Below, in pieces: positions 1-64,000 of a stretch of DNA of 64,000 nucleotides. The notes below the pieces were generated by a model. That model was given only the letters and a program-made list of their open reading frames with translations. It did no database searches and had not been told where the DNA came from. The stretch is from Nitratireductor indicus C115. Lineage in GTDB: Bacteria; Pseudomonadota; Alphaproteobacteria; Rhizobiales; Rhizobiaceae. The stretch is taken from positions 62,001-126,000 of the forward strand of contig NZ_AMSI01000001.1 of NCBI RefSeq assembly GCF_000300515.1. The letters are read 5' to 3'. Position 1 is the stretch's first letter; each line of letters begins with the position of its first letter. Made by a program: the position numbers and the translations under genes.

Positions 1-31
1 CCGCTGCCGCTCTTCCACCTCTCCCCCCATC

Positions 32-62
32 AAAAACCCCGCCGGATCGCTCCGGCGGGGTT
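32..62 (-). terminator. Rho-independent terminator of rpsA
   Basis: A 12-bp GC-rich stem (35-46 pairing with 51-62) with a TCGC loop is followed on the minus strand by a run of five T (36-32). It lies 30 bases beyond the rpsA stop codon, as expected for an intrinsic terminator of the aroA-SDR-cmk-rpsA transcript. Confidence 0.85.
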
Positions 63-92
63 CTTCATTTCGGCAAAAGCCTGAGGCGGCGA

Positions 93-1796
93 TCAGTCGT
101 CGGTGCCCTGCTTCTTCAGAGCCGCGCCGAGAATGTCGCCGAGCGAGGCGCCGGAGTCGGTCGAGCCGTACTGGGCAACCGCTTCCTTCTCCTCGGCGAT
201 TTCCAGCGCCTTGATCGAAACGTTGATCTTGCGCGTCTTCTTGTCGAAGAGCGTGACGCGGGCATCCACCTTCTGGCCGACGGAGAAACGCTCGGGGCGC
301 TGCTCGTCGCGGTCGCGCGACAGGTCGGAACGCTTGATGAAGGCGTCGACATCGTGGTCGACCAGCTTCACCTCGACGCCGCCGTCCTTCACGCCGGTCA
401 CTTCGCAGGTCACCACAGCGCCCTTGCGCAGGTCGCCGGAAGCGGCGGCCTCGCCCACGGCGTCATGGCCGAGCTGCTTGATGCCGAGCGAGATGCGCTC
501 CTTCTCGACGTCCACGTCGAGAACCTGAGCCTTCACCATCTCGCCGCGCTTGTACTCCTCGATCACCTGCTCGCCGGGGCGGTTCCAGTCGAGGTCGGAC
601 AGGTGGACCATGCCGTCCACTTCGCCTTCCAGACCGATGAACAGACCGAACTCGGTCTTGTTCTTGACCTCGCCCTCGACGACGGAGCCGACCGGGTGGT
701 TGCGCTCGAACACTTCCCACGGATTCTCCAGCGTCTGCTTGAGACCGAGCGAGATGCGACGCTTGACCGGATCGACCTCGAGAACCACGACCTCGACTTC
801 CTGCGTCGTCGACAGGATCTTGCCGGGGTGCACGTTCTTCTTCGTCCAGGACATTTCCGAAACGTGGATCAGGCCCTCGATGCCCGGCTCCAGCTCCACG
901 AAGGCGCCGTAGTCGGTGATGTTGGTGACGCGGCCCATAACCTTCTTGCCGAGCGGGTACTTGCCGCCGATGCCGTCCCACGGATCGGCTTCGAGCTGCT
1001 TCATGCCCAGCGAGATGCGGTGCGTTTCCTGGTTGATGCGGATGATCTGCACCTTGACCGTCTGACCGATGTTGAGGATCTCGGTCGGATGGTTGACGCG
1101 GCGCCATGCCATGTCGGTGACGTGCAGCAGGCCGTCGATGCCGCCCAGGTCAACGAACGCACCGTAATCGGTGATGTTCTTGACCACGCCTTCGACCACC
1201 TGGCCCTCTTCGAGGTTCTGGACGATCTCGGAGCGCTGCTCGGCGCGGCTCTCTTCGAGAACCGTGCGGCGCGAAACGACGATGTTGCCGCGGCGCTTGT
1301 CCATCTTGAGGATTTCGAAGGGCTGCGGGGTGTGCATCAGCGGGGTGACGTCGCGGATCGGACGGATGTCGACCTGCGAACGCGGCAGGAAGGCCACGGC
1401 GCCGTCCAGATCGACGGTGAAGCCGCCCTTGACCTGGTTGAAGATGAAGCCCTCGACGCGCTCGCCCTTGGCGAACTTCTCTTCGAGCTTGACCCAGCTT
1501 TCCTCGCGGCGCGCCTTCTCGCGCGACAGCATGGCCTCGCCCAGCGCGTTTTCGATGCGCTCGACATAGACCTCGACCTTGTCGCCGACCTTGAGTTCGC
1601 TTTCCTTGCCCTTCGCGCCGAATTCCTTCAGCGGCACGCGACCCTCGACCTTCAGGCCGACGTCGATGATGGCCATGTCCTTTTCGATGGCCGTGACCAC
1701 GCCCTGGACAACGGCGCCTTCAGCGGCGTCGCGTTCGGTGAAGGATTCTTCGAGAAGGCTCGCGAAATCTTCGCGAGACGGATTGAGTTCTGACAT
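93..1796 (-). CDS. rpsA: 30S ribosomal protein S1
   Basis: Ribosomal protein S1 binds mRNA on the small subunit and helps initiate translation. The 567-residue product has six S1 (OB-fold) repeats at about residues 25-91, 109-175, 196-264, 281-351, 368-438 and 455-530. Repeats 3 and 4 carry the typical ITDYGAFV and GLLHV/GLIHV signatures. The length fits alphaproteobacterial S1 proteins. The gene lies 143 bases downstream of cmk in the conserved cmk-rpsA order and is followed by a strong terminator. The long open frame on the opposite strand is a codon-usage shadow. Confidence 0.98.
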   Translation of the reverse strand: MSELNPSREDFASLLEESFTERDAAEGAVVQGVVTAIEKDMAIIDVGLKVEGRVPLKEFGAKGKESELKVGDKVEVYVERIENALGEAMLSREKARREESWVKLEEKFAKGERVEGFIFNQVKGGFTVDLDGAVAFLPRSQVDIRPIRDVTPLMHTPQPFEILKMDKRRGNIVVSRRTVLEESRAEQRSEIVQNLEEGQVVEGVVKNITDYGAFVDLGGIDGLLHVTDMAWRRVNHPTEILNIGQTVKVQIIRINQETHRISLGMKQLEADPWDGIGGKYPLGKKVMGRVTNITDYGAFVELEPGIEGLIHVSEMSWTKKNVHPGKILSTTQEVEVVVLEVDPVKRRISLGLKQTLENPWEVFERNHPVGSVVEGEVKNKTEFGLFIGLEGEVDGMVHLSDLDWNRPGEQVIEEYKRGEMVKAQVLDVDVEKERISLGIKQLGHDAVGEAAASGDLRKGAVVTCEVTGVKDGGVEVKLVDHDVDAFIKRSDLSRDRDEQRPERFSVGQKVDARVTLFDKKTRKINVSIKALEIAEEKEAVAQYGSTDSGASLGDILGAALKKQGTDD

Positions 1797-1939
1797 TGAT
1801 GCTCCTGAAATGCCCCCTTGTCGCGGGGCTGGCGCCGGTGGTTTGCGTTGCGTTCTGCCTTCCCCGGCATCCGAGCTGTTGGCTCAAGGGCCGCTTTCGC
1901 GGCCGATCCGGCGCATGAGAATGCGGGTTCAGGCGGTTT

Positions 1940-2593
1940 TCACTCTGCGTTTGCGCGGCTGGCAAGCCTCTCGTCGATGATGGCTTTTGCCGCACGAAAC
2001 GCCGTCTCTATATCCATTTCGCTCGTATCGAGCAAGTGCGCGTCTTCCGCGGGCCGCAAAGGGCTTGCCGCGCGCGCCGTGTCGCGCTCGTCGCGGCGTT
2101 TGATGTCGGCCAGGATTCCGGCATAGTCGGCGTCGCCGCCATTGGCCTCGATCTCGCGCCAGCGCCGCGTCGCGCGCACCTCCGGCGTTGCGATCACATA
2201 GAGCTTCACATCCGCCTTGGGGCACACCACCGTGCCGATATCGCGCCCGTCGAGCACGGCGCCGGGCGGGGTCGCCGCGAAGGTGCGCTGCTTGTCCACG
2301 AGGATGGCGCGCACGGTGGGCATCACCGCCACCTTCGAGGCCGCTTCCCCGATGCCATGCGCCGAAAGCACGCCGCGGTCGAGGCCCGCAAGGTCGAGCG
2401 CGCGCGCCGCCGCCTCAGCCACCGCCACGTCGTCGAGCGGCTGGCCGGATGCAAGAAGCGCCCGCGCGACACCGCGATAGGTGAGCCCGGTGTCCAGATG
2501 GTGCAGCCCGTAATGGGCCGCGATGCGGCGCGCCAGCGTGCCCTTGCCGGAGGCGGCGGGTCCGTCGATGGCGATGGTGAGAAGGTCGGCCAT
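1940..2593 (-). CDS. cmk: Cytidylate kinase
   Basis: Phosphorylates CMP and dCMP with ATP in cytosolic pyrimidine nucleotide salvage and synthesis. The 217-residue protein starts with a strand and P-loop, [11 protein letters not shown] (about residues 9-19), followed by the LDTGLTYR motif of the CMP-binding region and the [10 protein letters not shown] motif (about 112-121). The C-terminal half has the Arg-rich lid segment RRDERD. Length is normal for the short bacterial Cmk type. The start lies 3 bases after the stop of the SDR gene, so the two are probably cotranscribed from the aroA promoter. Confidence 0.97.
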
Positions 2594-2596
2594 CGC

Positions 2597-3301
2597 TCAG
2601 ACCGACCGCGTGATGCCGCCGTCGATGCGGATGTTCTGGCCGGTGATGTAGCTCGCGGTATCGCCAGCGAGAAACAGGGCGAGGTCGGCCACTTCCTCCG
2701 CATGGCCATAGCGGCCCATGGGAATGCGCGTGCGCCGGTCTTCCTTTTCCGGCAGGGAATCGATGAAGCCCGGCAGGATGTTGTTCATGCGGATGTTCTC
2801 GCCCGCATATTTGTCGGCGAAAAGCTTGGTGAAGGCGGCAAGCCCCGCCCGGAACACGCCCGATGTCGGGAACGTAGCCTCCGGCTCGAAGGTGGCATAG
2901 GTGGATATGTTGACGATGGAGCCCGATTTCTGCGCCTGCATGATGGGTGTCACCAGCCGCGTCGCGCGCACCACGTTGAGCAGGTAAAATTCCATGCCCG
3001 TGTGCCAGTCCTCGTCGGAAATCTCCAGCACCGGCCCCTTCGGCCCGTGGCCGGCGCCGTTGATCAGGGCGTCGATGCGTCCGAAGCGCTCCATGGTGAG
3101 CTCAGTGAACCGGGTCAGGTCCTCCACCGAGCGGTTGGAGCCGGTGAAGCCCAGCCCGCCCAGCTCATTGGCCAGCGCCTCGCCCTTGCCCGAGGAGGAG
3201 AGAATGGCGACGGAGTAGCCGTTCCCGGCAAGCTTGCGGGCGGCTGCCGCCCCCATGCCGCTGCCGCCGGCCACGATCATTGCGACTTTTCCGGTGCTCA
3301 T
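2597..3301 (-). CDS. SDR-family protein with altered active site
   Basis: A 234-residue classical short-chain dehydrogenase fold. It has the dinucleotide-binding motif AGGSGMG (residues 11-17), NGAG (81-84) and the catalytic-position serine in NIS (Ser133). The Tyr-x-x-x-Lys pair is absent: by alignment on the following helix, Tyr is Ser147 and Lys is Arg151 (SGVFR). The C-terminal ITGQNIRIDGG is typical of SDRs. It is therefore either a divergent oxidoreductase or a non-catalytic member. It sits between aroA (29 bases upstream) and cmk (3 bases downstream), interrupting a usually compact pair, and shares their strand. The substrate is unknown. Confidence 0.85.
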   Translation of the reverse strand: MSTGKVAMIVAGGSGMGAAAARKLAGNGYSVAILSSSGKGEALANELGGLGFTGSNRSVEDLTRFTELTMERFGRIDALINGAGHGPKGPVLEISDEDWHTGMEFYLLNVVRATRLVTPIMQAQKSGSIVNISTYATFEPEATFPTSGVFRAGLAAFTKLFADKYAGENIRMNNILPGFIDSLPEKEDRRTRIPMGRYGHAEEVADLALFLAGDTASYITGQNIRIDGGITRSV

Positions 3302-3330
3302 GGTGCTTTCCTCTCCTGTCTCGTCTCGTT

Positions 3331-4975
<1,645 letters not shown>

Positions 4976-5383
4976 GTGGCAAAACCGGAACTCGGAACAA
5001 AACGCATTTGCCCTGAAACGGGCCGCAAGTTCTACGATCTGAACAAGGATCCGATCGTGTCGCCCTATACGGGCCAGTCCTATCCGCGCAGCTATTTCGA
5101 CGCGGTGAGCGATTCTTCTATCGATGAGGAAGAGGAGGTCGAGGACAAGGAAGTGGATTCGGAAGAAGAGGAAGGCGCTGAAATCGTTTCGCTGGAAGAC
5201 GCGGACGAGGAAAATAGCTCCGACGGCAAGACCGATCTTCCGGACCTCGACGACGATGACGACGATGATGTCGACCTCGGCGACGAGGATGACGATTCGA
5301 CCTTCCTTGAGGACGACGAGGACGACGATGACGACGACATGAAGGATCTGATCGGCGTCGGCGACGACGACGAGGATCACTGA
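4976..5383 (+). CDS. FYDLN_acid (TIGR02300) family protein
   Basis: A 135-residue protein starting at a GTG codon. The N-terminal 45 residues have the family signature GTKRICPETGRKFYDLNKDP followed by PYTGQSYP. The remainder is an extremely acidic low-complexity tail rich in Asp and Glu. This family is restricted to alphaproteobacteria and its function is not established. The paired Cys/Thr-Gly turns in the N-terminal part suggest a small knuckle, but only one cysteine is present, so a zinc site is not supported. The position between aroA and tRNA-Ala matches the usual rhizobial order. Confidence 0.93.
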   Translation: MAKPELGTKRICPETGRKFYDLNKDPIVSPYTGQSYPRSYFDAVSDSSIDEEEEVEDKEVDSEEEEGAEIVSLEDADEENSSDGKTDLPDLDDDDDDDVDLGDEDDDSTFLEDDEDDDDDDMKDLIGVGDDDEDH

Positions 5384-5550
5384 TCGCGTCATTTGAGGAA
5401 GATTTTGCCGCCCGTCATGAGAAATGATGGTAAGGTAAAAAACGGGCTTGATCTTCCTTTCGGGCGAGTCTAGAAGCCGCTCACACGGTTGGCCCGCAAG
5501 GGCCGGCCATACCATCAGCCGGAAACGGCTGCCGGCATAATCCGGACGAT

Positions 5551-5626
5551 GGGGCCATAGCTCAGCTGGGAGAGCGCCTGCATGGCATGCAGGAGGTCAG
5601 CGGTTCGATCCCGCTTGGCTCCACCA
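5551..5626 (+). tRNA. tRNA-Ala (anticodon GGC)
   Basis: A 76-base cloverleaf with encoded CCA. The acceptor stem GGGGCCA pairs with TGGCTCC (one G-U). The D stem is GCTC/GAGC, the anticodon stem CCTGC/GCAGG with loop ATGGCAT (anticodon GGC), and the T stem AGCGG/CCGCT with loop TTCGATC. It reads GCC/GCU alanine codons. Confidence 0.97.
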
Positions 5627-5830
5627 AATCTTCCTCAGATACGATAGATTTTCGTCCATTTGCGACGCTGGTTTCCTTTTGCTCTGGCCTTTGGCTTGCG
5701 TCGGCCTGAGACTTGCGAAATCGCGAATCGCACCTATCTTGAAGCCACTTCAGTATCGGAGACGCAATCGACATGGACATGACCCGCGCTGCCTTCACCC
5801 GTTTGGTTCCGCTGCGAGAAGTCCTGTCCA

Positions 5831-7420
5831 ATGCCTGCATCCGTTTCCCTGACCGCCCTGTCCTGGTCCACGCCTGACAACGCGACGCTTTTCACTGACC
5901 TCACTCTGACCTTCGGCGCGGAGCGCACCGGTATTGTCGGGCGCAATGGCACCGGCAAGAGCACGCTTCTGCGTCTGATCGCGGGTGATCTGCGCCCGGC
6001 TGCCGGTCAGGTGCGCATAACCGGCGCTATCGCGATGATGCGACAGGACGCGATGGAGCATTCCGGAGATACCATTGCCGATCTGTTTGGTGCACGACAA
6101 GCGCTTGCGCTGCTCGACCGGGCCGAGGCGGGACTGGCCTCCGCCGACGAGCTGGCCGATGCGGATTGGACATTGCCGGCGCGGATAGAAAGCGCGCTGC
6201 TGCGCTGCGATCTGTCGGCTTTGCCGCAGACCCCGCTGGCCACCTTGTCCGGGGGGCAGCGCAGCAGGGCGGCCCTGGCAGCACTTATCCTGGCGGAGCC
6301 GGATTTCCTGCTTCTCGATGAGCCGACGAACAATCTGGACCGGGCGGGGCGAAGGGCGGTAATCGACCTCATTCGGGGGTGGACGCGAGGCGCAATCATC
6401 GTCAGTCATGATCGCGAGCTCCTGGAGGAGATGGATGCGATTGTCGAACTGACCTCGCTGGGCGCAACCCGGTATGGAGGCAATTACACGGCTTTCCGCC
6501 AGCAGAAGGATACCGAGCTCGACGCGGCGATGCGCGACCTCGCTCACGCGGAGAAAACCCGCAGTGAGGCGGCTCGCCGCGCCCAGCAGGCGGCTGAGCG
6601 TAAGGCGCGGAAGGACAGCGCCGGGCAAAAGGCACGCAAGAAGGGCGACCAGCCGAAAATCCTGATGGATGCCGCCAAGGGGCGGGCGGAAGCGTCTGGC
6701 GGGGCGGGAGCCCGCTTGCGCGATGCGAGGCGCGATGCGGCGGCGGAGGCATTGTCCCTTGCCCGCGAGAAGATCGAAATCTTGCAGCCACTGCGAATGG
6801 ACCTTGCCCCGACGAGGCTTCCGCCCGGCAAGACGGTCTTGCGGCTGGATGGGGTAACCGGCGGATACGACCCTGAACACCCGGTGATCTGTGATTTTTC
6901 GCTGAGTGTCACGGGCCCCGAGCGCCTCGTCATTGCTGGCCCGAACGGCAGCGGAAAGACCACCCTTCTCAAGCTGATCTCAGGCCAGATCACGCCCCGG
7001 GACGGGCGGGTGGACCTGACGGTACGGATCGCATTGCTGGATCAGCATGTCGGCTTGCTCGATTCGGATCGGACCCTGCATGAAAACTTCCTCCACCTGA
7101 ATGCCGCTGCGGATGCGCACATGGCCCATGCGGCGCTGGCCCGGTTCGGTTTCCGTGCCGCGGACGCTCTGCGCCGTGCGGGTGAATTGAGCGGGGGAGA
7201 ACGGCTGCGGGCCGGTCTGGCCTGCGCCCTCGGGGGTACGCCGCCGCCAATGCTGCTCATCCTGGACGAGCCGACCAATCATCTCGATCTCGATGGCATC
7301 GAGGCGCTGGAGGCTGCGTTGAAGGGATATGACGGCGCAATATTGGTGGTTAGCCACGACCGGGCGTTTCTGGATTCGCTCGCGCCGGACAGAACCATTC
7401 AGTTGGGCGAGCGGCTTTAG
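5831..7420 (+). CDS. ABC-F family ATP-binding protein
   Basis: A 529-residue soluble protein with two ABC ATPase domains and no membrane segment, the ABC-F arrangement; members act on the ribosome in translation or antibiotic protection. Domain 1 has Walker A GRNGTGKST, signature LSGGQRSR and Walker B LLLDEPTNNLD. Domain 2 has GPNGSGKTT, LSGGERLR and LILDEPTNHLD. The charged Lys/Arg/Ala-rich linker between them (about residues 230-320) is the expected position of the ribosome-contacting P-site tRNA interaction motif. It stands alone between tRNA-Ala and a convergent LysR gene. The exact subfamily, and any resistance role, cannot be decided by reading. Confidence 0.92.
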   Translation: MPASVSLTALSWSTPDNATLFTDLTLTFGAERTGIVGRNGTGKSTLLRLIAGDLRPAAGQVRITGAIAMMRQDAMEHSGDTIADLFGARQALALLDRAEAGLASADELADADWTLPARIESALLRCDLSALPQTPLATLSGGQRSRAALAALILAEPDFLLLDEPTNNLDRAGRRAVIDLIRGWTRGAIIVSHDRELLEEMDAIVELTSLGATRYGGNYTAFRQQKDTELDAAMRDLAHAEKTRSEAARRAQQAAERKARKDSAGQKARKKGDQPKILMDAAKGRAEASGGAGARLRDARRDAAAEALSLAREKIEILQPLRMDLAPTRLPPGKTVLRLDGVTGGYDPEHPVICDFSLSVTGPERLVIAGPNGSGKTTLLKLISGQITPRDGRVDLTVRIALLDQHVGLLDSDRTLHENFLHLNAAADAHMAHAALARFGFRAADALRRAGELSGGERLRAGLACALGGTPPPMLLILDEPTNHLDLDGIEALEAALKGYDGAILVVSHDRAFLDSLAPDRTIQLGERL

Positions 7421-7438
7421 CCCGTTGCGTGGCAGAGG

Positions 7439-8437
7439 CTAGGTGTGAACGGCCTTTGTCTTTTTCGGTGCTTCGAGAATGGGGGCGATCTTGAAGAGCG
7501 CATCGCAAAAGCGCTGCACCGAAGGCAGAGCTGGCTCGCTGCGCCGCCTGATCAGCATCACGGGAGCCGGCTGGTAGCCGACGGGCAGGTCGAGCACCCT
7601 CACAAGTCCGAGGCGTGAATATTGCTCGGCAAGGCTGTAAGGCAGGAGGCCGATCATGTTGCAGTCCGTCAGGGCCGCCCGCATCACCTCCATGGAGGCA
7701 GTCTCCATGCGGATGTCCGGAACGCGCAATCCCGCATGAACGAACATGTCGGTGAGCGCCTGCCGGGCTGCGGTCCGTGGAGGGGTCACGATCCACGGAA
7801 ACTCCGCTGCGTCCGCGAGCGAAATCTGCCGGTCCGGATTGAGCCCGGTGTGCCTGCTGCTGATCACGGCTGCGAAATGCTGCTGAGCGAGCAGCTTCTG
7901 GTCCAGCTCCGCTTCATGTTCGAAGGAATAGCGTCCTATGATGCAATCGAGCTCCTTCGACAGCAATTGCGAGACCAGCGGCGAGGTCGTGCCTTCGTGG
8001 ACTTCCACGCTGATCGAAATGCCTTCCTCGGCCAGAAGGTTGATCGATTGAGTGATCATTTCCGGCGCGAGGAAAGCAATCGCGCCGATGCGCATGCTGC
8101 CGATATGGCCCGCGACGATCGCATCGATCTCATCGCGCGTCCGGTCGATGTCGTTGACCAGCGAACGGGCGCGGGCAATCAACGCTTCGCCAACCCTGTT
8201 CGGAATCATGCCGCCCCGGCCGCGCTCGAACATCACCGTTCCAAAAATCTGCTCCACCTCACGGATGATCTTGCTGATGGCCGGCTGGCTAAGCCCCATT
8301 TCCTGCGCTGCGCGGTGTGCGTTTCTGTGTTGGCCGATGCTGATCAGCGTAACCAGATGCTGGACCTTGAGGCGGCTGTGGAGCGTGGAACGTTCCGACT
8401 GCTCCGCCGCACCCCGGGGAAATTTCTGCCCCATCAT
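7439..8437 (-). CDS. LysR-type transcriptional regulator
   Basis: A 332-residue LTTR with an N-terminal winged helix-turn-helix at about residues 25-85 (RNAHRAAQEMGLSQPAISKI) and a substrate-binding domain afterwards (IGAIAFLAPEMI, DCIIGRYSFEHEAELD). It is transcribed divergently from the EthD-TRAP operon that starts 116 bases away, with a perfect inverted repeat in the gap. It therefore most likely controls that operon and itself. The start could be either of two adjacent ATG codons. Confidence 0.93.
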   Translation of the reverse strand: MMGQKFPRGAAEQSERSTLHSRLKVQHLVTLISIGQHRNAHRAAQEMGLSQPAISKIIREVEQIFGTVMFERGRGGMIPNRVGEALIARARSLVNDIDRTRDEIDAIVAGHIGSMRIGAIAFLAPEMITQSINLLAEEGISISVEVHEGTTSPLVSQLLSKELDCIIGRYSFEHEAELDQKLLAQQHFAAVISSRHTGLNPDRQISLADAAEFPWIVTPPRTAARQALTDMFVHAGLRVPDIRMETASMEVMRAALTDCNMIGLLPYSLAEQYSRLGLVRVLDLPVGYQPAPVMLIRRRSEPALPSVQRFCDALFKIAPILEAPKKTKAVHT

Positions 8438-8463
8438 TTTGATGCCTATTCGTTATCGTTCAA

Positions 8464-8483
8464 TCAATAATCATCATTATTGA
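8464..8483. promoter_or_regulatory. Putative LysR operator (perfect 8-4-8 inverted repeat)
   Basis: TCAATAAT and ATTATTGA flank a CATC spacer. The site lies 27 bases upstream of the divergent lysR start and 70 bases before the EthD-TRAP operon. Position, AT-richness and the internal T-N(n)-A symmetry are as expected for an LTTR box. Binding is inferred. Confidence 0.55.
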
Positions 8484-8552
8484 CTTATCGATCTGGCGCC
8501 ATAATCTCAACCGAAATCTTCCTGCGAGGAAGGCATAACAAAAGGGGTTCAA

Positions 8553-8888
8553 GTGTCAGTTTCGTACTTCATCCGATACGAAGGCGAGCCTGAGGATGCG
8601 GAGCGCTTCTTCTCGCATTACCGGACGCAGCATGCCGCGATCATGCGGCAGTACCCGGGCATCCGCGCCTGCAAGCTCCATCACCCGGTGCCGTGGAACG
8701 ACCCGGTGAACGTCAACAAGGACCGGGTCCTGGTTCTGGCGGAGCTGGTTTTCGACGATATCGATGCGCTCAACGGCGCGTTGAATGCGGAAATCCGCAT
8801 GATGTCGCGAGAGGACTTTCTGAATTTTCCGAAGATCATCGACGGCAAGATAAGTCATCTGGCTGTCGAGACCGAAACAGTCTTCTAA
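8553..8888 (+). CDS. EthD-domain protein
   Basis: A 111-residue protein starting at GTG, preceded by AAAAGGGG at good spacing. The fold signature is that of EthD/dimeric alpha-beta barrel proteins: an N-terminal SYFIRYEG strand, YRTQHAAIMRQYPGI helix region, then LAELVFDDIDAL. Members are small dimeric proteins accompanying degradative enzymes; some are isomerases or auxiliary proteins. It is the first gene of the TRAP operon (30 bases before dctP). A role in processing or sensing the TRAP substrate is inference only. Confidence 0.8.
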   Translation: MSVSYFIRYEGEPEDAERFFSHYRTQHAAIMRQYPGIRACKLHHPVPWNDPVNVNKDRVLVLAELVFDDIDALNGALNAEIRMMSREDFLNFPKIIDGKISHLAVETETVF

Positions 8889-8918
8889 AACGAAACACTG
8901 AAAAAGGGGAACAAAATC

Positions 8919-9908
8919 ATGAAGATAACAAAAGTGCTTGCACTTTCGGCTTCCATCTTCGTCATGGCGGGTGCGGCTTCTGCCGCCGAGTTCGAGTGGC
9001 GTTTCTTCACCTATGTCTCGCCGAGCGATTTCCATGCGAAAATGAACAAGGCGTTTGCCGAGGACATCACCAAGGCAACGGGCGGACGCCTCGAGATCAC
9101 GCATTTCGCTGCTGGCGAACTTCCTTACAAATCTGGCGATGTGCTGAAGGCGGTTGCGACCAACCAGATTCAGATGGGACAGGTCGGGGCTGGTCTTGCG
9201 GCGGGCGATGCGCCCGAGATCGATGTTTTCTCCGTTCCGTTCCTGTGCACGAGCTATGCCGGTTTCGCCAAGGCGGTGGATGCGATCGGCGACATTCCCG
9301 ATGAAGTGCTGAAAGAAAAATTCGGCGTTCGCGTCCTTATGAACTGGCCGATCCCCGGGCAGAACATCTGGTCGGCGAGCAAGATCGAGACCATCGCGGA
9401 CCTTCGCGACAAGAAAATCCGCACCTGGAACCCACTCCAGGTGGAGATGCTGAAGATTCTCGGCGGCAACCCGACATCGCTTGATCCAGCCGAGGTCGTG
9501 CCAGCATTGCAGCGTGGCGTTGTCGACGGTGCGATCACCTCCGCTCTCTCGGCCAATGACTGGAAGGCCTACGACATCGTGAAATTCGGCTTCATGCTCA
9601 ATTTCACCATGGCCCATCAGATCACGCTGGTGAACAGCGATGCGCTGGATGGCCTTCCCGAGGATCTGCGCAAGATCGTCTCGGACAAGGTCGCCGAATG
9701 GACCCCGCGTTACTTCGAGGGTTCCGAAGAGGCGAACGAGGCCGCGTTGAAGAACATGCAGGCCAACGGCGTGACGCTCACCGACCCGAAGCCCGAAGAC
9801 CTGGCTGAGGTTCGCAAGACGCTGGCGCCGCTGTGGAAGCAGTGGACCGATGCCAACGGGCCGGTGGCCGCTGACCTCCTCCAGCGCGTCGACACGGCAT
9901 GCAACTGA
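8919..9908 (+). CDS. dctP: TRAP transporter substrate-binding protein (DctP family)
   Basis: Periplasmic binding protein of a tripartite ATP-independent transporter. It has a 22-residue Sec signal peptide ending in AASA before AEFEW. The conserved substrate carboxylate-binding arginine is expected at Arg168 (KKIRTWN), followed by the family region PAEVVPALQRGVVDGAI. Its 329 residues are normal. The stop overlaps the start of dctQ by 10 bases. An organic-acid ligand is expected from the family; the specific ligand is unknown. Confidence 0.94.
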   Translation: MKITKVLALSASIFVMAGAASAAEFEWRFFTYVSPSDFHAKMNKAFAEDITKATGGRLEITHFAAGELPYKSGDVLKAVATNQIQMGQVGAGLAAGDAPEIDVFSVPFLCTSYAGFAKAVDAIGDIPDEVLKEKFGVRVLMNWPIPGQNIWSASKIETIADLRDKKIRTWNPLQVEMLKILGGNPTSLDPAEVVPALQRGVVDGAITSALSANDWKAYDIVKFGFMLNFTMAHQITLVNSDALDGLPEDLRKIVSDKVAEWTPRYFEGSEEANEAALKNMQANGVTLTDPKPEDLAEVRKTLAPLWKQWTDANGPVAADLLQRVDTACN

Positions 9909-10408
9909 CGACGCCAAATGGCGTGCCCGGCGCACTTGATCGCTGGGCACATCGGTTCGCCCGAGGATCGTCTGCGATTGCGGCCCTTCTGCTTCTTGGC
10001 ATGTGGGCCCTGATCTCGGTCGAAGTGGTGCTGCGCTATCTGCTGCACAGCTCCACCCTCGTGGCCGACGAATACGCCGGCTACATGTTCGCCGCGCTTG
10101 TGTTTCTCGGTCTCAACCAGGCGATCCATCAGGAGAAGCTGATCGGCATCGATGTTTCGGGCCGCTGGGCGAAGGTGGTCTCGCATCCGCTGGTGCGCTT
10201 CCTGCGCAATCTCCTGATGCTCGGGCTTAATCTGGCGCTGCTTTACGCCATGACGCTGACGCTGATGACGAGCATGAGGTTTCATTCCCGGTCGATCCAT
10301 TTCTCCAAAACGGTGCTCGCCTATCCGCAATCGCTTGTGGTCCTGGGTCTCGCACTCGCCTGTTTCGCCTCGCTCGCCCTGCTCGTGCGGGCGCGCAGCC
10401 GCCACTAG
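9899..10408 (+). CDS. dctQ: TRAP transporter small permease (DctQ family)
   Basis: A 169-residue membrane protein with four predicted transmembrane segments: about residues 22-43, 56-75, 97-117 and 139-160. It has the DctQ-type WALISVEVVLRYLL first segment and the LVADEYAGYMF motif. It forms the complex with the DctM permease encoded next. The TAG stop (10406-10408) abuts a dispersed repeat element that separates it from dctM by 83 bases. Confidence 0.92.
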   Translation: MQLTTPNGVPGALDRWAHRFARGSSAIAALLLLGMWALISVEVVLRYLLHSSTLVADEYAGYMFAALVFLGLNQAIHQEKLIGIDVSGRWAKVVSHPLVRFLRNLLMLGLNLALLYAMTLTLMTSMRFHSRSIHFSKTVLAYPQSLVVLGLALACFASLALLVRARSRH

Positions 10409-10474
10409 AGCATTTTGCAGTCAGGTGGAATCACCTGACGTCTGCGGAAATAGATCGGTTCAGAACCGATCTAG
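10406..10474 (+). repeat. Dispersed palindromic repeat, copy 1 (internally deleted, 69 bp)
   Basis: Begins with AGAGCATTTTGCAGTCAG and ends in GATCTAG. It contains a perfect 7-bp inverted repeat TCAGGTG-GAAT-CACCTGA and a second hairpin AGATCGGTTC/GAACCGATCT. Compared with the full copies at 43087-43189 and 62117-62220 it lacks about 35 central bases. It lies inside the TRAP operon between dctQ and dctM, so it is transcribed and can form two stable hairpins. Confidence 0.85.
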
Positions 10475-10491
10475 TCGAAAGGCACATCATC

Positions 10492-11796
10492 ATGTCCTGG
10501 GAGATCATGCTTCTCCTTTATCTCGGGCTGCTGTTCGGCCTGATCGGGATCGGTTGCCCCATCGGGGTGGCGTTGGGCATTACCGGGCTCACCGGCATCG
10601 TGATGAAGCACGGTCTGATGCTGCTGCCGACGGTGGGCGACATTCTGTGGAACAACGGAAACTCATTCATTCTGGTGGCGATCCCGATGTTCATCCTGAT
10701 GGGTGAAGTCATCCTGCAGACGGGTCTTTCGCGGCGCTTCTATCGGGGGCTCTCCGTGCTTTTGTCGCGTTCGCGGGCCGGACTTGCCTATGCCAATATC
10801 GTCGGTTGCGGCATGTTCTCCGCAATCTGCGGCTCCTCGGTCGCGACTGCATTGACCATGGGCCAGGTCGCCGCCCCGGAATTGGACCGACGCGGCTATG
10901 ACCGGGCGATCACGACCGGCACGCTGGCCGCCGGGGGGACGCTAGGCATTCTCATCCCGCCGAGCATTCCGATGATCATCTATGCGATCACGGTGCAGGC
11001 GCCCGTCATCGACCTGTTCATCGCGGGCATAGTACCGGGCCTGTTGATCGTGCTTCTGTTCTGCGTGTGGATCTTCATCTATGCGCGGCTGCATCCCGAA
11101 CATGTTCCCGCACCGGAAAAGACCCCGCTCGACCGGGCAGCGGTCATGCATGCCCTTCTGGATTGCCTGCCGCTGATCGTGCTGATCGTTGCGGTGATCG
11201 GAAGCCTCTATTTCGGGCTGGTGACGCCGACGGAAGCCGGAGCGTTCGGTTCCCTGATCGCGCTGGCCATCGGTTTCGGCTACGGCGAGCTCACCTGGGC
11301 CAATATCAGGGCAGCGCTGGGTCGGGCCGTGACGATGACGACCACCGTCTTCTACATCATCCTCACCGGCGCCATCCTGTCTTTCGCCATCGTCGATGCC
11401 GGCATTGCGCGCGGCGTCAGCAATGCGGTGGTGGAAGCAGGCTTTTCACCTCTCTCCTTCTTTCTGCTCATCGCCGTCATTTATGTGGTTCTGGGCATGC
11501 TCATCGAAGGCGTGGCGATGATGCTGCTCACCGTCCCGATACTGTATCCGGCGGTCATCGCGCTCGGCTTCGATCCGATCTGGTTCGGTGTGGTGCTGGT
11601 GATCTTCATCGAGATCGGCGCGTTGACGCCGCCGATGGGGCTGAACCTCGTTGCGATTCAGTCCGTCTCGCCGACCACGTCGCTGGCGACCATCATTCGC
11701 GGGGCCGCGCCCTACGTCGCGATGATGCTCGCAGGGCTATGCCTCCTCTATGCCTTCCCGGAGATCGCTCTCTGGCTTCCCCAGACGATGAAATGA
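10492..11796 (+). CDS. dctM: TRAP transporter large permease (DctM family)
   Basis: A 434-residue integral membrane protein, with about twelve hydrophobic segments spread along its length. It is the channel subunit of the importer encoded with the upstream dctP and dctQ. Family signatures include GVALGITG near the N-terminus, MGQVAAPEL, GTLAAGGTLGILIPPS and TPTEAGAFGSLIAL. The product ends 26 bases before the convergent stop of the duplicated unknown gene. No terminator with a T-run is visible in that short gap. Confidence 0.95.
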   Translation: MSWEIMLLLYLGLLFGLIGIGCPIGVALGITGLTGIVMKHGLMLLPTVGDILWNNGNSFILVAIPMFILMGEVILQTGLSRRFYRGLSVLLSRSRAGLAYANIVGCGMFSAICGSSVATALTMGQVAAPELDRRGYDRAITTGTLAAGGTLGILIPPSIPMIIYAITVQAPVIDLFIAGIVPGLLIVLLFCVWIFIYARLHPEHVPAPEKTPLDRAAVMHALLDCLPLIVLIVAVIGSLYFGLVTPTEAGAFGSLIALAIGFGYGELTWANIRAALGRAVTMTTTVFYIILTGAILSFAIVDAGIARGVSNAVVEAGFSPLSFFLLIAVIYVVLGMLIEGVAMMLLTVPILYPAVIALGFDPIWFGVVLVIFIEIGALTPPMGLNLVAIQSVSPTTSLATIIRGAAPYVAMMLAGLCLLYAFPEIALWLPQTMK

Positions 11797-11822
11797 CGAT
11801 GTCTGCCTTTTTCACCAGCCTG

Positions 11823-12638
11823 TCAGCCGGCCAGCCAGGCTCTCAAAGCCTGCGCGAGTGGACGGCCCCGCACCATGCCGAGCGCCGCCGCCGCGTCGTT
11901 CGCACGGGAGATGACGCCGTCATGCAATGTGGAGCGGGCATCGCCGATCCGTGCGCTCATATAGTCCACGGTGACGGCGGGTATGCCGCGCCGGTCGAGC
12001 GGAGCCAGCCGGCCGATGCCTGCATCATCGATGCCGACACCCGCATCGTTAAATGCCGCGAAAGCGCATTCCACATTGATCGCCTTGTGCGGGTCGCCGC
12101 CGATCAGGCCGCCATGCGAGCCGGTGATAACCACCCGTCCCGCATCCTCCGGCCTGATCAGCGAAGCGGAATCGATGCAGACGAGCGGCTGGGCTCCAGG
12201 AGCCAGGGGCTCCTCATGGCGGGTTTCGGAAACCTCGTCCGGCGTGCCGGGAGCAGTGAAAGCGCCCTGGAGCAAACAGGCCGTCGCGTCCGCAACGCGC
12301 ATTCCCGGCGTAACGCCCAGCCGCGCGGCAAGTTCGTTGCAGTCGCTGATCGTGCCGCGCGCTTCCATGTCGGCAACATCGCCGATGCGGGCGCTCATAT
12401 ACGAAACGACGGCCGCGGGAGCGCCATATCGTCCGCAAAAATCCAGCGAGGCGACGCCCGCATCGTCGCGGCCTCGTCCGGCATCGTTGAGGATTATGCC
12501 GCGCACCCGCGCGGTCACAGCCTTGTAGGCGCTGTAGAGCCCGCCGTGAGAACTGGCGACGACCACGGCACCGAGATCGTTTTCCGAGATGTGGTTTATC
12601 GAATTGATCGATCGTGTACTCGGGGTTCCTTCAGTCAT
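11823..12638 (-). CDS. Internally duplicated protein of unknown function (SHGG/NDAG repeats)
   Basis: I do not recognise this family. The chosen ATG (MTEGTPS) has GGAAG at good spacing; upstream in-frame ATGs (to 12716) overlap the divergent gene and lack such a site. The 271-residue product consists of two homologous halves, residues 25-118 and 169-265. They share a strand plus SHGGL, then NDAGxGxDDAG, GxPAxxVxYMSARIGD, and a closing GxISxxNxxAAxLG block. The linker (about 119-168) has no such pattern. There is no signal peptide or membrane segment, so it is probably cytosolic. It is divergent from the TPP-enzyme/amidase operon and convergent with the TRAP operon, suggesting the same pathway. 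Invariant His, Asp and Arg residues could be catalytic; this is inference. Confidence 0.75.
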   Translation of the reverse strand: MTEGTPSTRSINSINHISENDLGAVVVASSHGGLYSAYKAVTARVRGIILNDAGRGRDDAGVASLDFCGRYGAPAAVVSYMSARIGDVADMEARGTISDCNELAARLGVTPGMRVADATACLLQGAFTAPGTPDEVSETRHEEPLAPGAQPLVCIDSASLIRPEDAGRVVITGSHGGLIGGDPHKAINVECAFAAFNDAGVGIDDAGIGRLAPLDRRGIPAVTVDYMSARIGDARSTLHDGVISRANDAAAALGMVRGRPLAQALRAWLAG

Positions 12639-12657
12639 CCTGTCACTTCCAATGTAT

Positions 12658-12676
12658 CGGTTCATGTCGTGAATCG
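12658..12676. promoter_or_regulatory. Putative shared operator between the duplicated protein and the TPP-enzyme gene
   Basis: CGGTTCA and TGAATCG are near-perfect inverted 7-mers (one mismatch) around a 5-base spacer. They sit in the 62-base divergent gap, where one regulator could control both genes. No regulator gene is adjacent, so the binder is unknown. Confidence 0.35.
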
Positions 12677-12700
12677 TATTAACTATAGCGAGTAAGAAAA

Positions 12701-14380
12701 ATGGTGCAAGAATCAAATAAAAATCTCGCAGATGAGCTTGCGAATACTTTAAAAGCGTGTGACGTGGAGAATTTCTTCATGCTCACAGGCGGTGATCAAC
12801 CGTTGTGGATCGCCCTGCGCGATCATGGGATCCGGATGCTTGTGGGACGTAGCGAGGCAAGCGCGGTCTACATGGCTGACGGCTATGCCCGCGCCAGCCG
12901 CAAGATCGGCGTGACCTACGGGCAGGCCGGCCCGGGCGCTGCCAATGTCGCCGCCGCGTTGGCAGATTCCCTCTGGGCGCAGTCTCCGGTCGTCGCGCTC
13001 ACGGGCTCGACGGCAACCAATGCGGTGCATGCGAATGAATATCAGGCGCTCGACCAGGCGACCATCTTCGCACCGGTGACGAAATGGAACGGTGCCGCTG
13101 CCACTCCTCAGGATGCGCCGCGCCTTCTGCGTCATGCGCTGCACACTGCCGTGGCCGGCAGCCCCGGGCCGACCCATCTCGATGTGCCGAAGGATTTCTT
13201 CGCCCGCGAAGTGAAGGGTAGCGCCCGTACAGGCGAGCCTCTGCATCTTGTGGCGCAGCCACCGGTTCTCGACGAGGCCATGCTGGCGAAAGCGCTTGGA
13301 AAGCTGGAAAAGGCGCAGCGTCCCGTCCTGCTGGTGGGCGAGGGCGCACGTCTAGGCGATGCGGGCGCCGCCGTGGCCTCGCTTTCTGAGGCCGCCGGCA
13401 TTCCGATCATGGCCACCATGGGCGGCAAGCCGGCCGTTCTGAGCACGCATGACAATTTCTGCGGCATTGTCGGGCGCTATTCCTCCGTTGCGGCCAACCG
13501 GCTTTTGGCAGAGGCCGATTGCGTGATTGCGGTGGGCAGCCGTCTCGGCGGTCTTTCCACGAATGGATACACCATTCCTTCCCCGGCGGCCGATCTCATC
13601 CAGATCGACACGGATCCGACCGCCTTCATCAATCCTTATTTTCCGGCGTTGCCTGTTCACGCAGACGCAAACACGGCATTGAATGCGCTTGCTGCCGGAG
13701 CGACCGCAAGGGCATCGCAGGCGGGCTGGCTCGATCATTGCCGCAAGGAAGCCGCAGCCTGGGCCGGCCGGCTGGAGGAGCGCATCGCCAGCGATGGCGA
13801 GGCGTCCCAGCTGACACCCTTCGCCATCCTTGGCGAGCTGCGCAAGCACGCGAGCGAAATCGCGCTTGTTGCCGATACCGGCTACATGGCTGCGTGGACC
13901 GGTGTGGTCTTTCCGATTGAGCGCTATGACGGATTCTTCCGGGCGGTCGGTTCCCTCGGCTGGGCGCTTCCTGCTTCGCTGGGCGTGCAGCTTGCGCGCA
14001 AGGAAAAGACGGTCTGCATCATCGGGGACGGTGGTGTGGGATATCACCTGGCCGACATTGAAACGGCGGTTCGCTACCGGCTCCCGGTTCTCGTGCTGGT
14101 CTTCAACAATTCCAGCCTTGCTTTCGAGTACCATGAGCAGAAATATCGCTGGAACGGGAATGTGGTTCACGAGGCGAATGATTTCGGAACGGTCGATTAT
14201 GCAGCTGCCGCCCGTGCGCTCGGTGCCGACGGTTACCGCGTGCAGACACGGCAGCAGCTTGTCGATGCCCTGGCAAAGGGCATGGCTTCCGACAGGCCCT
14301 GTGTGCTGGACATCGTGATCGACCGTGAGGCGTTCCCGCCGGTGACGAATTTCGACGCGGTGATGGAGCGCACTCTTTAA
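12701..14380 (+). CDS. Thiamine diphosphate-dependent enzyme (acetolactate synthase/decarboxylase-like)
   Basis: A 559-residue member of the AHAS/benzoylformate decarboxylase superfamily. The activating glutamate is Glu52 (RSEASAVYMADGYAR), with GQAGPGAANV afterwards. The central domain is followed by the TPP/Mg motif GDG at 442-444 and NN at 469-470. The usual HEQAA/HE context of the glutamate is RSEAS here, so the substrate class is unclear: carboligase, decarboxylase and sulfoacetaldehyde acetyltransferase-like roles all remain possible. Its TAA overlaps the ATG of the next small gene (TAATG), so the two are translationally coupled. Confidence 0.9.
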   Translation: MVQESNKNLADELANTLKACDVENFFMLTGGDQPLWIALRDHGIRMLVGRSEASAVYMADGYARASRKIGVTYGQAGPGAANVAAALADSLWAQSPVVALTGSTATNAVHANEYQALDQATIFAPVTKWNGAAATPQDAPRLLRHALHTAVAGSPGPTHLDVPKDFFAREVKGSARTGEPLHLVAQPPVLDEAMLAKALGKLEKAQRPVLLVGEGARLGDAGAAVASLSEAAGIPIMATMGGKPAVLSTHDNFCGIVGRYSSVAANRLLAEADCVIAVGSRLGGLSTNGYTIPSPAADLIQIDTDPTAFINPYFPALPVHADANTALNALAAGATARASQAGWLDHCRKEAAAWAGRLEERIASDGEASQLTPFAILGELRKHASEIALVADTGYMAAWTGVVFPIERYDGFFRAVGSLGWALPASLGVQLARKEKTVCIIGDGGVGYHLADIETAVRYRLPVLVLVFNNSSLAFEYHEQKYRWNGNVVHEANDFGTVDYAAAARALGADGYRVQTRQQLVDALAKGMASDRPCVLDIVIDREAFPPVTNFDAVMERTL

Positions 14381-14559
14381 TGCCGGAAAACGCTGCCCTG
14401 CCGCTCTTGCTGGAAGTGTATGGCCTTGAGCCGGATCCGCAGGCAGCGGAGCGCATCGCCGCGGGATTGAGCGGGATGTGCTCACGAATAATCGCGATGT
14501 CGGTCGAAAATGGCTGGCATCTCGAATCCTTTGCGAACGACGAGGCCGTTGATGAGTGA
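14380..14559 (+). CDS. Small GatC/AtzG-like amidase partner (DUF4089-like)
   Basis: A 59-residue ORF starting inside the previous stop (TAATG) and ending in an ATGAGTGA overlap with the amidase start, so it is tightly coupled on both sides. It begins MPENAALPLLL and contains YGLEPDPQAAERIAAGL, MCSRIIAM and a short acidic tail. That pattern (two helices and a C-terminal extended segment) resembles DUF4089/AtzG proteins, GatC-like partners of amidases such as AtzE. Assignment rests on pattern and position, since no alignment could be run. It is easily missed because of its size. Confidence 0.7.
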   Translation: MPENAALPLLLEVYGLEPDPQAAERIAAGLSGMCSRIIAMSVENGWHLESFANDEAVDE

Positions 14560-15904
14560 TCTGGATGCAATTCTGGACGGGTCTCTCCTTGCTGCCGCAG
14601 GCCATGTCGCGAAGGGTGAGGTGTCGGCGGCCGAACTCACCGGTGCGGCCCTCCGGCGCATCGGGTCGTCGGAGATGGGGGCGGGCTATTTTCTTCGCTT
14701 GCGCCCCGATGAGGCACTTGCCGAAGCGGCCCGCATCGATGCCCTCGGGCGGGATCAGCGCCATGCGCTTCCGCTCTGCGGCGTGCCCTGGGCGCGAAAG
14801 GATTTGTTCTCCGTACCGGGGGAGCCGACGAGCTTTGGCGCCCACGCCGGATTCGGCAAGACGGGTCGCGAACGTGCCCCCGTGATCGATGCATTGCGTT
14901 CGTCGGGCGGCATCGACATGGGCGCATTGCACATGTCGGAATTCGCCATGGGTCCGTCGGGCTGGAGCTCGGTCTACGGGGCAATCGAAAATCCTCTCGA
15001 TCAAACGCGCGTCACCGGAGGATCGTCCAGCGGAAGCGCTGCTTCCGTCGGCGGACGCTTCGTTTTTGCCGCGTTGGGAACCGACACCGGAGGTTCGAAC
15101 CGGATTCCCGCCGCTTTCTGCGGTGTGGTGTCGCTCAAGCCCGGTTCGGACCGCATTTCCACCGAAGGCGCACTGCCCGTGTCGACGACACTGGATACGG
15201 TCGGCCCCTTCGCGCGCTCGGTGGAAGATTGCACGGCTGTCTTTTCATGCCTTGCGGGCAAGCCTGCCCGCACCGTTGAGGAGCGACGCCTCCGCTTTGC
15301 CGTGCTGGCCTCCGGTTCTTTACCGGTTGCACCGCAACCTGAAGTCGGGCAAGCGCTCGAACATGTCGCGGCGCTTTTGAGCGATGAGGGCTATCCCGTC
15401 GAGGAACGGTGGTGGGACGCGTTCGCGGACACGAATATCTTGGCGGGTAGCGTGTTCCTGTCGGAGGCGGCGGCGGCACATCTGCCGAACCTGACGGCAC
15501 ACGCGGATTGGATCGGACCGCAGGTGCGTGAACGCCTGTTGCAGGGACTGGCCACGCCCGCCCCGGTCTATCTGTCGGCGATGAAGGCGCGCGCTGCGCG
15601 GAGGCAACGCTTCGCAGAACAGGTCTTGTCGGGCGTGGATGTGCTGCTTTTGCCGGTATCTCCTGCCCGCGCCCCCCTGCGCAGCCAGTATAAGGCCTTG
15701 AAAGGCAATGGCGATATCCTGAAGCTGAACGGCCACGTCGCCGCCTACACCGCAGCCTTCAATTATCTGGATTTGCCGGTGCTCTCCATGCCCGCCACCT
15801 CCAGGGCGGAGCGCAATACCCTCGGGCTACAGATCGTCGCCCGGCATGGCGACGATGAAACGGCGCTCGCCGCCGGCCGTCTGATCGAACGCCTGCTCGG
15901 CTGA
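14552..15904 (+). CDS. Amidase signature family enzyme
   Basis: Hydrolyses a C-N amide bond through a Ser-cisSer-Lys triad. From the ATG inside the preceding gene's end the protein has 450 residues. The triad positions are Lys83 (WARKDLF), Ser158 (GGSSSGSA) and Ser182 (GTDTGGSNRIPA). The GCGVPWARKD and FAALGTDTGGS blocks place it near the AtzE/AtzF/GatA-like group. The coupling with a GatC-like small subunit favours an AtzE-type heteromeric hydrolase over a stand-alone acylamidase. Substrate unknown; the TPP enzyme and TRAP importer suggest an organic acid amide or ureido compound. Confidence 0.92.
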   Translation: MSDLDAILDGSLLAAAGHVAKGEVSAAELTGAALRRIGSSEMGAGYFLRLRPDEALAEAARIDALGRDQRHALPLCGVPWARKDLFSVPGEPTSFGAHAGFGKTGRERAPVIDALRSSGGIDMGALHMSEFAMGPSGWSSVYGAIENPLDQTRVTGGSSSGSAASVGGRFVFAALGTDTGGSNRIPAAFCGVVSLKPGSDRISTEGALPVSTTLDTVGPFARSVEDCTAVFSCLAGKPARTVEERRLRFAVLASGSLPVAPQPEVGQALEHVAALLSDEGYPVEERWWDAFADTNILAGSVFLSEAAAAHLPNLTAHADWIGPQVRERLLQGLATPAPVYLSAMKARAARRQRFAEQVLSGVDVLLLPVSPARAPLRSQYKALKGNGDILKLNGHVAAYTAAFNYLDLPVLSMPATSRAERNTLGLQIVARHGDDETALAAGRLIERLLG

Positions 15905-15911
15905 CTTGGGG

Positions 15912-17390
15912 TCACGGAGCGCGTAGTCGCCTCGTGAGTTTGATCGCCAGCGGCACCAGCCAGATGGCAATGAACATCACCCCAAGGGTCGCGGAAATCG
16001 GCCGCTCGAAGAAGCCGAGAAAATTGCCACGGCTGATGATCATTGATGTCAGGAAATTCTGCTCGACGAGCGGCCCCATCACCATGCCCAGTATGACCGG
16101 CGCGATGGGGATTCCGGCCTTGCCGAACCACCAGGCGAGCACGCCGAAGCCGGCCATCACGACGATGCCGAAAAGCGAGTTGACCGCCGCATAAGAGCCG
16201 ACGATAGAGAAGATCAGGATCACCCCGGCCAGATAGTGGCGTGGAACCGAAAACAGCCTGCGCGCGGTTCGGATGGCCAGCCAGCCCAGCGGGATGATAA
16301 GCGCATTCGCGATCACGAAGATGAGCATCACCGCATAGAAGTTCTGCACATTCTCGGTCATGAGCTGCGGGCCGGGATTGAGGCCTTTCATGAACAGGAC
16401 GCCGACTGCGATCGCGGTTACCGCGTCGCCCGGAATGCCGAACACCATCGCCGGAATCCATGCGGAACACAGGGCTGCATTGTTGCAGGCGCCGGCCTCC
16501 ACCAGCCCCTCGGGGTGGCCTTTGCCATAGCGCTCGGGCGTTCGCGAGAAACGCTTGGAAAAGGCATAGGCAATCCATGCCCCCAGATCGCCGCCCGCAC
16601 CCGGTAGTGCGCCGATCAGCGTGCCGAATCCGGCACCGCGAAACAGGCTGTAGCGATATTTCGAAAGTGTCGACCCGACCCCTTTGAACACCCCCCCGAC
16701 AAGTCCTCCCGACGCGGCACGCACATCGGCATCGCCACGCATTAATTCACCCACGGCAAACAGGCCGATCATCGCCGGCACGAAGGACAATCCGCCGGAA
16801 AGCTCCGTGACGCCGAAGGTGAAGCGCGGCGTGGCGGTCAGCGGGTCCATGCCCACCGTTGCCGCCGCAAGGCCGGTAAGCAGCGCAATGACGCTCTTGA
16901 TCATTCCGCCGCCGCTCACCAGCGCTGCACAGGAAAGGCCGAGCGCCGCGAGCCAGAAATATTCGAAACTGGAAAAGCGCAGGGCGACCTTTGCCAGCAT
17001 GGGCGCCACGAGCGCCAGTACGATGAAGCCGATGAAACCGCCGATACATGCCGAAACAAGCAGCGTGCCCATGGCGAGCGACCCCTGGCCCTTGCGCGTC
17101 ATGGCATAGGCTTCCTCCGCATAGGCGGCCGAAGACGGTGTGCCGGGGATGCGCAGCATGACGGCGGGTATGTCGCCCGCCGTGATCGCCATCGTGGTGC
17201 AGGCAATCACCGTCGCAATGGCGGGGATGGGATCGAGATAGAAGGTGAAGGGCACCAGAAGGGCGGTCGCCATGGTGGCGCTCAGGCCCGGTATCGCACC
17301 GACAAACAGGCCGAAAGTACAGGAGATGGCGATCGCGACAAGAGTTTGCGGGGTCGTGATCAGGCCGACGGCCTGGATGAATGCTTCCAT
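15912..17390 (-). CDS. tctA: Tripartite tricarboxylate transporter large permease (TctA family)
   Basis: A 492-residue membrane protein with about eleven or twelve hydrophobic segments. The TctA hallmarks are GAIPGLSATMATALLVPFTF, GIPAVMLRIPGTPSSAA and GALPGAGGDLGAWIAY, the two glycine-rich repeats of the family. It forms the secondary importer with tctB (13 bases upstream) and the periplasmic TctC. It is convergent with the amidase gene, 7 bases apart, with no visible terminator between them. Confidence 0.95.
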   Translation of the reverse strand: MEAFIQAVGLITTPQTLVAIAISCTFGLFVGAIPGLSATMATALLVPFTFYLDPIPAIATVIACTTMAITAGDIPAVMLRIPGTPSSAAYAEEAYAMTRKGQGSLAMGTLLVSACIGGFIGFIVLALVAPMLAKVALRFSSFEYFWLAALGLSCAALVSGGGMIKSVIALLTGLAAATVGMDPLTATPRFTFGVTELSGGLSFVPAMIGLFAVGELMRGDADVRAASGGLVGGVFKGVGSTLSKYRYSLFRGAGFGTLIGALPGAGGDLGAWIAYAFSKRFSRTPERYGKGHPEGLVEAGACNNAALCSAWIPAMVFGIPGDAVTAIAVGVLFMKGLNPGPQLMTENVQNFYAVMLIFVIANALIIPLGWLAIRTARRLFSVPRHYLAGVILIFSIVGSYAAVNSLFGIVVMAGFGVLAWWFGKAGIPIAPVILGMVMGPLVEQNFLTSMIISRGNFLGFFERPISATLGVMFIAIWLVPLAIKLTRRLRAP

Positions 17391-17403
17391 GGCGTTGCCG
17401 CCC

Positions 17404-17910
17404 TCAGTAGATCATGCCCTGTGGCATCTGGATGCGCATGACATCGGTGAACAGGAAATGCACCGCGACGACGATCAGGAGCGCGCAGACGGCCGAGCCG
17501 ATCCACGGTCCGCCGCGCAGGCGCATGAGTGTGAAACCGGCCAGGGCCGTGGTTGCAAGAAAGCCGATCGTTGGCGCGAGAAGCCACACGGCGACGAGAA
17601 GGACGGGAACCGAAAAACCAGCGATCTCGGTGCGCAGGCTCGCGGTCGCGCTGCGGCTGGCATTCGCGTGCGCCAGAAGGTGGCGTGTGCTGTTGGCGAG
17701 AAGCAGAAGACCGAGCACAAAAAAGCCCACGGCACAGATGCGTGGAAGAAGCGCGGGACCGATCAGGGTTCCTGGAATGGTGGGCGTCAGCGATGCGGTG
17801 CCGATCCACATGCCAGCGCCGGCGGCAGCAGAAACCGCGCCGGCAAGCAGTTCGGAGAGCGTTGAACCGCTCTCCGCATTTATGTCCCTTTCGGGGCTTT
17901 TCTCGCTCAT
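17404..17910 (-). CDS. tctB: Tripartite tricarboxylate transporter small permease (TctB family)
   Basis: A 168-residue protein with four hydrophobic segments (about residues 19-36, 47-66, 87-105 and 117-145) in the TctB pattern, including LIGPALLPRICAVGFFVLGLLLL. It overlaps the end of tctC by 4 bases and is followed by tctA. It has no recognisable enzymatic motif. Confidence 0.88.
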   Translation of the reverse strand: MSEKSPERDINAESGSTLSELLAGAVSAAAGAGMWIGTASLTPTIPGTLIGPALLPRICAVGFFVLGLLLLANSTRHLLAHANASRSATASLRTEIAGFSVPVLLVAVWLLAPTIGFLATTALAGFTLMRLRGGPWIGSAVCALLIVVAVHFLFTDVMRIQMPQGMIY

Positions 17911-18869
17911 TCCTTCGCAAGTCCCGCCGCCTTGAGGGCAGCGCCGAACTGTGCGTCCCGGTCGGCGAGGTATTTCTCGAAATCCGCGCTGCCGAGATAA
18001 TTCACGCCGAACTGACGCGAATTCATGAAGTCGATGAATTCTTGCGAGGATGTGACTTCGGCAAGCGTTGCCTCGATCTTTGAAACCACCTCGTCAGGTG
18101 TGTTCAGCGGGGCGGCGAGCCCGCGCCAGCCGGAGATCGAAACGTCGAGTCCGGCCGCTTCTTCCACGGTCGGCACGTCGGGATAGGAGGCGTTGCGCTT
18201 GGTACCAAGCGTGGCGAGCGCCCGCAGTTCGCCAGCTTCAAGAAGCGCGCGGGCTTCCGGAAACTGCACGACGGCGGCCTGAATGGCGCCAGAGGTCAGC
18301 AGTTGCAGGGCCGGTGCGGCACCTTCGCTGGGAACCCAGAACGGTTCTTGCCCACCTGCCGCCTGCACGAAGGAGGCCCAGGCAAGGTGGTTGACGCCGC
18401 CGATATTCGCTCCGCCGCCCGCAATTGCCTTGCTGTCCTTCTTGACCGCATCGACGAGGTCCTGGAGCGATTTATAGGGTGAGTTCGCCGCAACGAAGAT
18501 GGCGCCGTAATCGGCGTTGAAGAGGCCGATGGGCTTGAAATCCTTGTAGCTCAGCTCCGTCTGGCCGAGCCAGTGGAACATCGAAAGTTCCGTGGTGATG
18601 TTGCCGAGCGTATAGCCGTCGGGGTCAGCCTTGGAGATCTCCGTATGTCCGATCACGGAGCCGCCGCCGGTGCGGTTGACGACATTGAAGGGCTGGCCAA
18701 GCTTTTCCTCGAGAAGCTTGGCGACGATGCGCGCGGTCGCGTCGGATCCGCCGCCTGCTGCCCATGGCACGATGATGGTTACGGCCTTTTCCGGATATTC
18801 GGCATGGGCTGCCGCCCCGCTCATGAACGTCAGCACGCCAACCGCCGCGAGGCGGAGAAGTCTTTTCAT
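17907..18869 (-). CDS. tctC: Tripartite tricarboxylate transporter substrate-binding protein (TctC/Bug family)
   Basis: Periplasmic binding protein of 320 residues. The start is the ATG preceded by GGGAGGAAAT; upstream in-frame residues run into the promoter. The signal peptide ends near AAAHA before EYPEKAVTIIVPWAAGGGSDATARI, the Bug-family N-terminus. The GxVIGHTEISKADPDGYTLG block is also typical. Ligands of this family are usually carboxylates. It is the first gene of tctCBA, divergent from iclR, with two operator-like sites between them. Confidence 0.94.
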   Translation of the reverse strand: MKRLLRLAAVGVLTFMSGAAAHAEYPEKAVTIIVPWAAGGGSDATARIVAKLLEEKLGQPFNVVNRTGGGSVIGHTEISKADPDGYTLGNITTELSMFHWLGQTELSYKDFKPIGLFNADYGAIFVAANSPYKSLQDLVDAVKKDSKAIAGGGANIGGVNHLAWASFVQAAGGQEPFWVPSEGAAPALQLLTSGAIQAAVVQFPEARALLEAGELRALATLGTKRNASYPDVPTVEEAAGLDVSISGWRGLAAPLNTPDEVVSKIEATLAEVTSSQEFIDFMNSRQFGVNYLGSADFEKYLADRDAQFGAALKAAGLAKE

Positions 18870-18944
18870 GATTTCCTCCCTTTGGAAGCGGATTGCCCTC
18901 GATCGGACAAAAGTCGGATTCCGCTCATCCGCTGATAGGGATAC

Positions 18945-18962
18945 TGTCCCGTATTGTAGGAT
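18945..18962. promoter_or_regulatory. Putative IclR operator site 1
   Basis: On the minus strand this reads ACAATACGGGA, preceded by TCCT. It lies 76 bases upstream of tctC. Ten of eleven bases match ACAATATGGGA in the site at 23619-23634, more than 4 kb away, and it resembles site 2 nearby. Assignment to the adjacent IclR protein is inference. Confidence 0.5.
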
Positions 18963-18974
18963 GAAAGTCAACAG

Positions 18975-18988
18975 TCCATATTATGGGA
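18975..18988. promoter_or_regulatory. Putative IclR operator site 2
   Basis: TCCATATTATGGGA is a nearly symmetric 14-mer, 30 bases from site 1 and 70 bases upstream of the iclR start. It differs from the distant TCCACAATATGGGA (23620-23633) at three positions. The location suits autoregulation. Confidence 0.5.
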
Positions 18989-19057
18989 AACAATCTCTCA
19001 ATATTGGCAAGCATCGGAAATTTGCGTTATGTTCGGGCGGGAGAACAGGGAAGAACC

Positions 19058-19864
19058 ATGGATGCGACAGTGAAAGACAAAAAGACCAAAATTCCTCGCC
19101 GCAATATCGAGGAGGGGATGAAGTCTCTTGGCAAGCTGGTCCGGGTTCTCGAATGCTTTTCGACTGATGATCGTGCGTTATCCCTGTCCGATATCTGCGC
19201 GCGTACGGGCTACCCCCGTTCCACGGCGCACCGCCTCATGGCATCGCTGCGCGAGGTCGGCTTTCTCGACCAGGACCGCGAGCGCGACGCCTACCGGCTG
19301 GGCCTGAAACTGTTCGAGCTCGGCAGTGTCGCCCTTTCAAATCTCGATATCCACCGCGAGGCGTATCCCTTCGTGGAAGCTCTGGAGCGCATGACGGGCA
19401 ATACGGTCACTGTCGCGATATTCGATGGTTTCCGCGCGGTTGTGGTGCGCCGTTCCGGCGGCACGTCCGAGACGGGTGCCAAGCCCGATCAGATCGAGAA
19501 TGCGCCGGCTCATTGCACGAGCGTCGGAAAGGCCACGCTGGCCTTTCAGCCTGGCGATGTCGTCGAGCGTCTCATTGCGCGCGGTCTCGAGCGCTTCACC
19601 GAGACCACGATCACGGATGGCGATGTCCTTCGCGCCGAGCTGGCCGAGATTCGTGAGCGGGGTTATTCGGTCGACGAGGGCGAGCATCGTCCGGGATTGC
19701 GCTGCATCGGCGCTCCGATCCGCAATCAGCATGGACGTGTTTTCGCCGGGCTCTCGATCTCCGGCCCCTCCTGGCAGCTTCACAAGGAAAGCGTGCCGGA
19801 ACTCTCCAAGGTCGTGATCTACCATGCCGACCGCATTTCCCGTGCGCTGGGTTATACGGCATAG
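19058..19864 (+). CDS. IclR-family transcriptional regulator
   Basis: The ATG at 19058 is preceded by CAGGGAAGA; the frame is open further upstream, but that part covers operator-like DNA. The 268-residue protein has an N-terminal winged helix (SLGKLVRVLECFS, LSDICARTGYPRSTAHRLMASL) and a C-terminal GAF-like effector domain (GNTVTVAIFDGFRAVVVRR, CTSVGKATLAF, GYSVDEGEHRPGLRCIGAPI). It is divergent from tctCBA. Matching sites in front of the FAD-oxidoreductase and sugar-ABC operons suggest it controls those too. Confidence 0.94.
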   Translation: MDATVKDKKTKIPRRNIEEGMKSLGKLVRVLECFSTDDRALSLSDICARTGYPRSTAHRLMASLREVGFLDQDRERDAYRLGLKLFELGSVALSNLDIHREAYPFVEALERMTGNTVTVAIFDGFRAVVVRRSGGTSETGAKPDQIENAPAHCTSVGKATLAFQPGDVVERLIARGLERFTETTITDGDVLRAELAEIRERGYSVDEGEHRPGLRCIGAPIRNQHGRVFAGLSISGPSWQLHKESVPELSKVVIYHADRISRALGYTA

Positions 19865-19914
19865 GGCGTATCGCGCCTGCTTCTCTCAAGCCCGGTCCGC
19901 AAAATAGCCATGGC

Positions 19915-19950
19915 AAAAAAAAGCCCGCGGGCAGGATTGGTCCGCGGGCT
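19915..19950 (-). terminator. Terminator of the dapA-like/ABC-ATPase/FAD operon
   Basis: The stem AGCCCGCGG (19922-19930) pairs with CCGCGGGCT (19942-19950). On the minus strand it is followed by a run of seven or more T (19921-19915). It lies about 50 bases after the stop of the dapA-like gene. It may also stop iclR transcription on the other strand, though without a T-run there. Confidence 0.8.
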
Positions 19951-20000
19951 CTTCTGCGTTCGGTTGCAGCCAGCCCCTGTCAGGCCGGCTGCATGTTCAG

Positions 20001-20900
20001 TCAGATCAGGCCTTTCAGCGCAGCGTCGATCGCCTTTTTCTGCTCCGCGCTGACAGGCTCCATCGGCGCGCGCGGACCATACATGGGCAGGCCCTGGCGG
20101 TGCTGGATGTATTTCACGCAGGCCGGCAGGTTGTCGTGCCGCAGGACGTTCCAGAGGCTGTTCAGCTTCCAGTGAATCTCGAGCGCCTCCTCGTGCTTGC
20201 CCTCGCGGGTCAGCTTGAAGAGTTTCGAAGTGGCGCCGGGAAGGGCGGATGTCAGCGCCGAGATCGCGCCGTCGGCCCCCATCGCGAATGCCGAATAGAG
20301 CAGCGCATCGATGCCGGAAAGAACGAGATTGTCCGGCTTGGCGCTCTGCACCAGATCGGAAAGCGACTTCAGGTCGCCCGAAGACTGCTTCATGCCGACA
20401 ACGCCAGGCACTTCATCCATGATCTTCAGCATCAGGTCCGCAGACAGATAGTTCCACGGAATGACGTTGTAGATCAGGATCGGAATGCCGCATTCCTCCC
20501 AGATCTGGCGGAAATGCTCGATGGTCGCTTCCGGGCCTGGCTTGAAGAGATAGTGGACCGGCGTCACCTGCAGCGCATCGACCTTCATGCCGTCGAGAAG
20601 CCTGACGCGCTCGATGGCCTCCAGCGTGGAGTTGACGATCAGGCCGGCGACGAAGGGCTTGCGGCCATTCACGGCCTCGTGCGTCGCCGCCATGGCGTCG
20701 CGGAATTCACCGTCGTTCAGGGCGTGACCTTCGCCGGTGGAACCGCCGGCGACCACCGCATCGGCGCCGCTTTCGAAGATCCAGTCGATCTGCGGTGCAA
20801 TGGCGTTCGGGACAAGATGGCCCTTTTCGTCGAAGGGCATCGTCACCGGGGGCAGAATGCCGGTCAGGCTCTTCTTCAGGGCGGATTTGTCGAGTTTCAT
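20001..20900 (-). CDS. Dihydrodipicolinate synthase/N-acetylneuraminate lyase family protein
   Basis: A 299-residue class I (Schiff-base) aldolase or dehydratase of the DapA superfamily. It has GGSTGEGHAL (52-61), the catalytic-site tyrosine Tyr144 (YNVIPWN) and the Schiff-base lysine Lys171 (GMKQSSGD). Start: the ATG (MKLDKS) follows GAGGAG; an ATG six codons earlier is possible. It is not expected to be the housekeeping DapA, because it closes a catabolic operon with an ABC ATPase and a FAD oxidoreductase. A sugar-acid aldolase or dehydratase role is likely; the substrate is unknown. Confidence 0.9.
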   Translation of the reverse strand: MKLDKSALKKSLTGILPPVTMPFDEKGHLVPNAIAPQIDWIFESGADAVVAGGSTGEGHALNDGEFRDAMAATHEAVNGRKPFVAGLIVNSTLEAIERVRLLDGMKVDALQVTPVHYLFKPGPEATIEHFRQIWEECGIPILIYNVIPWNYLSADLMLKIMDEVPGVVGMKQSSGDLKSLSDLVQSAKPDNLVLSGIDALLYSAFAMGADGAISALTSALPGATSKLFKLTREGKHEEALEIHWKLNSLWNVLRHDNLPACVKYIQHRQGLPMYGPRAPMEPVSAEQKKAIDAALKGLI

Positions 20901-21008
20901 TTCGGGTTCGCTCCTCATTGGATGGATGCTTGTTGCGGCCCCCCTTCGGATTGGTTCCTTCGGGTGTCCGCTGACTGGAGATGCGATATGGCCGGTCTGG
21001 TACTCCGG

Positions 21009-22082
21009 TCAGATGCGCCTTCCGTTCTCGCCGGGCTCAAAGAGATGCCAGGCCGATTCATTGGCCGTGAGGCCGATCTGCTCGTTGAGCTGTGCCGCAC
21101 CGCTGGCTGCGACCACCGTCACGGTTCCGGCATTCGTCTCTACGAGAAGGTAGTCGGAGGGCCCTGTGGGCTCGATCAGCGAGACCCGCCCGTTGAGGCC
21201 CTGTCCTTGTTCAACCGGCGCACCGACGCTCAGATGCTCCGGCCTGATGCCCGCCACGGCCTCGCGCGCCTCGCGCGCTCCTGCGCCAAGCGGCAGATGC
21301 TCGCCATTGGCGAAGCGGAATGTGCTTCCGCTGCCGCAGGGCTCTATCCGTCCGTCGAGGAAGTTCATCGTCGGCGCGCCGATGAAGCCAGCCACGAAAC
21401 GATCTGCCGGGGTGTTGTAGAGCTCCATCGGTGTACCCTGCTGGGCGATCTCCCCTTGCCGCAGAATGACGATGCGGTCCGCCATGGTCATGGCTTCCAC
21501 CTGATCGTGGGTCACATAGACGGTCGTGCGGCCAAGACGCTGATGCAGAGCCTTGATCTCAGTGCGCATGGCGATGCGAAGCTTCGCGTCGAGATTGGAA
21601 AGCGGTTCGTCGAAGAGATAGACGTCCGGGTCGCGTACGATGGCGCGCCCCATGGCGACACGCTGGCGCTGGCCGCCCGAAAGGTTCTTCGGATAGCGGG
21701 CAAGATAGTCCTCCAGCCCGAGAATGCGCGCCGCCTCGTGCACCTTTGCCTTGATCTGGTCCTTGGGCATGGAGCGAAGCCTGAGGCCGAACCCCATGTT
21801 TTGTTCCACCGTGTAATGTGGGTAGAGGGCGTAGTTCTGGAACACCATGGCGATGTTGCGCTGCTGCGGCGGCAGGCCCTGCACCTGCCGGTCACCGATG
21901 GTGATTGTGCCTTCGCTTGCGTCCTCCAGCCCCGCCAGCAGGCGCAGAAGGGTGGATTTGCCACAGCCGGAAGGGCCGACCAGAACCACGAATTCGCCTT
22001 CCCGGATCTTCAGGTCGATGCTCTTGATGACTTCGAAGGTTCCGAAGCGCTTCACGATGTTTTCGAGCGCGATGGCCGCCAT
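21009..22082 (-). CDS. ABC sugar transporter ATP-binding protein (UgpC/MsmK family)
   Basis: A 357-residue ATPase of the carbohydrate-uptake type 1 family. It has Walker A GPSGCGKST, signature LSGGQRQRVAMGRAI and Walker B VYLFDEPLSNLDAKLR, with a C-terminal TOBE regulatory domain from about residue 235. It energises an importer whose binding protein and two permeases are encoded on the opposite strand at 23704-26853; no ATPase is present in that operon. It lies between the FAD oxidoreductase and dapA-like genes. Confidence 0.95.
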   Translation of the reverse strand: MAAIALENIVKRFGTFEVIKSIDLKIREGEFVVLVGPSGCGKSTLLRLLAGLEDASEGTITIGDRQVQGLPPQQRNIAMVFQNYALYPHYTVEQNMGFGLRLRSMPKDQIKAKVHEAARILGLEDYLARYPKNLSGGQRQRVAMGRAIVRDPDVYLFDEPLSNLDAKLRIAMRTEIKALHQRLGRTTVYVTHDQVEAMTMADRIVILRQGEIAQQGTPMELYNTPADRFVAGFIGAPTMNFLDGRIEPCGSGSTFRFANGEHLPLGAGAREAREAVAGIRPEHLSVGAPVEQGQGLNGRVSLIEPTGPSDYLLVETNAGTVTVVAASGAAQLNEQIGLTANESAWHLFEPGENGRRI

Positions 22083-22187
22083 TCATTCCTCCCGATGCTG
22101 CCGCCTTTCGGGTGTGGCGGCGCATGCGTTTTCGTTTCCTTGTTGCGTGTCTTCGATCCCGGAAGGCACCGAAGACATGCCTTCCAA

Positions 22188-23576
22188 TCAACCGCGCTGT
22201 GCGGGCCCCCCGGCTTCGAAGATCGCTCCGTCCCGGCGAAGCCGGTCTTGCAGGGCGCTGACATCGAGCTGCCGCAGCGGCATATTGCCAAGCGCGGAGA
22301 GCGCGGCAGCGGTACCGGCGGCCTGGCCCATGGCCATGCAGGTTCCGGTGATGCGTGCGCTGGCAAGTGCGCGCCTTTCCGCCGAGATGTTGCGGCCCGC
22401 GACAATGATGTTCGGTCCGCTCTCCGGCAGAAGCACCGAGAGCGGGATGTCATAGCCGGCGGGCACGTGTTCGGTGCCGTCCATGCTGTTGCCGTGCGCG
22501 TCGTGGCTGTCGATTGGGAAACCGCCGCGCGCCACTGCGTCCGTGAACCAGCGCCCCTTGCGCACGTCGTCGTCCATCAGGGTCGACACGCCGCGGATAC
22601 GCCGGCTTTCGCGCACGCCCACGCAGGAAGCTGTCGCTGACAGAAAGGACTTCTCGTATCCGGGGATCATCTCCCGGAAGAAGCGGGTGAATTCACGGAC
22701 CTGACGGCGCAGCGCCACTTCGGCACGGGCCATTGCAAACGTGTCCGTCGCATCGGCGGCAAAGCGCGTGACGTTTATTACGGCTTCCCTACTGTGCACA
22801 TGGCAGGCCACATGCATTTCGTTGCGATCGAGCGAAAGAAGGCCGGCCTCCCGGCCCTTCCTCAGAAGGCTGCCGTAACCCCACAGATTATAGTGGCTGC
22901 GCCCCGAAAAATCGGGGAACCCGGCTTCCATCTTGAAGTCTTCCGGGTGTGCCGAAACATAGGCAAGGGCGGCCTCGTGATCGACATTGCCGAGCTTGAA
23001 CAGCATGGAAACGGGCTGCATAGCGTCCATCGGGTGGAAATCGCAGCCGGCCCGCGCGCACAGATCCGCGTCGCCCGTCGTGTCGACGGCGGCCTTGGCG
23101 GCGAACGCGACCCGGCCACTCTTGGTTTCGCAGATCACATGCAGAAGGCCACCGCGCTCGATTGCCGCGGCGACCGGCGATTGCGGCATGACCTGAACGC
23201 CCTCGTCGTCGAGCCATTCGACCACGACGGACTTGAAGAGTTCGTGCTCCACCGGCAGGCGCATCCGCGTGTAGCCGGTGTCGTCCGTCACATGACCGGG
23301 CGAGCCGCCCGCCTGCTTTAGCCGCTCGACCAGCTCGTCCGGCAATCCGCCAACCACCTTCTGGCCGTTCGCATCATACCAGCCGGCGCTGTGTTCCAGG
23401 AGCTGTGTCGCGATATGCCCGCCGAAGAAGCCGCCGCGTTCGAGGAGTATTGTGGATGCACCGGCGCGTGCCGCTGCAATGGCGGCGAGGATTCCCGCTG
23501 TGCCACCGCCTGCAACCGCAACGTCATAAGGTCCGTGGACCGGAATGGCGCGCTCGCCCTCCAGAACGGTTTGCAT
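22188..23576 (-). CDS. FAD-dependent oxidoreductase (FAD_oxidored, PF12831-like)
   Basis: A flavoprotein of about 462 residues. The Rossmann dinucleotide motif VAGGGTAGILAAIAAARAGA is near the N-terminus, followed by LLERGGFFGGHIATQ. A second FAD contact is AAVDTTGDADLCARAGCDF, and the C-terminal PAGYDIPLSVLLPE...NIIVAGRNIS is typical. Start: the ATG at 23576 (MQTVLEGE) follows GGAGGGGG; an ATG at 23606 has no such site. It is the first gene of the minus-strand operon, divergent from the sugar-binding protein gene. Oxidation of an imported sugar or polyol derivative is plausible, not shown. Confidence 0.88.
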   Translation of the reverse strand: MQTVLEGERAIPVHGPYDVAVAGGGTAGILAAIAAARAGASTILLERGGFFGGHIATQLLEHSAGWYDANGQKVVGGLPDELVERLKQAGGSPGHVTDDTGYTRMRLPVEHELFKSVVVEWLDDEGVQVMPQSPVAAAIERGGLLHVICETKSGRVAFAAKAAVDTTGDADLCARAGCDFHPMDAMQPVSMLFKLGNVDHEAALAYVSAHPEDFKMEAGFPDFSGRSHYNLWGYGSLLRKGREAGLLSLDRNEMHVACHVHSREAVINVTRFAADATDTFAMARAEVALRRQVREFTRFFREMIPGYEKSFLSATASCVGVRESRRIRGVSTLMDDDVRKGRWFTDAVARGGFPIDSHDAHGNSMDGTEHVPAGYDIPLSVLLPESGPNIIVAGRNISAERRALASARITGTCMAMGQAAGTAAALSALGNMPLRQLDVSALQDRLRRDGAIFEAGGPAQRG

Positions 23577-23618
23577 CGTCGAAAGTACCCCCTCCAGACT
23601 TGACATAACGGAACAATA

Positions 23619-23634
23619 GTCCACAATATGGGAT
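23619..23634. promoter_or_regulatory. Putative IclR operator site 3
   Basis: Contains TCCACAATATGGGA, matching the two sites between tctC and iclR. It lies in the divergent promoter of the FAD-oxidoreductase operon and the sugar-ABC/dhaKL operon, 43 bases before the former and 70 before the latter. Confidence 0.5.
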
Positions 23635-23703
23635 AATGGCAAGGGCAAAAGTCTGCCACCTGCCCAAGCGGCCTCGGAGGGGCCGATACCCTGGAGGAGT
23701 GAA

Positions 23704-25038
23704 ATGAAGAAAATTCTCAATTACGGTGTCGCCTTGGCGCTGCTGGCGACGTCGGGTCTTTCGACCGTGACGGCGGCCAGCGCAGAGGAGCTGACTTTCT
23801 GGACGAACCTGACCACCGCGAGCCAGGCGGATGTAATAAAGGCCCAGATCGACGGATGCCGCGCAGAACAGGATGGCCTTACGGTCAATTTCGAGACCAT
23901 CCCCTTCGGCTCCATGTACACGCGCCTGATCACTGCCATGCGCAACGGATCGACGCCCGACATCATGAACACGCTTGAGGGCGCGGTCGCCTTCGTTCAG
24001 TCACGCGATGGTCTGGTGCCGCTCAGCGATGTGGTCGATGAACTCGGCCGCGACGATTTCCGCAAATCCTATCTGGATGCTGTGTCGAAGGATGGAGACG
24101 TGTGGGGGCTGCCTGACTGGGCCCTTCATCAGGAAGTCTGGTACCGCAAGGACCTCTTCGAGAAAGCAGGCATCGCGATACCGAAATCCTGGGACGAGCT
24201 TCTTGCGGCAGCCAAGAAGCTGACGGTCGACGAAAACGGCGATGGCACACCGGACGTCTATGGTTTCGCGGTTCCGATGGGCCGCTCGCTGGTCGCGCCG
24301 CAGACCTTTTTCCAGTTCTTCTATTCCACGGGCGGGACGATCTTCGATCCGCAAACCGGCGACTACGCCTTCGACAAATATCACGACGAGGCGGTCCGGG
24401 CGCTTACCTTCATGCTCGACCTCTACAAGGAGGCCTCGCCCCCCGCTTCGGTTGAATGGACCTGGAACGACTTCCGCAACGGTTATGTTCAGGGCAAGCT
24501 CGCCATGACCAACGAATGGGGCGCTGTCGTTCTCATCGCCGCGGAGCAGAATCCCTCGATGCTCGACAATATGGGCGTCTTCCCGATGCCCGGTCCGTCG
24601 GCCGACAAGCCGGCGGCGGCTTCCCTGAATGGTGGCTACTATTATCTGGTGGCGAAATCGACGCCCGAGCGCGAGATTGCGGCCAAGAAGCTCCTCAAGT
24701 GCATGTACACACCCGAACGCGTTGCCGCCCGCGCCAACAGCCGTCCGATCTTCGCGGTTCCGGCGACCCAGAGCGCCTTCGACAGCGAGACCTACCAGTC
24801 GAACGAATATGTGAAGCGCTTCAAGCCGGAGCTGGAGACCATTTTCGGCCAAGTCATGGAGCACTGGTATCGCTATGGCCAGGAGGCAGGCCTCAACCCG
24901 CTGACCGGCCAGATCGAGGCCACCACCTTCATCGGTGATGCCATCCAGTCGGCAGCGCTCGGTCGCATCACGCCGGAAGAGGCGATCACCCAGATCGATT
25001 CCCAGCTGCAGTACCAGATCTCGATCCTGGGCAACTAA
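23704..25038 (+). CDS. ABC transporter sugar-binding protein (family 1 SBP)
   Basis: Periplasmic binding protein of 444 residues. The signal peptide ends at about ASAEE (residue 28), preceded by a hydrophobic core. The mature part has the SBP family 1 features LTFWTNLT, TPDIMNTLEGAV, GLPDWALHQEVWYRKDLFEKAGI and WDELLAAAKKL. A GGAGG ribosome site precedes the ATG. The gene is separated from the permeases by a stable hairpin, a common arrangement for raising SBP expression. Confidence 0.94.
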   Translation: MKKILNYGVALALLATSGLSTVTAASAEELTFWTNLTTASQADVIKAQIDGCRAEQDGLTVNFETIPFGSMYTRLITAMRNGSTPDIMNTLEGAVAFVQSRDGLVPLSDVVDELGRDDFRKSYLDAVSKDGDVWGLPDWALHQEVWYRKDLFEKAGIAIPKSWDELLAAAKKLTVDENGDGTPDVYGFAVPMGRSLVAPQTFFQFFYSTGGTIFDPQTGDYAFDKYHDEAVRALTFMLDLYKEASPPASVEWTWNDFRNGYVQGKLAMTNEWGAVVLIAAEQNPSMLDNMGVFPMPGPSADKPAAASLNGGYYYLVAKSTPEREIAAKKLLKCMYTPERVAARANSRPIFAVPATQSAFDSETYQSNEYVKRFKPELETIFGQVMEHWYRYGQEAGLNPLTGQIEATTFIGDAIQSAALGRITPEEAITQIDSQLQYQISILGN

Positions 25039-25052
25039 TCCCGTGTGAACGC

Positions 25053-25075
25053 AGGCCGGGCATCGCGCCCGGCCT
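25053..25075 (+). other. Intercistronic hairpin after the sugar-binding protein gene
   Basis: A perfect 9-bp stem AGGCCGGGC/GCCCGGCCT with a 5-base loop and no T-run. It is likely an mRNA-stabilising or partial read-through structure between the abundant SBP and the permease genes. Confidence 0.6.
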
Positions 25076-25096
25076 GAACCGCTTTCCGGAGCCTTC

Positions 25097-25999
25097 ATGT
25101 CCAACGCCGCTAATGCCGCCGCGCGCGGACGCGCCTTCACCGGACTGGCCTTTGCCACTCCGGCCATTCTGTTCATGGCCGTCTTCGTGGCTTACCCCGT
25201 CTGGGAGGCGATCCGCCTTTCCTTCGTCGCTGTCGACGCCTTTACCGGTGCGGAAAAATTCGTCGGCTTTCGCAATTATCAGGAACTGGCCAATGCTCCG
25301 AAATTGTGGCCGGTTCTCATAAACACCGGCATCTGGACTTTCTGGTCGCTGATTGGACAGTTCGGCCTGGGTCTGGTCGCCGCATTGGCGATCAACCGCG
25401 ACATTCCGGGCATGGGAGCCATTCGTTCCATCCTGCTGTTGCCCTATGTGGTCCCTGTCATTGCGCTCGCCCTCTTCTGGCGCTGGATGCTCGACGGCTC
25501 CTTCGGCATCGTGGCCGTATCCTTTCAGGACATGGGTCTTCTGGCGCCCGACCAGTCCCCGCTCGCGCTTCCCTCCGGAGCGATGTGGAGCGTCATCCTT
25601 GCCAATATCTGGCGCGGTTTCCCCTTCGTCATGATCTCCTACTGGGCAGCGTTGCAGGCGATCCCGCCGGAGCAGTATGAGGCCGCGCAGGTCGACGGCG
25701 CGACCACGATGCAGCAGTTCCGTTTCGTCACGCTGCCCAATCTGTGGAACGTGACGAAGGTTCTTCTGGTGCTTCGTTTCATCTGGACCGTGACCTTCTT
25801 CGACATCATCTGGCTTATCACCAAGGGTGGGCCGGCCGGCAGCACCGAGCACTGGCCGATCTGGATCTACCAGGAAACGATGGGCTTCTTCCGTTTTGGC
25901 TATGGATCTGCGCTCGCGGTTTCGCTCGGCGTCATGATTCTCGTCGTGATCGCGATCTACGGCCTTGTCATCCGCGCAACCTCGGGAGCCCGTCCATGA
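25097..25999 (+). CDS. ABC sugar transporter permease 1 (MalF-like)
   Basis: A 300-residue inner-membrane protein with six transmembrane segments. The binding-protein-dependent transport motif EQYEAAQVDGATTMQQFRFVTLP (EAA loop) that contacts the ATPase lies at about residues 195-217. It pairs with the second permease, which it overlaps by 4 bases (ATGA). Confidence 0.95.
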   Translation: MSNAANAAARGRAFTGLAFATPAILFMAVFVAYPVWEAIRLSFVAVDAFTGAEKFVGFRNYQELANAPKLWPVLINTGIWTFWSLIGQFGLGLVAALAINRDIPGMGAIRSILLLPYVVPVIALALFWRWMLDGSFGIVAVSFQDMGLLAPDQSPLALPSGAMWSVILANIWRGFPFVMISYWAALQAIPPEQYEAAQVDGATTMQQFRFVTLPNLWNVTKVLLVLRFIWTVTFFDIIWLITKGGPAGSTEHWPIWIYQETMGFFRFGYGSALAVSLGVMILVVIAIYGLVIRATSGARP

Positions 26000-26853
26000 G
26001 CACGCCCGCGATATCCCCAACGGCATCCAATCCATTGTGGAACCGTTTCGGCAGCTATGCGGTTGCCGTGGCGCTTGCAGCCTTCATTGCGCTGCCACTC
26101 GCCTGGATGGTCATCTCCTCCATCAAGCCTGCCGATCAGCTCTTTTCCTCGCCGCCGCGCATTCTCGCCGATCACTGGACGATCAACTGGTATGTCACCG
26201 TCTTCCGTGACAGCGGCGCGGCAGTGTTCTTCTGGAACAGTCTGGTGGTCGGCCTTTCGTCGACGATATTCTGCCTGGTCATCGGCACTCTGGCCGCCTA
26301 TGCGATCACCCGTTTCGATTTTCCGGGCAAGTCCGCCTTCCTGATTGCCGCGCTCGTTACCTATATGTTCCCGGCCATCGTCCTGTTCGTGCCGATCTAT
26401 ATGATCCTCAACACGCTGTCCCTGATCGACACGCGCATCGGCCTGGTGATCTGCCACACGATTCTGACCTTTCCCTTCGCGGTCTGGATGCTCAAGAGCT
26501 TCTTCGAAACGCTCCCGCGCGAGATCGACGAGGCGGCATGGGTGGATGGCTGCTCCTATCTTGGAACTTTCATTCGCATCGTGTTGCCATTGTCCCTGCC
26601 GGGCATCTTTTCGGTGGCGATCTTCGTGTTCGTCCTTTCATGGAACGAGTTCCTGTTCGCCAGCATCGTCATGACCTCGAGCGACCTGAAGACCGTGCCG
26701 GTGGGTATCTCCGAGTTCATCACATCCTTCGACATACGCTGGGGAGAGATCATGGCGCTCGGAACACTGGCGACTGTTCCTGTCGTCGTCCTTTTCAGTC
26801 TCGTTCAACGCTATTTCCTGCGCGGTGTCCTGTCCGGCGCGGTCAAGGGTTGA
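25996..26853 (+). CDS. ABC sugar transporter permease 2 (MalG-like)
   Basis: A 285-residue protein starting at the ATG in the ATGA overlap with permease 1; the open frame extends upstream but within the first permease gene. It has six transmembrane segments and an EAA loop, EIDEAAWVDGCSYLGTFIRIVLP. The ending WGEIMALGTLATVPVVVLF...QRYFLRGVLSGAVKG is the characteristic MalG-family terminus. Its partner ATPase is encoded on the opposite strand at 21009-22082. Confidence 0.95.
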   Translation: MSTPAISPTASNPLWNRFGSYAVAVALAAFIALPLAWMVISSIKPADQLFSSPPRILADHWTINWYVTVFRDSGAAVFFWNSLVVGLSSTIFCLVIGTLAAYAITRFDFPGKSAFLIAALVTYMFPAIVLFVPIYMILNTLSLIDTRIGLVICHTILTFPFAVWMLKSFFETLPREIDEAAWVDGCSYLGTFIRIVLPLSLPGIFSVAIFVFVLSWNEFLFASIVMTSSDLKTVPVGISEFITSFDIRWGEIMALGTLATVPVVVLFSLVQRYFLRGVLSGAVKG

Positions 26854-26879
26854 CGGAAATTCACCTGGGAGCCTGCCTC

Positions 26880-27878
26880 ATGAAGAAACTCATCAACGAT
26901 CCCAACAATTATGTAGAGGAGATGCTTGCCGGCCTGGTGTCCGCACATGCCTCTCTCTCGCTGGGTGGGGAAAGCGGGCGTTGCGTCAGCCGCTCGCAGC
27001 CAGCACCCTCCGGCCAGGTCGGCATTGCCACCGGTGGCGGCTCAGGTCATCTGCCTCTGTTCACCGGCTATGTCGGAGAAGGCTTCACCGATGCTTGCGC
27101 CATCGGCAATGTGTTCGAGGGGCCGACGGCGCAGAGCTGCATCGATGCAATCCGCGCTGCCGATCACGGGGCGGGGGTTCTCTGCCTTTATGGAAATTAT
27201 GGCGGCGACCGGATGAACTTCGATACGGCGATCGAGATGGCCGAGCTGGACGACATCGCCTGCGACACGGTTCTGGGCACCGATGACGTGGCGAGCGCTG
27301 CTCCGGAGGAGGGCAACAAACGGCGTGGCGTTGCCGGCATCGTCCTGGTCTACAAGGCTGCGGGTGCCGCTGCCGCAGAAGGACGCGACCTTGCGGGCGT
27401 TGCCGCCGCGGCGCGCAAGGCCAATGCGGCCACGCGCAGCATCGGCGTGGCGCTCGCCCCATGTCAGGTGCCGACGGCGGATGCGCCCAATTTCGAGATT
27501 GCCGACAATGAGATGGAATTCGGCATGGGCATCCACGGCGAGCCAGGCATCTGGCGGTCGGAGCTTTCAAGCGCCGACAAGGTCGCCGACGGCATGCTGG
27601 AGCGCCTTCTGCCGGAACTCGATGTGAAGCGGGGCGACAAGCTGTGCGTTCTCGTCAACGGTCTCGGGGCGACACCGCTTGAGGAGCTCTACATCCTGTG
27701 GCGCCGGGTCGGCGAGCGGCTTGCGCAGGCGGGCATCGAATATCTGCCGCCAGTCATCGGCAATTATGTCACCTCCATGGAGATGGCGGGAGCCTCCCTG
27801 TCGCTGATGAAACTCGACGATGAGCTTGAAGCCTTGATGACCGCCCCGGCGAAATGCCCGTTCTGGAGCGTTTCATGA
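26880..27878 (+). CDS. dhaK: Dihydroxyacetone kinase-like subunit DhaK
   Basis: The substrate-binding subunit of a DhaK/DhaL kinase, 332 residues. The three key active-site residues align with those of E. coli DhaK: His57 (GGGSGH), Asp110 (NYGGD) and His219 (GIHGEPG), the last forming the covalent hemiaminal with the ketose. The motif usually written GGGSGHEPxH is GGGSGHLPLF here, so the substrate pocket entrance differs. No DhaM or PTS partner is encoded in the window. Together with the sugar importer, a C3-C5 ketose or branched sugar intermediate is a reasonable substrate; this is inference. Confidence 0.9.
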   Translation: MKKLINDPNNYVEEMLAGLVSAHASLSLGGESGRCVSRSQPAPSGQVGIATGGGSGHLPLFTGYVGEGFTDACAIGNVFEGPTAQSCIDAIRAADHGAGVLCLYGNYGGDRMNFDTAIEMAELDDIACDTVLGTDDVASAAPEEGNKRRGVAGIVLVYKAAGAAAAEGRDLAGVAAAARKANAATRSIGVALAPCQVPTADAPNFEIADNEMEFGMGIHGEPGIWRSELSSADKVADGMLERLLPELDVKRGDKLCVLVNGLGATPLEELYILWRRVGERLAQAGIEYLPPVIGNYVTSMEMAGASLSLMKLDDELEALMTAPAKCPFWSVS

Positions 27879-28471
27879 GCATCGGGCCGCAAGCGATAGC
27901 AACGTTCCTGGAGCGCCTCAACGAGAACGCGGCGGCGAGCGAGCAGGCGCTCAACGCTGCCGATGCGCGCCTGGGCGATGGCGATACGGGTTCCATGCTG
28001 CGGCGTGTAATGGCCGCGATGGCGCATGCGGGGGCAGGTGGGGCCGAAACCGCTTCCGACGCGGCCAAGCGCGCCGCCGCAGCAGCCATGAAGGAAACCG
28101 GATCGAGCCTCGGCAGTCTGGTGGCCACGGCGGCCATGACGCTGGCCAGGAAGGCCAAGGAAATCGAGGCGTCCGGACGCACGCCCGAAACGGCGGATCT
28201 GCCCATGATCGTCGAGGCGATCCGCGATGCGATCTCCGCACGCGGCAAAGCTTCCGTGGGAGACAAGACGGTTGTCGACAGTTTCGATTATCTGACCCGC
28301 TATCTGGCGCAAGGCCCGGTCAGTCTGGAGACGGCACAACGGGCTGCAAACGATGCGCTCGATCAGATGCGGCCGATGCCTTGCCGCATTGGCCGCGCGC
28401 GCATGTTCGCCGAACGCAGCATCGGCAGCGACGATCCGGGCATGCTGGCGGTTGCAAAGCTCCTGGATTGA
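27875..28471 (+). CDS. dhaL: Dihydroxyacetone kinase-like subunit DhaL
   Basis: The nucleotide-binding subunit, 198 residues, starting in an ATGA overlap with dhaK. It contains the Mg-ADP site DARLGDGDTG (three Asp), GKASVGDKTVVDSFDYL and the C-terminal GRARMFAERSIGSDDPG block of DhaL proteins. Encoded as a separate subunit without a DhaM phosphodonor gene, so it either uses ATP directly or borrows a PTS protein from elsewhere. It is the last gene of the sugar operon. Confidence 0.9.
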   Translation: MSIGPQAIATFLERLNENAAASEQALNAADARLGDGDTGSMLRRVMAAMAHAGAGGAETASDAAKRAAAAAMKETGSSLGSLVATAAMTLARKAKEIEASGRTPETADLPMIVEAIRDAISARGKASVGDKTVVDSFDYLTRYLAQGPVSLETAQRAANDALDQMRPMPCRIGRARMFAERSIGSDDPGMLAVAKLLD

Positions 28472-28561
28472 ACGAACCGGCTTCGAGCCTCAGCGGCTGA
28501 TGTCGCGGGGCTCGACGCTGTCGCCGCGCCTGTTACTCATCCCACCTGACGGCCGTATGCT

Positions 28562-29224
28562 TTAAAGAACGCCGCAGTATTTTTCCTCGTAGAAGGCACG
28601 TGCCGGCTGCATATGGTCGATGCAGAGCCGGGCGAGTTCCTCGACATCTCCGTCCCTGATGGCGTCCACCATCGCGAAATGTTCCGCCCTTGCCTTCTCC
28701 AGCAGCGAAGGCAGGCCGAGTCCATGCGAGCGGATGCCATGGGTCTTGGCATTCGAGGTCTCGATGGCTTCGGACAGGTAGGCGTTTTCCGTCCCCTCGA
28801 ACAGTTTGCGGTGAAACAACGTGTTGGTCTGGAAAACGAGCCCGAGATCGCGCGCAGCCACAGCATCGGCATGGGCATCCCGCGCGGCCTCAAGTTCGGC
28901 GAACCATTCAGGGTTGGCCGGAATCCGGATACGTCTTGCGGCCGCCTCGTGAAGGATGACGCGGAGCTCGTAAAGTGCAGCGACTTCCGGTCGCGAAAAA
29001 TAGCGCACAGCCGCTCCCCGGTTCGGGTGGCGCTCGACGATGCCCTTGCGCTCAAGCTCATGCAGGGCAGCGCGAACGATATGCCGTTTCGTCGAGAAGC
29101 GGACGATGAATTCGTCCTCGTAAAGCCGCTGCTTGGGCAGGAAACGGCCAAAGATGATATCCTGTTCGAGCACCGAGACGATTTCGGAAACCGCCGTCTC
29201 TGTCATGGTTCCGTGCCGCGCCAT
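28562..29224 (-). CDS. GntR-family transcriptional regulator (FCD type)
   Basis: A 220-residue protein. The N-terminal winged helix is at about residues 10-75 (LPKQRLYEDEFIVRFSTKRHIVRAALHELERKGIVERHPNRGA). A FCD all-helical effector domain follows. It is divergent from tctCBA-2, and a perfect palindrome lies 12 bases upstream of its start, so autoregulation and control of the divergent operon are likely. Confidence 0.93.
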   Translation of the reverse strand: MARHGTMTETAVSEIVSVLEQDIIFGRFLPKQRLYEDEFIVRFSTKRHIVRAALHELERKGIVERHPNRGAAVRYFSRPEVAALYELRVILHEAAARRIRIPANPEWFAELEAARDAHADAVAARDLGLVFQTNTLFHRKLFEGTENAYLSEAIETSNAKTHGIRSHGLGLPSLLEKARAEHFAMVDAIRDGDVEELARLCIDHMQPARAFYEEKYCGVL

Positions 29225-29236
29225 GGTTCGCCACCT

Positions 29237-29250
29237 GATTATCGATAATC
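29237..29250. promoter_or_regulatory. Putative GntR operator (perfect 14-bp palindrome)
   Basis: GATTATCGATAATC is fully self-complementary. It sits 12 bases upstream of the gntR start and 144 bases before the divergent tctC-2 start. AT-rich short palindromes in this position are typical for FCD-type GntR proteins. Confidence 0.6.
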
Positions 29251-29394
29251 CTGCCAGCTTTTATATCGGCTTTGGCGCCGCCGCAAATGCCGCCCCAAAA
29301 ACACTTGCCGGCTTTGCTTCTGGACGTATGGTTCGCCCGCTCAATTCGGCGGACGGGCAAAGTGATCCGACCGCATCATACCTGGGAGGTTATA

Positions 29395-30342
29395 TTGCTT
29401 AGAAATCTCATGACCGCCGCTGCGGCCGTTCTCATTTCTGCCGGCCCCGCATTGGCGGATTGGCCCGAAAAGCCGCTTGAACTCCTTGTCGCCTATGGTG
29501 CCGGCGGCGGCACCGACGTGACCGCGCGCACGCTCCAGCCCCTGCTGGAGAAGGAGCTCGGCCAGTCGATCGTCGTTGTGAACCGTCCGGGTGCTGCCGG
29601 TGAAGTGGGGCATGCCGCCCTCGCCGATGCCAAGCCCGACGGTTACACGATGGGCATTCTCAACCTGCCGCCCATGCTGACCATTCCGATCACCAAGGAT
29701 GCAGCCTTCAAGCCGGAGCAGATCATTCCCGTTGCGGGTCTGGTGCGTGATCCTTCGGCGATCTCGGTTCCCGGCAACAGCCCGTTCAACACGCTTGAAG
29801 AGCTGATTGCATACGCCAAGGAGAACCCAGGCGCAGTCACCATCGGCACCACGGGTGTGGGCACCGACGACCACCTTGCCATGCGCTATCTCGCCAAGGC
29901 GACCGGCGCTGAGTTCACCCACGTACCGTTCGCTTCGGCAGGTGCGGCGCGCACGGCGCTGATGGGCGGCCACGTTTCGGCCGCGGCCCTGAACCTCGGC
30001 GAGGCGATGCCCAATGCCCAGGAAGGCAAGGTGAAGATCCTCGCCCAGTTTGGCCCCGAAACCTCGCCGCTCGCTCCCGACGTGCCGACCGCCAAGTCGC
30101 TCGGCTATGACGTCGAAATGCTCTCCGAGCGCGGTGTCGGCGTTCCGGCTGGAACCGATCCGGCAATCGTTGAGAAGCTCGCGGCGGCTATCGAGGCTGT
30201 GGCGAAGAATCCCGCTTTCATCGAGCGCAACAAGGAGCTCTACACAGAGGTCAGCTACATGCCGACCGAAGCGTTCCAGAAGCACGTGGAACAGCTGCGC
30301 AAGGACTACCAGGCCATGTGGGACGAGTCCCCGTGGCAGTAG
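29395..30342 (+). CDS. tctC: Tripartite tricarboxylate transporter substrate-binding protein (second set)
   Basis: Periplasmic binding protein of 315 residues. The start chosen is TTG at 29395 because GGGAGG lies five bases upstream; the in-frame ATG at 29410 is 20 bases from that site. The signal peptide ends at about ALA before DWPEKPLELLVAYGAGGGTDVTART, the Bug-family N-terminus. The ligand is probably a carboxylate of the following aldehyde dehydrogenase pathway. Confidence 0.92.
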   Translation: MLRNLMTAAAAVLISAGPALADWPEKPLELLVAYGAGGGTDVTARTLQPLLEKELGQSIVVVNRPGAAGEVGHAALADAKPDGYTMGILNLPPMLTIPITKDAAFKPEQIIPVAGLVRDPSAISVPGNSPFNTLEELIAYAKENPGAVTIGTTGVGTDDHLAMRYLAKATGAEFTHVPFASAGAARTALMGGHVSAAALNLGEAMPNAQEGKVKILAQFGPETSPLAPDVPTAKSLGYDVEMLSERGVGVPAGTDPAIVEKLAAAIEAVAKNPAFIERNKELYTEVSYMPTEAFQKHVEQLRKDYQAMWDESPWQ

Positions 30343-30794
30343 AGCCTGAAAAGCTCGAGGGAAACCCCGTCCGGCCGCTTGAGCGGCTGGCGGTGGCTCT
30401 CGCCGTAGCGCTGGCGGGTGGCGTCGTGGTCTGGGACGGCGCGCGGCAGGCCGGGGCGAGTGCCTATTTCCCGATTGCCGTCGGCAGCGCGATGATTGCG
30501 CTGTCGGCGGTCTCCGTCGCCAGGCTCGACCGCGAGACGCGCATGACGGAAGAGGCCCCGCTGGTCCGGGGTTTCGTCGGACTTGGCATGCTCGCTGCCT
30601 TCATTTTCCTTGCTGGTCAGATCGGTTTCCTGACCGCATCGATCGCATTCATTCCCGCGATGGCGCTTCTCGGCGGAGACCGCAACTTTCTCCGCATCGC
30701 CGTCGGCACGGTTGCCTTTGTCATCATGGCTTATGTCGTTTTCAACCTCGCCTTCGCCCAGCCCTTCCCGGCGGAACTGATCCTCGGAGGCTGA
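30318..30794 (+). CDS. tctB: Tripartite tricarboxylate transporter small permease (second set)
   Basis: A 158-residue protein with four hydrophobic segments in the TctB pattern (ERLAVALAVALAGGVVVWDG, YFPIAVGSAMIALSAVSV, and two more). It starts at GTG within the last 25 bases of tctC-2; a second GTG five codons later is equally possible. It is followed by tctA-2 after one base. Confidence 0.85.
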   Translation: MGRVPVAVEPEKLEGNPVRPLERLAVALAVALAGGVVVWDGARQAGASAYFPIAVGSAMIALSAVSVARLDRETRMTEEAPLVRGFVGLGMLAAFIFLAGQIGFLTASIAFIPAMALLGGDRNFLRIAVGTVAFVIMAYVVFNLAFAQPFPAELILGG

Positions 30795-30795
30795 T

Positions 30796-32280
30796 ATGGT
30801 CGAAGTTCTATCCGGTCTTCCGCACGCGCTCATTCTGGACAGCATCCTGGCGATGATCGTGGGCACCGCCGCCGGCATTCTTGTCGGTGCAATTCCCGGC
30901 CTTACCGCCACTCTGGCAATGGCGCTGCTTCTGCCGTTCACCTACACCATGTCGCCGCTCGTGGCGCTTGGCATGATGGCCGGCATCTACAATGGCTCCA
31001 TGTATGGCGGGGCTATTCCCGCAATCCTGATGCGCATTCCAGGCACTCCCTCGGCGGTGGCCACGACGTTCGATGGTTATCCTCTGGCACAGGCGGGGCG
31101 GGCGAAATATGCGCTGCACATCGCGCTTGTTTCTTCCACGGCAGGATCGATCATCAGCGCTCTGGCACTCATGGTCATTGCGCCGCCGCTGGTTTCGCTG
31201 GCGCTGCAGTTCGGCCCGACCGAGTATTTCTGGGTTGCCGTCTTCGGCCTCACCAGCGTGTCGCTGCTTCTGGCGGGCGCGCCGGCCAAGGGGCTGGCGT
31301 CCGCGATGATCGGCGTCGCCGTCGGTCTTGTCGGAATGGACATGATGACGGGGTCCGAAAGGCTGGTCTTCGGCATCAGGCATATTGCGGGCGGCATCGA
31401 TCTCGCGGTCATGCTCACGGGGCTGTTCGCCGTACCTCCGGCTCTGGCCATGCTCGCGTCCTCCGCGAATGGAGATGGCCGTGCAGATTTGACCGGCGCG
31501 GGTCTCAAGGTGCGCGAGGCATTCACGCTCACCAAGACCTGGATCCGGTCCGGCCTGATTGGCGTCGTGATCGGCATCATGCCGGGCGCGGGCGGTAATC
31601 TCGCGGGCATTCTGGGCTATGCCGAGGAAAAACGTGCGGCCAAGGACTCCGCCCTGTTCGGCAAAGGTGATCCACGCGGCATCGCGGCTTCCGAATGCGC
31701 CAACAATGCCGATAACGCCTCCTCGCTGATCCCCACGCTGGCGCTCGGTGTGCCGGGCAATTCCGTGGCGGCGCTCATGATGGGAGCCATGCTGATCCAG
31801 GGTCTCAATCCCGGCCCGGCGCTCTTCAGCCAGCATGCGGACGTGGTCTATGGCTTCATGTGGCAGATGCTGATCACAGCCTTCCTCATGCTGGGCCTGG
31901 GGCTGATCGGAGCGAAGCTATTCGTGAACATGCTGCGTATTCCCGCGGCACTGCTGGCGCCGATGATCCTCATCATCTGCTCACTAGGCACCTATGCCTC
32001 AACGAATGCGATGGCTGATGTCTGGCTGATGCTCGGCTTCGGTTTGATGGGCTATGTCCTGTCCCGCTCAGGCTATCCGATTGCGCCCATCGTACTGGGA
32101 GCAATCCTCGGTCCCATGGCGGAATCCTCCTTCCGCCAGGCGCTTCTCATCGCGCGTGGCGATCCTCTCTCCTTCGTCTCGTCGCCGATCTCGATTGCGC
32201 TGGTCATTGCGGTCGTGGCGATCCTCGCTCTCCCGCTGGTGCGCGGGCGCGGCAGGAAGAACGAAGCCGCTTCCACCTGA
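30796..32280 (+). CDS. tctA: Tripartite tricarboxylate transporter large permease (second set)
   Basis: A 494-residue membrane protein with the TctA repeats GAIPGLTATLAMALLLPFTY, GGAIPAILMRIPGTPSAVA and GIMPGAGGNLAGILGY. Along its length it parallels the first TctA of the window (15912-17390), but it belongs to a different operon with a GntR regulator and downstream dehydrogenases. The two sets are therefore paralogous importers with separate regulation. Confidence 0.95.
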   Translation: MVEVLSGLPHALILDSILAMIVGTAAGILVGAIPGLTATLAMALLLPFTYTMSPLVALGMMAGIYNGSMYGGAIPAILMRIPGTPSAVATTFDGYPLAQAGRAKYALHIALVSSTAGSIISALALMVIAPPLVSLALQFGPTEYFWVAVFGLTSVSLLLAGAPAKGLASAMIGVAVGLVGMDMMTGSERLVFGIRHIAGGIDLAVMLTGLFAVPPALAMLASSANGDGRADLTGAGLKVREAFTLTKTWIRSGLIGVVIGIMPGAGGNLAGILGYAEEKRAAKDSALFGKGDPRGIAASECANNADNASSLIPTLALGVPGNSVAALMMGAMLIQGLNPGPALFSQHADVVYGFMWQMLITAFLMLGLGLIGAKLFVNMLRIPAALLAPMILIICSLGTYASTNAMADVWLMLGFGLMGYVLSRSGYPIAPIVLGAILGPMAESSFRQALLIARGDPLSFVSSPISIALVIAVVAILALPLVRGRGRKNEAAST

Positions 32281-32326
32281 AATGCGCACCGAACAGACAA
32301 CACAGAACACAGGCCAGGATAAGGGC

Positions 32327-33763
32327 ATGGATATTCGCACGAACGCCGATGAACTCGTCAGCATCAACCCCGCCGACGGTAGCGAGGTCGCGCGTGTGGC
32401 GGTCACCGATCCCGAAGAGCTGGAGGCGATTGTCGCCCGTGCGCAGACGGCTTTTCGCACTTCCGGCTGGAAGGACCTGATGCCACACAAGCGGGCGGAG
32501 GTGCTTCATGCCATCGCCAATGGCCTTCTGGCGGAGAAGGAGGCGCTTGCGACGCTTCAGATGCGTGACAACGGCAAGCCGATCTCGGAGTGCCGGGGCA
32601 TGGTCGATTATGCAGTCGGCACGTTCCGTTACTACGCCTCGGTCTGCGAAACGCTGGAAACCGACGTCACGCCCCGGCGTGGCGACTATGTGTCCTTCAC
32701 CGTGCTTGAGCCCTATGGCGTCGTGGCGGCGATCACGCCGTGGAACTCGCCGATCATGAACGATGCGGCCAAGGTGGCCCCGGCGCTGGCCGCAGGCAAT
32801 GCCGTCATTCTCAAGCCGTCCGAGGATTCGCCGCTGCTTGCGCCGGAGCTCGCCCGCATTGCGGCGGCAGCCGGTCTGCCGGATGGGCTCCTGCAGGTCG
32901 TGCAGGGGCGTGGCGCAGGCATCGGCGCCGCCCTCGTCGCGCATCCGGGTGTCGGCATGATTTCGTTTACGGGCGGCACTGCGACGGGCCGGGCCATCGG
33001 CAGCGTTGCCGGTGAGCGCATCGTTCCCGTGGCGCTGGAGCTTGGCGGGAAGTCTCCCCATGTGGTGTTCGCCGATGCGGACATCGAGCATGCGGTTGCC
33101 GCTGTTGCGGCCGGTATTTTCGGCTCTTCAGGCCAGTCCTGCGTTGCCGGTTCGCGCCTCCTCGTCGAGGAGAGCGTCTATGACGAGGTGGTGTCGCGCC
33201 TCGTCGAGCGGGCGAAGCGCATCGTCGTTGCCGCTCCTGATGCCAAGGGCGTCGAGGTGGGGCCGCTTGCCTCATTCCATCACCGCGACCGCGTCAGCGC
33301 CTTTGTGGAGCGGGCCCGGGCAGAAGGCGGGCGGATCCTGTGTGGTGGTGCAGCGCCTGAAGGCGCCGAGTACGAAGCCGGCGCCTATTACCTGCCGACC
33401 ATCATCGATGGACTGCCCTACGATGCCGTTTCCTGCCAGGAAGAAGCCTTCGGCCCGGTTCTGGTCGTGCTCTCCTTCAAGGATGAGGCCGATCTGGTGG
33501 AGAAGGCCAATGGCACCGATTTCGGCCTTGCCTGCGGCATCTGGACGGAGAGCTTCAAGAAGGCATGGCGCATCGGCCGCGCCCTGGATGCGGGCTCCGT
33601 CTGGATCAACACCTACAAGCAGTCCGTAACGAGCACGCCCTTCGGTGGTTTCAAGGACAGCGGTATCGGCCGCGAGAAGGGCATCGACGGCCTCCGGCTC
33701 TACGCCCAGGTGAAGAGCATGTTCTTCGGCTTGCACGAAAAGCCTTTGCCGATCGCGAAGTGA
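32327..33763 (+). CDS. Aldehyde dehydrogenase family protein
   Basis: An NAD(P)-dependent aldehyde oxidoreductase of 478 residues. It has AITPWNSP (Asn140, oxyanion), LELGGKSP (Glu238, general base), GQSC with the catalytic Cys272, and EEAFGPVL. Start: the ATG preceded by AGGATAAGG is preferred over an ATG 15 codons upstream that overlaps the tctA-2 end. It follows tctCBA-2 in the same direction. It resembles the benzaldehyde/succinate-semialdehyde-type ALDH branch; the substrate is not determinable by reading. Confidence 0.92.
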   Translation: MDIRTNADELVSINPADGSEVARVAVTDPEELEAIVARAQTAFRTSGWKDLMPHKRAEVLHAIANGLLAEKEALATLQMRDNGKPISECRGMVDYAVGTFRYYASVCETLETDVTPRRGDYVSFTVLEPYGVVAAITPWNSPIMNDAAKVAPALAAGNAVILKPSEDSPLLAPELARIAAAAGLPDGLLQVVQGRGAGIGAALVAHPGVGMISFTGGTATGRAIGSVAGERIVPVALELGGKSPHVVFADADIEHAVAAVAAGIFGSSGQSCVAGSRLLVEESVYDEVVSRLVERAKRIVVAAPDAKGVEVGPLASFHHRDRVSAFVERARAEGGRILCGGAAPEGAEYEAGAYYLPTIIDGLPYDAVSCQEEAFGPVLVVLSFKDEADLVEKANGTDFGLACGIWTESFKKAWRIGRALDAGSVWINTYKQSVTSTPFGGFKDSGIGREKGIDGLRLYAQVKSMFFGLHEKPLPIAK

Positions 33764-33800
33764 TCCGTCCTCAACACGAGAAAGAAGTTCTGGAGCATCA

Positions 33801-34700
33801 ATGACCGACATATCGAAAGTTGCCGTCTACGGTCTCGGCAATATGGGCTTTCCGCTAGCAACGCGCATCGCCGCCCGCTTTCCGGTGCAGGTGTTCGACC
33901 TGAACGAGGGAATGCTGGCCAAGGCGAAAGCCGAGCTTGGCGCCGACGTCATCGCCGATCCGCAGGCATTGTCGGCCACGCCGGTCGTGGTTCTCTGCCT
34001 GCCGAGCCCCAAGGCGTCGGTAGCGGTCCTCCGCCAGATCGGCCCGCATCTGCCCAAGGATGCCGTGGTGGTGGAAACCTCCACCGTCAATCCTGAAGAC
34101 GTGATCGCGTGCCGCGACGTGCTGGCGCCGCATGGCATTCGCATCATTGATGCCTCCCTCATGGCTGGTGTCAGCCAGATGGAAGCGGGCACCGCCTCCC
34201 TCCTCATCGGTGGCGAGGAGGGGGCTATCGCAGCCTGCCGCCCCGTGCTCGACGCGATTGCGGAAAAGCAGATCGTGTTCGGCGATCTGGGAACGGGCGC
34301 CGCCGCCAAGGTCATCAACAATGCCGTTGCCCATGCGGTCATGGTGGTTGTGGCAGAGGCCGGCTCCATGGCGACGGCGACCGGCGTTTCCATCGACAAG
34401 CTGATCGGTCTTCTGTCCGATCCTCAGATGGGCCTGCATCGTCCTCTGACCTATCGTTTCGCCAAGCGGGTGGTGGAAGGTGACTATGAGGGAGGCATGC
34501 CGCTCGACGCTGCACGCAAGGATTCGCGCCTCGCGCTCGATCTGGCCCAGACGGAGGGCGTTCCCCTCTTTGCCATTCAGGCTTCGCATTCGGTCTATGA
34601 AATGGCGTCCCGCGCGGGTTATTCGCGCGACGACTATGCAGCCATTGCGAAACTGTGGAGCGATTGGCAGGTGCCTGCCGTTCCTGAGGCCAAGGGTTGA
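33801..34700 (+). CDS. Beta-hydroxyacid dehydrogenase (3-hydroxyisobutyrate dehydrogenase/tartronate semialdehyde reductase family)
   Basis: A 299-residue NAD(P)-dependent oxidoreductase. It has an N-terminal Rossmann motif GLGNMG (11-16), the substrate-binding segment ASLMAGVSQMEAGT and the catalytic lysine Lys170 (AAAKVINN). The usual DAPVSGG block is DASLMAGV here, an unusual substrate loop. It follows the aldehyde dehydrogenase by 37 bases and is followed by a terminator. The pair can interconvert an imported hydroxy-acid, its semialdehyde and the acid. Confidence 0.92.
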   Translation: MTDISKVAVYGLGNMGFPLATRIAARFPVQVFDLNEGMLAKAKAELGADVIADPQALSATPVVVLCLPSPKASVAVLRQIGPHLPKDAVVVETSTVNPEDVIACRDVLAPHGIRIIDASLMAGVSQMEAGTASLLIGGEEGAIAACRPVLDAIAEKQIVFGDLGTGAAAKVINNAVAHAVMVVVAEAGSMATATGVSIDKLIGLLSDPQMGLHRPLTYRFAKRVVEGDYEGGMPLDAARKDSRLALDLAQTEGVPLFAIQASHSVYEMASRAGYSRDDYAAIAKLWSDWQVPAVPEAKG

Positions 34701-34739
34701 TCCCACTCACGGCCAACCGCTTTCTCGTCTGTGCATCAT

Positions 34740-34763
34740 GGGCGGCCCATGGGCCGCCCTTTT
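34740..34763 (+). terminator. Terminator after the tctCBA-2/dehydrogenase operon
   Basis: A perfect 20-base palindrome GGGCGGCCCATGGGCCGCCC followed directly by TTTT. It lies 40 bases after the beta-hydroxyacid dehydrogenase stop. Confidence 0.8.
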
Positions 34764-34870
34764 ACATTCGCCTTCTGTGAGCATTGTCTTCGTGATGCGG
34801 ACATCTTGCGCCAATCGGATCAACCATGCGATATGCGGGTGAAATAGATCCAGGTTGATCGAATACGCGC

Positions 34871-35818
34871 ATGACTTTCAGCCGCAGCCGAATGCCCGAT
34901 CTCAATGCGTTGCAGGCCTTCGAGGCAGCGGCGCGCTATGAAAGCTTCACGCTCGCCGCTGCCGAGCTGGACCTGAGCCAGAGCGCCATCAGCCGCCAGA
35001 TCAAGGTGCTTGAAGAGCGGCTCGGTATCACGCTGTTCGAGCGGGTGCGCCAGCGTGTGGTGTTGTCGGAAAGCGGCAAGCGCCTGTTGACCGACGTGCG
35101 CGACATCCTCTCGCGCACCGAACACATGACCCTGCGTGCCATGGGCACTCGGGGGCTGACGGGCGCGCTCACCATTGCCACCCTGCCGACCTTCGCGCGC
35201 CGTTGGCTCATTCCGCGCCTGCCGGATTTCTTGGCTCGCCAGCCGGGCATACAGGTCAGTCTGTCCTCGCGCAGCACGCCCTTCGATCTCACCTCCGAGA
35301 GCTTCGACCTGGCAATTCACTACGGACGCCCGAGCTGGCCGCATGCAAGCTGCACCTTTCTGTGCAGCGAAATCGTGGTGCCGGTGGCCGCGCCCGGATT
35401 TCTGAAGGGGGCCCGGCGCTTCGAGGCGGCGGAGGTCGCTCAGCTGCCGCTTCTGCATCTGGATACAAGACCGAAACTCTGGGAAGACTGGTTCACGCGC
35501 AGCGACGTGGCGACCGAACACTCATATCGTGGGCACCGCTTCGACCAGTTCTCCATGGTGATCGCGGCAGCTCTTGCCGGTCTCGGCGTTGCGCTTCTGC
35601 CAAGCTACCTCATCGAGGAGGAAGTCGCCGCCGGTCGGCTTGTCATCGTGGCTGACCTGCCGATGGAAACCGAATTCAGCTATTATGTGGTCGTGCCCGA
35701 GGACAAGAGCTCGAACGATCTGAGCCTTGCCTTCCAATCCTGGATCATGCGCCAGGTGCGGCCGGCTCCCCTTCTGCCTGGCGATCTGATCGAGAGCCTG
35801 GCTGCGAAGGTCAGGTAA
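34871..35818 (+). CDS. LysR-type transcriptional regulator (GcvA-like)
   Basis: A 315-residue LTTR. The winged helix-turn-helix is in residues 5-65 (MPDLNALQAFEAAARYESFTLAAAELDLSQSAISRQIKVLE, in two parts), and the effector domain is of the GcvA/AmpR-like class (FARRWLIPRLPDFLARQPGI, FDLAIHYG). It faces the TRAP-2 operon convergently, so it is not an obvious regulator of that operon. Its target may be elsewhere or the upstream operon. Confidence 0.93.
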   Translation: MTFSRSRMPDLNALQAFEAAARYESFTLAAAELDLSQSAISRQIKVLEERLGITLFERVRQRVVLSESGKRLLTDVRDILSRTEHMTLRAMGTRGLTGALTIATLPTFARRWLIPRLPDFLARQPGIQVSLSSRSTPFDLTSESFDLAIHYGRPSWPHASCTFLCSEIVVPVAAPGFLKGARRFEAAEVAQLPLLHLDTRPKLWEDWFTRSDVATEHSYRGHRFDQFSMVIAAALAGLGVALLPSYLIEEEVAAGRLVIVADLPMETEFSYYVVVPEDKSSNDLSLAFQSWIMRQVRPAPLLPGDLIESLAAKVR

Positions 35819-35832
35819 GACCCAAAAAGGAA

Positions 35833-35852
35833 CGGCGGCCCGCAGGCCGCCG
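35833..35852 (-). terminator. Probable terminator of the TRAP-2 operon
   Basis: The stem CGGCGGCC/GGCCGCCG with loop CGCA lies 29 bases past the dctP-2 stop. On the minus strand it is followed by TTCCTTTTTGG. The T-run is short and interrupted. It may act on both convergent transcripts. Confidence 0.6.
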
Positions 35853-35881
35853 CAAATCTTCCAGTCCGCTTCTCCGGCGGA

Positions 35882-36853
35882 TTATTTTGCCGTCAGCAGT
35901 TCAAGGTTTTCCTTGCCTTCTGGGATATTGGCGAGAAGACCGTCCCAGGCGCCGCGTGCCTTTTCCATGAAGGGAGCAAGGTCTGGCTCGATGATCTCGA
36001 TGCCGGCTTTCTTCAGCTCTTCAAGGCCGTCCGCCGCGTTCTTCTTGTAGACGTCGATGGATGCGGCGGATGCCTCCTTGCCGGCCTCGCGCACGATGGC
36101 CTGCTGTTCTGGCGTCAGGCGGTCGAAGGCGGCTTTCGACATGATCATGGTCGCGGCCATGTGGTGCACGCGCGTCAGGTTGAAATACTTGGTGGCTTCC
36201 ACGAACTTGTCCTGGATTAGCTGTTCGGGAGAGGCTTCGGCACCATCCACCACGCCGCTCTGTAGAGCGAGGAAGACTTCGCTGTAGGCCATGGGGGTGG
36301 ACTGGGCGCCGAGCGCTTCATAAGCGCCGACGAAGCCGGGTCCCTGGATCACGCGGATCTTGAAACCCTTCATGTCATCGAGCGAACGCACGGGCTTTGT
36401 GCCATAGACGCTGCGCTCGAACACGGAGACGAAGCCGAGACCGACCAGATCGTGCTTGTCAATATAGCTGAGCAGCTTGTCGCCCGCCTTGCCCTGAAGC
36501 GCGGCATTTGCGGCGTCGGTCGTGTCGAACAGATAGGGCAGCGAAAGCACGGCAAGCTCGGGAACGGTGTTTTCCAGCGGCGGCTCGCCGGTCACCACGA
36601 GGTCGATAGCGCCCGAGCGCGCATTCTGGATCATCTGCACTTCGCCGCCGAGCTGGCCGGCGGGGAAAACGGTCACGTTGATATCGCCCTTGCTTTTTTC
36701 CGAAACGAGTTCGGCGAACTTGGTGGCGGCGGCGTGGTAATGGCTGTCTTCGCTGAGCACATGGCCGAGCGTAAGATCGACGGCGAGTGCCTGTGGCACG
36801 GCGCCAAGCGCGCCGAAGGCAGACAGGAGGAGAGAGGCTGCAAGTCTTTTCAT
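35882..36853 (-). CDS. dctP: TRAP transporter substrate-binding protein (second set)
   Basis: Periplasmic binding protein of 323 residues. The signal peptide ends at QALA before VDLTLGHVLSEDSHYH, the classic DctP N-terminus. The ligand-binding arginine is expected at Arg167 (FKIRVIQG), followed by ALQSGVVDGAE. The in-frame open reading extends far upstream through dctM, but the ATG just after the dctM stop is the real start. The order DctQ-DctM-DctP is reversed relative to the first TRAP set. Confidence 0.94.
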   Translation of the reverse strand: MKRLAASLLLSAFGALGAVPQALAVDLTLGHVLSEDSHYHAAATKFAELVSEKSKGDINVTVFPAGQLGGEVQMIQNARSGAIDLVVTGEPPLENTVPELAVLSLPYLFDTTDAANAALQGKAGDKLLSYIDKHDLVGLGFVSVFERSVYGTKPVRSLDDMKGFKIRVIQGPGFVGAYEALGAQSTPMAYSEVFLALQSGVVDGAEASPEQLIQDKFVEATKYFNLTRVHHMAATMIMSKAAFDRLTPEQQAIVREAGKEASAASIDVYKKNAADGLEELKKAGIEIIEPDLAPFMEKARGAWDGLLANIPEGKENLELLTAK

Positions 36854-36870
36854 AGGTGGTTCCCCGGTTG

Positions 36871-38145
36871 TTATAGAAGGATGGTCGAAAGGATCGGCAG
36901 ATAGGAGATGAGCGCGAGATTGGTGATCAGCACGGCGATGAACACCAGGAGTGCTCGGATCATCTTCTCGATCTTCAGGCCGGCGACTTCGCTGGCGATG
37001 AAGAGGTTCACACCGATGGGTGGCGTCAGCATGCCGATTGCCAGGTTGACGATCATGACGATGCCGAAATGGATGGGTGAGATGCCGTAGGACACGGCGA
37101 CGGGCGCGAGGATCGGCGCCAGGATGACGATTGCAGCCAGCGTCTCCAGGAACATGCCGACCACGAGCAGGAGAACGTTCACCAGGATCAGGAAGCTGAC
37201 GGGGTCCTGAGCCACGCTGGCGATCCATTGCCCGACCTGATGTGGAATGCGGTTGATCGTCAGCACGAAGCCGAAGGCGGCGGCCACCGCGACGATGAGC
37301 AGGATGCCGGCCGATGTGAGCGCCGAGCGGATGAAGACATGGCTCATTTCCCGCCAGGAGATTTCGCGATAGACGGCCATGCTCACGAAAAGCCCGTAGG
37401 CCACCGCCACCACGGACGCCTCTGTCGGCGTGAAGATGCCTGAATAGATGCCGCCGAGAATGAGCACCGGCATGAAGAGCGAAAGAATGGAATCGCCGAA
37501 GGCCCGCGTCACGCCGCGTGCCCATTCTGCGGGAGAAACCGAGACCGTATGGTCGAACCCCCGGATTGCCGCCCACACGAAGACGAGCGCCACCAGCGAA
37601 CCGCCGATCATCAGGCCGGGAATGATACCTGCGATGAACAGGGCGCCGATGGAGACATTGGTGACGAGGCCATAGATGATCATTGGCAGCGATGGCGGGA
37701 TGATGGCGCCGAGCTCGCCCGAAGAAGCAACCAGAGAGGCGGCGAACGGCTTGGGATAGCCCTTCTTCGCCATGGCGGGAATGGTGGTTGCGCCGACCGC
37801 CGCCGTGGTGGCGGATGAGGAGCCGGAGATACAGGCGAAGATCATGCTTGTGAGAACGGCTGCAGCCCCCAGCCCACCGCGCAGCCAGCCCACCATGGCG
37901 TTGGTCAACCGCACCAGGCGGTCGGAAATGCCGCCCGCCTGCATGATGTTGCCGGCCAGGATATAGAAGGGCACCGCCATCAGCGAGAAGCTGTCCAGAC
38001 TGGCGAACATGGACTGGATCGCCGAAACGAGCGGAATGCCCCGTGCGCTGAGGCCGTAGAGAGTCACCAGCCCGAGCGTCGCCGCGATTGGGACGCCGGT
38101 CGCAAGCAGAACCGCAAGAATGAGTGGGATGGAAGCGACGCCCAT
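36871..38145 (-). CDS. dctM: TRAP transporter large permease (second set)
   Basis: A 424-residue membrane protein with about twelve hydrophobic segments. The DctM signatures are GVPIAATLGLVTLYG, GSSSATTAAVG, GELGAIIPPSLPMIIYG and FTPTEASVVAVAYGLFVS. It lies 17 bases before dctP-2 and 3 bases after dctQ-2 in one transcription unit that also contains the dapA-like gene. Confidence 0.95.
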   Translation of the reverse strand: MGVASIPLILAVLLATGVPIAATLGLVTLYGLSARGIPLVSAIQSMFASLDSFSLMAVPFYILAGNIMQAGGISDRLVRLTNAMVGWLRGGLGAAAVLTSMIFACISGSSSATTAAVGATTIPAMAKKGYPKPFAASLVASSGELGAIIPPSLPMIIYGLVTNVSIGALFIAGIIPGLMIGGSLVALVFVWAAIRGFDHTVSVSPAEWARGVTRAFGDSILSLFMPVLILGGIYSGIFTPTEASVVAVAYGLFVSMAVYREISWREMSHVFIRSALTSAGILLIVAVAAAFGFVLTINRIPHQVGQWIASVAQDPVSFLILVNVLLLVVGMFLETLAAIVILAPILAPVAVSYGISPIHFGIVMIVNLAIGMLTPPIGVNLFIASEVAGLKIEKMIRALLVFIAVLITNLALISYLPILSTILL

Positions 38146-38148
38146 GGA

Positions 38149-38688
38149 TCAATCCGCTGCCGAAGGGGCGAGAATGCGCGAGACTTCGCCCTCGCCGGCG
38201 CGAACCAGCGAGTTGATGAAGAGCGCGAGGTTGAAGATCGCGAGAACCGAACCGACCGGCATTGAGGCATAGACGACGGCCATCGGAATACGAAGCACCG
38301 TGGCGCTTTCCCCGAGGCTGTTGAGAGCCCATTTCCAGCCGACCACCGCGAGAACACCGAAGAAGAAGGCCGTGCACAGGCTGCTGGCGATGAGGAGCAG
38401 GCGGCCGAAGGCAGGTGGAAGTGCCGAGGGCAGGGATGTGACGGCGATCAGGCCTGCCCTTCTGCAAAGGACCGCGGAGCCGAGAAACACGGCCCATGTC
38501 ATCAGAAAGCGGGCGCTTTCCTCTGTCCAGGGGGCCGATACGACGAAGCCAAGCGGCGGCAGGACAAAGCGAACGACGATCTGCAGAAAGACGGCGGTTG
38601 CCGCGAGTGCGAGCAGAAGGCCCACGATCGCGGCAACTGTCTTGTTGAGGCCCCGGTCTATGGTTTCCAATGATTGCATCATTGCCAT
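38149..38688 (-). CDS. dctQ: TRAP transporter small permease (second set)
   Basis: A 179-residue protein with four hydrophobic segments: about residues 16-35, 55-72, 95-118 and 138-160. It has a DctQ-like FLQIVVRFVLPPLGF start and WTEESARFLMTWAVFLG motif. It belongs with the downstream dctM and dctP. Confidence 0.9.
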   Translation of the reverse strand: MAMMQSLETIDRGLNKTVAAIVGLLLALAATAVFLQIVVRFVLPPLGFVVSAPWTEESARFLMTWAVFLGSAVLCRRAGLIAVTSLPSALPPAFGRLLLIASSLCTAFFFGVLAVVGWKWALNSLGESATVLRIPMAVVYASMPVGSVLAIFNLALFINSLVRAGEGEVSRILAPSAAD

Positions 38689-38714
38689 GGCCCGGGCTCC
38701 CCTTGTTTCCGGTA

Positions 38715-39620
38715 TCAGGCTGCCGCGGCGCGGCTGGCCTTCAGCGCTGCGATGGTGTCGAGGATGACGGCGCTCACGCGCTCCCTTTCCTCGCCTTCAA
38801 GCGCCAGGCGCGGCGCGCGCACCCATTCCGGTGCACCGGAGGTCAGGTGTTCGGCGATCTTGATGTACTGGACGAGCTTGACGTCCGTATCGAGATGAAA
38901 GGCCGGCGTCATGAGACGATAGAGCGGACGCGCCTCGTCGAATTTGCCGGCGGCGCACAGGTTGAAGATTTCAACGCATTCCTTCGGCCAGGCATTGGTC
39001 ATGCCCGAAACCCAGCCCGTCGCGCCAAGTGCGACGCTTTCGAGGATGAGGTCGTCGACGCCGCAGAAGACTTTGTAACGGTCGCCGACCGTGTTGTAGA
39101 TGTCGGTGACCCGGCGGATATCGCCGGTCTCTTCCTTCACCGCCATGATCGTGTCCACGTCGGCGAGTTCGGCAAGCAGGTCCGGCGTCACGTCAACCCC
39201 ATAGGCGATGGGGTTGTTGTAGATCATGATCGGCAGATCGGTCGCCTTGCCGAGCATGCGGTACCAGGCAACGGTCTCGCGCGGGTCCGTCTTGTAGGCG
39301 GTCGACGGGAACGCCATGAAGCCTTCGGCACCCCAGGAGGCATAGCGTTTCGCGGCAGCAACGGCGTCCTCGGAGGAGGCTTCGGCAAGCCCGGTCAGCA
39401 CCGGTACGCGGCCATTGCTGACCTCGAGTGCCGCGCGCAGCACCGCTTCCTTCTCGGCAAGTGTCATGCAGGGGTTCTCGCCCAGCATGGGAAGAACGAT
39501 CAGGCCGGAAACGCCGCCGTCGATGAGGCGCTCATACGAAGCCTGGCAGGCTGCGATATCGACCTCGCCAGCCTTGTTGAGCTTCGTCGTGGTTGCCGGA
39601 AAAACACCAGTTAAGTTCAT
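38715..39620 (-). CDS. Dihydrodipicolinate synthase family protein (second)
   Basis: A 301-residue DapA-superfamily enzyme with LPMLGENPCMTL, catalytic-site Tyr134 (YNNPIAYG) and Schiff-base Lys162 (AVKEETGD). Start: the ATG at 39620; a GTG directly before it is equally possible. It is the first gene of the TRAP-2 operon, under a palindromic operator shared with the adjacent gntR. It is clearly different from the other dapA-like protein of the window (20001-20900): different nucleotide-turn motif and different Tyr context. It probably processes the TRAP-imported keto- or hydroxy-acid. Confidence 0.9.
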   Translation of the reverse strand: MNLTGVFPATTTKLNKAGEVDIAACQASYERLIDGGVSGLIVLPMLGENPCMTLAEKEAVLRAALEVSNGRVPVLTGLAEASSEDAVAAAKRYASWGAEGFMAFPSTAYKTDPRETVAWYRMLGKATDLPIMIYNNPIAYGVDVTPDLLAELADVDTIMAVKEETGDIRRVTDIYNTVGDRYKVFCGVDDLILESVALGATGWVSGMTNAWPKECVEIFNLCAAGKFDEARPLYRLMTPAFHLDTDVKLVQYIKIAEHLTSGAPEWVRAPRLALEGEERERVSAVILDTIAALKASRAAAA

Positions 39621-39642
39621 CACGTCCTCTGGGTCGCAATTT

Positions 39643-39660
39643 AAAACTGGATACAGTTTT
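39643..39660. promoter_or_regulatory. Putative GntR operator upstream of the dapA-like/TRAP-2 operon
   Basis: AAAACTGGATACAGTTTT is a perfect inverted repeat with a 4-base centre. It contains the 13-mer TGGATACAGTTTT, which recurs inverted at 40514-40526 before the gntR gene. It lies 22 bases upstream of the dapA-like start, close to where a promoter must be, suggesting repression. Confidence 0.65.
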
Positions 39661-39785
39661 CCAGAAAACAGGATATCTGTCTAGGGGATGTGTGACATTT
39701 TTATGAGGGGGAAAATGCGAGGCGCAAAGATGTGGCAAAGGCGGGCTTGGGCGGCCTCAGGGCGTTATAAGGTGCAGGTGGCGTG

Positions 39786-40499
39786 TCAGTGTTCGCCGTT
39801 GGTCCGTTTCGCATTCTGGCGTAGCGCCGGATGCAGAAGCGCCTCGTCGCGGCGCAGTCCGCGGGCGATCTCGACGCTTTCGACGAGCTTGTCGGAGACT
39901 TCGAGGATATGCGTGGTGAGGAGAGCGGTGGCGCGCTGGATATCACGCGCACGGCACAGCGAAAGCAGCAGGGAATGGTCCGTTTGCGCCTTGTCGCGCC
40001 CGGAGGTCAAGCGCATGTGGATGCGCAGATAGCGCTCGATGCTCTCGTGAATCCTCTGCAGCATCTCGACGGCGGTTTCCTTGCCGCACTTGGCGTAGAG
40101 GGCTTTGTGAAAGCGCCAGTTGGCGTCGCCCCAGCCTTCGAAGCCGAGATCGGCCATCTCGTCGATGACTGCTTGTGCCGCCGCGAAATCCGCCTCATCC
40201 AGAAAGGGAATGGAGGCGGTCAGGAGCCACGGTTCGAGGACTGCGCGCAGTTCGAAGCTTTCGCGGATGCGGTCGACCGGCATTTCCGCGACCATCGCGC
40301 CGCGCCGGGGGATGGTGATGACAAGCCCTTCCGCTTCCAGCTGGCGGATCGCTTCGCGTACGGGAATGCGCGAACAGCCCAGCTCCGCTGCGAGCTTTTC
40401 CTGGCGGAGTGCGTGGCCATCCGCATAGGAGCCGGACAGGATGCGCTCCCGCAAGAGAGCAGCGACCCGTTCCGATGTAATCCCTGCGGTGTTCTCCAC
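39786..40499 (-). CDS. GntR-family transcriptional regulator (FCD type, second)
   Basis: A 237-residue protein with an N-terminal winged helix (YADGHALRQEKLAAELGCSRIPVREAIRQLEAEGLV) and a FCD domain. It lies upstream of the dapA-like/TRAP-2 operon on the same strand, 165 bases away. An identical 13-bp operator core in front of both genes supports control of the operon and autoregulation. Confidence 0.93.
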   Translation of the reverse strand: MENTAGITSERVAALLRERILSGSYADGHALRQEKLAAELGCSRIPVREAIRQLEAEGLVITIPRRGAMVAEMPVDRIRESFELRAVLEPWLLTASIPFLDEADFAAAQAVIDEMADLGFEGWGDANWRFHKALYAKCGKETAVEMLQRIHESIERYLRIHMRLTSGRDKAQTDHSLLLSLCRARDIQRATALLTTHILEVSDKLVESVEIARGLRRDEALLHPALRQNAKRTNGEH

Positions 40500-40513
40500 G
40501 GTGCCTCCGCATT

Positions 40514-40526
40514 AAAACTGTATCCA
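40514..40526. promoter_or_regulatory. Putative GntR operator upstream of gntR-2
   Basis: On the minus strand it reads TGGATACAGTTTT, identical to the core of the palindrome at 39643-39660. It lies 14 bases upstream of the gntR start. The flanking symmetry is incomplete. Confidence 0.6.
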
Positions 40527-40597
40527 AAAATACGATGACGCTTACCGGCTGTCCAGCTCGTTTTGGACGCAGATCACAGGCGGATCAAGGGGCAGGT

Positions 40598-41620
40598 TCA
40601 ATAGCCGAGAAGAAGGCGGCTTCTGTGGGAGAGAAAACGCCTCGCGGTCACGGCGATGGCGACGCAGATCATCACGGTTTCCATACTGACGAGAACCAGA
40701 TCCACCCATGGCCAGCCGGTCAGATGGGTGGCGTGCACCCATCCAAGCAGGATGAGCACGATTGGATGCAGGAAGAAAATGGCGAAGCTGGCTTCGGACA
40801 CCAGGAGCAGGCTTTGGCTGTGCAGGACCGAGCACCTTTCCAGCGTTGCGTAGATCGCGATGGTCAGGAAGAGCTTCTGCAAAAGCATCAGGTCTATTCC
40901 TGCGAAGGTGAACATCGGCTTGTGGCCATTGCCTTGCAGCCCCATGCTTGTTTGCACGGCGGCAATGGCGAAGGCCATTGCGAAGAGAAGATATTCCCGC
41001 CCCCGGAGTGCTGCCAGCACTGGCTCGCGATAGATCGAGGCCAGAATGCCGAACAGATAGACCGGGGTGAAATAGAGGACTGACTGGAAGACGTTGAGGT
41101 TCTCGACTGGCCGTTGCACGAAGAGCGCGACGATGAGGCTGAGGAAAACAACGGCGACCCTCACCATGGGTGCAAGCGCGATGAAGCGCATATGTAATGG
41201 TGAAGCGAGAAACATGACGAGAATGAAGGGAATGAACCAGTATCCCACCAGCGGATAGCCGGTGGCGAGCGCCTTGACTGTTTGCAGGGCCGGATCGGCC
41301 GGACCCAGCACCTCGGCCATATCCTGAGGATGCCGCAGAACGAAATAGATGCTCATCGGAACGGCCAGCGCCAGATAGGGCATGAGCACATTCCTGCACT
41401 TTGCGGCCATGAACTGGCGGTATTCGAAGCGTGGCGCAAACACGTGATTGAACATGTAGCCCGAGATGAAGACGAAGAAAGTCGTCCCGCCGGTAAGCAG
41501 GTTTGCGGCATAGCGGGTCGGCCAGGAGACGAGTTCGAGATCCACCGTGGGATAGCAATGTCCCGCAACGATCAAGATGATCGCTATCGCGCGGAAATAG
41601 CTGATGGAACTCAAGCGCAT
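40598..41620 (-). CDS. Acyltransferase family 3 (membrane O-acyltransferase)
   Basis: A 340-residue integral membrane protein with about ten hydrophobic segments. It starts MRLSSISYFRAIAIILIVAGH, the acyltransferase-3 N-terminus, with the catalytic-position His21. A second family block is FVFISGYMFNH. Such proteins O-acetylate cell-surface polysaccharides or other envelope molecules. It stands alone between gntR-2 and the padR gene, so no substrate is indicated. Confidence 0.9.
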   Translation of the reverse strand: MRLSSISYFRAIAIILIVAGHCYPTVDLELVSWPTRYAANLLTGGTTFFVFISGYMFNHVFAPRFEYRQFMAAKCRNVLMPYLALAVPMSIYFVLRHPQDMAEVLGPADPALQTVKALATGYPLVGYWFIPFILVMFLASPLHMRFIALAPMVRVAVVFLSLIVALFVQRPVENLNVFQSVLYFTPVYLFGILASIYREPVLAALRGREYLLFAMAFAIAAVQTSMGLQGNGHKPMFTFAGIDLMLLQKLFLTIAIYATLERCSVLHSQSLLLVSEASFAIFFLHPIVLILLGWVHATHLTGWPWVDLVLVSMETVMICVAIAVTARRFLSHRSRLLLGY

Positions 41621-41795
41621 GGTTGCCCTCCTGGTGAGCTTTCGCCAAGCTTCACCGGCCGGCCCGTTCTCATTTGCATGCTGCCGATGAGAGCAGGGTG
41701 CAACATGTATTGTTCCATCGTTCGAAAGGCTGCGGTGGAGCGCAAAAGGATAGGGTTACCTCGCCGGAAGGCGAGGTTTGGGGGCTCTTCGACTG

Positions 41796-42350
41796 TCAGA
41801 TGCTTTCCTGCTCGGGCCATTCCTGCACAGCGGCGATACAGGCCTCCAGCCACTCAACGAGCATTTTCTCGCGGCGCCGGGCGTAGTCGAGCGTGAGCCC
41901 TCCGAACCGGACTTGCCGTTTCATCGTCGCAGTGTCGGCTGCAGGCAGCACGAGGTTATCGAAGTGATCCTGTAGTTGCCGGTGCGTGTCGCGCTGTGCC
42001 TGAAGAACGCGAAGTATCTGATGGCGGCTCAACATGCGCGCGAAATAGAGTTGCACCAGAAAGCCGTCCTTCTGCGTAACCGGTGGATGGATGGCGGCGA
42101 GCCATTCCCGCAGTTCCCGCTCCCCCGCGCCGGTTATCGAATACTGTTTCTGGTTCGGCCGCTTGTCGTTCTCCACGGTCTCGCTGGAAACCGCACCATC
42201 TGCCTCCAGAGCCTGGAGCGTGCGGTAAATCTGAGCCTGGTCCGCCGGCCAGAAATAGGCGACGGACTTGTCGAAATAGCGGCTTTTCAGCGTGTAGCCC
42301 GACATTGGCTCGAAGGTCAGCAGACCTAGAATGGCGTGACGCAGGGACAT
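41796..42350 (-). CDS. PadR-family transcriptional regulator
   Basis: The 184-residue protein starts at an ATG preceded by AGGAGCCTCT. The N-terminal winged helix (MSLRHAILGLLTFEPMSGYTL, YRTLQALEADGAV) is that of PadR. A C-terminal helical dimerisation part of the Vir_act_alpha_C type follows (about residues 90-180). It is divergent from a small membrane protein gene, with AT-rich operator-like repeats between them, as usual for PadR regulators of membrane proteins. Confidence 0.93.
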   Translation of the reverse strand: MSLRHAILGLLTFEPMSGYTLKSRYFDKSVAYFWPADQAQIYRTLQALEADGAVSSETVENDKRPNQKQYSITGAGERELREWLAAIHPPVTQKDGFLVQLYFARMLSRHQILRVLQAQRDTHRQLQDHFDNLVLPAADTATMKRQVRFGGLTLDYARRREKMLVEWLEACIAAVQEWPEQESI

Positions 42351-42362
42351 AGAGGCTCCTTG

Positions 42363-42398
42363 CAATATATGTAGAATCATATATGCATCATCATATAT
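42363..42398. promoter_or_regulatory. Putative PadR operator (three ATATATG/CATATAT half-sites)
   Basis: ATATATG at 42365-42371 and 42379-42385 and CATATAT at 42392-42398 form a direct repeat plus an inverted repeat with 6-base spacer. The array lies between the divergent padR and membrane-protein genes. Inverted ATAT-type sites fit known PadR operators; binding is inferred. Confidence 0.6.
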
Positions 42399-42421
42399 AG
42401 GTTGAATCACTTCCGAGGATA

Positions 42422-43015
42422 ATGCATCACATGAACGCTTCTCGCTTCCAAATCCTTTCGGGTTCATGCCTCTGTTTGGCTGGAGGGGCCTATCTGCTGG
42501 ATACGGCACTCGATGCGGCGTTCCCGCTCGCGTCGCCTGGCCTTGGAGCTGTCGTGCCGGTTTTCGGGCTGATCGGCTTCACTGGGTTTTGGAAATTGCT
42601 CGAAAACGAAGGGCAGGGAGTTTTCGGGCTTCTGACCTATGCTTTGGCCATGGCCGGCCTGTCGGGGCTGGCGATTGTCACCTTTCTGTTCAACAGATTG
42701 GCGCCTGATCTGAGCCCGGATGCTTTGGGTGCTGTGTTAAACGCGGTCCGAACGGAACTTATGGTCATCGGTGCGATTTTTCTGATCTCGGCGGTGCTCG
42801 TCTGCATTCTGGCGTGGAAAGCTGACCCCGCAAAACGCACCGGCGCGCTTGCCTACGCCATCGGCGCGATACCGGTGGCCCTGCCACCACTCTTTCCCGA
42901 GCCGATTGTAACCGTCGGCGGTATATCGGTAAGCCTCGGTCTTCTTGTCTGGGGCGCAGGCCTGTTGGTGGGCGTGAGGGGAATGAAACAACATTCGGCA
43001 CCGCTTAATGCCTGA
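42422..43015 (+). CDS. Hypothetical membrane protein controlled by PadR
   Basis: A 197-residue protein with about six hydrophobic segments (residues about 13-34, 41-57, 66-91, 114-134, 146-163 and 171-190) and no recognised catalytic motif. GAGGATA precedes the ATG; an ATG three codons later is also possible. It resembles small DUF4386-like membrane proteins in general layout, but I cannot confirm the family. It ends just before a repeat element. Confidence 0.7.
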   Translation: MHHMNASRFQILSGSCLCLAGGAYLLDTALDAAFPLASPGLGAVVPVFGLIGFTGFWKLLENEGQGVFGLLTYALAMAGLSGLAIVTFLFNRLAPDLSPDALGAVLNAVRTELMVIGAIFLISAVLVCILAWKADPAKRTGALAYAIGAIPVALPPLFPEPIVTVGGISVSLGLLVWGAGLLVGVRGMKQHSAPLNA

Positions 43016-43020
43016 CCCCT

Positions 43021-43086
43021 GCGCAAATTCGAAAACACGAAGAGATGAATCGGATCACGGTTTCCATGAAACGATGAACCGATCTC
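43021..43086 (+). repeat. Partial copy of the dispersed repeat (right half only)
   Basis: Matches the right-hand two thirds of the adjacent full copy, with the GTTTCCATGAAAC hairpin and the end GAACCGATCT. It is directly followed by the full copy, so the two form a tandem pair that arose by partial duplication or by insertion of one copy beside another. Confidence 0.75.
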
Positions 43087-43189
43087 GAGCATTTTGCAGT
43101 CAGATGGAATCATTTGACGTCCGCACAAATGCGGAAAAACAAGGAGATGGAGCGGAGAAGCGTTTCCATGAAACGCTGAACCGATCTAG
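43087..43189 (+). repeat. Dispersed palindromic repeat, copy 2 (full length, 103 bp)
   Basis: Starts GAGCATTTTGCAGTCAG and ends GATCTAG. It contains hairpin A (TCAGATG-GAAT-CATTTGA) and hairpin B (AGCGTTT-CCATG-AAACGCT). The last bases supply the TAG stop codon of livF on the minus strand (43188-43186). It is homologous to 10406-10474 and 62117-62220. Size and two-palindrome structure match what is known of rhizobial intergenic mosaic elements (RIME). Confidence 0.85.
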
Positions 43190-43893
43190 TGAGAGGCTCC
43201 GATATTCCCGAGATAGAGTTCTGCAGCCTTTTCGTCGGCAAGAAGGGTTTTCGCATCCCCTTCGAGCGCCACCAGTCCGCTGTCCAGAATGCAGCCGCGA
43301 TTTGAGATCGCCAGGGACTGGCGCGCGCGCTGCTCAACGATCAGAACCGAAACGCCGAGCGATGGCAGCCTGCGTATGAGCGCGAAGGAATCCGCCACCT
43401 TGTTCGGCGAAAGGGCTGCTGTCGGCTCGTCGAGCAGCATCAGGCGCGGTTTGGGCACCAGCGCGCGGGCGAAGGCGAGCTGCTGGCGTTCGCCGCCCGA
43501 GAGGCTGCCGGCGCGCATCCGCCGCCGTTCGGCGAGCAGTGGAAAGGTTTCGAAAAGCTCGTCGATGCGCTGCCGGCTACTGCCCGCCACCACCTGAAGG
43601 TTCTCCAGGATGGAAAGATTGGCAAAGACATTTGCCACCTGCGGAACATAGCCCATGCCGAGCCCCATGCGGGCTTCCGCGGACAGCGGCATGATATCCT
43701 TGCCCATGAAGGAAATGGTGCCGCTCGAGCGCGGCAGGAGGCCCACGATCGCCTTCGCGAGCGTCGACTTGCCGGCGCCGTTCGTGCCGGCGACGGTGAG
43801 GATTTCGCCATCGTCAAGATCAAGGTCGATGCCGTTGAGGATATCGACCTCCGAATAGCCGCCCCGCAGACCACGGATGGTGAGGATGCTCAT
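43186..43893 (-). CDS. livF: Branched-chain amino acid-type ABC transporter ATPase LivF (set 1)
   Basis: A 235-residue ATPase. Walker A is GTNGAGKST, signature LSGGERQQLAFARAL and Walker B LMLLDEPTAALS. The Walker A Pro of most LivF (GPNGAGKST) is Thr here. It is the last gene of the 12-gene run and its stop codon lies inside the repeat element. It overlaps livG by 4 bases. Substrate specificity comes from the binding proteins upstream. Confidence 0.93.
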   Translation of the reverse strand: MSILTIRGLRGGYSEVDILNGIDLDLDDGEILTVAGTNGAGKSTLAKAIVGLLPRSSGTISFMGKDIMPLSAEARMGLGMGYVPQVANVFANLSILENLQVVAGSSRQRIDELFETFPLLAERRRMRAGSLSGGERQQLAFARALVPKPRLMLLDEPTAALSPNKVADSFALIRRLPSLGVSVLIVEQRARQSLAISNRGCILDSGLVALEGDAKTLLADEKAAELYLGNIGASH

Positions 43894-44648
43894 GCCTCGC
43901 CTCCCAGATAAGCGTCGCGCACAGCCTTTTCGGCAAGAACCGCTGCGGGCTCTCCCTCGGCGAGAATGGCGCCCTGATCCATGACATAGAGATGCGAGAC
44001 GAGCCGTGTCAGCGCCTCGAGGTCGTGTTCGATGATGAAGAAGCCGATGCCGCGTCCGTTGAGCTCGCGGATACGCTCCATGATTTCCGCGATCAGCACC
44101 GGGTTCACCCCGGCGAAAGGCTCGTCAAGGAGGATCAGCCTTGGCTCAACCATCAGCGCCCGTCCGAGTTCAAGCAGCTTCTTTTGCCCGCCTGAAAGCA
44201 GTCCCGCCGAACTGTCCGCCACCCGGTCAAGCCGCAGGAAGGCGATCACCTCGTCGGCGCGCGCCTTCAGCGCCTTCTCCTGTTGACGGATGAGGCCCGG
44301 GCGCAGGAACAGCCCGCTCAGGCTTTCGCCGGCCTGTCCCGGCGCCGCTGCCATCAGGTTTTCGCGCACCGTGAGATGCGAGAACTCCTTTGGCACCTGA
44401 AAGGTGCGCACCATGCCCTGGCGGGCCCGTGCGGAAGCAGACATGCCGTCCATGGACATGCCGTCGAACGTCACGTGGCCGGAGCTCGGTGGCATAAACC
44501 CCGAGATGACGGAAAACAGCGTGGACTTGCCGGCCCCGTTCGGTCCGATCAGTCCCACGAGCCCGTCGAGCGGCATGGAGATGCTGACGTTCCTGAGGAC
44601 TTCAAAGCCATCGAAGGCCTTGCAGATATCGACTGCTTCGAATGTCAT
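43890..44648 (-). CDS. livG: Branched-chain amino acid-type ABC transporter ATPase LivG (set 1)
   Basis: A 252-residue ATPase with Walker A GPNGAGKST, signature LLSGGQKKLLELGRAL and Walker B LILLDEPFAGVNP, typical LivG. It overlaps both livM-1 and livF-1 by 4 bases, so the set is tightly coupled. Confidence 0.95.
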   Translation of the reverse strand: MTFEAVDICKAFDGFEVLRNVSISMPLDGLVGLIGPNGAGKSTLFSVISGFMPPSSGHVTFDGMSMDGMSASARARQGMVRTFQVPKEFSHLTVRENLMAAAPGQAGESLSGLFLRPGLIRQQEKALKARADEVIAFLRLDRVADSSAGLLSGGQKKLLELGRALMVEPRLILLDEPFAGVNPVLIAEIMERIRELNGRGIGFFIIEHDLEALTRLVSHLYVMDQGAILAEGEPAAVLAEKAVRDAYLGGEA

Positions 44649-45532
44649 CGCTTCGTATAATCCCCCATGATGCCTTGCGGCCTGTAGAGCGTGAAGAGAA
44701 TGAGCAGAAGCCCGATCACGCCGATGCGCAGCGATGCCATTTCCACTTCGGTGACGCCCGGAATGAAGTCGCGCAGGAAGCGCGAGCCTTCGAGGAAGAC
44801 CATCAGGAGCACCGTGCCCACGATGGCGCCGGAGATGCGCCCCACGCCGCCGATGATGATCGCCATCCAGACATAGAATGTGACCAGCGGCACGAATTGC
44901 TCGGGAATAATGAAGGTGATGTAGTGGGCATAGAAGGCACCGGCGAGGCCGGCCAGCGCCGACGAGAGCATCAGCACCTGGATCTTGAAGCGGGCCGGAT
45001 CCTTGCCGAGCGCCTTCAGGGCATCCTCATTGTCACGGATCGCCTGGATGATGCGCCCGAATGGGCTCTTGATGATGCGCCACATGGCAAGCGCTGCCAG
45101 GGTGCAGACCGCGAGCAGAAGCCCCGCCGTGGCAAGCTGCGCCTCGAAACCGACGGGCAGGCTCGAAAAGAGACGCGGTATGCCGGGCACGCCCTGCACG
45201 CCGTTGGTCAGCCATTTCTCGCTGACGATAATGATGCGCACCGTTTCCGAAAAGCCCAGTGTGACGATGGCGAAATAGTCGTCCCGTAATCGCAGGGATA
45301 TGAGCCCGATGGGCCATGCGGTGAGCCCCGCAGCCAGCGCTGCCGCGCAGAAGCTGGCAAAAAGCGGTACGCCCGAAAGCGCCAGGAGCGCCGACGTGTA
45401 GGCGCCGATTGCGAAAAAACCCACATGGCCGAAATTGATGAGGCCGACGGAGCCGTATTGCAGCGACAATCCGAAGGACAGAAGCAGATAGATCAGCGTG
45501 ATGATGGCGATGGCCAGAAGATAGCTGAGCAT
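44645..45532 (-). CDS. livM: Branched-chain amino acid-type ABC transporter permease LivM (set 1)
   Basis: A 295-residue membrane protein. The start is the ATG overlapping the livH stop (TGATG). It has multiple hydrophobic segments with the LivM hallmarks FGLSLQYGSVGLINFGHVGFF, RLRDDYFAIVTLGFSE and GGVGRISGAIVGTVL. Confidence 0.95.
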   Translation of the reverse strand: MLSYLLAIAIITLIYLLLSFGLSLQYGSVGLINFGHVGFFAIGAYTSALLALSGVPLFASFCAAALAAGLTAWPIGLISLRLRDDYFAIVTLGFSETVRIIIVSEKWLTNGVQGVPGIPRLFSSLPVGFEAQLATAGLLLAVCTLAALAMWRIIKSPFGRIIQAIRDNEDALKALGKDPARFKIQVLMLSSALAGLAGAFYAHYITFIIPEQFVPLVTFYVWMAIIIGGVGRISGAIVGTVLLMVFLEGSRFLRDFIPGVTEVEMASLRIGVIGLLLILFTLYRPQGIMGDYTKR

Positions 45533-46395
45533 CAGCGGACCCCCTCGATGCGGCCAAGCAGGCCCGTCGGCCGCCTGAGCAGCACAACCAGCATGATGGC
45601 GAAGGAAAGGGCGATCTTGTAGGTGAAGCCGACGAAAGGTGTCGACATTTCCTGCACCACGCCGAGGATCAGGCCGGCAAGCAGGGCGCCGGCCGGGCTG
45701 CCAATGCCGCCGAAGATGGCGGCGGCAAAAGCAGGCATGAGCATGTCCCAGCCCATCTCGGGGTTCACCACCGTCTTGACGCCGAGCATCACGCCGCCCG
45801 CCCCGGCGATAGCGCCGGCCAGCACCCAAAGTGCTGCCAGGACGCGGCCCGAGCGGATGCCCGAGACACGGGCAAGGGATGGATTGTCGGCGACGGCGCG
45901 CATCTGCCTGCCGATGGGTGTCAGGTGCAGCACGGCGAAGGCGAGCGCCAGCATGACGGCTGCGAGAAGCGCCAGTTGCAGGTCCAGCGGATTGATGGCC
46001 AACCCGCCGATCCGGTAGGGACGGCTGAGCGGCATGCTGAAAACCATGGGCTGGTGCCCGAAGACCAGCCCCATGATGGAGCGCAGCACAAAGCCGACGC
46101 CGATCGAGGCCACCAGAAGCGCAACCACCGATCGCCCGGCCAGCCGCCTGAAGACCAGAAGATGGCTGATCAGCGCCACAGCCGCGGTAACGATCACGGC
46201 AAAAATGCCGCTCGCGAGAAGTGATCCGGTCATCGGATAGACGACCAGCCCTGAGAAGGCGCCGACCGTCATGACATCGCCGGTCGCGGCATTGGGAAAG
46301 CGCACGATGCCGAACACCAGCGTGATCGACATGGCGGCAAGACTGATCACCAGGCCCTGGACGAGCCCGTTAACGGCAAGCTGCGCGAAATACAT
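45532..46395 (-). CDS. livH: Branched-chain amino acid-type ABC transporter permease LivH (set 1)
   Basis: A 287-residue membrane protein with about eight hydrophobic segments. It has the LivH features VNGLVQGLVISLAAMSITLVFG, RAVADNPSLARVSGI and FGGIGSPAGALLAGLILGVVQ. Its stop overlaps the livM-1 ATG by one base. It lies 67 bases after the binding-protein gene. Confidence 0.94.
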   Translation of the reverse strand: MYFAQLAVNGLVQGLVISLAAMSITLVFGIVRFPNAATGDVMTVGAFSGLVVYPMTGSLLASGIFAVIVTAAVALISHLLVFRRLAGRSVVALLVASIGVGFVLRSIMGLVFGHQPMVFSMPLSRPYRIGGLAINPLDLQLALLAAVMLALAFAVLHLTPIGRQMRAVADNPSLARVSGIRSGRVLAALWVLAGAIAGAGGVMLGVKTVVNPEMGWDMLMPAFAAAIFGGIGSPAGALLAGLILGVVQEMSTPFVGFTYKIALSFAIMLVVLLRRPTGLLGRIEGVR

Positions 46396-46462
46396 AAGCG
46401 GTTCCTCGTTCCACCGAAGTGGATGGGCGGGAGTCCGGCCGGTGCCGGAATCCCGCCGCCTG

Positions 46463-47683
46463 TCAGATCTTGACGACGTAGCGACGATTGATCTTGCCGT
46501 CCTCCACGAAGGAGGCGGAGAAATCAGGCGTCACGTCGCCATGCTCGTCGAAATCGAGCACCGAGGAAGCACCCTCATAGTTGATCGGTCCAGACTTCAG
46601 CGCTTCCTTGCCCTCGGCAAAGGTGTAGACCTTGGTGCCTTCGGGGTTGGCGACGTCGCGCATCTTCTCGTTCACCTTGGCCATGTCGGTCGAGCCGGCG
46701 GCTTCCACGGCAAGGGCGAGCACAGTCATCATGTCCCAGGTCATCGCGGCATACACATTGTCTGTGCCAGGCTTGCCCATGGCGGCCTGGTAGGCCTTGT
46801 CATAGGCGGCGAATGACGGGGCCTTTTCGTTGGAGATGGAATCCACCGAGATGATGCCCTCCACCACGTCGGCGCCGAGGGCGGCGACGAGGTCGCTATT
46901 GGCAGCCCAGCCGGGGATGATCCACTTCACCGGCTGTCCGGTCTGGTACCACTCGCGCAGGATGATCGTGGTGTCGCCCACATAGGAGCCCGTGACGATC
47001 ACGTCCGGCTGCGCGGCCAGGATCTGCATGAGCTCCGAGCGGTAGCTCGCCTGCTTCGGCTCGTAAACGACCTCGGAAACGACCTCGCCACCCTTTGCCG
47101 TCCAGGCCTTCTTGAAGCCTTCGGTGTTTCCGATACCCGAGGCGTTGTTGAAGGCCATGGTGGCCGGACGCTTGAAGCCTTCCTTCTCCGCGATCTCGGC
47201 GAAGGCGCGGCCGAAACGGTCATTGGTCGCCTGGAAGCGGTAGCCGAGCCCCTTTTCGTTTGCCGGCGGAACCGACAGGGCCGGGGCGCCGGAAGTGTGC
47301 ATCAAAATCTTGCCGGCATCGTTGGTCAGCGGAATGACGGCAAGCGAGATACCCGAGGACCAGGTGCCGAGAACCGCCTCGACCTTGTTCACCTCGATAA
47401 GCTTCTTCGCCGCAAGGACTGCTGCCTGCGGGTCGGTCTGCGTGTCCTCTGCGAAAATCTCGATCTTGCTGCCCGCCGCACCGCCGGCGGCGTTGATCGC
47501 CTCGGCGGCTGCCAGGATCATCTTCTGCATGCCTTCGCCATAAGGTCCACCCGCACCCGTTACCGGGTTGAGCGCACCGATGCGCAGCGAACCTCCCGAC
47601 TGTGCAAAGACGGAGCCTGCGAAAAGGGGCAGTGCCATTGCCCCGGCTGTACCTGCCAGAAATTCACGACGTGTCCTGTTCAT
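46463..47683 (-). CDS. ABC transporter substrate-binding protein (LivK-like, set 1)
   Basis: Periplasmic binding protein of 406 residues of the Leu/Ile/Val-binding type (Peripla_BP_6). The start chosen (MNRTRREFLAG) gives a twin-arginine signal with RREFLAG and ends near FAQ. The mature part begins GGSLRIGALNPVTGAGGPYGEG, a typical motif. The Tat-type signal is shared with set 2. The ligand is unknown; the amidohydrolase next to it suggests the products of an amide or cyclic compound. Confidence 0.92.
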   Translation of the reverse strand: MNRTRREFLAGTAGAMALPLFAGSVFAQSGGSLRIGALNPVTGAGGPYGEGMQKMILAAAEAINAAGGAAGSKIEIFAEDTQTDPQAAVLAAKKLIEVNKVEAVLGTWSSGISLAVIPLTNDAGKILMHTSGAPALSVPPANEKGLGYRFQATNDRFGRAFAEIAEKEGFKRPATMAFNNASGIGNTEGFKKAWTAKGGEVVSEVVYEPKQASYRSELMQILAAQPDVIVTGSYVGDTTIILREWYQTGQPVKWIIPGWAANSDLVAALGADVVEGIISVDSISNEKAPSFAAYDKAYQAAMGKPGTDNVYAAMTWDMMTVLALAVEAAGSTDMAKVNEKMRDVANPEGTKVYTFAEGKEALKSGPINYEGASSVLDFDEHGDVTPDFSASFVEDGKINRRYVVKI

Positions 47684-47725
47684 GGTGTTCCCCTTTTTTG
47701 AGACGTCGGTTGCAGTGTTGTTCAA

Positions 47726-48961
47726 TCAGTCGAGAGCGGCCCTTTTCACGAAGCGCCCCGCCTGCATAATGACCGGCATATGCTTGCCCTGGCCGGTGAG
47801 CAGGGAGAGCTCCTCGAGCGGATTGCCGTCGACCACGATGAGATCGGCAAATGCATCGGCTGCGATCGTGCCGAGCTTGCCTTCCATACGCAGAAGCCGC
47901 GCTGCTACACTGGTGGCAGAGGCGATGACCTCCTGCGCGGGCAAAACGCGGCCGCGAATAACGAATTCTTCCGACTGGTGCCGGTGCATGTTGCCCAGAA
48001 GGTCCGTGCCATAGGCCATGGCGAGACCGGCATTGCGCATGGTTTCAAGCGATTTCATGCCGCCCGAGCGCACGTAATCCGCCTTGGCGACCGAATCCGC
48101 CGGGAAGCCGAGCGAAGCCCCTTCGCTGACCAGTTTTTCATAGGTCACGAGTGTCGGCACGGCATAGGCGCCGTTTTCCTTTGCAAGGGTCGCGGTCTCG
48201 GAGGAGATGAAATTGCAGTGCTCCAGCGAATGGACGCCGCACTCCACCACGCGGCGAATGCCCTCATCCGTGTAGACATGCGCGGAAACATAGGTGCCGG
48301 CATTCTGCGCTTCTTCCACGACGGCCAGAAGTTCGTCACGGCTGAAGCCGAGGAAGTGAATCGGATCGGTCGGCGAAGCAGCTCCGCCATTGGCCATGAT
48401 CTTGATGAATTCCGCGCCGTTCTTGATTTCCTCGCGCGCGGCACGGCGGATGCCGTCCACGCCGTCGCAAATGCGCCCGAGCGCGCCGAGCCGGAAGCGG
48501 TTGGTCGGCACCGGCGTATCGTCATATTGGCCGCGGAAATCCGCATGCCCGCCTGACTGGCTGAGCGCCTTGCCGCAGATGAAGAGGCGTGGTGCGGGAA
48601 AAAGGCCCTCTTCGACAGCGTGCTTGAGGCCGACATCAGCGCCACCCACATCGCGGACCGTGGTGAAGCCGCGTGCCAGCATGTCACGCATGATGATTGC
48701 AGCGCGCGGTGCGGCGAGGCTGTCGGGCAGGCGCGCATTCTCGCCGAGATTGGCGAGCGAGGCGACCACATGCACATGGCAGTCGATCAGGCCGGGCATG
48801 AGCGTGCGGCCCTTGAGGTCGATCACCTCCGCGCTGCCGGCTTTCAGCGAAGCGGACACCTCGCGGATGACACCGTCTTCGACAAGCACGGAAACAGGTT
48901 CGCCGGGCTCGGGCGTTGTTCCGTCCACGATGCGGGCATTGGCGAAAAGATAGGACGACAC
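47726..48961 (-). CDS. Amidohydrolase (prolidase/Sgx-type imidazolonepropionase-like)
   Basis: A metal-dependent hydrolase of 411 residues starting at GTG directly after the GAF gene stop. The metal ligands visible are HVHVVAS near residue 63, the HVYTDEG and HSLEHCNF histidines, and the late aspartate in GTDLLG. The C-terminal composite domain is ADLIVVDGNPLEEL. It belongs to the PF01979 group that includes Xaa-Pro dipeptidases and carboxylic acid amide hydrolases. It is cytosolic and encoded between the two Liv importers, so it probably hydrolyses an imported substrate. Confidence 0.92.
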   Translation of the reverse strand: MSSYLFANARIVDGTTPEPGEPVSVLVEDGVIREVSASLKAGSAEVIDLKGRTLMPGLIDCHVHVVASLANLGENARLPDSLAAPRAAIIMRDMLARGFTTVRDVGGADVGLKHAVEEGLFPAPRLFICGKALSQSGGHADFRGQYDDTPVPTNRFRLGALGRICDGVDGIRRAAREEIKNGAEFIKIMANGGAASPTDPIHFLGFSRDELLAVVEEAQNAGTYVSAHVYTDEGIRRVVECGVHSLEHCNFISSETATLAKENGAYAVPTLVTYEKLVSEGASLGFPADSVAKADYVRSGGMKSLETMRNAGLAMAYGTDLLGNMHRHQSEEFVIRGRVLPAQEVIASATSVAARLLRMEGKLGTIAADAFADLIVVDGNPLEELSLLTGQGKHMPVIMQAGRFVKRAALD

Positions 48962-49468
48962 TTATGCACTCCTGGTGGTTGCGGCCCGCGCCTTGGCGCG
49001 TGCGTTCAAGAAAGCGGGAATGAGCAGGGGGGCGAGCGGAGCAACGAGCTCCACATCGCTTTCCTTGTAGTGATGTTCCGGTGCGAGAATGTTGAAGGTG
49101 CCGATGGCCTCGCCGCCGTAAAGCACGGGAATGTTGATGACGGAGCCGAGCCCCATGCTCTCGATCAGCTCATGATCGAAGAAGGCCCAGCGGATGCCCT
49201 CCCGGTCACGCCCGATAAACGGCTTCTTCTGCTTGAGAACCAGGTCGCCCCAGGGCGTTGGCCCCATGAGCTTGCGGCCTGAGACCGGATATTCGTCAGG
49301 GCGGTTGGAATAGACACGGGCGACTTCCTGCCCGTCCACGTAAAGCAGGGTGAAGAGCTCATGCCCCACCAGGGCATGGCTTGCCTTTTCGAGCGCCTTG
49401 TAGAGGGCCTCGGGCTGGCCGGGTTCGGCAAGGATGCGAAGAAGAGCAGGAAGCGGAGACTGGGTCAT
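48962..49468 (-). CDS. GAF-domain protein
   Basis: A 168-residue protein consisting almost entirely of one GAF domain (about residues 8-155: ALYKALEKASHALVGHELFTLLYVD, GSVINIPVLYGGEAIGTFNILA). There is no signal peptide, kinase or DNA-binding part. The start overlaps the livM-2 stop (ATGA); the longer open frame upstream covers livM-2. Embedded between transporter and amidohydrolase genes, it may sense or bind the imported compound, or serve as an enzyme of the GAF-fold type. The function is unknown. Confidence 0.82.
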   Translation of the reverse strand: MTQSPLPALLRILAEPGQPEALYKALEKASHALVGHELFTLLYVDGQEVARVYSNRPDEYPVSGRKLMGPTPWGDLVLKQKKPFIGRDREGIRWAFFDHELIESMGLGSVINIPVLYGGEAIGTFNILAPEHHYKESDVELVAPLAPLLIPAFLNARAKARAATTRSA

Positions 49469-50364
49469 GATTTCGGAGCCGGTACGATTTGTTCGGGAAG
49501 CAGCCCCTGCGGGCGGAACCGCAGGACGAGGATGAGGGAAAGCCCCACCAGGATTTCCCGGCAGGCAGCGAATTGCGCAGGTGCGAGCCAGGGCACGAGA
49601 TCGGGCAGGAAGCGGGTGAGTTCGAGGAAGAACACCACCACATAAGCGCCGAGCACGCCGCCGGCAGGCCGGCCCACGCCGCCGGCAGCCACTGCCAGGA
49701 AGATGTAGATCGTGATGAGGGGCTGGAAGTGATCCGGCGAGATGTAGGACTGGAAATGCGCGTAGAGCGCTCCGGCAAGCCCGGCAAGCGCGGCTGAAAC
49801 GGCAAAGGCCTGCACCTTGAAGCCGAGAACGTTCTTGCCGGCGAAGCCTGCGAGTTCCTGATCCTCGCGGATGGCCTTCATGGCGCGTCCATAGGGCGAG
49901 CGGTCGAGACGGCGCAGCGCCAGCCAGACGACGAGCACGATGACGCTGACCAGTGCCAGATAGAAGAGGTTGAAGCCCTGATTGCCCAGTGCCGACTTCA
50001 TCGGCGCCTGGATGCCGGAAATGCCGTCGGACCCATTGGTGAGCCAGCGTTCGTTGAGCGCCACGAGCCGGATCACCTCTGCCAGCCCGAGCGTGACGAT
50101 GGCCAGATAGTCGTCGCGCAGGCGGGTCGTCGCCAGCGTTACCACAAGGCCGGCTATCGCGCCCACGACGATGGCCCCGCCCCAGCCGAACAGAACGGGC
50201 AGGCCCGCTCCGGTCAGGAGCGCCGAGGCATAGGCGCCGAGGGCGAAGAAACCGACAAGGCCGAGATTGACGAGGCCGATGCCGCCCCAGATCAGATTCA
50301 GGCTGAGCGCCAGAAGTGCATAGATGCCGCCGATGGTCAGCGCGAAGATCAGATAAGCCAGCAT
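49465..50364 (-). CDS. livM: Branched-chain amino acid-type ABC transporter permease LivM (set 2)
   Basis: A 299-residue membrane protein. The start is the ATG overlapping the livH-2 stop by one base. It has LivM hallmarks ALSLNLIWGGIGLVNLGLVGFF, RLRDDYLAIVTLGLAE and GGVGRPAGGVLGAYVV. It is paralogous to the set 1 LivM in the same operon. Confidence 0.94.
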   Translation of the reverse strand: MLAYLIFALTIGGIYALLALSLNLIWGGIGLVNLGLVGFFALGAYASALLTGAGLPVLFGWGGAIVVGAIAGLVVTLATTRLRDDYLAIVTLGLAEVIRLVALNERWLTNGSDGISGIQAPMKSALGNQGFNLFYLALVSVIVLVVWLALRRLDRSPYGRAMKAIREDQELAGFAGKNVLGFKVQAFAVSAALAGLAGALYAHFQSYISPDHFQPLITIYIFLAVAAGGVGRPAGGVLGAYVVVFFLELTRFLPDLVPWLAPAQFAACREILVGLSLILVLRFRPQGLLPEQIVPAPKS

Positions 50365-51227
50365 CAGTTCGCCCTTTCCCCGAAGAAGCCGCGTGGACGC
50401 ACAGTGAGGACGAGCAGGATCGCCGCGAAGCCGACCGCCGAGCGATAGGTCGCCGGCACCACGAGCAGGGCGCATTCCTCGGCGATGCCGATAGCGAGCG
50501 CGCCCGCCACGGCGCCGGGTATCGATCCCAGGCCACCAAGCACGGCAGCCGCAAAAACCGTGAGCAGAACGCGAAAGCCAAGCATCGGATCGATGGAGGC
50601 ATCGAGCCCGATCAGCACGCCGCCGATGCCGGCAAGCCCTGCGCCAAGAAAAATGGTCATCACCGCTATATGTGCGGGCTCGATGCCTTTCAGGCGGGCG
50701 AGGTCCGGATTGTCGGCAACCGCGCGCATCGCCTTGCCGAAGCGCGTGTAGCGCAGAAAGGCGAAGACGGCGCCCATGATGACGACGGCAAAGAAAAGGC
50801 TCTGCAATTGCTGCGGCCCGACCCTGAGACCCATGAAACGCCAGTCGGGCACCAGCGGCAGGTCATAACCGCGCAGATCGTTGCCGAAGAACAGCCGCAC
50901 CACGTTTTCCAGAACCGTGTTTAGCGCAATGGAGCCGATCGCAACCGTCAGCGCACCCGCGCCCCGCAGTGGCTTCAGCGCTGTCTCCTCGGCGCTGACG
51001 CCGACACAGCCGGCGACGGCAAAGGCGATGAGCAGCGCCGGCAGGATGCCGGCGCCGAAGTGAACATTCACCCACCAGGCTGCGAACGCACCGATGGTGG
51101 CATAGGCGGCGATGGCGAAATTCGGATAGCGCAGCACCGCGAAGATCGCCGTGAAGCCGATGGCCGGCACGGCGATCAGCGCACCGTTCATCACGCCGTT
51201 TAGCAGGGCCTGGAGGAGAATGGTCAT
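50364..51227 (-). CDS. livH: Branched-chain amino acid-type ABC transporter permease LivH (set 2)
   Basis: A 287-residue membrane protein. The ATG at 51227 (MTILLQALLNGV) matches the usual LivH N-terminus; upstream in-frame TTG (51251) and GTG (51233) codons are possible starts. It has about eight hydrophobic segments, RAVADNPDLARLKGIEPAHIAVMT and LGGLGSIPGAVAGALAIGIAEE. It follows the set 2 binding-protein gene by 16 bases. Confidence 0.93.
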   Translation of the reverse strand: MTILLQALLNGVMNGALIAVPAIGFTAIFAVLRYPNFAIAAYATIGAFAAWWVNVHFGAGILPALLIAFAVAGCVGVSAEETALKPLRGAGALTVAIGSIALNTVLENVVRLFFGNDLRGYDLPLVPDWRFMGLRVGPQQLQSLFFAVVIMGAVFAFLRYTRFGKAMRAVADNPDLARLKGIEPAHIAVMTIFLGAGLAGIGGVLIGLDASIDPMLGFRVLLTVFAAAVLGGLGSIPGAVAGALAIGIAEECALLVVPATYRSAVGFAAILLVLTVRPRGFFGERAN

Positions 51228-51243
51228 GTTCACGGGAACCGCG

Positions 51244-52452
51244 TCAGGCAATCTTGATCAGGGTCAGCTTGCCGTCGCGCACCTGTTCGTACCGGAAGCT
51301 GCTGTCGGAGATGTCGCCCTTGTCGGTGAAATCGCAGGGGCCGCTGGCGCCCTCATAGTTCACCGGCTTGCCTTCGGCGATCAGCTTGAGCCCGTCCACC
51401 GCATTGTCCACCTTGGTGCCGTCGGCGGCCTGGCTCACCTTGCGGATAGCGTCCTTGATGGCCGTACCGGAACTGTCGCCCGCAGCAGCCATGGCCATGA
51501 TGATCAGGTTGATCTGGTCATAGACCTGCACGGTGTAGGGATCGGGGCTGTCGACGCCGATCAGTTTCACGAGACGCTGATAGGCGGTGGAGCTTTCATT
51601 GGAGGAAGGCGCAATGGTGTAGCACCCCTCGACCACTTCGGCCGGCACGCTGTCGACCAGCTTTTCGTTGACCGCATAGGCAAAGGCGATCTTCTTGCCC
51701 TGATAGCCCGCGCGATAGAGTTCCTTCAGCATGACCGTCGTGTCGGGCGTGTAGCCGCCGAAGATGATCGCATCCGGTTCGAAGCGCATCACCTCGTCCA
51801 CTTCCGAGCGGTAGGAAGGCTTCTTGTCGTCATAGATCAGGGATGAGGTTTCGCCGCCGGCTGCCTCGACAGCCTTGGTGATGTTCTGGAACTGGCTTTC
51901 CGCGTAGGGCGTCTGCGGGGAAACGAAGAAGACACGCTTGGCGCCCTCGGCGGCGGCGAACTCGCCGAATTTGCGGCCCTGCAGCGTCGTGTTGGGCTGC
52001 GTACGGACGAGGTAGCCCTGGTGCGGCAGCTCGGTGATGCTGTCGGCGCCGGAAACGGTTGCGAGGAAGGTTTTCGATTCCCAGCAAAGCGGCGCAACGG
52101 CGGTGGTGACCGAGGAAGCCCAGGTGCCCACGATTGCCGAAACGGCATCGACGTCGATCAGCTTGCGTGCCGCGCGCACGCCGGCTTCGGGGTTGGTCTG
52201 GTCGTCCTCGGAGATGACCTCGATCTTGCGGCCCAGAACGCCACCGGCCGCGTTGACCTCGTCCACAACGGCTTTCACCGTGTTGGCCATGACCGGCCCA
52301 TAGGGGCCGCCCGAGCCCGTCAGCGGGGTCAGCGTTCCGATCTTGATCGGCTCGCCCTGCGCCCAGACGAAGGAAGGCAGCGCCGTGCTGCCCAGAAGCA
52401 GGGAGGAAGCTCCCAGAAAATGCCTGCGATTGAGAGTATGGTTTTTCATCAT
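51244..52452 (-). CDS. ABC transporter substrate-binding protein (LivK-like, set 2)
   Basis: A 402-residue Peripla_BP_6 protein with a twin-arginine signal (NRRHFLGAS) ending near WAQ. The mature part starts EPIKIGTLTPLTGSGGPYGPV. It resembles the set 1 binding protein in length and motifs, so the two probably arose by duplication and may bind related ligands. Confidence 0.92.
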   Translation of the reverse strand: MMKNHTLNRRHFLGASSLLLGSTALPSFVWAQGEPIKIGTLTPLTGSGGPYGPVMANTVKAVVDEVNAAGGVLGRKIEVISEDDQTNPEAGVRAARKLIDVDAVSAIVGTWASSVTTAVAPLCWESKTFLATVSGADSITELPHQGYLVRTQPNTTLQGRKFGEFAAAEGAKRVFFVSPQTPYAESQFQNITKAVEAAGGETSSLIYDDKKPSYRSEVDEVMRFEPDAIIFGGYTPDTTVMLKELYRAGYQGKKIAFAYAVNEKLVDSVPAEVVEGCYTIAPSSNESSTAYQRLVKLIGVDSPDPYTVQVYDQINLIIMAMAAAGDSSGTAIKDAIRKVSQAADGTKVDNAVDGLKLIAEGKPVNYEGASGPCDFTDKGDISDSSFRYEQVRDGKLTLIKIA

Positions 52453-52482
52453 GTTGCCCTCTGTGGCTCTTTCTTCTTGGTG

Positions 52483-53190
52483 TCAGCCGCCCAGGAACAG
52501 GCGGCGAATTTCGGGATCGGCAGCCAATTGCGGACCCGGCCCCTCCGCAGATTCCTTGCCGGAAACCAGCACATAGCCCCGGGTCGAGACGGCGAGCGCT
52601 TCCACGGCATGCTGCTCCACCATGAGGATCGGCAGTCCGCCCCGGTTGAGCGCGACAATGGCGTCGAAAAGCTCGTCCGCGGCGCGCGGCGAAAGCCCGG
52701 CTGTCGGTTCATCTAGAAGCAATAGCTTCGGCGCCGTCATCAGCCCCATGGCCATGGCAAGGATCTGGCGCTGGCCACCCGAAAGCGTTCGTGCCAGGTC
52801 CCGCCGCTTGCCGGCGAGCATCGGATAGCGCTCATAGAGCTCCTCGATGCGGCGGCTTGCGTCGCCGCTGTCGCGATAGGCGCTGATCTCGAGATTTTCG
52901 GCGATGCTGAGATTGCCGAAGACATTGCGCTCCTGCGGAACGAAGCTGATGCCGCTGCGGGTGCGGTCGACCGCGCCGAAACGCGTCACGTCCTCTCCGC
53001 CGAGCTGGATCGAACCTTCCCGTGCAGGAACCAGTCCGGCAACCACTTTCAGAAGCGTCGACTTGCCGGCACCGTTGGGGCCGATGATGGTGACGATCTC
53101 GCCGGCTTCGACATGGATGGAGGCCTTCTTGAGAATCTGTTCCGCCGCGCCGTAACCGGCCACGATATCCCTTGCGACAAGCAGGCTCAT
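52483..53190 (-). CDS. livF: Branched-chain amino acid-type ABC transporter ATPase LivF (set 2)
   Basis: A 235-residue ATPase with Walker A GPNGAGKST, signature LSGGQRQILAMAMGL and Walker B LLLLDEPTAGLSP. The start is the ATG in the 4-base overlap with livG-2; the open frame continues further upstream within livG-2. Confidence 0.94.
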   Translation of the reverse strand: MSLLVARDIVAGYGAAEQILKKASIHVEAGEIVTIIGPNGAGKSTLLKVVAGLVPAREGSIQLGGEDVTRFGAVDRTRSGISFVPQERNVFGNLSIAENLEISAYRDSGDASRRIEELYERYPMLAGKRRDLARTLSGGQRQILAMAMGLMTAPKLLLLDEPTAGLSPRAADELFDAIVALNRGGLPILMVEQHAVEALAVSTRGYVLVSGKESAEGPGPQLAADPEIRRLFLGG

Positions 53191-53951
53191 CGGCGCGTCC
53201 CCAGATAGGCTTCCTGAACTTCCGGGTCGGCTGCGACCTCGTCGAAGTTTCCTTCGACCAGCGTCTTGCCCTCGGCGAGCACCACAACCGGGTCGCATAA
53301 GCGCTTGATCAGCGCCATGTCATGCTCGATCAGGCAGACGGTTATGCCGTCGCCATTCAGCGCTACCAGATGCTCGGCGATCTCGTCGGCAAGAGAGGGA
53401 TTGACGCCCGCCATCGGCTCGTCGAGCAGGATGAGACGCGGATCGGCCATCAGCGCCCGCCCGATCTCCACGAGTTTCTTCTGCCCGCCCGAAAGCGCGG
53501 TGACCGGGTTGTCGACCACGTGGGAAAGGCGCAGACGGCGCGCCGTATTGAGGGCCTTTTCCGCGAGTTCCTGTTCGCGCCGACGCGCTGCCGGGCTTGT
53601 GAAGAGTGCTGCCGCCAGACCTTCGCCCGGCTGATCGAGGCCGTAAAGCATAAGATGCTGGAACACGCTGAGCTTGGGAAAGCCGCGCGCGAGCTGGAAG
53701 GTGCGGACCAGCCCGCGGCGCACGAGAAGATGCGGCTTGAGCCCGGTCACATCGTCGCCCGCAAGCATCACCTTGCCGCCATTCGGCCGGTAGAGGCCGG
53801 AAATTGCGTTGAACAGGGTGGATTTGCCTGCTCCGTTCGGCCCGATGAGGCCCGTGATCGTGCCTTCCCTGATGCTGAAGTCCACCCCCCGCAGGATCTG
53901 CGCACCATAGAAGCCGAGCGTCAGATCCCTGACCGAAAGAAGGGCGTTCAT
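53187..53951 (-). CDS. livG: Branched-chain amino acid-type ABC transporter ATPase LivG (set 2)
   Basis: A 254-residue ATPase with Walker A GPNGAGKST, signature ALSGGQKKLVEIGRAL and Walker B LILLDEPMAGVNP. It starts in a 4-base overlap with the tetR stop, directly linking the regulator to the transporter operon. Confidence 0.95.
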   Translation of the reverse strand: MNALLSVRDLTLGFYGAQILRGVDFSIREGTITGLIGPNGAGKSTLFNAISGLYRPNGGKVMLAGDDVTGLKPHLLVRRGLVRTFQLARGFPKLSVFQHLMLYGLDQPGEGLAAALFTSPAARRREQELAEKALNTARRLRLSHVVDNPVTALSGGQKKLVEIGRALMADPRLILLDEPMAGVNPSLADEIAEHLVALNGDGITVCLIEHDMALIKRLCDPVVVLAEGKTLVEGNFDEVAADPEVQEAYLGTRR

Positions 53952-54601
53952 ACGGCCACCTTCTTCTGGCGGGTCTTCGCTGCCGCGCCACCGTAATTGG
54001 GAAACTGCTGACGAACCTGCTCCTTCCAGAAGCGAAGCAGGCCATCGTAATATTCAGGGTCTTTGCGCAGGATGGTCTGGGCGATCATGCCGCGGATACA
54101 GCACATGGTGGCGTTCATCACATTGCGGGTGTGTTCGGGGTCGACGCCGGTGCGCGCGGCCAGTTCGGTCCAGATCGCGTCCAGCCCCTCGTGGAACTCC
54201 CGCACGACGGGAACGAGCTGCGTCCTGAACTCGTCATTGTGACGGGCCTCCGGCAGATACTCCATGGTCACATAGAACAGCCGGTCTGACATGACTTTCC
54301 AGAGATAGTCGACGATCTCATCGCTCGACCCGCCATTCTCTGCGAATTCACGGCCGAAGCGGCGCATATCCTCATTCACCAGATGCAGCATGTTGGCGAT
54401 CGATTCGGTGATGATCGTCTCGCGGGTGGGGAAGTGATGCGTCAGGGCTCCGCGCGAAACGCCGGCTGTGCGGGCGATTTCGGGCGTGGTTGCGCGGGTG
54501 ATGCCGCGGTCGTGCAAAAGATCGATGGTCGCATTCATGAGGCGTGCGGAAGTCTCCGCACTACGCTCTTTCTGCGACCGGCGTTTCGGTGCGCGCGCCA
54601 T
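53948..54601 (-). CDS. TetR-family transcriptional regulator
   Basis: A 217-residue protein starting at MARAPKRRSQKERS; the in-frame open reading upstream is AT-rich, promoter-like and unlike a protein. The N-terminal helix-turn-helix is in residues 12-60 (IDLLHDRGITRATTPEIARTAGVSRGALTHHFP, in parts). The C-terminal domain resembles the TetR_C group. It is the first gene of the 12-gene Liv operon, so it very likely autoregulates and controls the whole run through the AT-rich region upstream. Confidence 0.92.
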   Translation of the reverse strand: MARAPKRRSQKERSAETSARLMNATIDLLHDRGITRATTPEIARTAGVSRGALTHHFPTRETIITESIANMLHLVNEDMRRFGREFAENGGSSDEIVDYLWKVMSDRLFYVTMEYLPEARHNDEFRTQLVPVVREFHEGLDAIWTELAARTGVDPEHTRNVMNATMCCIRGMIAQTILRKDPEYYDGLLRFWKEQVRQQFPNYGGAAAKTRQKKVAV

Positions 54602-54795
54602 GTTTGAGCCCCTCGAAAACATGTTGCTTTTGTTCTTTTTCGAAAAGATGAAATGCAACTTACAAACAATCAAGTCTGTTTTTGTGTGTTTTTATCGTAA
54701 GGCAATCGCGCGGCAATTTGCGCTTACAGTCTATTCAAGATATTGAATTTAAACAGTAATCATAAATGCTGGCGTGATTTTTCTCGACGCGGGCT
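54602..54795. promoter_or_regulatory. AT-rich promoter region of the tetR-liv operon
   Basis: This stretch is clearly richer in A and T than the surrounding genes. It holds ACAAACA about 8 bases from TGTTTTTGT (imperfect inverted repeat near 54662-54688), a candidate TetR operator. No small gene was recognised in it. The GT25 gene ends at its far side. Confidence 0.4.
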
Positions 54796-55599
54796 TTAAG
54801 AACGGTCACGCCGTGCCGTCAGCTTGCGGCGGTAAAGAAGGGAGCGGGCAAGCTTCACGCCTTGCAGAACATTGCCCCACAGCGACCGCAACATCCTGCG
54901 GTTCTTGCGCAGTCTTTCGCGGTCCTGTTCGAGAATGGAGCCGCCGAGATTCTGACTGGCTTCCTCCACGGTGTTGGGCTCCGTCGACCACACACGAATG
55001 GAAAACTCCCAGGGGTGGGAAAGGTCTTCGTCGATGGCCCTGAAAATGCGCCGGCGGGCAAGGAGAGCTCGTGCGGCTTGCGCTCCGATCAGATAGGCGA
55101 CGGCACCTGAAGCCGGATATTTATGCGCCACTGCGGTGGTGGCGCCGATCTGCAGCGAGGCGACGACGGTTTTCGGCCTGTAGTCGAAGAACTTCACCAC
55201 ATCCCAGTCGTCCGGACGGGCAGTCAAGTCCCGCATCGATGCGAGGAGGCGGGCTCTGTCGAGCACGCGGAAATCGTCTTCGAGAACCAGCGCATAGTCC
55301 AGGCCGCTTTCCACAAAGGCGCGCCAGATGCGTCTATGACCTGCATAAACGGCGATTTCTCCCGGTGTCAGGGACCGTTTGTGCAGAAGAACATTCATGA
55401 GGCTCGAATAATGTTTGTCGAGCGCGGGGTCGGTCTTGCGGTAACCCTCGATGAAGCGCCAAGGGACCGAAAGTGCGGTCACTTCGGTTTCCGCATGCCT
55501 GCGCCTTGCGCTTCCCTCCTCATCCACAGTGAGGATGAAGGCACCGATCCGCGCGCCCGCTAAGGGAGCATCGCTGGCTTTCTGGCTGCTGCCGGTCAT
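54796..55599 (-). CDS. Glycosyltransferase family 25 protein
   Basis: A 267-residue GT25-type enzyme (LPS/oligosaccharide galactosyl- or glucosyltransferase group). It has GAFILTVDEEGSARRR near the N-terminus, LTPGEIAVYAGHRRIWRAFVESGLDYALVLEDDF with the metal-binding EDD (residues 107-109), and a basic C-terminal stretch (RKLTARRDRS). The start overlaps the stop of the MurF-like gene. The open frame continues upstream, but that part belongs to the neighbouring gene. It probably adds a sugar to a surface glycan. Confidence 0.88.
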   Translation of the reverse strand: MTGSSQKASDAPLAGARIGAFILTVDEEGSARRRHAETEVTALSVPWRFIEGYRKTDPALDKHYSSLMNVLLHKRSLTPGEIAVYAGHRRIWRAFVESGLDYALVLEDDFRVLDRARLLASMRDLTARPDDWDVVKFFDYRPKTVVASLQIGATTAVAHKYPASGAVAYLIGAQAARALLARRRIFRAIDEDLSHPWEFSIRVWSTEPNTVEEASQNLGGSILEQDRERLRKNRRMLRSLWGNVLQGVKLARSLLYRRKLTARRDRS

Positions 55600-56966
55600 G
55601 GCTTCTGCTCTTCGGCTGCATCCTGGGGCTGTCGCCTGCGTCTGGAGAACCAGGCCTTGCGCCGTTCCTTGCGGCGCATTTTGGCATGCTCCTCGAAGGG
55701 CACTTCCACCTTGCCGCATTGCAGGCAGTTCATGCTCAGGCCGCAATATTGCTCCCAGCACCGCACCTCGTGTGTCCAGGCAAGGCCGATCCGCTCCAGA
55801 TGGGAATTGCGCGCACCCTTGAGCAGGATCAGTTCGTCCGCCCTTGCGGTTTCCTTGATATAGTCGGCGGCTTCCTTCGTCGTTGTGAAACCTTTGTAGG
55901 TTCCGTTCGCGCGCTCGTCCTCGGTTGCCGGTGCGCGGTGAATATTGTCTCCCACGAAGATCACCTGATCGGCCGCTTCCCGCGACAGTTCGTAAGCGAT
56001 CCGGTATGGCTTTTTCGGGTTGCCCGCATAGTCGGCGATATGCCCGATGACGGACCTCTTGTAGGGGGCCTCTATCGCCCCAAGCGTGGCAATCGCGGCG
56101 GGAATGCTTTCGTTGGGAGCTTTCACCGTATCCATGATGAAGGTGGGGCCATTCATGGTTTTCAGTATTCCGCATCGGTCCCACAGCGGGGCGAGTGTCG
56201 CGAACCTTTCGAGAAGCATTTCAGGATCGAGGCCAAGCTCCATGGCCGTGGCGAAACTCGCGGTAACCGCAAGCCAGAAATCCTTGCTGGGATAGGGCGT
56301 GAGGATTTCGTATGTCCCCTGAGCGCAGCGAATGGTGACACGAAGCGGATCGGGGTAGGCGACGTGCGATTGCATGACCCGATAATCGGCATCTTCCGCC
56401 CAGCCGAAGGTGACGATGCGGGCTCTGGTGCGTTCGCGCATGCTCATGACATGCGGATCGTCCGCATTGAGCACGGCCAGGCCGTTTTCCGGCAAAACCT
56501 CGACCAGCTTGCCTTTTTCTGCGGAGACCGTCTCACGATTGCGGAAGGCGGAGTAATGTTCGAGGCCCACCTTGGTGACGACGGCAATGTCAGGCCGAAG
56601 GAGCCTGGCCATCGGTGCCATGCTTCCAATGGTCGTCACGCCGACTTCCGCAACCAGAAACCGGGTGTCCGGCGGTGTGCTGTTGATCGTCCCGGGAAGT
56701 TTCAGAAGCGTGTTGAACTGGATCTGGGAATGCACCTTTCCCGCGCCCTTAAGAAGATGGTCGAGGATCGAGGCCGTCGTGGATTTTCCCGAGCTTCCGG
56801 TGATGCCGATAACCCGTGCCTGGAGGCTCCTCCGGTTGATGTGGGCAATGCGCAACAGGGCGAAGGCGCGCAGTTTCTCAGACAGGGGCTTGAGCCCATA
56901 GCGCCGACGCCACGGCCTGGACCTGTCTTTCAATTGCTCGAAAATCCTCGGAAAGCTTGTGCCCAA
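55596..56966 (-). CDS. Mur ligase family protein (MurF-like) with cysteine-rich C-terminal tail
   Basis: An ATP-dependent amide-bond ligase fold, 456 residues from a TTG start preceded by GGGGG at 6 bases, 25 bases after the GT32 stop. It has the P-loop GITGSSGKST (53-62), VTKVGLEHYSAF and NADDP of the middle domain. Instead of the usual DxYNANP of MurE/MurF it has MDTVKAPNES, so the substrate is probably not the canonical muropeptide. The C-terminal tail carries Cys403, Cys408, Cys414 and Cys417 (C-x4-C-x5-C-x2-C), a possible zinc knuckle, then a strongly basic stretch. Between two glycosyltransferases it may ligate an amino acid to a surface glycan. Confidence 0.8.
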   Translation of the reverse strand: MGTSFPRIFEQLKDRSRPWRRRYGLKPLSEKLRAFALLRIAHINRRSLQARVIGITGSSGKSTTASILDHLLKGAGKVHSQIQFNTLLKLPGTINSTPPDTRFLVAEVGVTTIGSMAPMARLLRPDIAVVTKVGLEHYSAFRNRETVSAEKGKLVEVLPENGLAVLNADDPHVMSMRERTRARIVTFGWAEDADYRVMQSHVAYPDPLRVTIRCAQGTYEILTPYPSKDFWLAVTASFATAMELGLDPEMLLERFATLAPLWDRCGILKTMNGPTFIMDTVKAPNESIPAAIATLGAIEAPYKRSVIGHIADYAGNPKKPYRIAYELSREAADQVIFVGDNIHRAPATEDERANGTYKGFTTTKEAADYIKETARADELILLKGARNSHLERIGLAWTHEVRCWEQYCGLSMNCLQCGKVEVPFEEHAKMRRKERRKAWFSRRRRQPQDAAEEQKP

Positions 56967-56991
56967 ACATGTCCCCCGTGGTTTTGCCCTC

Positions 56992-57702
56992 TCAGCGCAC
57001 TTTCTTCGCGGCTCGCAGGCGCTTACGCGCCTTCGATGCGTAAAGGTTGCGCCTGATCTCGGCGATCCGGTCGAAAACGGAGGCAAATTCATAGGCGCCG
57101 GTCGTCTCGCCAAAGGTCTGATGCGCATAGATCTTGCCCGGGCCATTGTATCTCCGCCCGGTGAAATGCTCGGGAATGAGGACATGCGAAGGCCAGATCA
57201 CGATATCGGGCTGATGCTTCTCGATGAGTTCGGCCACGAACAGGTTTCCTGTCTGGCGCCATGGATGATCGAGCTCCGCAGGGGGCACTTTTTCCAGAAT
57301 ACTCAGGATCAGTTCGAGAAAAGGGTGCTGTGGTGCAGCAGCAACAATAGGCGCGACAAGTTGTCCGCGCATGAATTCATTCTCGTAAACCGTATAGAGC
57401 GTGCCGTTATCGTCAAACAGTTCATCTATAGGGTGAATGCATATACTGTCGGCGCCGGCCATATAACCGCCGTCGGTAAACAATATTTCATACCGTAAGA
57501 GATCTGCGGCGCCGGCATACCATCCGCGTTTCATATATTCATCGATCTGGCGACGGGTCCGGAAGTCTCCGCTTTCCAGAAACGCGTTGTCGTAAAGCGT
57601 GTAATCCCAGTCCGGATGGCGTTCCACCCAGCTGCGCATCCACGCTTCCGGCGCCCGCTTTGGGCCTATCCAGATATGTCCCAGTCGTCTGGGAATTCTC
57701 AT
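56992..57702 (-). CDS. Glycosyltransferase (GT32/Gly_transf_sug-like)
   Basis: A 236-residue protein. It has IPRRLGHIWIGP near the N-terminus, HPDWDYTLYDN, then ADLLRYEILFTDGGYMAGADSI. This is the GT32 sugar-binding region, in which the usual Asp-x-Asp is Gly-Ala-Asp (residues 83-85). The first acidic residue of the metal motif is therefore missing, and activity or metal dependence may differ. First of three envelope genes in this cluster. Confidence 0.82.
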   Translation of the reverse strand: MRIPRRLGHIWIGPKRAPEAWMRSWVERHPDWDYTLYDNAFLESGDFRTRRQIDEYMKRGWYAGAADLLRYEILFTDGGYMAGADSICIHPIDELFDDNGTLYTVYENEFMRGQLVAPIVAAAPQHPFLELILSILEKVPPAELDHPWRQTGNLFVAELIEKHQPDIVIWPSHVLIPEHFTGRRYNGPGKIYAHQTFGETTGAYEFASVFDRIAEIRRNLYASKARKRLRAAKKVR

Positions 57703-57886
57703 GCGGCCCTCCCCAAAAGGCCGTTTATTGATTTACGGGGACTCCTAAACGATCGGGCGTTGTTTAGCCAGCGCGGATCGTTGCCAGGTTCGATAAAGGG
57801 TCGTCGGAAAATGCCTGCGACATTTGCGGTCATTGTTGGACTGCCGGTTGCAGGGATAATTTCTGCATCCTCCAGTGGAGCCAGCC

Positions 57887-58402
57887 ATGCCTGTCGATCG
57901 TCCGATAACGCTGCCGAATTCGCATGCGCAGGTTCTTGCCCCTCCTGCCGAACTCGATTTCTTTCACACGCGCACGGTTCGGCTTGGACGGCCCGTTACG
58001 CCGCTCGAGGCGTGGAATGCGATGATGTCGCATCGCATGCCGCTCATGAAACTCGCCTTTCGTATCCGCGACACGATATCGGCGGCCTTCGGGGTCAAGC
58101 GGCTGGGCGGGTTCAGGAACAGGCGGGTGGAAGCCGTCAGCGTCGGCGACCGTCTGGACTTTTTTCTGGTCGAGGATGTTTCGCCGCACGCGCTCACCAT
58201 GACCGAGCGGGACCGCCATCTCGATGTCATGACCTGTGTCTCGACCGAAGGAGAAGAGGTGACGATCACCTCTTCTGTAAAGACGCACAATGCTTTCGGT
58301 CGGGCTTATATGGTTCCTGTTGGGTTGGCGCATCGGCTGATCGTGGCCAGAATGCTGGCACGCCTTCAGCGGGAGACGCTGGCTCGGCCTGCACCGGAAT
58401 GA
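57887..58402 (+). CDS. DUF2867 domain-containing protein
   Basis: A 171-residue protein starting at ATG with GGAG 6 bases upstream; an upstream GTG at 57875 is less likely. It shows DUF2867-like features: WNAMMSHRMPLMKLAFRIRDTISAAFG, and later DFFLVEDVSPHALTMTERDRHLDV. The family is related to SRPBCC-type small-ligand folds and has no fixed function. It is transcribed opposite to its neighbours and is followed by a terminator hairpin, so it is probably monocistronic. Confidence 0.8.
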   Translation: MPVDRPITLPNSHAQVLAPPAELDFFHTRTVRLGRPVTPLEAWNAMMSHRMPLMKLAFRIRDTISAAFGVKRLGGFRNRRVEAVSVGDRLDFFLVEDVSPHALTMTERDRHLDVMTCVSTEGEEVTITSSVKTHNAFGRAYMVPVGLAHRLIVARMLARLQRETLARPAPE

Positions 58403-58404
58403 AA

Positions 58405-58434
58405 GACCCGGCGCGATAGCCGGCCGGGTCTTCA
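58405..58434 (+). terminator. Terminator between the DUF2867 gene and dppF
   Basis: AAGACCCGG (58405-58413) pairs with CCGGGTCTT (58426-58434), followed by CATGTTTT. It sits between convergent stop codons and may serve both transcripts. Confidence 0.65.
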
Positions 58435-58487
58435 TGTTTTGGGTGTTCACGCGAATGCCAGGTGTCTCCACCTGGCTGCAAACCGCT

Positions 58488-59318
58488 TTACGCGGCGTTC
58501 TTTTTCGCCAGCCTCTTTCTGATGCTTTCCACGTCGGCGCGGGGCGTCGCCGCGAAGAGCGTCTTCGTATAGTCGTGCTGCGGGTTGGAGAAAACGGCAT
58601 CGCGCGTGCCGTATTCCACCGCCTCGCCGAAATACATCACCATCACCTCGTCGGCGATGTAGCGCACCACCGAAAGGTCGTGGCTGATGAAGACATAGGT
58701 GAGTGCAAACTCGTCCTGCAGATCCGCCAGAAGGTTCAGCACCTGCGCCTGCACCGACAGGTCGAGCGCGGAGACCGGCTCGTCCAGCACCAAAAGGGAG
58801 GGGTTGAGCATAAGCGCCCGCGCAATGGCGATACGCTGCCGCTGGCCTCCTGAGAACATGTGCGGATAGCGGTTGAAATGCTCGGGCTTCAGCCCAACCT
58901 TGGTCAGCATCGTCATGGCGCGATCGCGCCGCTCGGTGGCCGGCGTGTTCGAGTTGATGATGAGCGGCTCCATCAGGACATCGCCGATCTTCTGGCGCGG
59001 GTTCAGTGAACCATAGGGGTTCTGGAACACGATCTGCACCTTGCGGCGCATCTCCGGCGTCAGTCCGCCAGTCGTGATGTCCACCTGATGCCCGTCGATG
59101 AAAAGTTCGCCTGCGGTCGGCGCGTCGATCATGGTCAGGATGCGGGCCAGCGTGGACTTGCCGCAGCCCGATTCCCCCACGATGGCGAGCGTCTTGCCCT
59201 TCTCCACCTTGAGGCTGACGCCCTTCACAGCGTGTACGGTGCGTCCCTTGCCGAACATGCCGCCCGGCACGTGATAATCGCGAACGATATCCCTTGCTTC
59301 TAGAACGATCTCGCTCAT
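58488..59318 (-). CDS. dppF: Dipeptide ABC transporter ATPase (DppF family)
   Basis: A 276-residue ATPase. The start is the ATG overlapping the dppD stop. It has Walker A GESGCGKST, the oligopeptide-family FQNPYGSLNPRQ, signature FSGGQRQRIAIARAL and Walker B LLVLDEPVSALD. It is the last gene of dppABCDF; the importer takes up peptides into the cytosol. Confidence 0.95.
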   Translation of the reverse strand: MSEIVLEARDIVRDYHVPGGMFGKGRTVHAVKGVSLKVEKGKTLAIVGESGCGKSTLARILTMIDAPTAGELFIDGHQVDITTGGLTPEMRRKVQIVFQNPYGSLNPRQKIGDVLMEPLIINSNTPATERRDRAMTMLTKVGLKPEHFNRYPHMFSGGQRQRIAIARALMLNPSLLVLDEPVSALDLSVQAQVLNLLADLQDEFALTYVFISHDLSVVRYIADEVMVMYFGEAVEYGTRDAVFSNPQHDYTKTLFAATPRADVESIRKRLAKKNAA

Positions 59319-60169
59319 GCGCCTGCTCCCGTATAGGGCGTGTCGTCGATGGCAAAGTCCGAGATGGTCGGCAGCCGGTCGCCCGTCGCGTTGTCGGGCA
59401 GGGCCGAAAGCAGGGCCTTGGTATAGGGGTGCTTGGGCGCCTCGAACAGAGAGAGCACGTCCGCCTCCTCCATCTTGCGGCCCTTGTATTGCACCACCAC
59501 GCGGTCGGCCGTCTCGGCCACGACCCCCATATTGTGGGTGATCATGATCATCGCCATGTTTTGCTCCGCCTGAAGCCGCATCAGGAGATCGAGAATCTGC
59601 TTCTGGATCGTGACGTCGAGCGCCGTGGTGGGCTCGTCGGCGATCAGCAGCTTCGGATTGCAGGAAATCGCCATGGCGATCATGACGCGCTGACACTGGC
59701 CGCCGGACATCTGATGCGGAAAGTGGCCGAGCCGCTCCTCCGGATCGGGAATGCCGACAGCCTCGAGCAGTTCGACCGCGCGCCGTCGGGCCGCCTGTCC
59801 CCTGAGGCCCATATGTTGTCGCAGGGCCTCTTCGAGCTGGAAGCCGACCGTGAAACAAGGGTTCAGGCTGGCAATGGGCTCCTGGAAGATCATGGCGATA
59901 TCCTTGCCAATGATCTTGCGCCGTGCTGCCGGCGAGAGGCTCAGTATGTCGCGTCCGCCGAAGGTCATGCGGTCGGCTTTCACGGTCGCCGTCCACGGAA
60001 GAAGGCCCATCACGGCAAGCATCGAGACGGATTTGCCCGAGCCCGATTCTCCGACGATGGCCAGTACCTCGCCCTCGCTTACTGCAAGCGAGACGCCGTC
60101 GACGGCCCTGAGTGGACCGGCGGCGGTTTCGAAGGTGACGGTCAGGTTTTCGATTTCAAGCAGAGCCAT
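59315..60169 (-). CDS. dppD: Dipeptide ABC transporter ATPase (DppD family)
   Basis: A 284-residue ATPase with Walker [26 protein letters not shown], signature [15 protein letters not shown] and Walker [13 protein letters not shown]. The signature position usually Q-R is C-Q here, a conservative variant. It lies one base after dppC and overlaps dppF by 4 bases. Confidence 0.94.
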
Positions 60170-60170
60170 G

Positions 60171-61079
60171 TCACGACCTCTTCAGCTTGGGATCGAGCGC
60201 GTCGCGCAGCCCGTCGCCCATCAGGTTGATGGCAAGCACGGTGATGAGAATGGCAAGACCGGGGAAGGTCACCACCCACCAGGCGCGCAGGATGAACTCG
60301 CGGGCTTCGGCCAGCATCGTGCCCCATTCCGGCGTTGGCGGCTGTGCGCCCATGCCGAGAAAGCCGAGAGCCGCCGCATCGAGGATCGCCGTCGAGAAGG
60401 AAAGTGCTGCCTGCACGATCAATGGCGCCGTGCAGTTCGGCAGGATCGTCTTGAACATCAACCGGAAATTGCCGGCCCCCGCCACGCGTGCAGCGGTCAC
60501 ATAGTCGCGGCTCTTCTCGCTCATCACCGCGGCGCGTGTCAGGCGCACATAGTGCGGTTGTTGCACGAGCGCGATGGCGATCATGGCATTGGTGAGGCCC
60601 GGCCCCAGCACCGCGACCAGCACAAGGGCCAGAAGCAGGGAAGGGAAGGCCAGGATGATGTCCATCAGCCGGGTGATGACCGTGTCGATCCAGCCGCGGA
60701 AATAGCCCGCCACAGTGCCGATCACGATGCCCGTGGTCAGCGCCAGAAGCGTGACAACCACACCGATGAAGAGCGAATAGCGGGCGCCATAAAGCAGGCG
60801 GGAGAGAATATCCCGGCCCACGGCGTCCGTGCCCAGCAGGTAGGCGGCGCGCCCGCCATCCTCCCAGAAGGGTGGCACGAGGATCGCGTCGCGATACTGG
60901 GCGTTATAGGGGTGCGGTGCGATCACGGGCGCGGCCAGCGCCAGAAGCACCAGAACGACAAAGACCACGAGGCCGATGACCGCGCCCCGGTTTTCGGAAA
61001 AATAATACCAGAACTCGGCCAGGCGCGCGCGGCGCGATGGATCCTGCATTCTGGCGTTGGTGGAAGCCGTATCTGTCAT
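60171..61079 (-). CDS. dppC: Dipeptide ABC transporter permease (DppC family)
   Basis: A 302-residue membrane protein. The start ATG (MTDTASTNAR) is 11 bases after the dppB stop. It has the OppC_N-like first segment FSENRGAVIGLVVFVVLVLLALAAP, the motif GTDAVGRDILSRLLYGAR, and the permease loop with EKSRDYVTAARVAGAGNFRLMFKTILPN. Confidence 0.95.
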   Translation of the reverse strand: MTDTASTNARMQDPSRRARLAEFWYYFSENRGAVIGLVVFVVLVLLALAAPVIAPHPYNAQYRDAILVPPFWEDGGRAAYLLGTDAVGRDILSRLLYGARYSLFIGVVVTLLALTTGIVIGTVAGYFRGWIDTVITRLMDIILAFPSLLLALVLVAVLGPGLTNAMIAIALVQQPHYVRLTRAAVMSEKSRDYVTAARVAGAGNFRLMFKTILPNCTAPLIVQAALSFSTAILDAAALGFLGMGAQPPTPEWGTMLAEAREFILRAWWVVTFPGLAILITVLAINLMGDGLRDALDPKLKRS

Positions 61080-61090
61080 GATCGTCCTCC

Positions 61091-62095
61091 TCAGTGCCGG
61101 ATACGCGGGTTGATGAGGCCGTAGAGCAGATCGACGGCAAGGTTCACCAGCATGATGACGCCGGCGATGATGAGCAGGCCGCTCTGGATCACCGGGTAAT
61201 CGCGCTTGAACACGGAATCGACCATCCACTTGCCGACGCCCGGCCAGGAGAAGATCGTTTCGGTGAGGATGGCGCCGGCAAGCATGACGCCCACCTGAAG
61301 ACCGATCGTGGTGATGACGGGGATCATCGCGTTACGCAAGGCATGGATGCCGACCACTCTGAAGGGCGAGAGGCCCTTGGCGCGGGCCGTGCGCACGTAA
61401 TCCTCGCTCAGCACCTCAAGCATGGCAGAGCGCGTCTGGCGCGCGATCACCGCAAGCGGGATCGTGCCGAGCACGATCGAAGGCAGGATGAGATGCGACA
61501 GTGCGGAGGTAAAGGCGCCCGACTGTCCCGAAAGCAGCGAGTCGATCAGCATGAAGCCTGTGACGGGCGGGAAATAGTAAAGAAGCGAGATACGCCCTGA
61601 GACGGGTGTCCAGCCCAGCGTTCCGGAGAACAGGATGATGAGCAGGAGGCCCCACCAGAAGATGGGCATGGAGTAGCCCACGAGCGCGGTGCCCATGATC
61701 GTCTGGTCGAAGAACGAGCCGCGTTTGATCGCGGCGAAGACACCTGCCGGAACACCGATGATGATGGCGAGAAGCATCGCACAAAGCGACAGTTCCAGCG
61801 TAGCGGGGAAGAGCGTGAGGAAATCGTCGAGCACCGGGCGGCGCGTGACGATGGAGTTTCCGAAATCTCCGCTGAGCACGCCCGTCAGGTAATCGAAATA
61901 TTGAACCGGCAGGGGCCGGTCATATCCGAGCATCTGCTTGATCTGCTCATAGCGTTCGGGCGCCATCACGCGTTCTCCCGACATCAGCATCACCGGGTCG
62001 CCCGGCAGAACGCGGATGAAGGAAAATGCGATGATGGACACGCCGAGAAAAGTCGGAATGAGGACGGCCAGCCGTCCAAAGATAAATCGAAACAT
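61091..62095 (-). CDS. dppB: Dipeptide ABC transporter permease (DppB family)
   Basis: A 334-residue membrane protein. It begins MFRFIFGRLAVLIPTFLGVSIIAFSFIRVLPGDP, the DppB/OppB start, and has the permease loop LSEDYVRTARAKGLSPFRVVGIHALRNAMIPVIT. It is separated from dppA by an intercistronic region holding a dispersed repeat and a hairpin. Confidence 0.95.
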   Translation of the reverse strand: MFRFIFGRLAVLIPTFLGVSIIAFSFIRVLPGDPVMLMSGERVMAPERYEQIKQMLGYDRPLPVQYFDYLTGVLSGDFGNSIVTRRPVLDDFLTLFPATLELSLCAMLLAIIIGVPAGVFAAIKRGSFFDQTIMGTALVGYSMPIFWWGLLLIILFSGTLGWTPVSGRISLLYYFPPVTGFMLIDSLLSGQSGAFTSALSHLILPSIVLGTIPLAVIARQTRSAMLEVLSEDYVRTARAKGLSPFRVVGIHALRNAMIPVITTIGLQVGVMLAGAILTETIFSWPGVGKWMVDSVFKRDYPVIQSGLLIIAGVIMLVNLAVDLLYGLINPRIRH

Positions 62096-62116
62096 GGCGG
62101 GTTCGATCTCCGGCGT

Positions 62117-62220
62117 CTAGACCGGTTCACCGTTTCATGGAAACGCTGCCCCGTTCTATCTTTTTGTTTTTAGGCATTCATGCGGGCGTCAGGCGATTCC
62201 GTCCGACTGCAAAATGCTCT
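62117..62220 (-). repeat. Dispersed palindromic repeat, copy 3 (full length, 104 bp)
   Basis: On the minus strand it begins AGAGCATTTTGCAGTC and ends GGTCTAG. It contains the two hairpins of copy 2 (hairpin B core AGCGTTT-CCATG-AAACGGT). It lies inside the dpp operon between dppA and dppB, so it is part of the transcript. Confidence 0.85.
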
Positions 62221-62271
62221 GGAGGCTATCTCGTCTACAAAAGCGCCAACGAGCGGATAATGCAAACGAGA

Positions 62272-62291
62272 CGCGCCGGTCGCCCGGCGCG
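62272..62291 (-). other. Intercistronic hairpin after dppA
   Basis: CGCGCCGG/CCGGCGCG with loop TCGC, 28 bases after the dppA stop, followed on the minus strand by only a weak T-run. It fits mRNA stabilisation or partial termination that keeps the binding protein more abundant than the permeases. Confidence 0.6.
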
Positions 62292-62319
62292 CCTCCAGAT
62301 TGTCAGTCGGTAGGAGCGC

Positions 62320-63915
62320 TTATTCGGCCAGGTCGACGCCTTCGAAGGCGAAGTCGCCAAGCGGGCTCTGATGGAAGCCCTCGACCTCTTTGCGCATCGG
62401 CACGACCGACAGCGAATGGTCGATGGTCGCCCACGGCGCTTCACGCTTGAACACCACCTGTGCTTCCTCGTAGAGCTTCGTGCGCTCTGCCTGGTCCGTG
62501 GTGGTCTTGGCCTTCACGACGAGGTCGTTGAACTCCTCATTGCACCACTGGGCACGGTTGTTGCCACCGACGGCGTCACAGCCGAGCAGCGTGTGCAGGA
62601 AGTTGTCCGGATCGCCATTGTCGCCGGTCCAGCCCAGCATCACCGCGCCGTCGCGGTCCTTTGCCTTGGAGCGATCGAGATATTCCGCCCACTCATAGGT
62701 GACGATCTCGACATTGACGCCGATCTTGGCGAAATCCGCCTGAATGAGTTCGGCCGCCCGGCGTGCGTTCAGCATGTAGGGGCGCGCCACCGGCATTGCC
62801 CAGACCTTCATGGAGAGGTCCTTGACTCCAGCTTCTTCCAGCATCTTCTTTGCCGCTTCCGGATCGTAGGCATCGTCCTGAACGGCGTCGTTATAGGACC
62901 ACATCGTCGGCGGGATCGGGTTCTTGGCGGGCGTCGCCGCGCCCTGGAACACGGCATCGACGATCGCCTGCTTGTTGATTGCCATGTTCAGTGCCTTGCG
63001 CACCTCGACCTTGTCGAAGGGGGCCTGAGTGGTGTTGTAGGCGAGATAGGCCACGTTCAGGCCTTCCTGCTCCACCACCTTGAGGTTCTGGTCCTTCTTC
63101 ATGTCCTCGACATCGGCCGCATTCGGGAACGGCATCAGGTGGCATTCGCCGGCCTTCAGCTTCTGGTAGCGCACCGATGCGTCGGGCGTGATGGCGAACA
63201 CGAGATCATCGATCTTCTGCTTGCCGCCCCAATAGTCGTCATGCGCGCGATAGCGGATCACCGCGTCGGTCTGGTAGGCGACGAATTCGAAGGGGCCGGT
63301 GCCCAGCGGCTGCTGGTTCAGCATGTTCATCTTGCCGTCGGCGGCGAGCTTGTCGGTATATTCCTTCGACATGATGGAAGCGAAGGGCATGGCCAGATTG
63401 GCCAGGAACGGAGCTTCCTGCTGCTTCAGCTTGAAGCGCACGGTCATGTCGTCGACCTTCTCGATCGACTCGATGAGTTCAGGGAAACCCATGCCGTTGA
63501 AATATTCCCAGGCCGCACCAGCCACATACTGGTGCCAGGGATTGTCGGACTTGAGCTGGCGTTCGAACGAGAAGATCACGTCGTCCGCGTTGAGGTCACG
63601 CGACGGGGTGAAGAAATCGGTCGTCTGGAATTTCACGCCGGACCGCAGCTTGAACGTATATTCGAGCCCGTCATCGGAAATCTCCCAGCTCTCTGCAAGA
63701 CCGGGCACGGTCTCGGTCGTTCCCGGCTTGAACTCGAGCAGGCGATTGTAAACCGTGTGCGCCGCCGCGTCGAAAGTCGTTCCCGCAGTGTAGAGGCTCG
63801 GATCGAAGCCTTCCGGCGATCCTTCCGAACAATAGACGAAGGTTTTCGCGCTCGCCGCACCGCTGATCACCGTGGCGGCCAGAAGCGTGGCCGCAAGCGT
63901 CAGTGTCTTTTTCAT
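62320..63915 (-). CDS. dppA: Dipeptide ABC transporter substrate-binding protein (DppA family)
   Basis: A 531-residue family 5 solute-binding protein. The signal peptide (residues 1-23) ends at ASA before KTFVYCSEGSPEGFDPSLYTAG. Later blocks are VPGLAESWEISDDGLEYTFKLR and LNMAINKQAIVDAVFQGAATPAKN, typical of dipeptide binders. It also has the conserved WTGDNGDPDNFLHTLLGCDAV near the C-terminus. It is the first gene of the operon. The 85 bases upstream to the window edge hold its promoter; no motif was decisive. Confidence 0.95.
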   Translation of the reverse strand: MKKTLTLAATLLAATVISGAASAKTFVYCSEGSPEGFDPSLYTAGTTFDAAAHTVYNRLLEFKPGTTETVPGLAESWEISDDGLEYTFKLRSGVKFQTTDFFTPSRDLNADDVIFSFERQLKSDNPWHQYVAGAAWEYFNGMGFPELIESIEKVDDMTVRFKLKQQEAPFLANLAMPFASIMSKEYTDKLAADGKMNMLNQQPLGTGPFEFVAYQTDAVIRYRAHDDYWGGKQKIDDLVFAITPDASVRYQKLKAGECHLMPFPNAADVEDMKKDQNLKVVEQEGLNVAYLAYNTTQAPFDKVEVRKALNMAINKQAIVDAVFQGAATPAKNPIPPTMWSYNDAVQDDAYDPEAAKKMLEEAGVKDLSMKVWAMPVARPYMLNARRAAELIQADFAKIGVNVEIVTYEWAEYLDRSKAKDRDGAVMLGWTGDNGDPDNFLHTLLGCDAVGGNNRAQWCNEEFNDLVVKAKTTTDQAERTKLYEEAQVVFKREAPWATIDHSLSVVPMRKEVEGFHQSPLGDFAFEGVDLAE

Positions 63916-64000
63916 TGAGGTCTCCCTGAATATCTTGAGCCCGCTGTCGAGGCCCTGGAAGCGGGCATATAAGCAAAGTTCCAGTTTCTAGGGAACACCT

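Follow-up and report, generated by a model that had tools for sequence, protein, structure and literature searches.

We find that the window, by which we mean the whole 64,000-nucleotide stretch of DNA analysed here, encodes a 271-residue protein of two homologous domains, and that this protein belongs to a widespread family without an accepted home in Pfam, NCBIfam or the PDB. The existence of the family is, in our judgement, practically certain. Its main type very probably has a functional tie to a TPP enzyme resembling acetolactate synthase (ALS) and to an E1 alpha/beta pair, and the family probably takes part in the breakdown of acetolactate-like compounds, as a pathway component that has not been described before.

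The original prediction had placed the gene at 11823..12638, which is correct; the strand is minus (Table 1). The closest relative among those fetched, at locus L150, comes from a different genome of the same genus and has the same residue in 68% of the 271 codons, with dN 0.26, dS 1.05 and dN/dS 0.24. The window frame is under purifying selection and, because of this codon comparison, we regard the open reading frame as a real gene. The claim that the 271 residues consist of two homologous halves is borne out as well: in a single comparison the N and C halves are identical at 50 of 117 positions (43%, E 2e-22), and their score of 72.8 bits far exceeds the 24.3 bits at which 1000 shuffles of the first half peak. 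The protein carries the GSHGG, DAGxG, ARIG and GxISxxN elements by which two domain copies were recognised, and against the A1 domain profile, in which both are themselves rows, its two halves reach 136.8 and 146.3 bits.

Table 1. Position of the two-domain gene, its domains and motifs, and the flanking genes in the window
Feature	Position	Strand	Remarks
Two-domain gene P0002, 271 aa	11823..12638	minus	ATG at 12638, stop ends 11823
N-terminal domain copy	12261..12626	minus	HMM envelope plus 2 residues per side
C-terminal domain copy	11826..12194	minus	
N-half SHGG, residues 30-33	12540..12551	minus	
N-half NDAGRGRDDAG, residues 51-61	12456..12488	minus	
N-half SARIGD, residues 82-87	12378..12395	minus	
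N-half GTISDCN, residues 95-101	12336..12356	minus	family form GxISxxN
C-half SHGG, residues 174-177	12108..12119	minus	
C-half NDAGVGIDDAG, residues 197-207	12018..12050	minus	
C-half SARIGD, residues 228-233	11940..11957	minus	
C-half GVISRAN, residues 241-247	11898..11918	minus	
TRAP solute-binding protein DctP	8919..9908	plus	
TRAP small permease DctQ	9899..10408	plus	
TRAP large permease DctM	10492..11796	plus	convergent with the family gene, 26-base gap
TPP enzyme, acetolactate-synthase/benzaldehyde-lyase superfamily, 559 aa	12701..14380	plus	divergent from the family gene
59-aa ORF between TPP enzyme and amidase	14380..14559	plus	candidate GatC/AtzG-like
Amidase, 451 aa	14549..15904	plus	best curated model AtzE-type, under cut-off

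Across 123 domain copies the family core reads GSHGG, DAGxGxxxAG, (S/T)ARIG(D) and GxISxxN..A...G...G. Counting residues in 47 N halves, 47 C halves and 13 single domains, respectively, we observed the Ser of SHGG in 100, 100 and 100%, the SHGG His and the DAG Asp each in 95, 100 and 100%, the Arg of ARIG in 95, 89 and 92%, and the Asn of GxISxxN in 97, 100 and 100%. The blocks originally described as invariant, SHGG, NDAGxGxDDAG and YMSARIGD (the last at residues 80-87 and 226-233), do occur in both halves of the window protein; the "YM" of the third is not found family-wide. Since the conserved set is present in both halves, neither of them is a dead copy. The halves are nevertheless non-equivalent: the position of Arg210 is Arg in 97% of the 47 C halves and mostly Gly or Ser in N halves, and that of Ser236 is Ser in 97% of the C halves, its N-half counterpart being Asp in 89% of the 47 N halves (Asp90 in the window). 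The conserved residues of both halves may line a pocket.

The protein had been called unrecognised, and no known family in Pfam, NCBIfam or the PDB gives an accepted match. One Pfam cut-off is passed, that of the Y-family DNA polymerase domain IMS (PF00817; 24.7 bits, cut-off 23.2), by a match of 37 residues to positions 25-61 of the 148-position model rather than to the full catalytic domain; what the two have in common is one short GxISxxNxxAxxLG motif, the rest of the polymerase has no counterpart in the window protein, and we rejected IMS membership as a short-motif false positive. The match to DUF1805 (PF08827), spanning model positions 15-60 of 64, scores 23.8 bits, under the cut-off of 29.5. 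Three relatives do exceed that cut-off (L002 with 30.4, L022 with 34.9 and L010 with 37.6 bits), and matches at E<=0.01 are obtained with 29 of the 107 domain rows. We compared the two families through a 10-row alignment of nine plasmid homologues with the 1qw2 segment and through two profile comparisons with hhalign, in which a 33-row profile (A1) aligned with DUF1805 over 74 columns at a probability of 55%, and a 107-row profile (A5) over 34 columns at 67%. The likeness to DUF1805 (YunC; TA1206, PDB 1qw2) is a local helix motif in the final ~35 residues of each domain, extended with the smaller profile to a weak colinear match; GSHGG, NDAG and most of the conserved core fall outside it. Because L010 passes IMS as well as DUF1805, and because the deeper profile aligns fewer columns, we conclude that the GxISxxN..A..LG helix motif would account for both matches. 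The same motif gives the best PDB match, Pol IV, in a search with the 107-row profile that returned chains only at E >=0.04. Membership of DUF1805 is therefore unlikely on these alignments, and that the family is a remote member with the YunC/TA1206 fold, sharing its unknown function, seems to us quite improbable, the three relatives above the cut-off and the 74-column alignment notwithstanding. Plasmid-borne DUF1805 genes (L130, L131, L132 and L135) lie between a gene for a PAS-domain protein and one annotated either as ATP-binding protein or as histidine kinase, and a signalling role for DUF1805 is possible. Searched alone, the C half has no Pfam match; in NCBIfam the window protein comes close to no cut-off, and neither acetolactate decarboxylase nor any other curated family gives it an accepted match. 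A PDB match to the curli protein CsgC (E 1.3) was dismissed as chance. Literature searches, which had no family name to go by, brought up no description of it.

Relatives were sought at increasing taxonomic distance. The protein query matched 19 of 199 genomes at family level, one of them through a marginal piece with two stops (G032, E 3.6e-4), which we left out as a family member; the domain profile matched 31 of 297 genomes at order level, 32 of 289 at class level and 7 of 398 at phylum level, these three counts overlapping in genomes and including the marginal G312 (36 of 118 positions, E 9e-4), whose removal brings the class count to 31. Carriers include one Methylobacteriaceae MAG and 13 plasmid records, the plasmids being those of haloarchaea, Rhodococcus, Rhizobium, Aminobacter, Ponticoccus and Methylovirgula, and two scans of viral contigs returned no relative. 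The plasmid homologues are annotated "hypothetical protein" in 12 of the 13 records, the 13th being unannotated, and annotators gain in their place a clearly definable family. Part of the matching genomes was fetched at each level from family to phylum (14 of 19 at family level besides the window, 19 of 31 at order level); the resulting 66 loci are a non-random sample, the genomes left out often, though with exceptions, belonging to a genus that was represented already. Of the family genes at these loci, 55 have two domains (54 loci) and 13 a single domain (12 loci), the latter being the single-domain homologues that the original prediction had suggested looking for.

A tree of 123 domains groups 47 N halves in one supported set (100/89) and 46 C halves in another (100/98), which traces the main group back to a single ancient duplication. 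Seven other two-domain proteins (7 N and 7 C halves) make up a set of their own (94/89) in which N and C halves are sisters; this may be a second duplication, the deep branches being weak. At L160, two single-domain genes (9440-9856 and 9850-10278, minus strand) overlap by 7 bases, and the halves therefore occur there as separate genes; the pair adjoins a gene resembling 2-hydroxy-3-oxopropionate reductase and a TRAP importer. Single-domain relatives at L143, L146, L147 and L148 directly follow genes for a rarA/mgsA-like ATPase and a degP-like protease, with crcB and a pseudouridine synthase gene coming next at L143, L146 and L148 and no evident metabolic context at these degP-rarA loci; those at L145 and L149 lie beside an AsnC-type regulator and divergent E1a-E1b-E2 genes for a branched-chain 2-oxoacid dehydrogenase. 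A two-domain relative at L010 (1495-2445, minus strand) has a Tat-like start (PF10518, 15.8 bits, under the cut-off of 22.7), which suggests an exported version.

In the neighbourhoods of the 66 loci, we observed a TPP enzyme at 35 and no TPP gene in the fetched stretch at the other 31. The ALS-like TPP gene is found at 28 loci, E1 alpha at 25 and E1 beta at 24, alongside SDR (24), TRAP DctP (22) and IclR (16) genes; these counts derive from HMMs built on clusters within the same 66 loci (E<=1e-8) and from stretches of unequal length (64 kb for the window, a few kb for L002 and L003), genes outside annotated plasmid records having been called by open reading frame and codon scoring. The commonest layout brings together E1a-E1b, DctPQM, the ALS-like TPP gene, the family gene and IclR, their order differing among loci such as L137, L172, L177 and L179, and contexts also include acyl-CoA genes, an HpcH aldolase and degP-rarA. 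An apparent conserved neighbour of 320 aa, cluster "c8", was taken to be a shadow frame of E1 alpha, because it has no Pfam match, follows the E1-alpha loci and is absent after codon scoring. At 13 of the 66 loci the ALS-like gene lies directly beside the family gene, which it follows with a 4-base overlap at L003, L164, L173 and L186; at 10 loci the directly adjacent gene, in divergent orientation, is E1 alpha. Such adjacency, together with the three-gene co-occurrence described below, is what one would expect if the protein were a non-catalytic partner of TPP enzymes, as a subunit, activator or stabiliser. We consider this unlikely: the 31 loci without a detected TPP gene include the set with OiaK/OiaX-like genes, at least one partner is unlinked in 8 of 23 genomes, and the His, Asp, Arg, Ser and Asn residues that both halves conserve would resemble a pocket rather than an interface.

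The tie to the TPP enzymes is not one of neighbourhood alone. Within the class-level sample of 289 genomes, we scored the family (31 genomes, without G312) and the clade of TPP enzymes of the L137 type (E<=1e-150; 25 genomes). Both are present in 23 genomes, the TPP enzyme by itself in 2 (G540 and G573), the family by itself in 8 and neither in 256 (Fisher p=3.6e-25, p-values being only a rough guide because the genomes are not independent). A panel of 80 genomes was then scored for the E1-alpha clade: 30 of the 31 family-positive genomes (G000, the window genome, is the one not included), the 2 with the TPP enzyme only and 48 of the 256 with neither. At a threshold of E<=1e-95 fixed before the search, to which the weakest best match (1.5e-101) comes close, E1 alpha is found in 23 of the 80 genomes, and these are exactly the 23 that have both the family and the TPP enzyme; it is found in 0 of 7 family-only, 0 of 2 TPP-only and 0 of 48 panel genomes with neither. 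In 8 of the 23 (G531, G566, G568, G617, G680, G682, G716 and G772) one or more of the three genes is separated from the rest, by being on a different contig or a long way away, with distances of ~1.09 Mb (G682) and 244 kb (G617) where the genome is a single contig. Three bacterial families include one genome with all three genes and another with none (f80, G645 and G515; f108, G759 and G543; f112, G762 and G547), which speaks against mere shared descent. This co-occurrence strengthens the suggestion that the protein may supply a new step of the pathway. Its persistence without linkage also makes it most improbable that the family merely hitchhikes with catabolic operons, being mobile or under little selection and linked to them incidentally; the patchy distribution, the 13 plasmid records and the varied contexts would fit such a passenger, but a dN/dS of 0.24 and motifs nearly invariant in 123 copies would not.

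The window locus represents a variant in which an amidase is linked and the TPP enzyme is another one. The setting is as first described, with a TRAP importer on one side and, on the other, a divergent TPP enzyme and an amidase; the family gene starts 62 bases from the TPP gene at 12701. The nearest solved relatives of this TPP enzyme are formolase and benzaldehyde lyase, and it is 74% identical to that of L150, 57% to that of L002 and 31% to that of L137; the window genome has no match to the L137-type clade at E<=1e-150. The amidase scores 260.6 bits against the AtzE model (cut-off 461), and the 59-aa frame is possibly an AtzG-like small subunit; a 67-aa frame in the same place at L155 has no Pfam match. 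A TPP enzyme and an amidase recur beside the family gene at 4 of the 66 loci (the window, L002, L150 and L155), an outcome in favour of the original prediction, which had proposed such a check; the amidase is not the main partner, ALS-like TPP genes and E1 pairs being far commoner. Before dctP, the window encodes an EthD-domain protein (8553-8888; 25.5 bits, cut-off 22) with a LysR gene near it on the opposite strand (7439-8437). TctA-TctB-TctC transporter genes (15912-18971, minus strand) converge with the amidase, and tRNA-Ala(ggc) at 5551-5626 is the sole tRNA that ARAGORN found in the window.

Hints to the substrate come from other loci. At L137, with the order E1a-E1b-DctPQM-TPP-family-IclR, the DctP aligns over its whole length (340 residues, E 7.8e-136) with PDB entry 4p8b, which is named simply "TRAP-type transporter, periplasmic component" and whose bound ligand we take to be (S)-2-acetolactate. 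At L089, L090, L091 and L156, the family gene occurs with genes for a RuBisCO-like protein and a four-carbon-acid-sugar kinase, for which the nearest curated models at L156 and L089 are OiaX and OiaK, at 454-512 and 448-536 bits, under the curated cut-off of 700 bits. These four are the only such clusters among the 66 loci, and the window gene has no OiaK/OiaX-like genes next to it. A PGDH_C protein (PF16896, tested for L089) is encoded in the clusters at L089, L091 and L156 and also at L136, there beside E1a/E1b; PGDH_C is the D-apionate oxidoisomerase family. Acetolactate and 3-oxo-isoapionate are both 2-hydroxy-2-alkyl-3-oxo acids, and it is from this common scaffold that our substrate guess is drawn. 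A review passage counts 2-acetolactate among the ligands identified for TRAP binding proteins, with no PDB entry named (PMC5812351), and RuBisCO-like proteins decarboxylate or transcarboxylate/hydrolyse 3-oxo-isoapionate-4-phosphate (PMC6302742). Many contexts, such as acyl-CoA genes, the HpcH aldolase and degP-rarA, do not obviously fit a ketol-acid substrate. The 31 loci whose fetched stretch has no TPP gene, the lack of the L137-type TPP enzyme in the window genome and the dissimilar settings of the single-domain relatives also count against the reading given next.

From these observations, we tentatively hypothesize that the family protein is a soluble enzyme for a branched 2-hydroxy-3-oxo acid or a ketol derived from it, of the acetolactate/3-oxo-isoapionate type, in the same short pathway as the TPP enzyme; that it acts on a ketol acid or acyloin is plausible, if short of probable, and that it is in particular an isomerase or racemase is a more doubtful refinement. 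We infer catalysis, substrate class, reaction, residue roles and the cytoplasmic location as follows. The protein would be a pseudo-dimer in which two copies of a ~120-residue domain are fused, with conserved loops formed by GSHGG, NDAGxG, SARIGD and GxISxxN and with the SHGG histidine and the NDAG aspartate as its putative acid and base. In the preferred reaction it would interconvert isomers or enantiomers of a ketol acid and so supply a usable form to the TPP enzyme or, in haloarchaea, to the OiaK/OiaX-like pair; its pathway mates would be the ALS-like TPP enzyme and, in most Proteobacteria sampled, the E1 alpha/beta pair. In the window, the TRAP importer may take in an amide from which the amidase would free the acid, with the family protein and the TPP enzyme acting afterwards in an order that is not fixed. 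As a decarboxylase or lyase for acids of the acetolactate type, which would make it acetolactate decarboxylase of a third kind, the protein would fit the co-occurring set of family, TPP enzyme and E1 alpha in another way: the ALS-like enzyme would act first, the family protein second and E1 alpha/beta last, as an acetoin-cleaving enzyme. The same trio of activities makes up the classical acetoin route, and the closeness of the L137 DctP to 4p8b agrees with this order. We nonetheless regard this role as unlikely, given that the protein has no accepted match to acetolactate decarboxylase or another curated family and that, beside the OiaK/OiaX-like genes, a decarboxylase would bypass the kinase and RuBisCO-like steps; we prefer an isomerase or racemase because OiaK and OiaX are then not made redundant. 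The broadest form of the proposal, which we put forward as possible though rather doubtful, is that of an undescribed enzyme family, perhaps with a new fold, of racemases, isomerases or decarboxylases of branched ketol acids, the missing third enzyme recruited to amide, apionate-like and acetolactate catabolism. The scattered three-part pathway would then join it to the ALS-like TPP enzyme and to E1 alpha/beta, in a module without an E2 gene.

We stress that, while orphan enzymes are usually proposed on neighbourhood alone, the tie to two TPP enzymes here survives distance, and because the family is tied to them even when the genes lie far apart, the three-part pathway is directly testable. 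The stronger story is this three-gene co-occurrence, which goes beyond what the reading of a single sequence could show. If the substrate guess is true, it would show bacterial use of environmental acetolactate-type acids.

Among the known systems nearest to the family, besides DUF1805 and IMS, are importers like 4p8b and 3-oxo-isoapionate/D-apionate catabolism. At family loci, 8 of 21 DctP proteins are 64-100% identical to that of L137, whereas the window's own DctP is just 28% identical to it, with 6wgm, 4n4u, 2pfz and 2pfy as its best solved relatives; a second DctP in the window (35882-36853) is 31% identical to that of L137. Ten genomes encode a DctP that shares 62% identity or more with that of L137, and three of them (G502, G538 and G752) are without the family; importer and family are therefore not tied. 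The D-apiose genes are listed in the literature, and the gene cluster listing, in the part of the article available, names no extra protein like ours (PMC11747546). OiaX-like, OiaK-like and PGDH_C-type genes of 3-oxo-isoapionate/D-apionate catabolism are also present at family loci. The protein family is thus undescribed, but its setting, that of catabolic modules, is of a kind already known.
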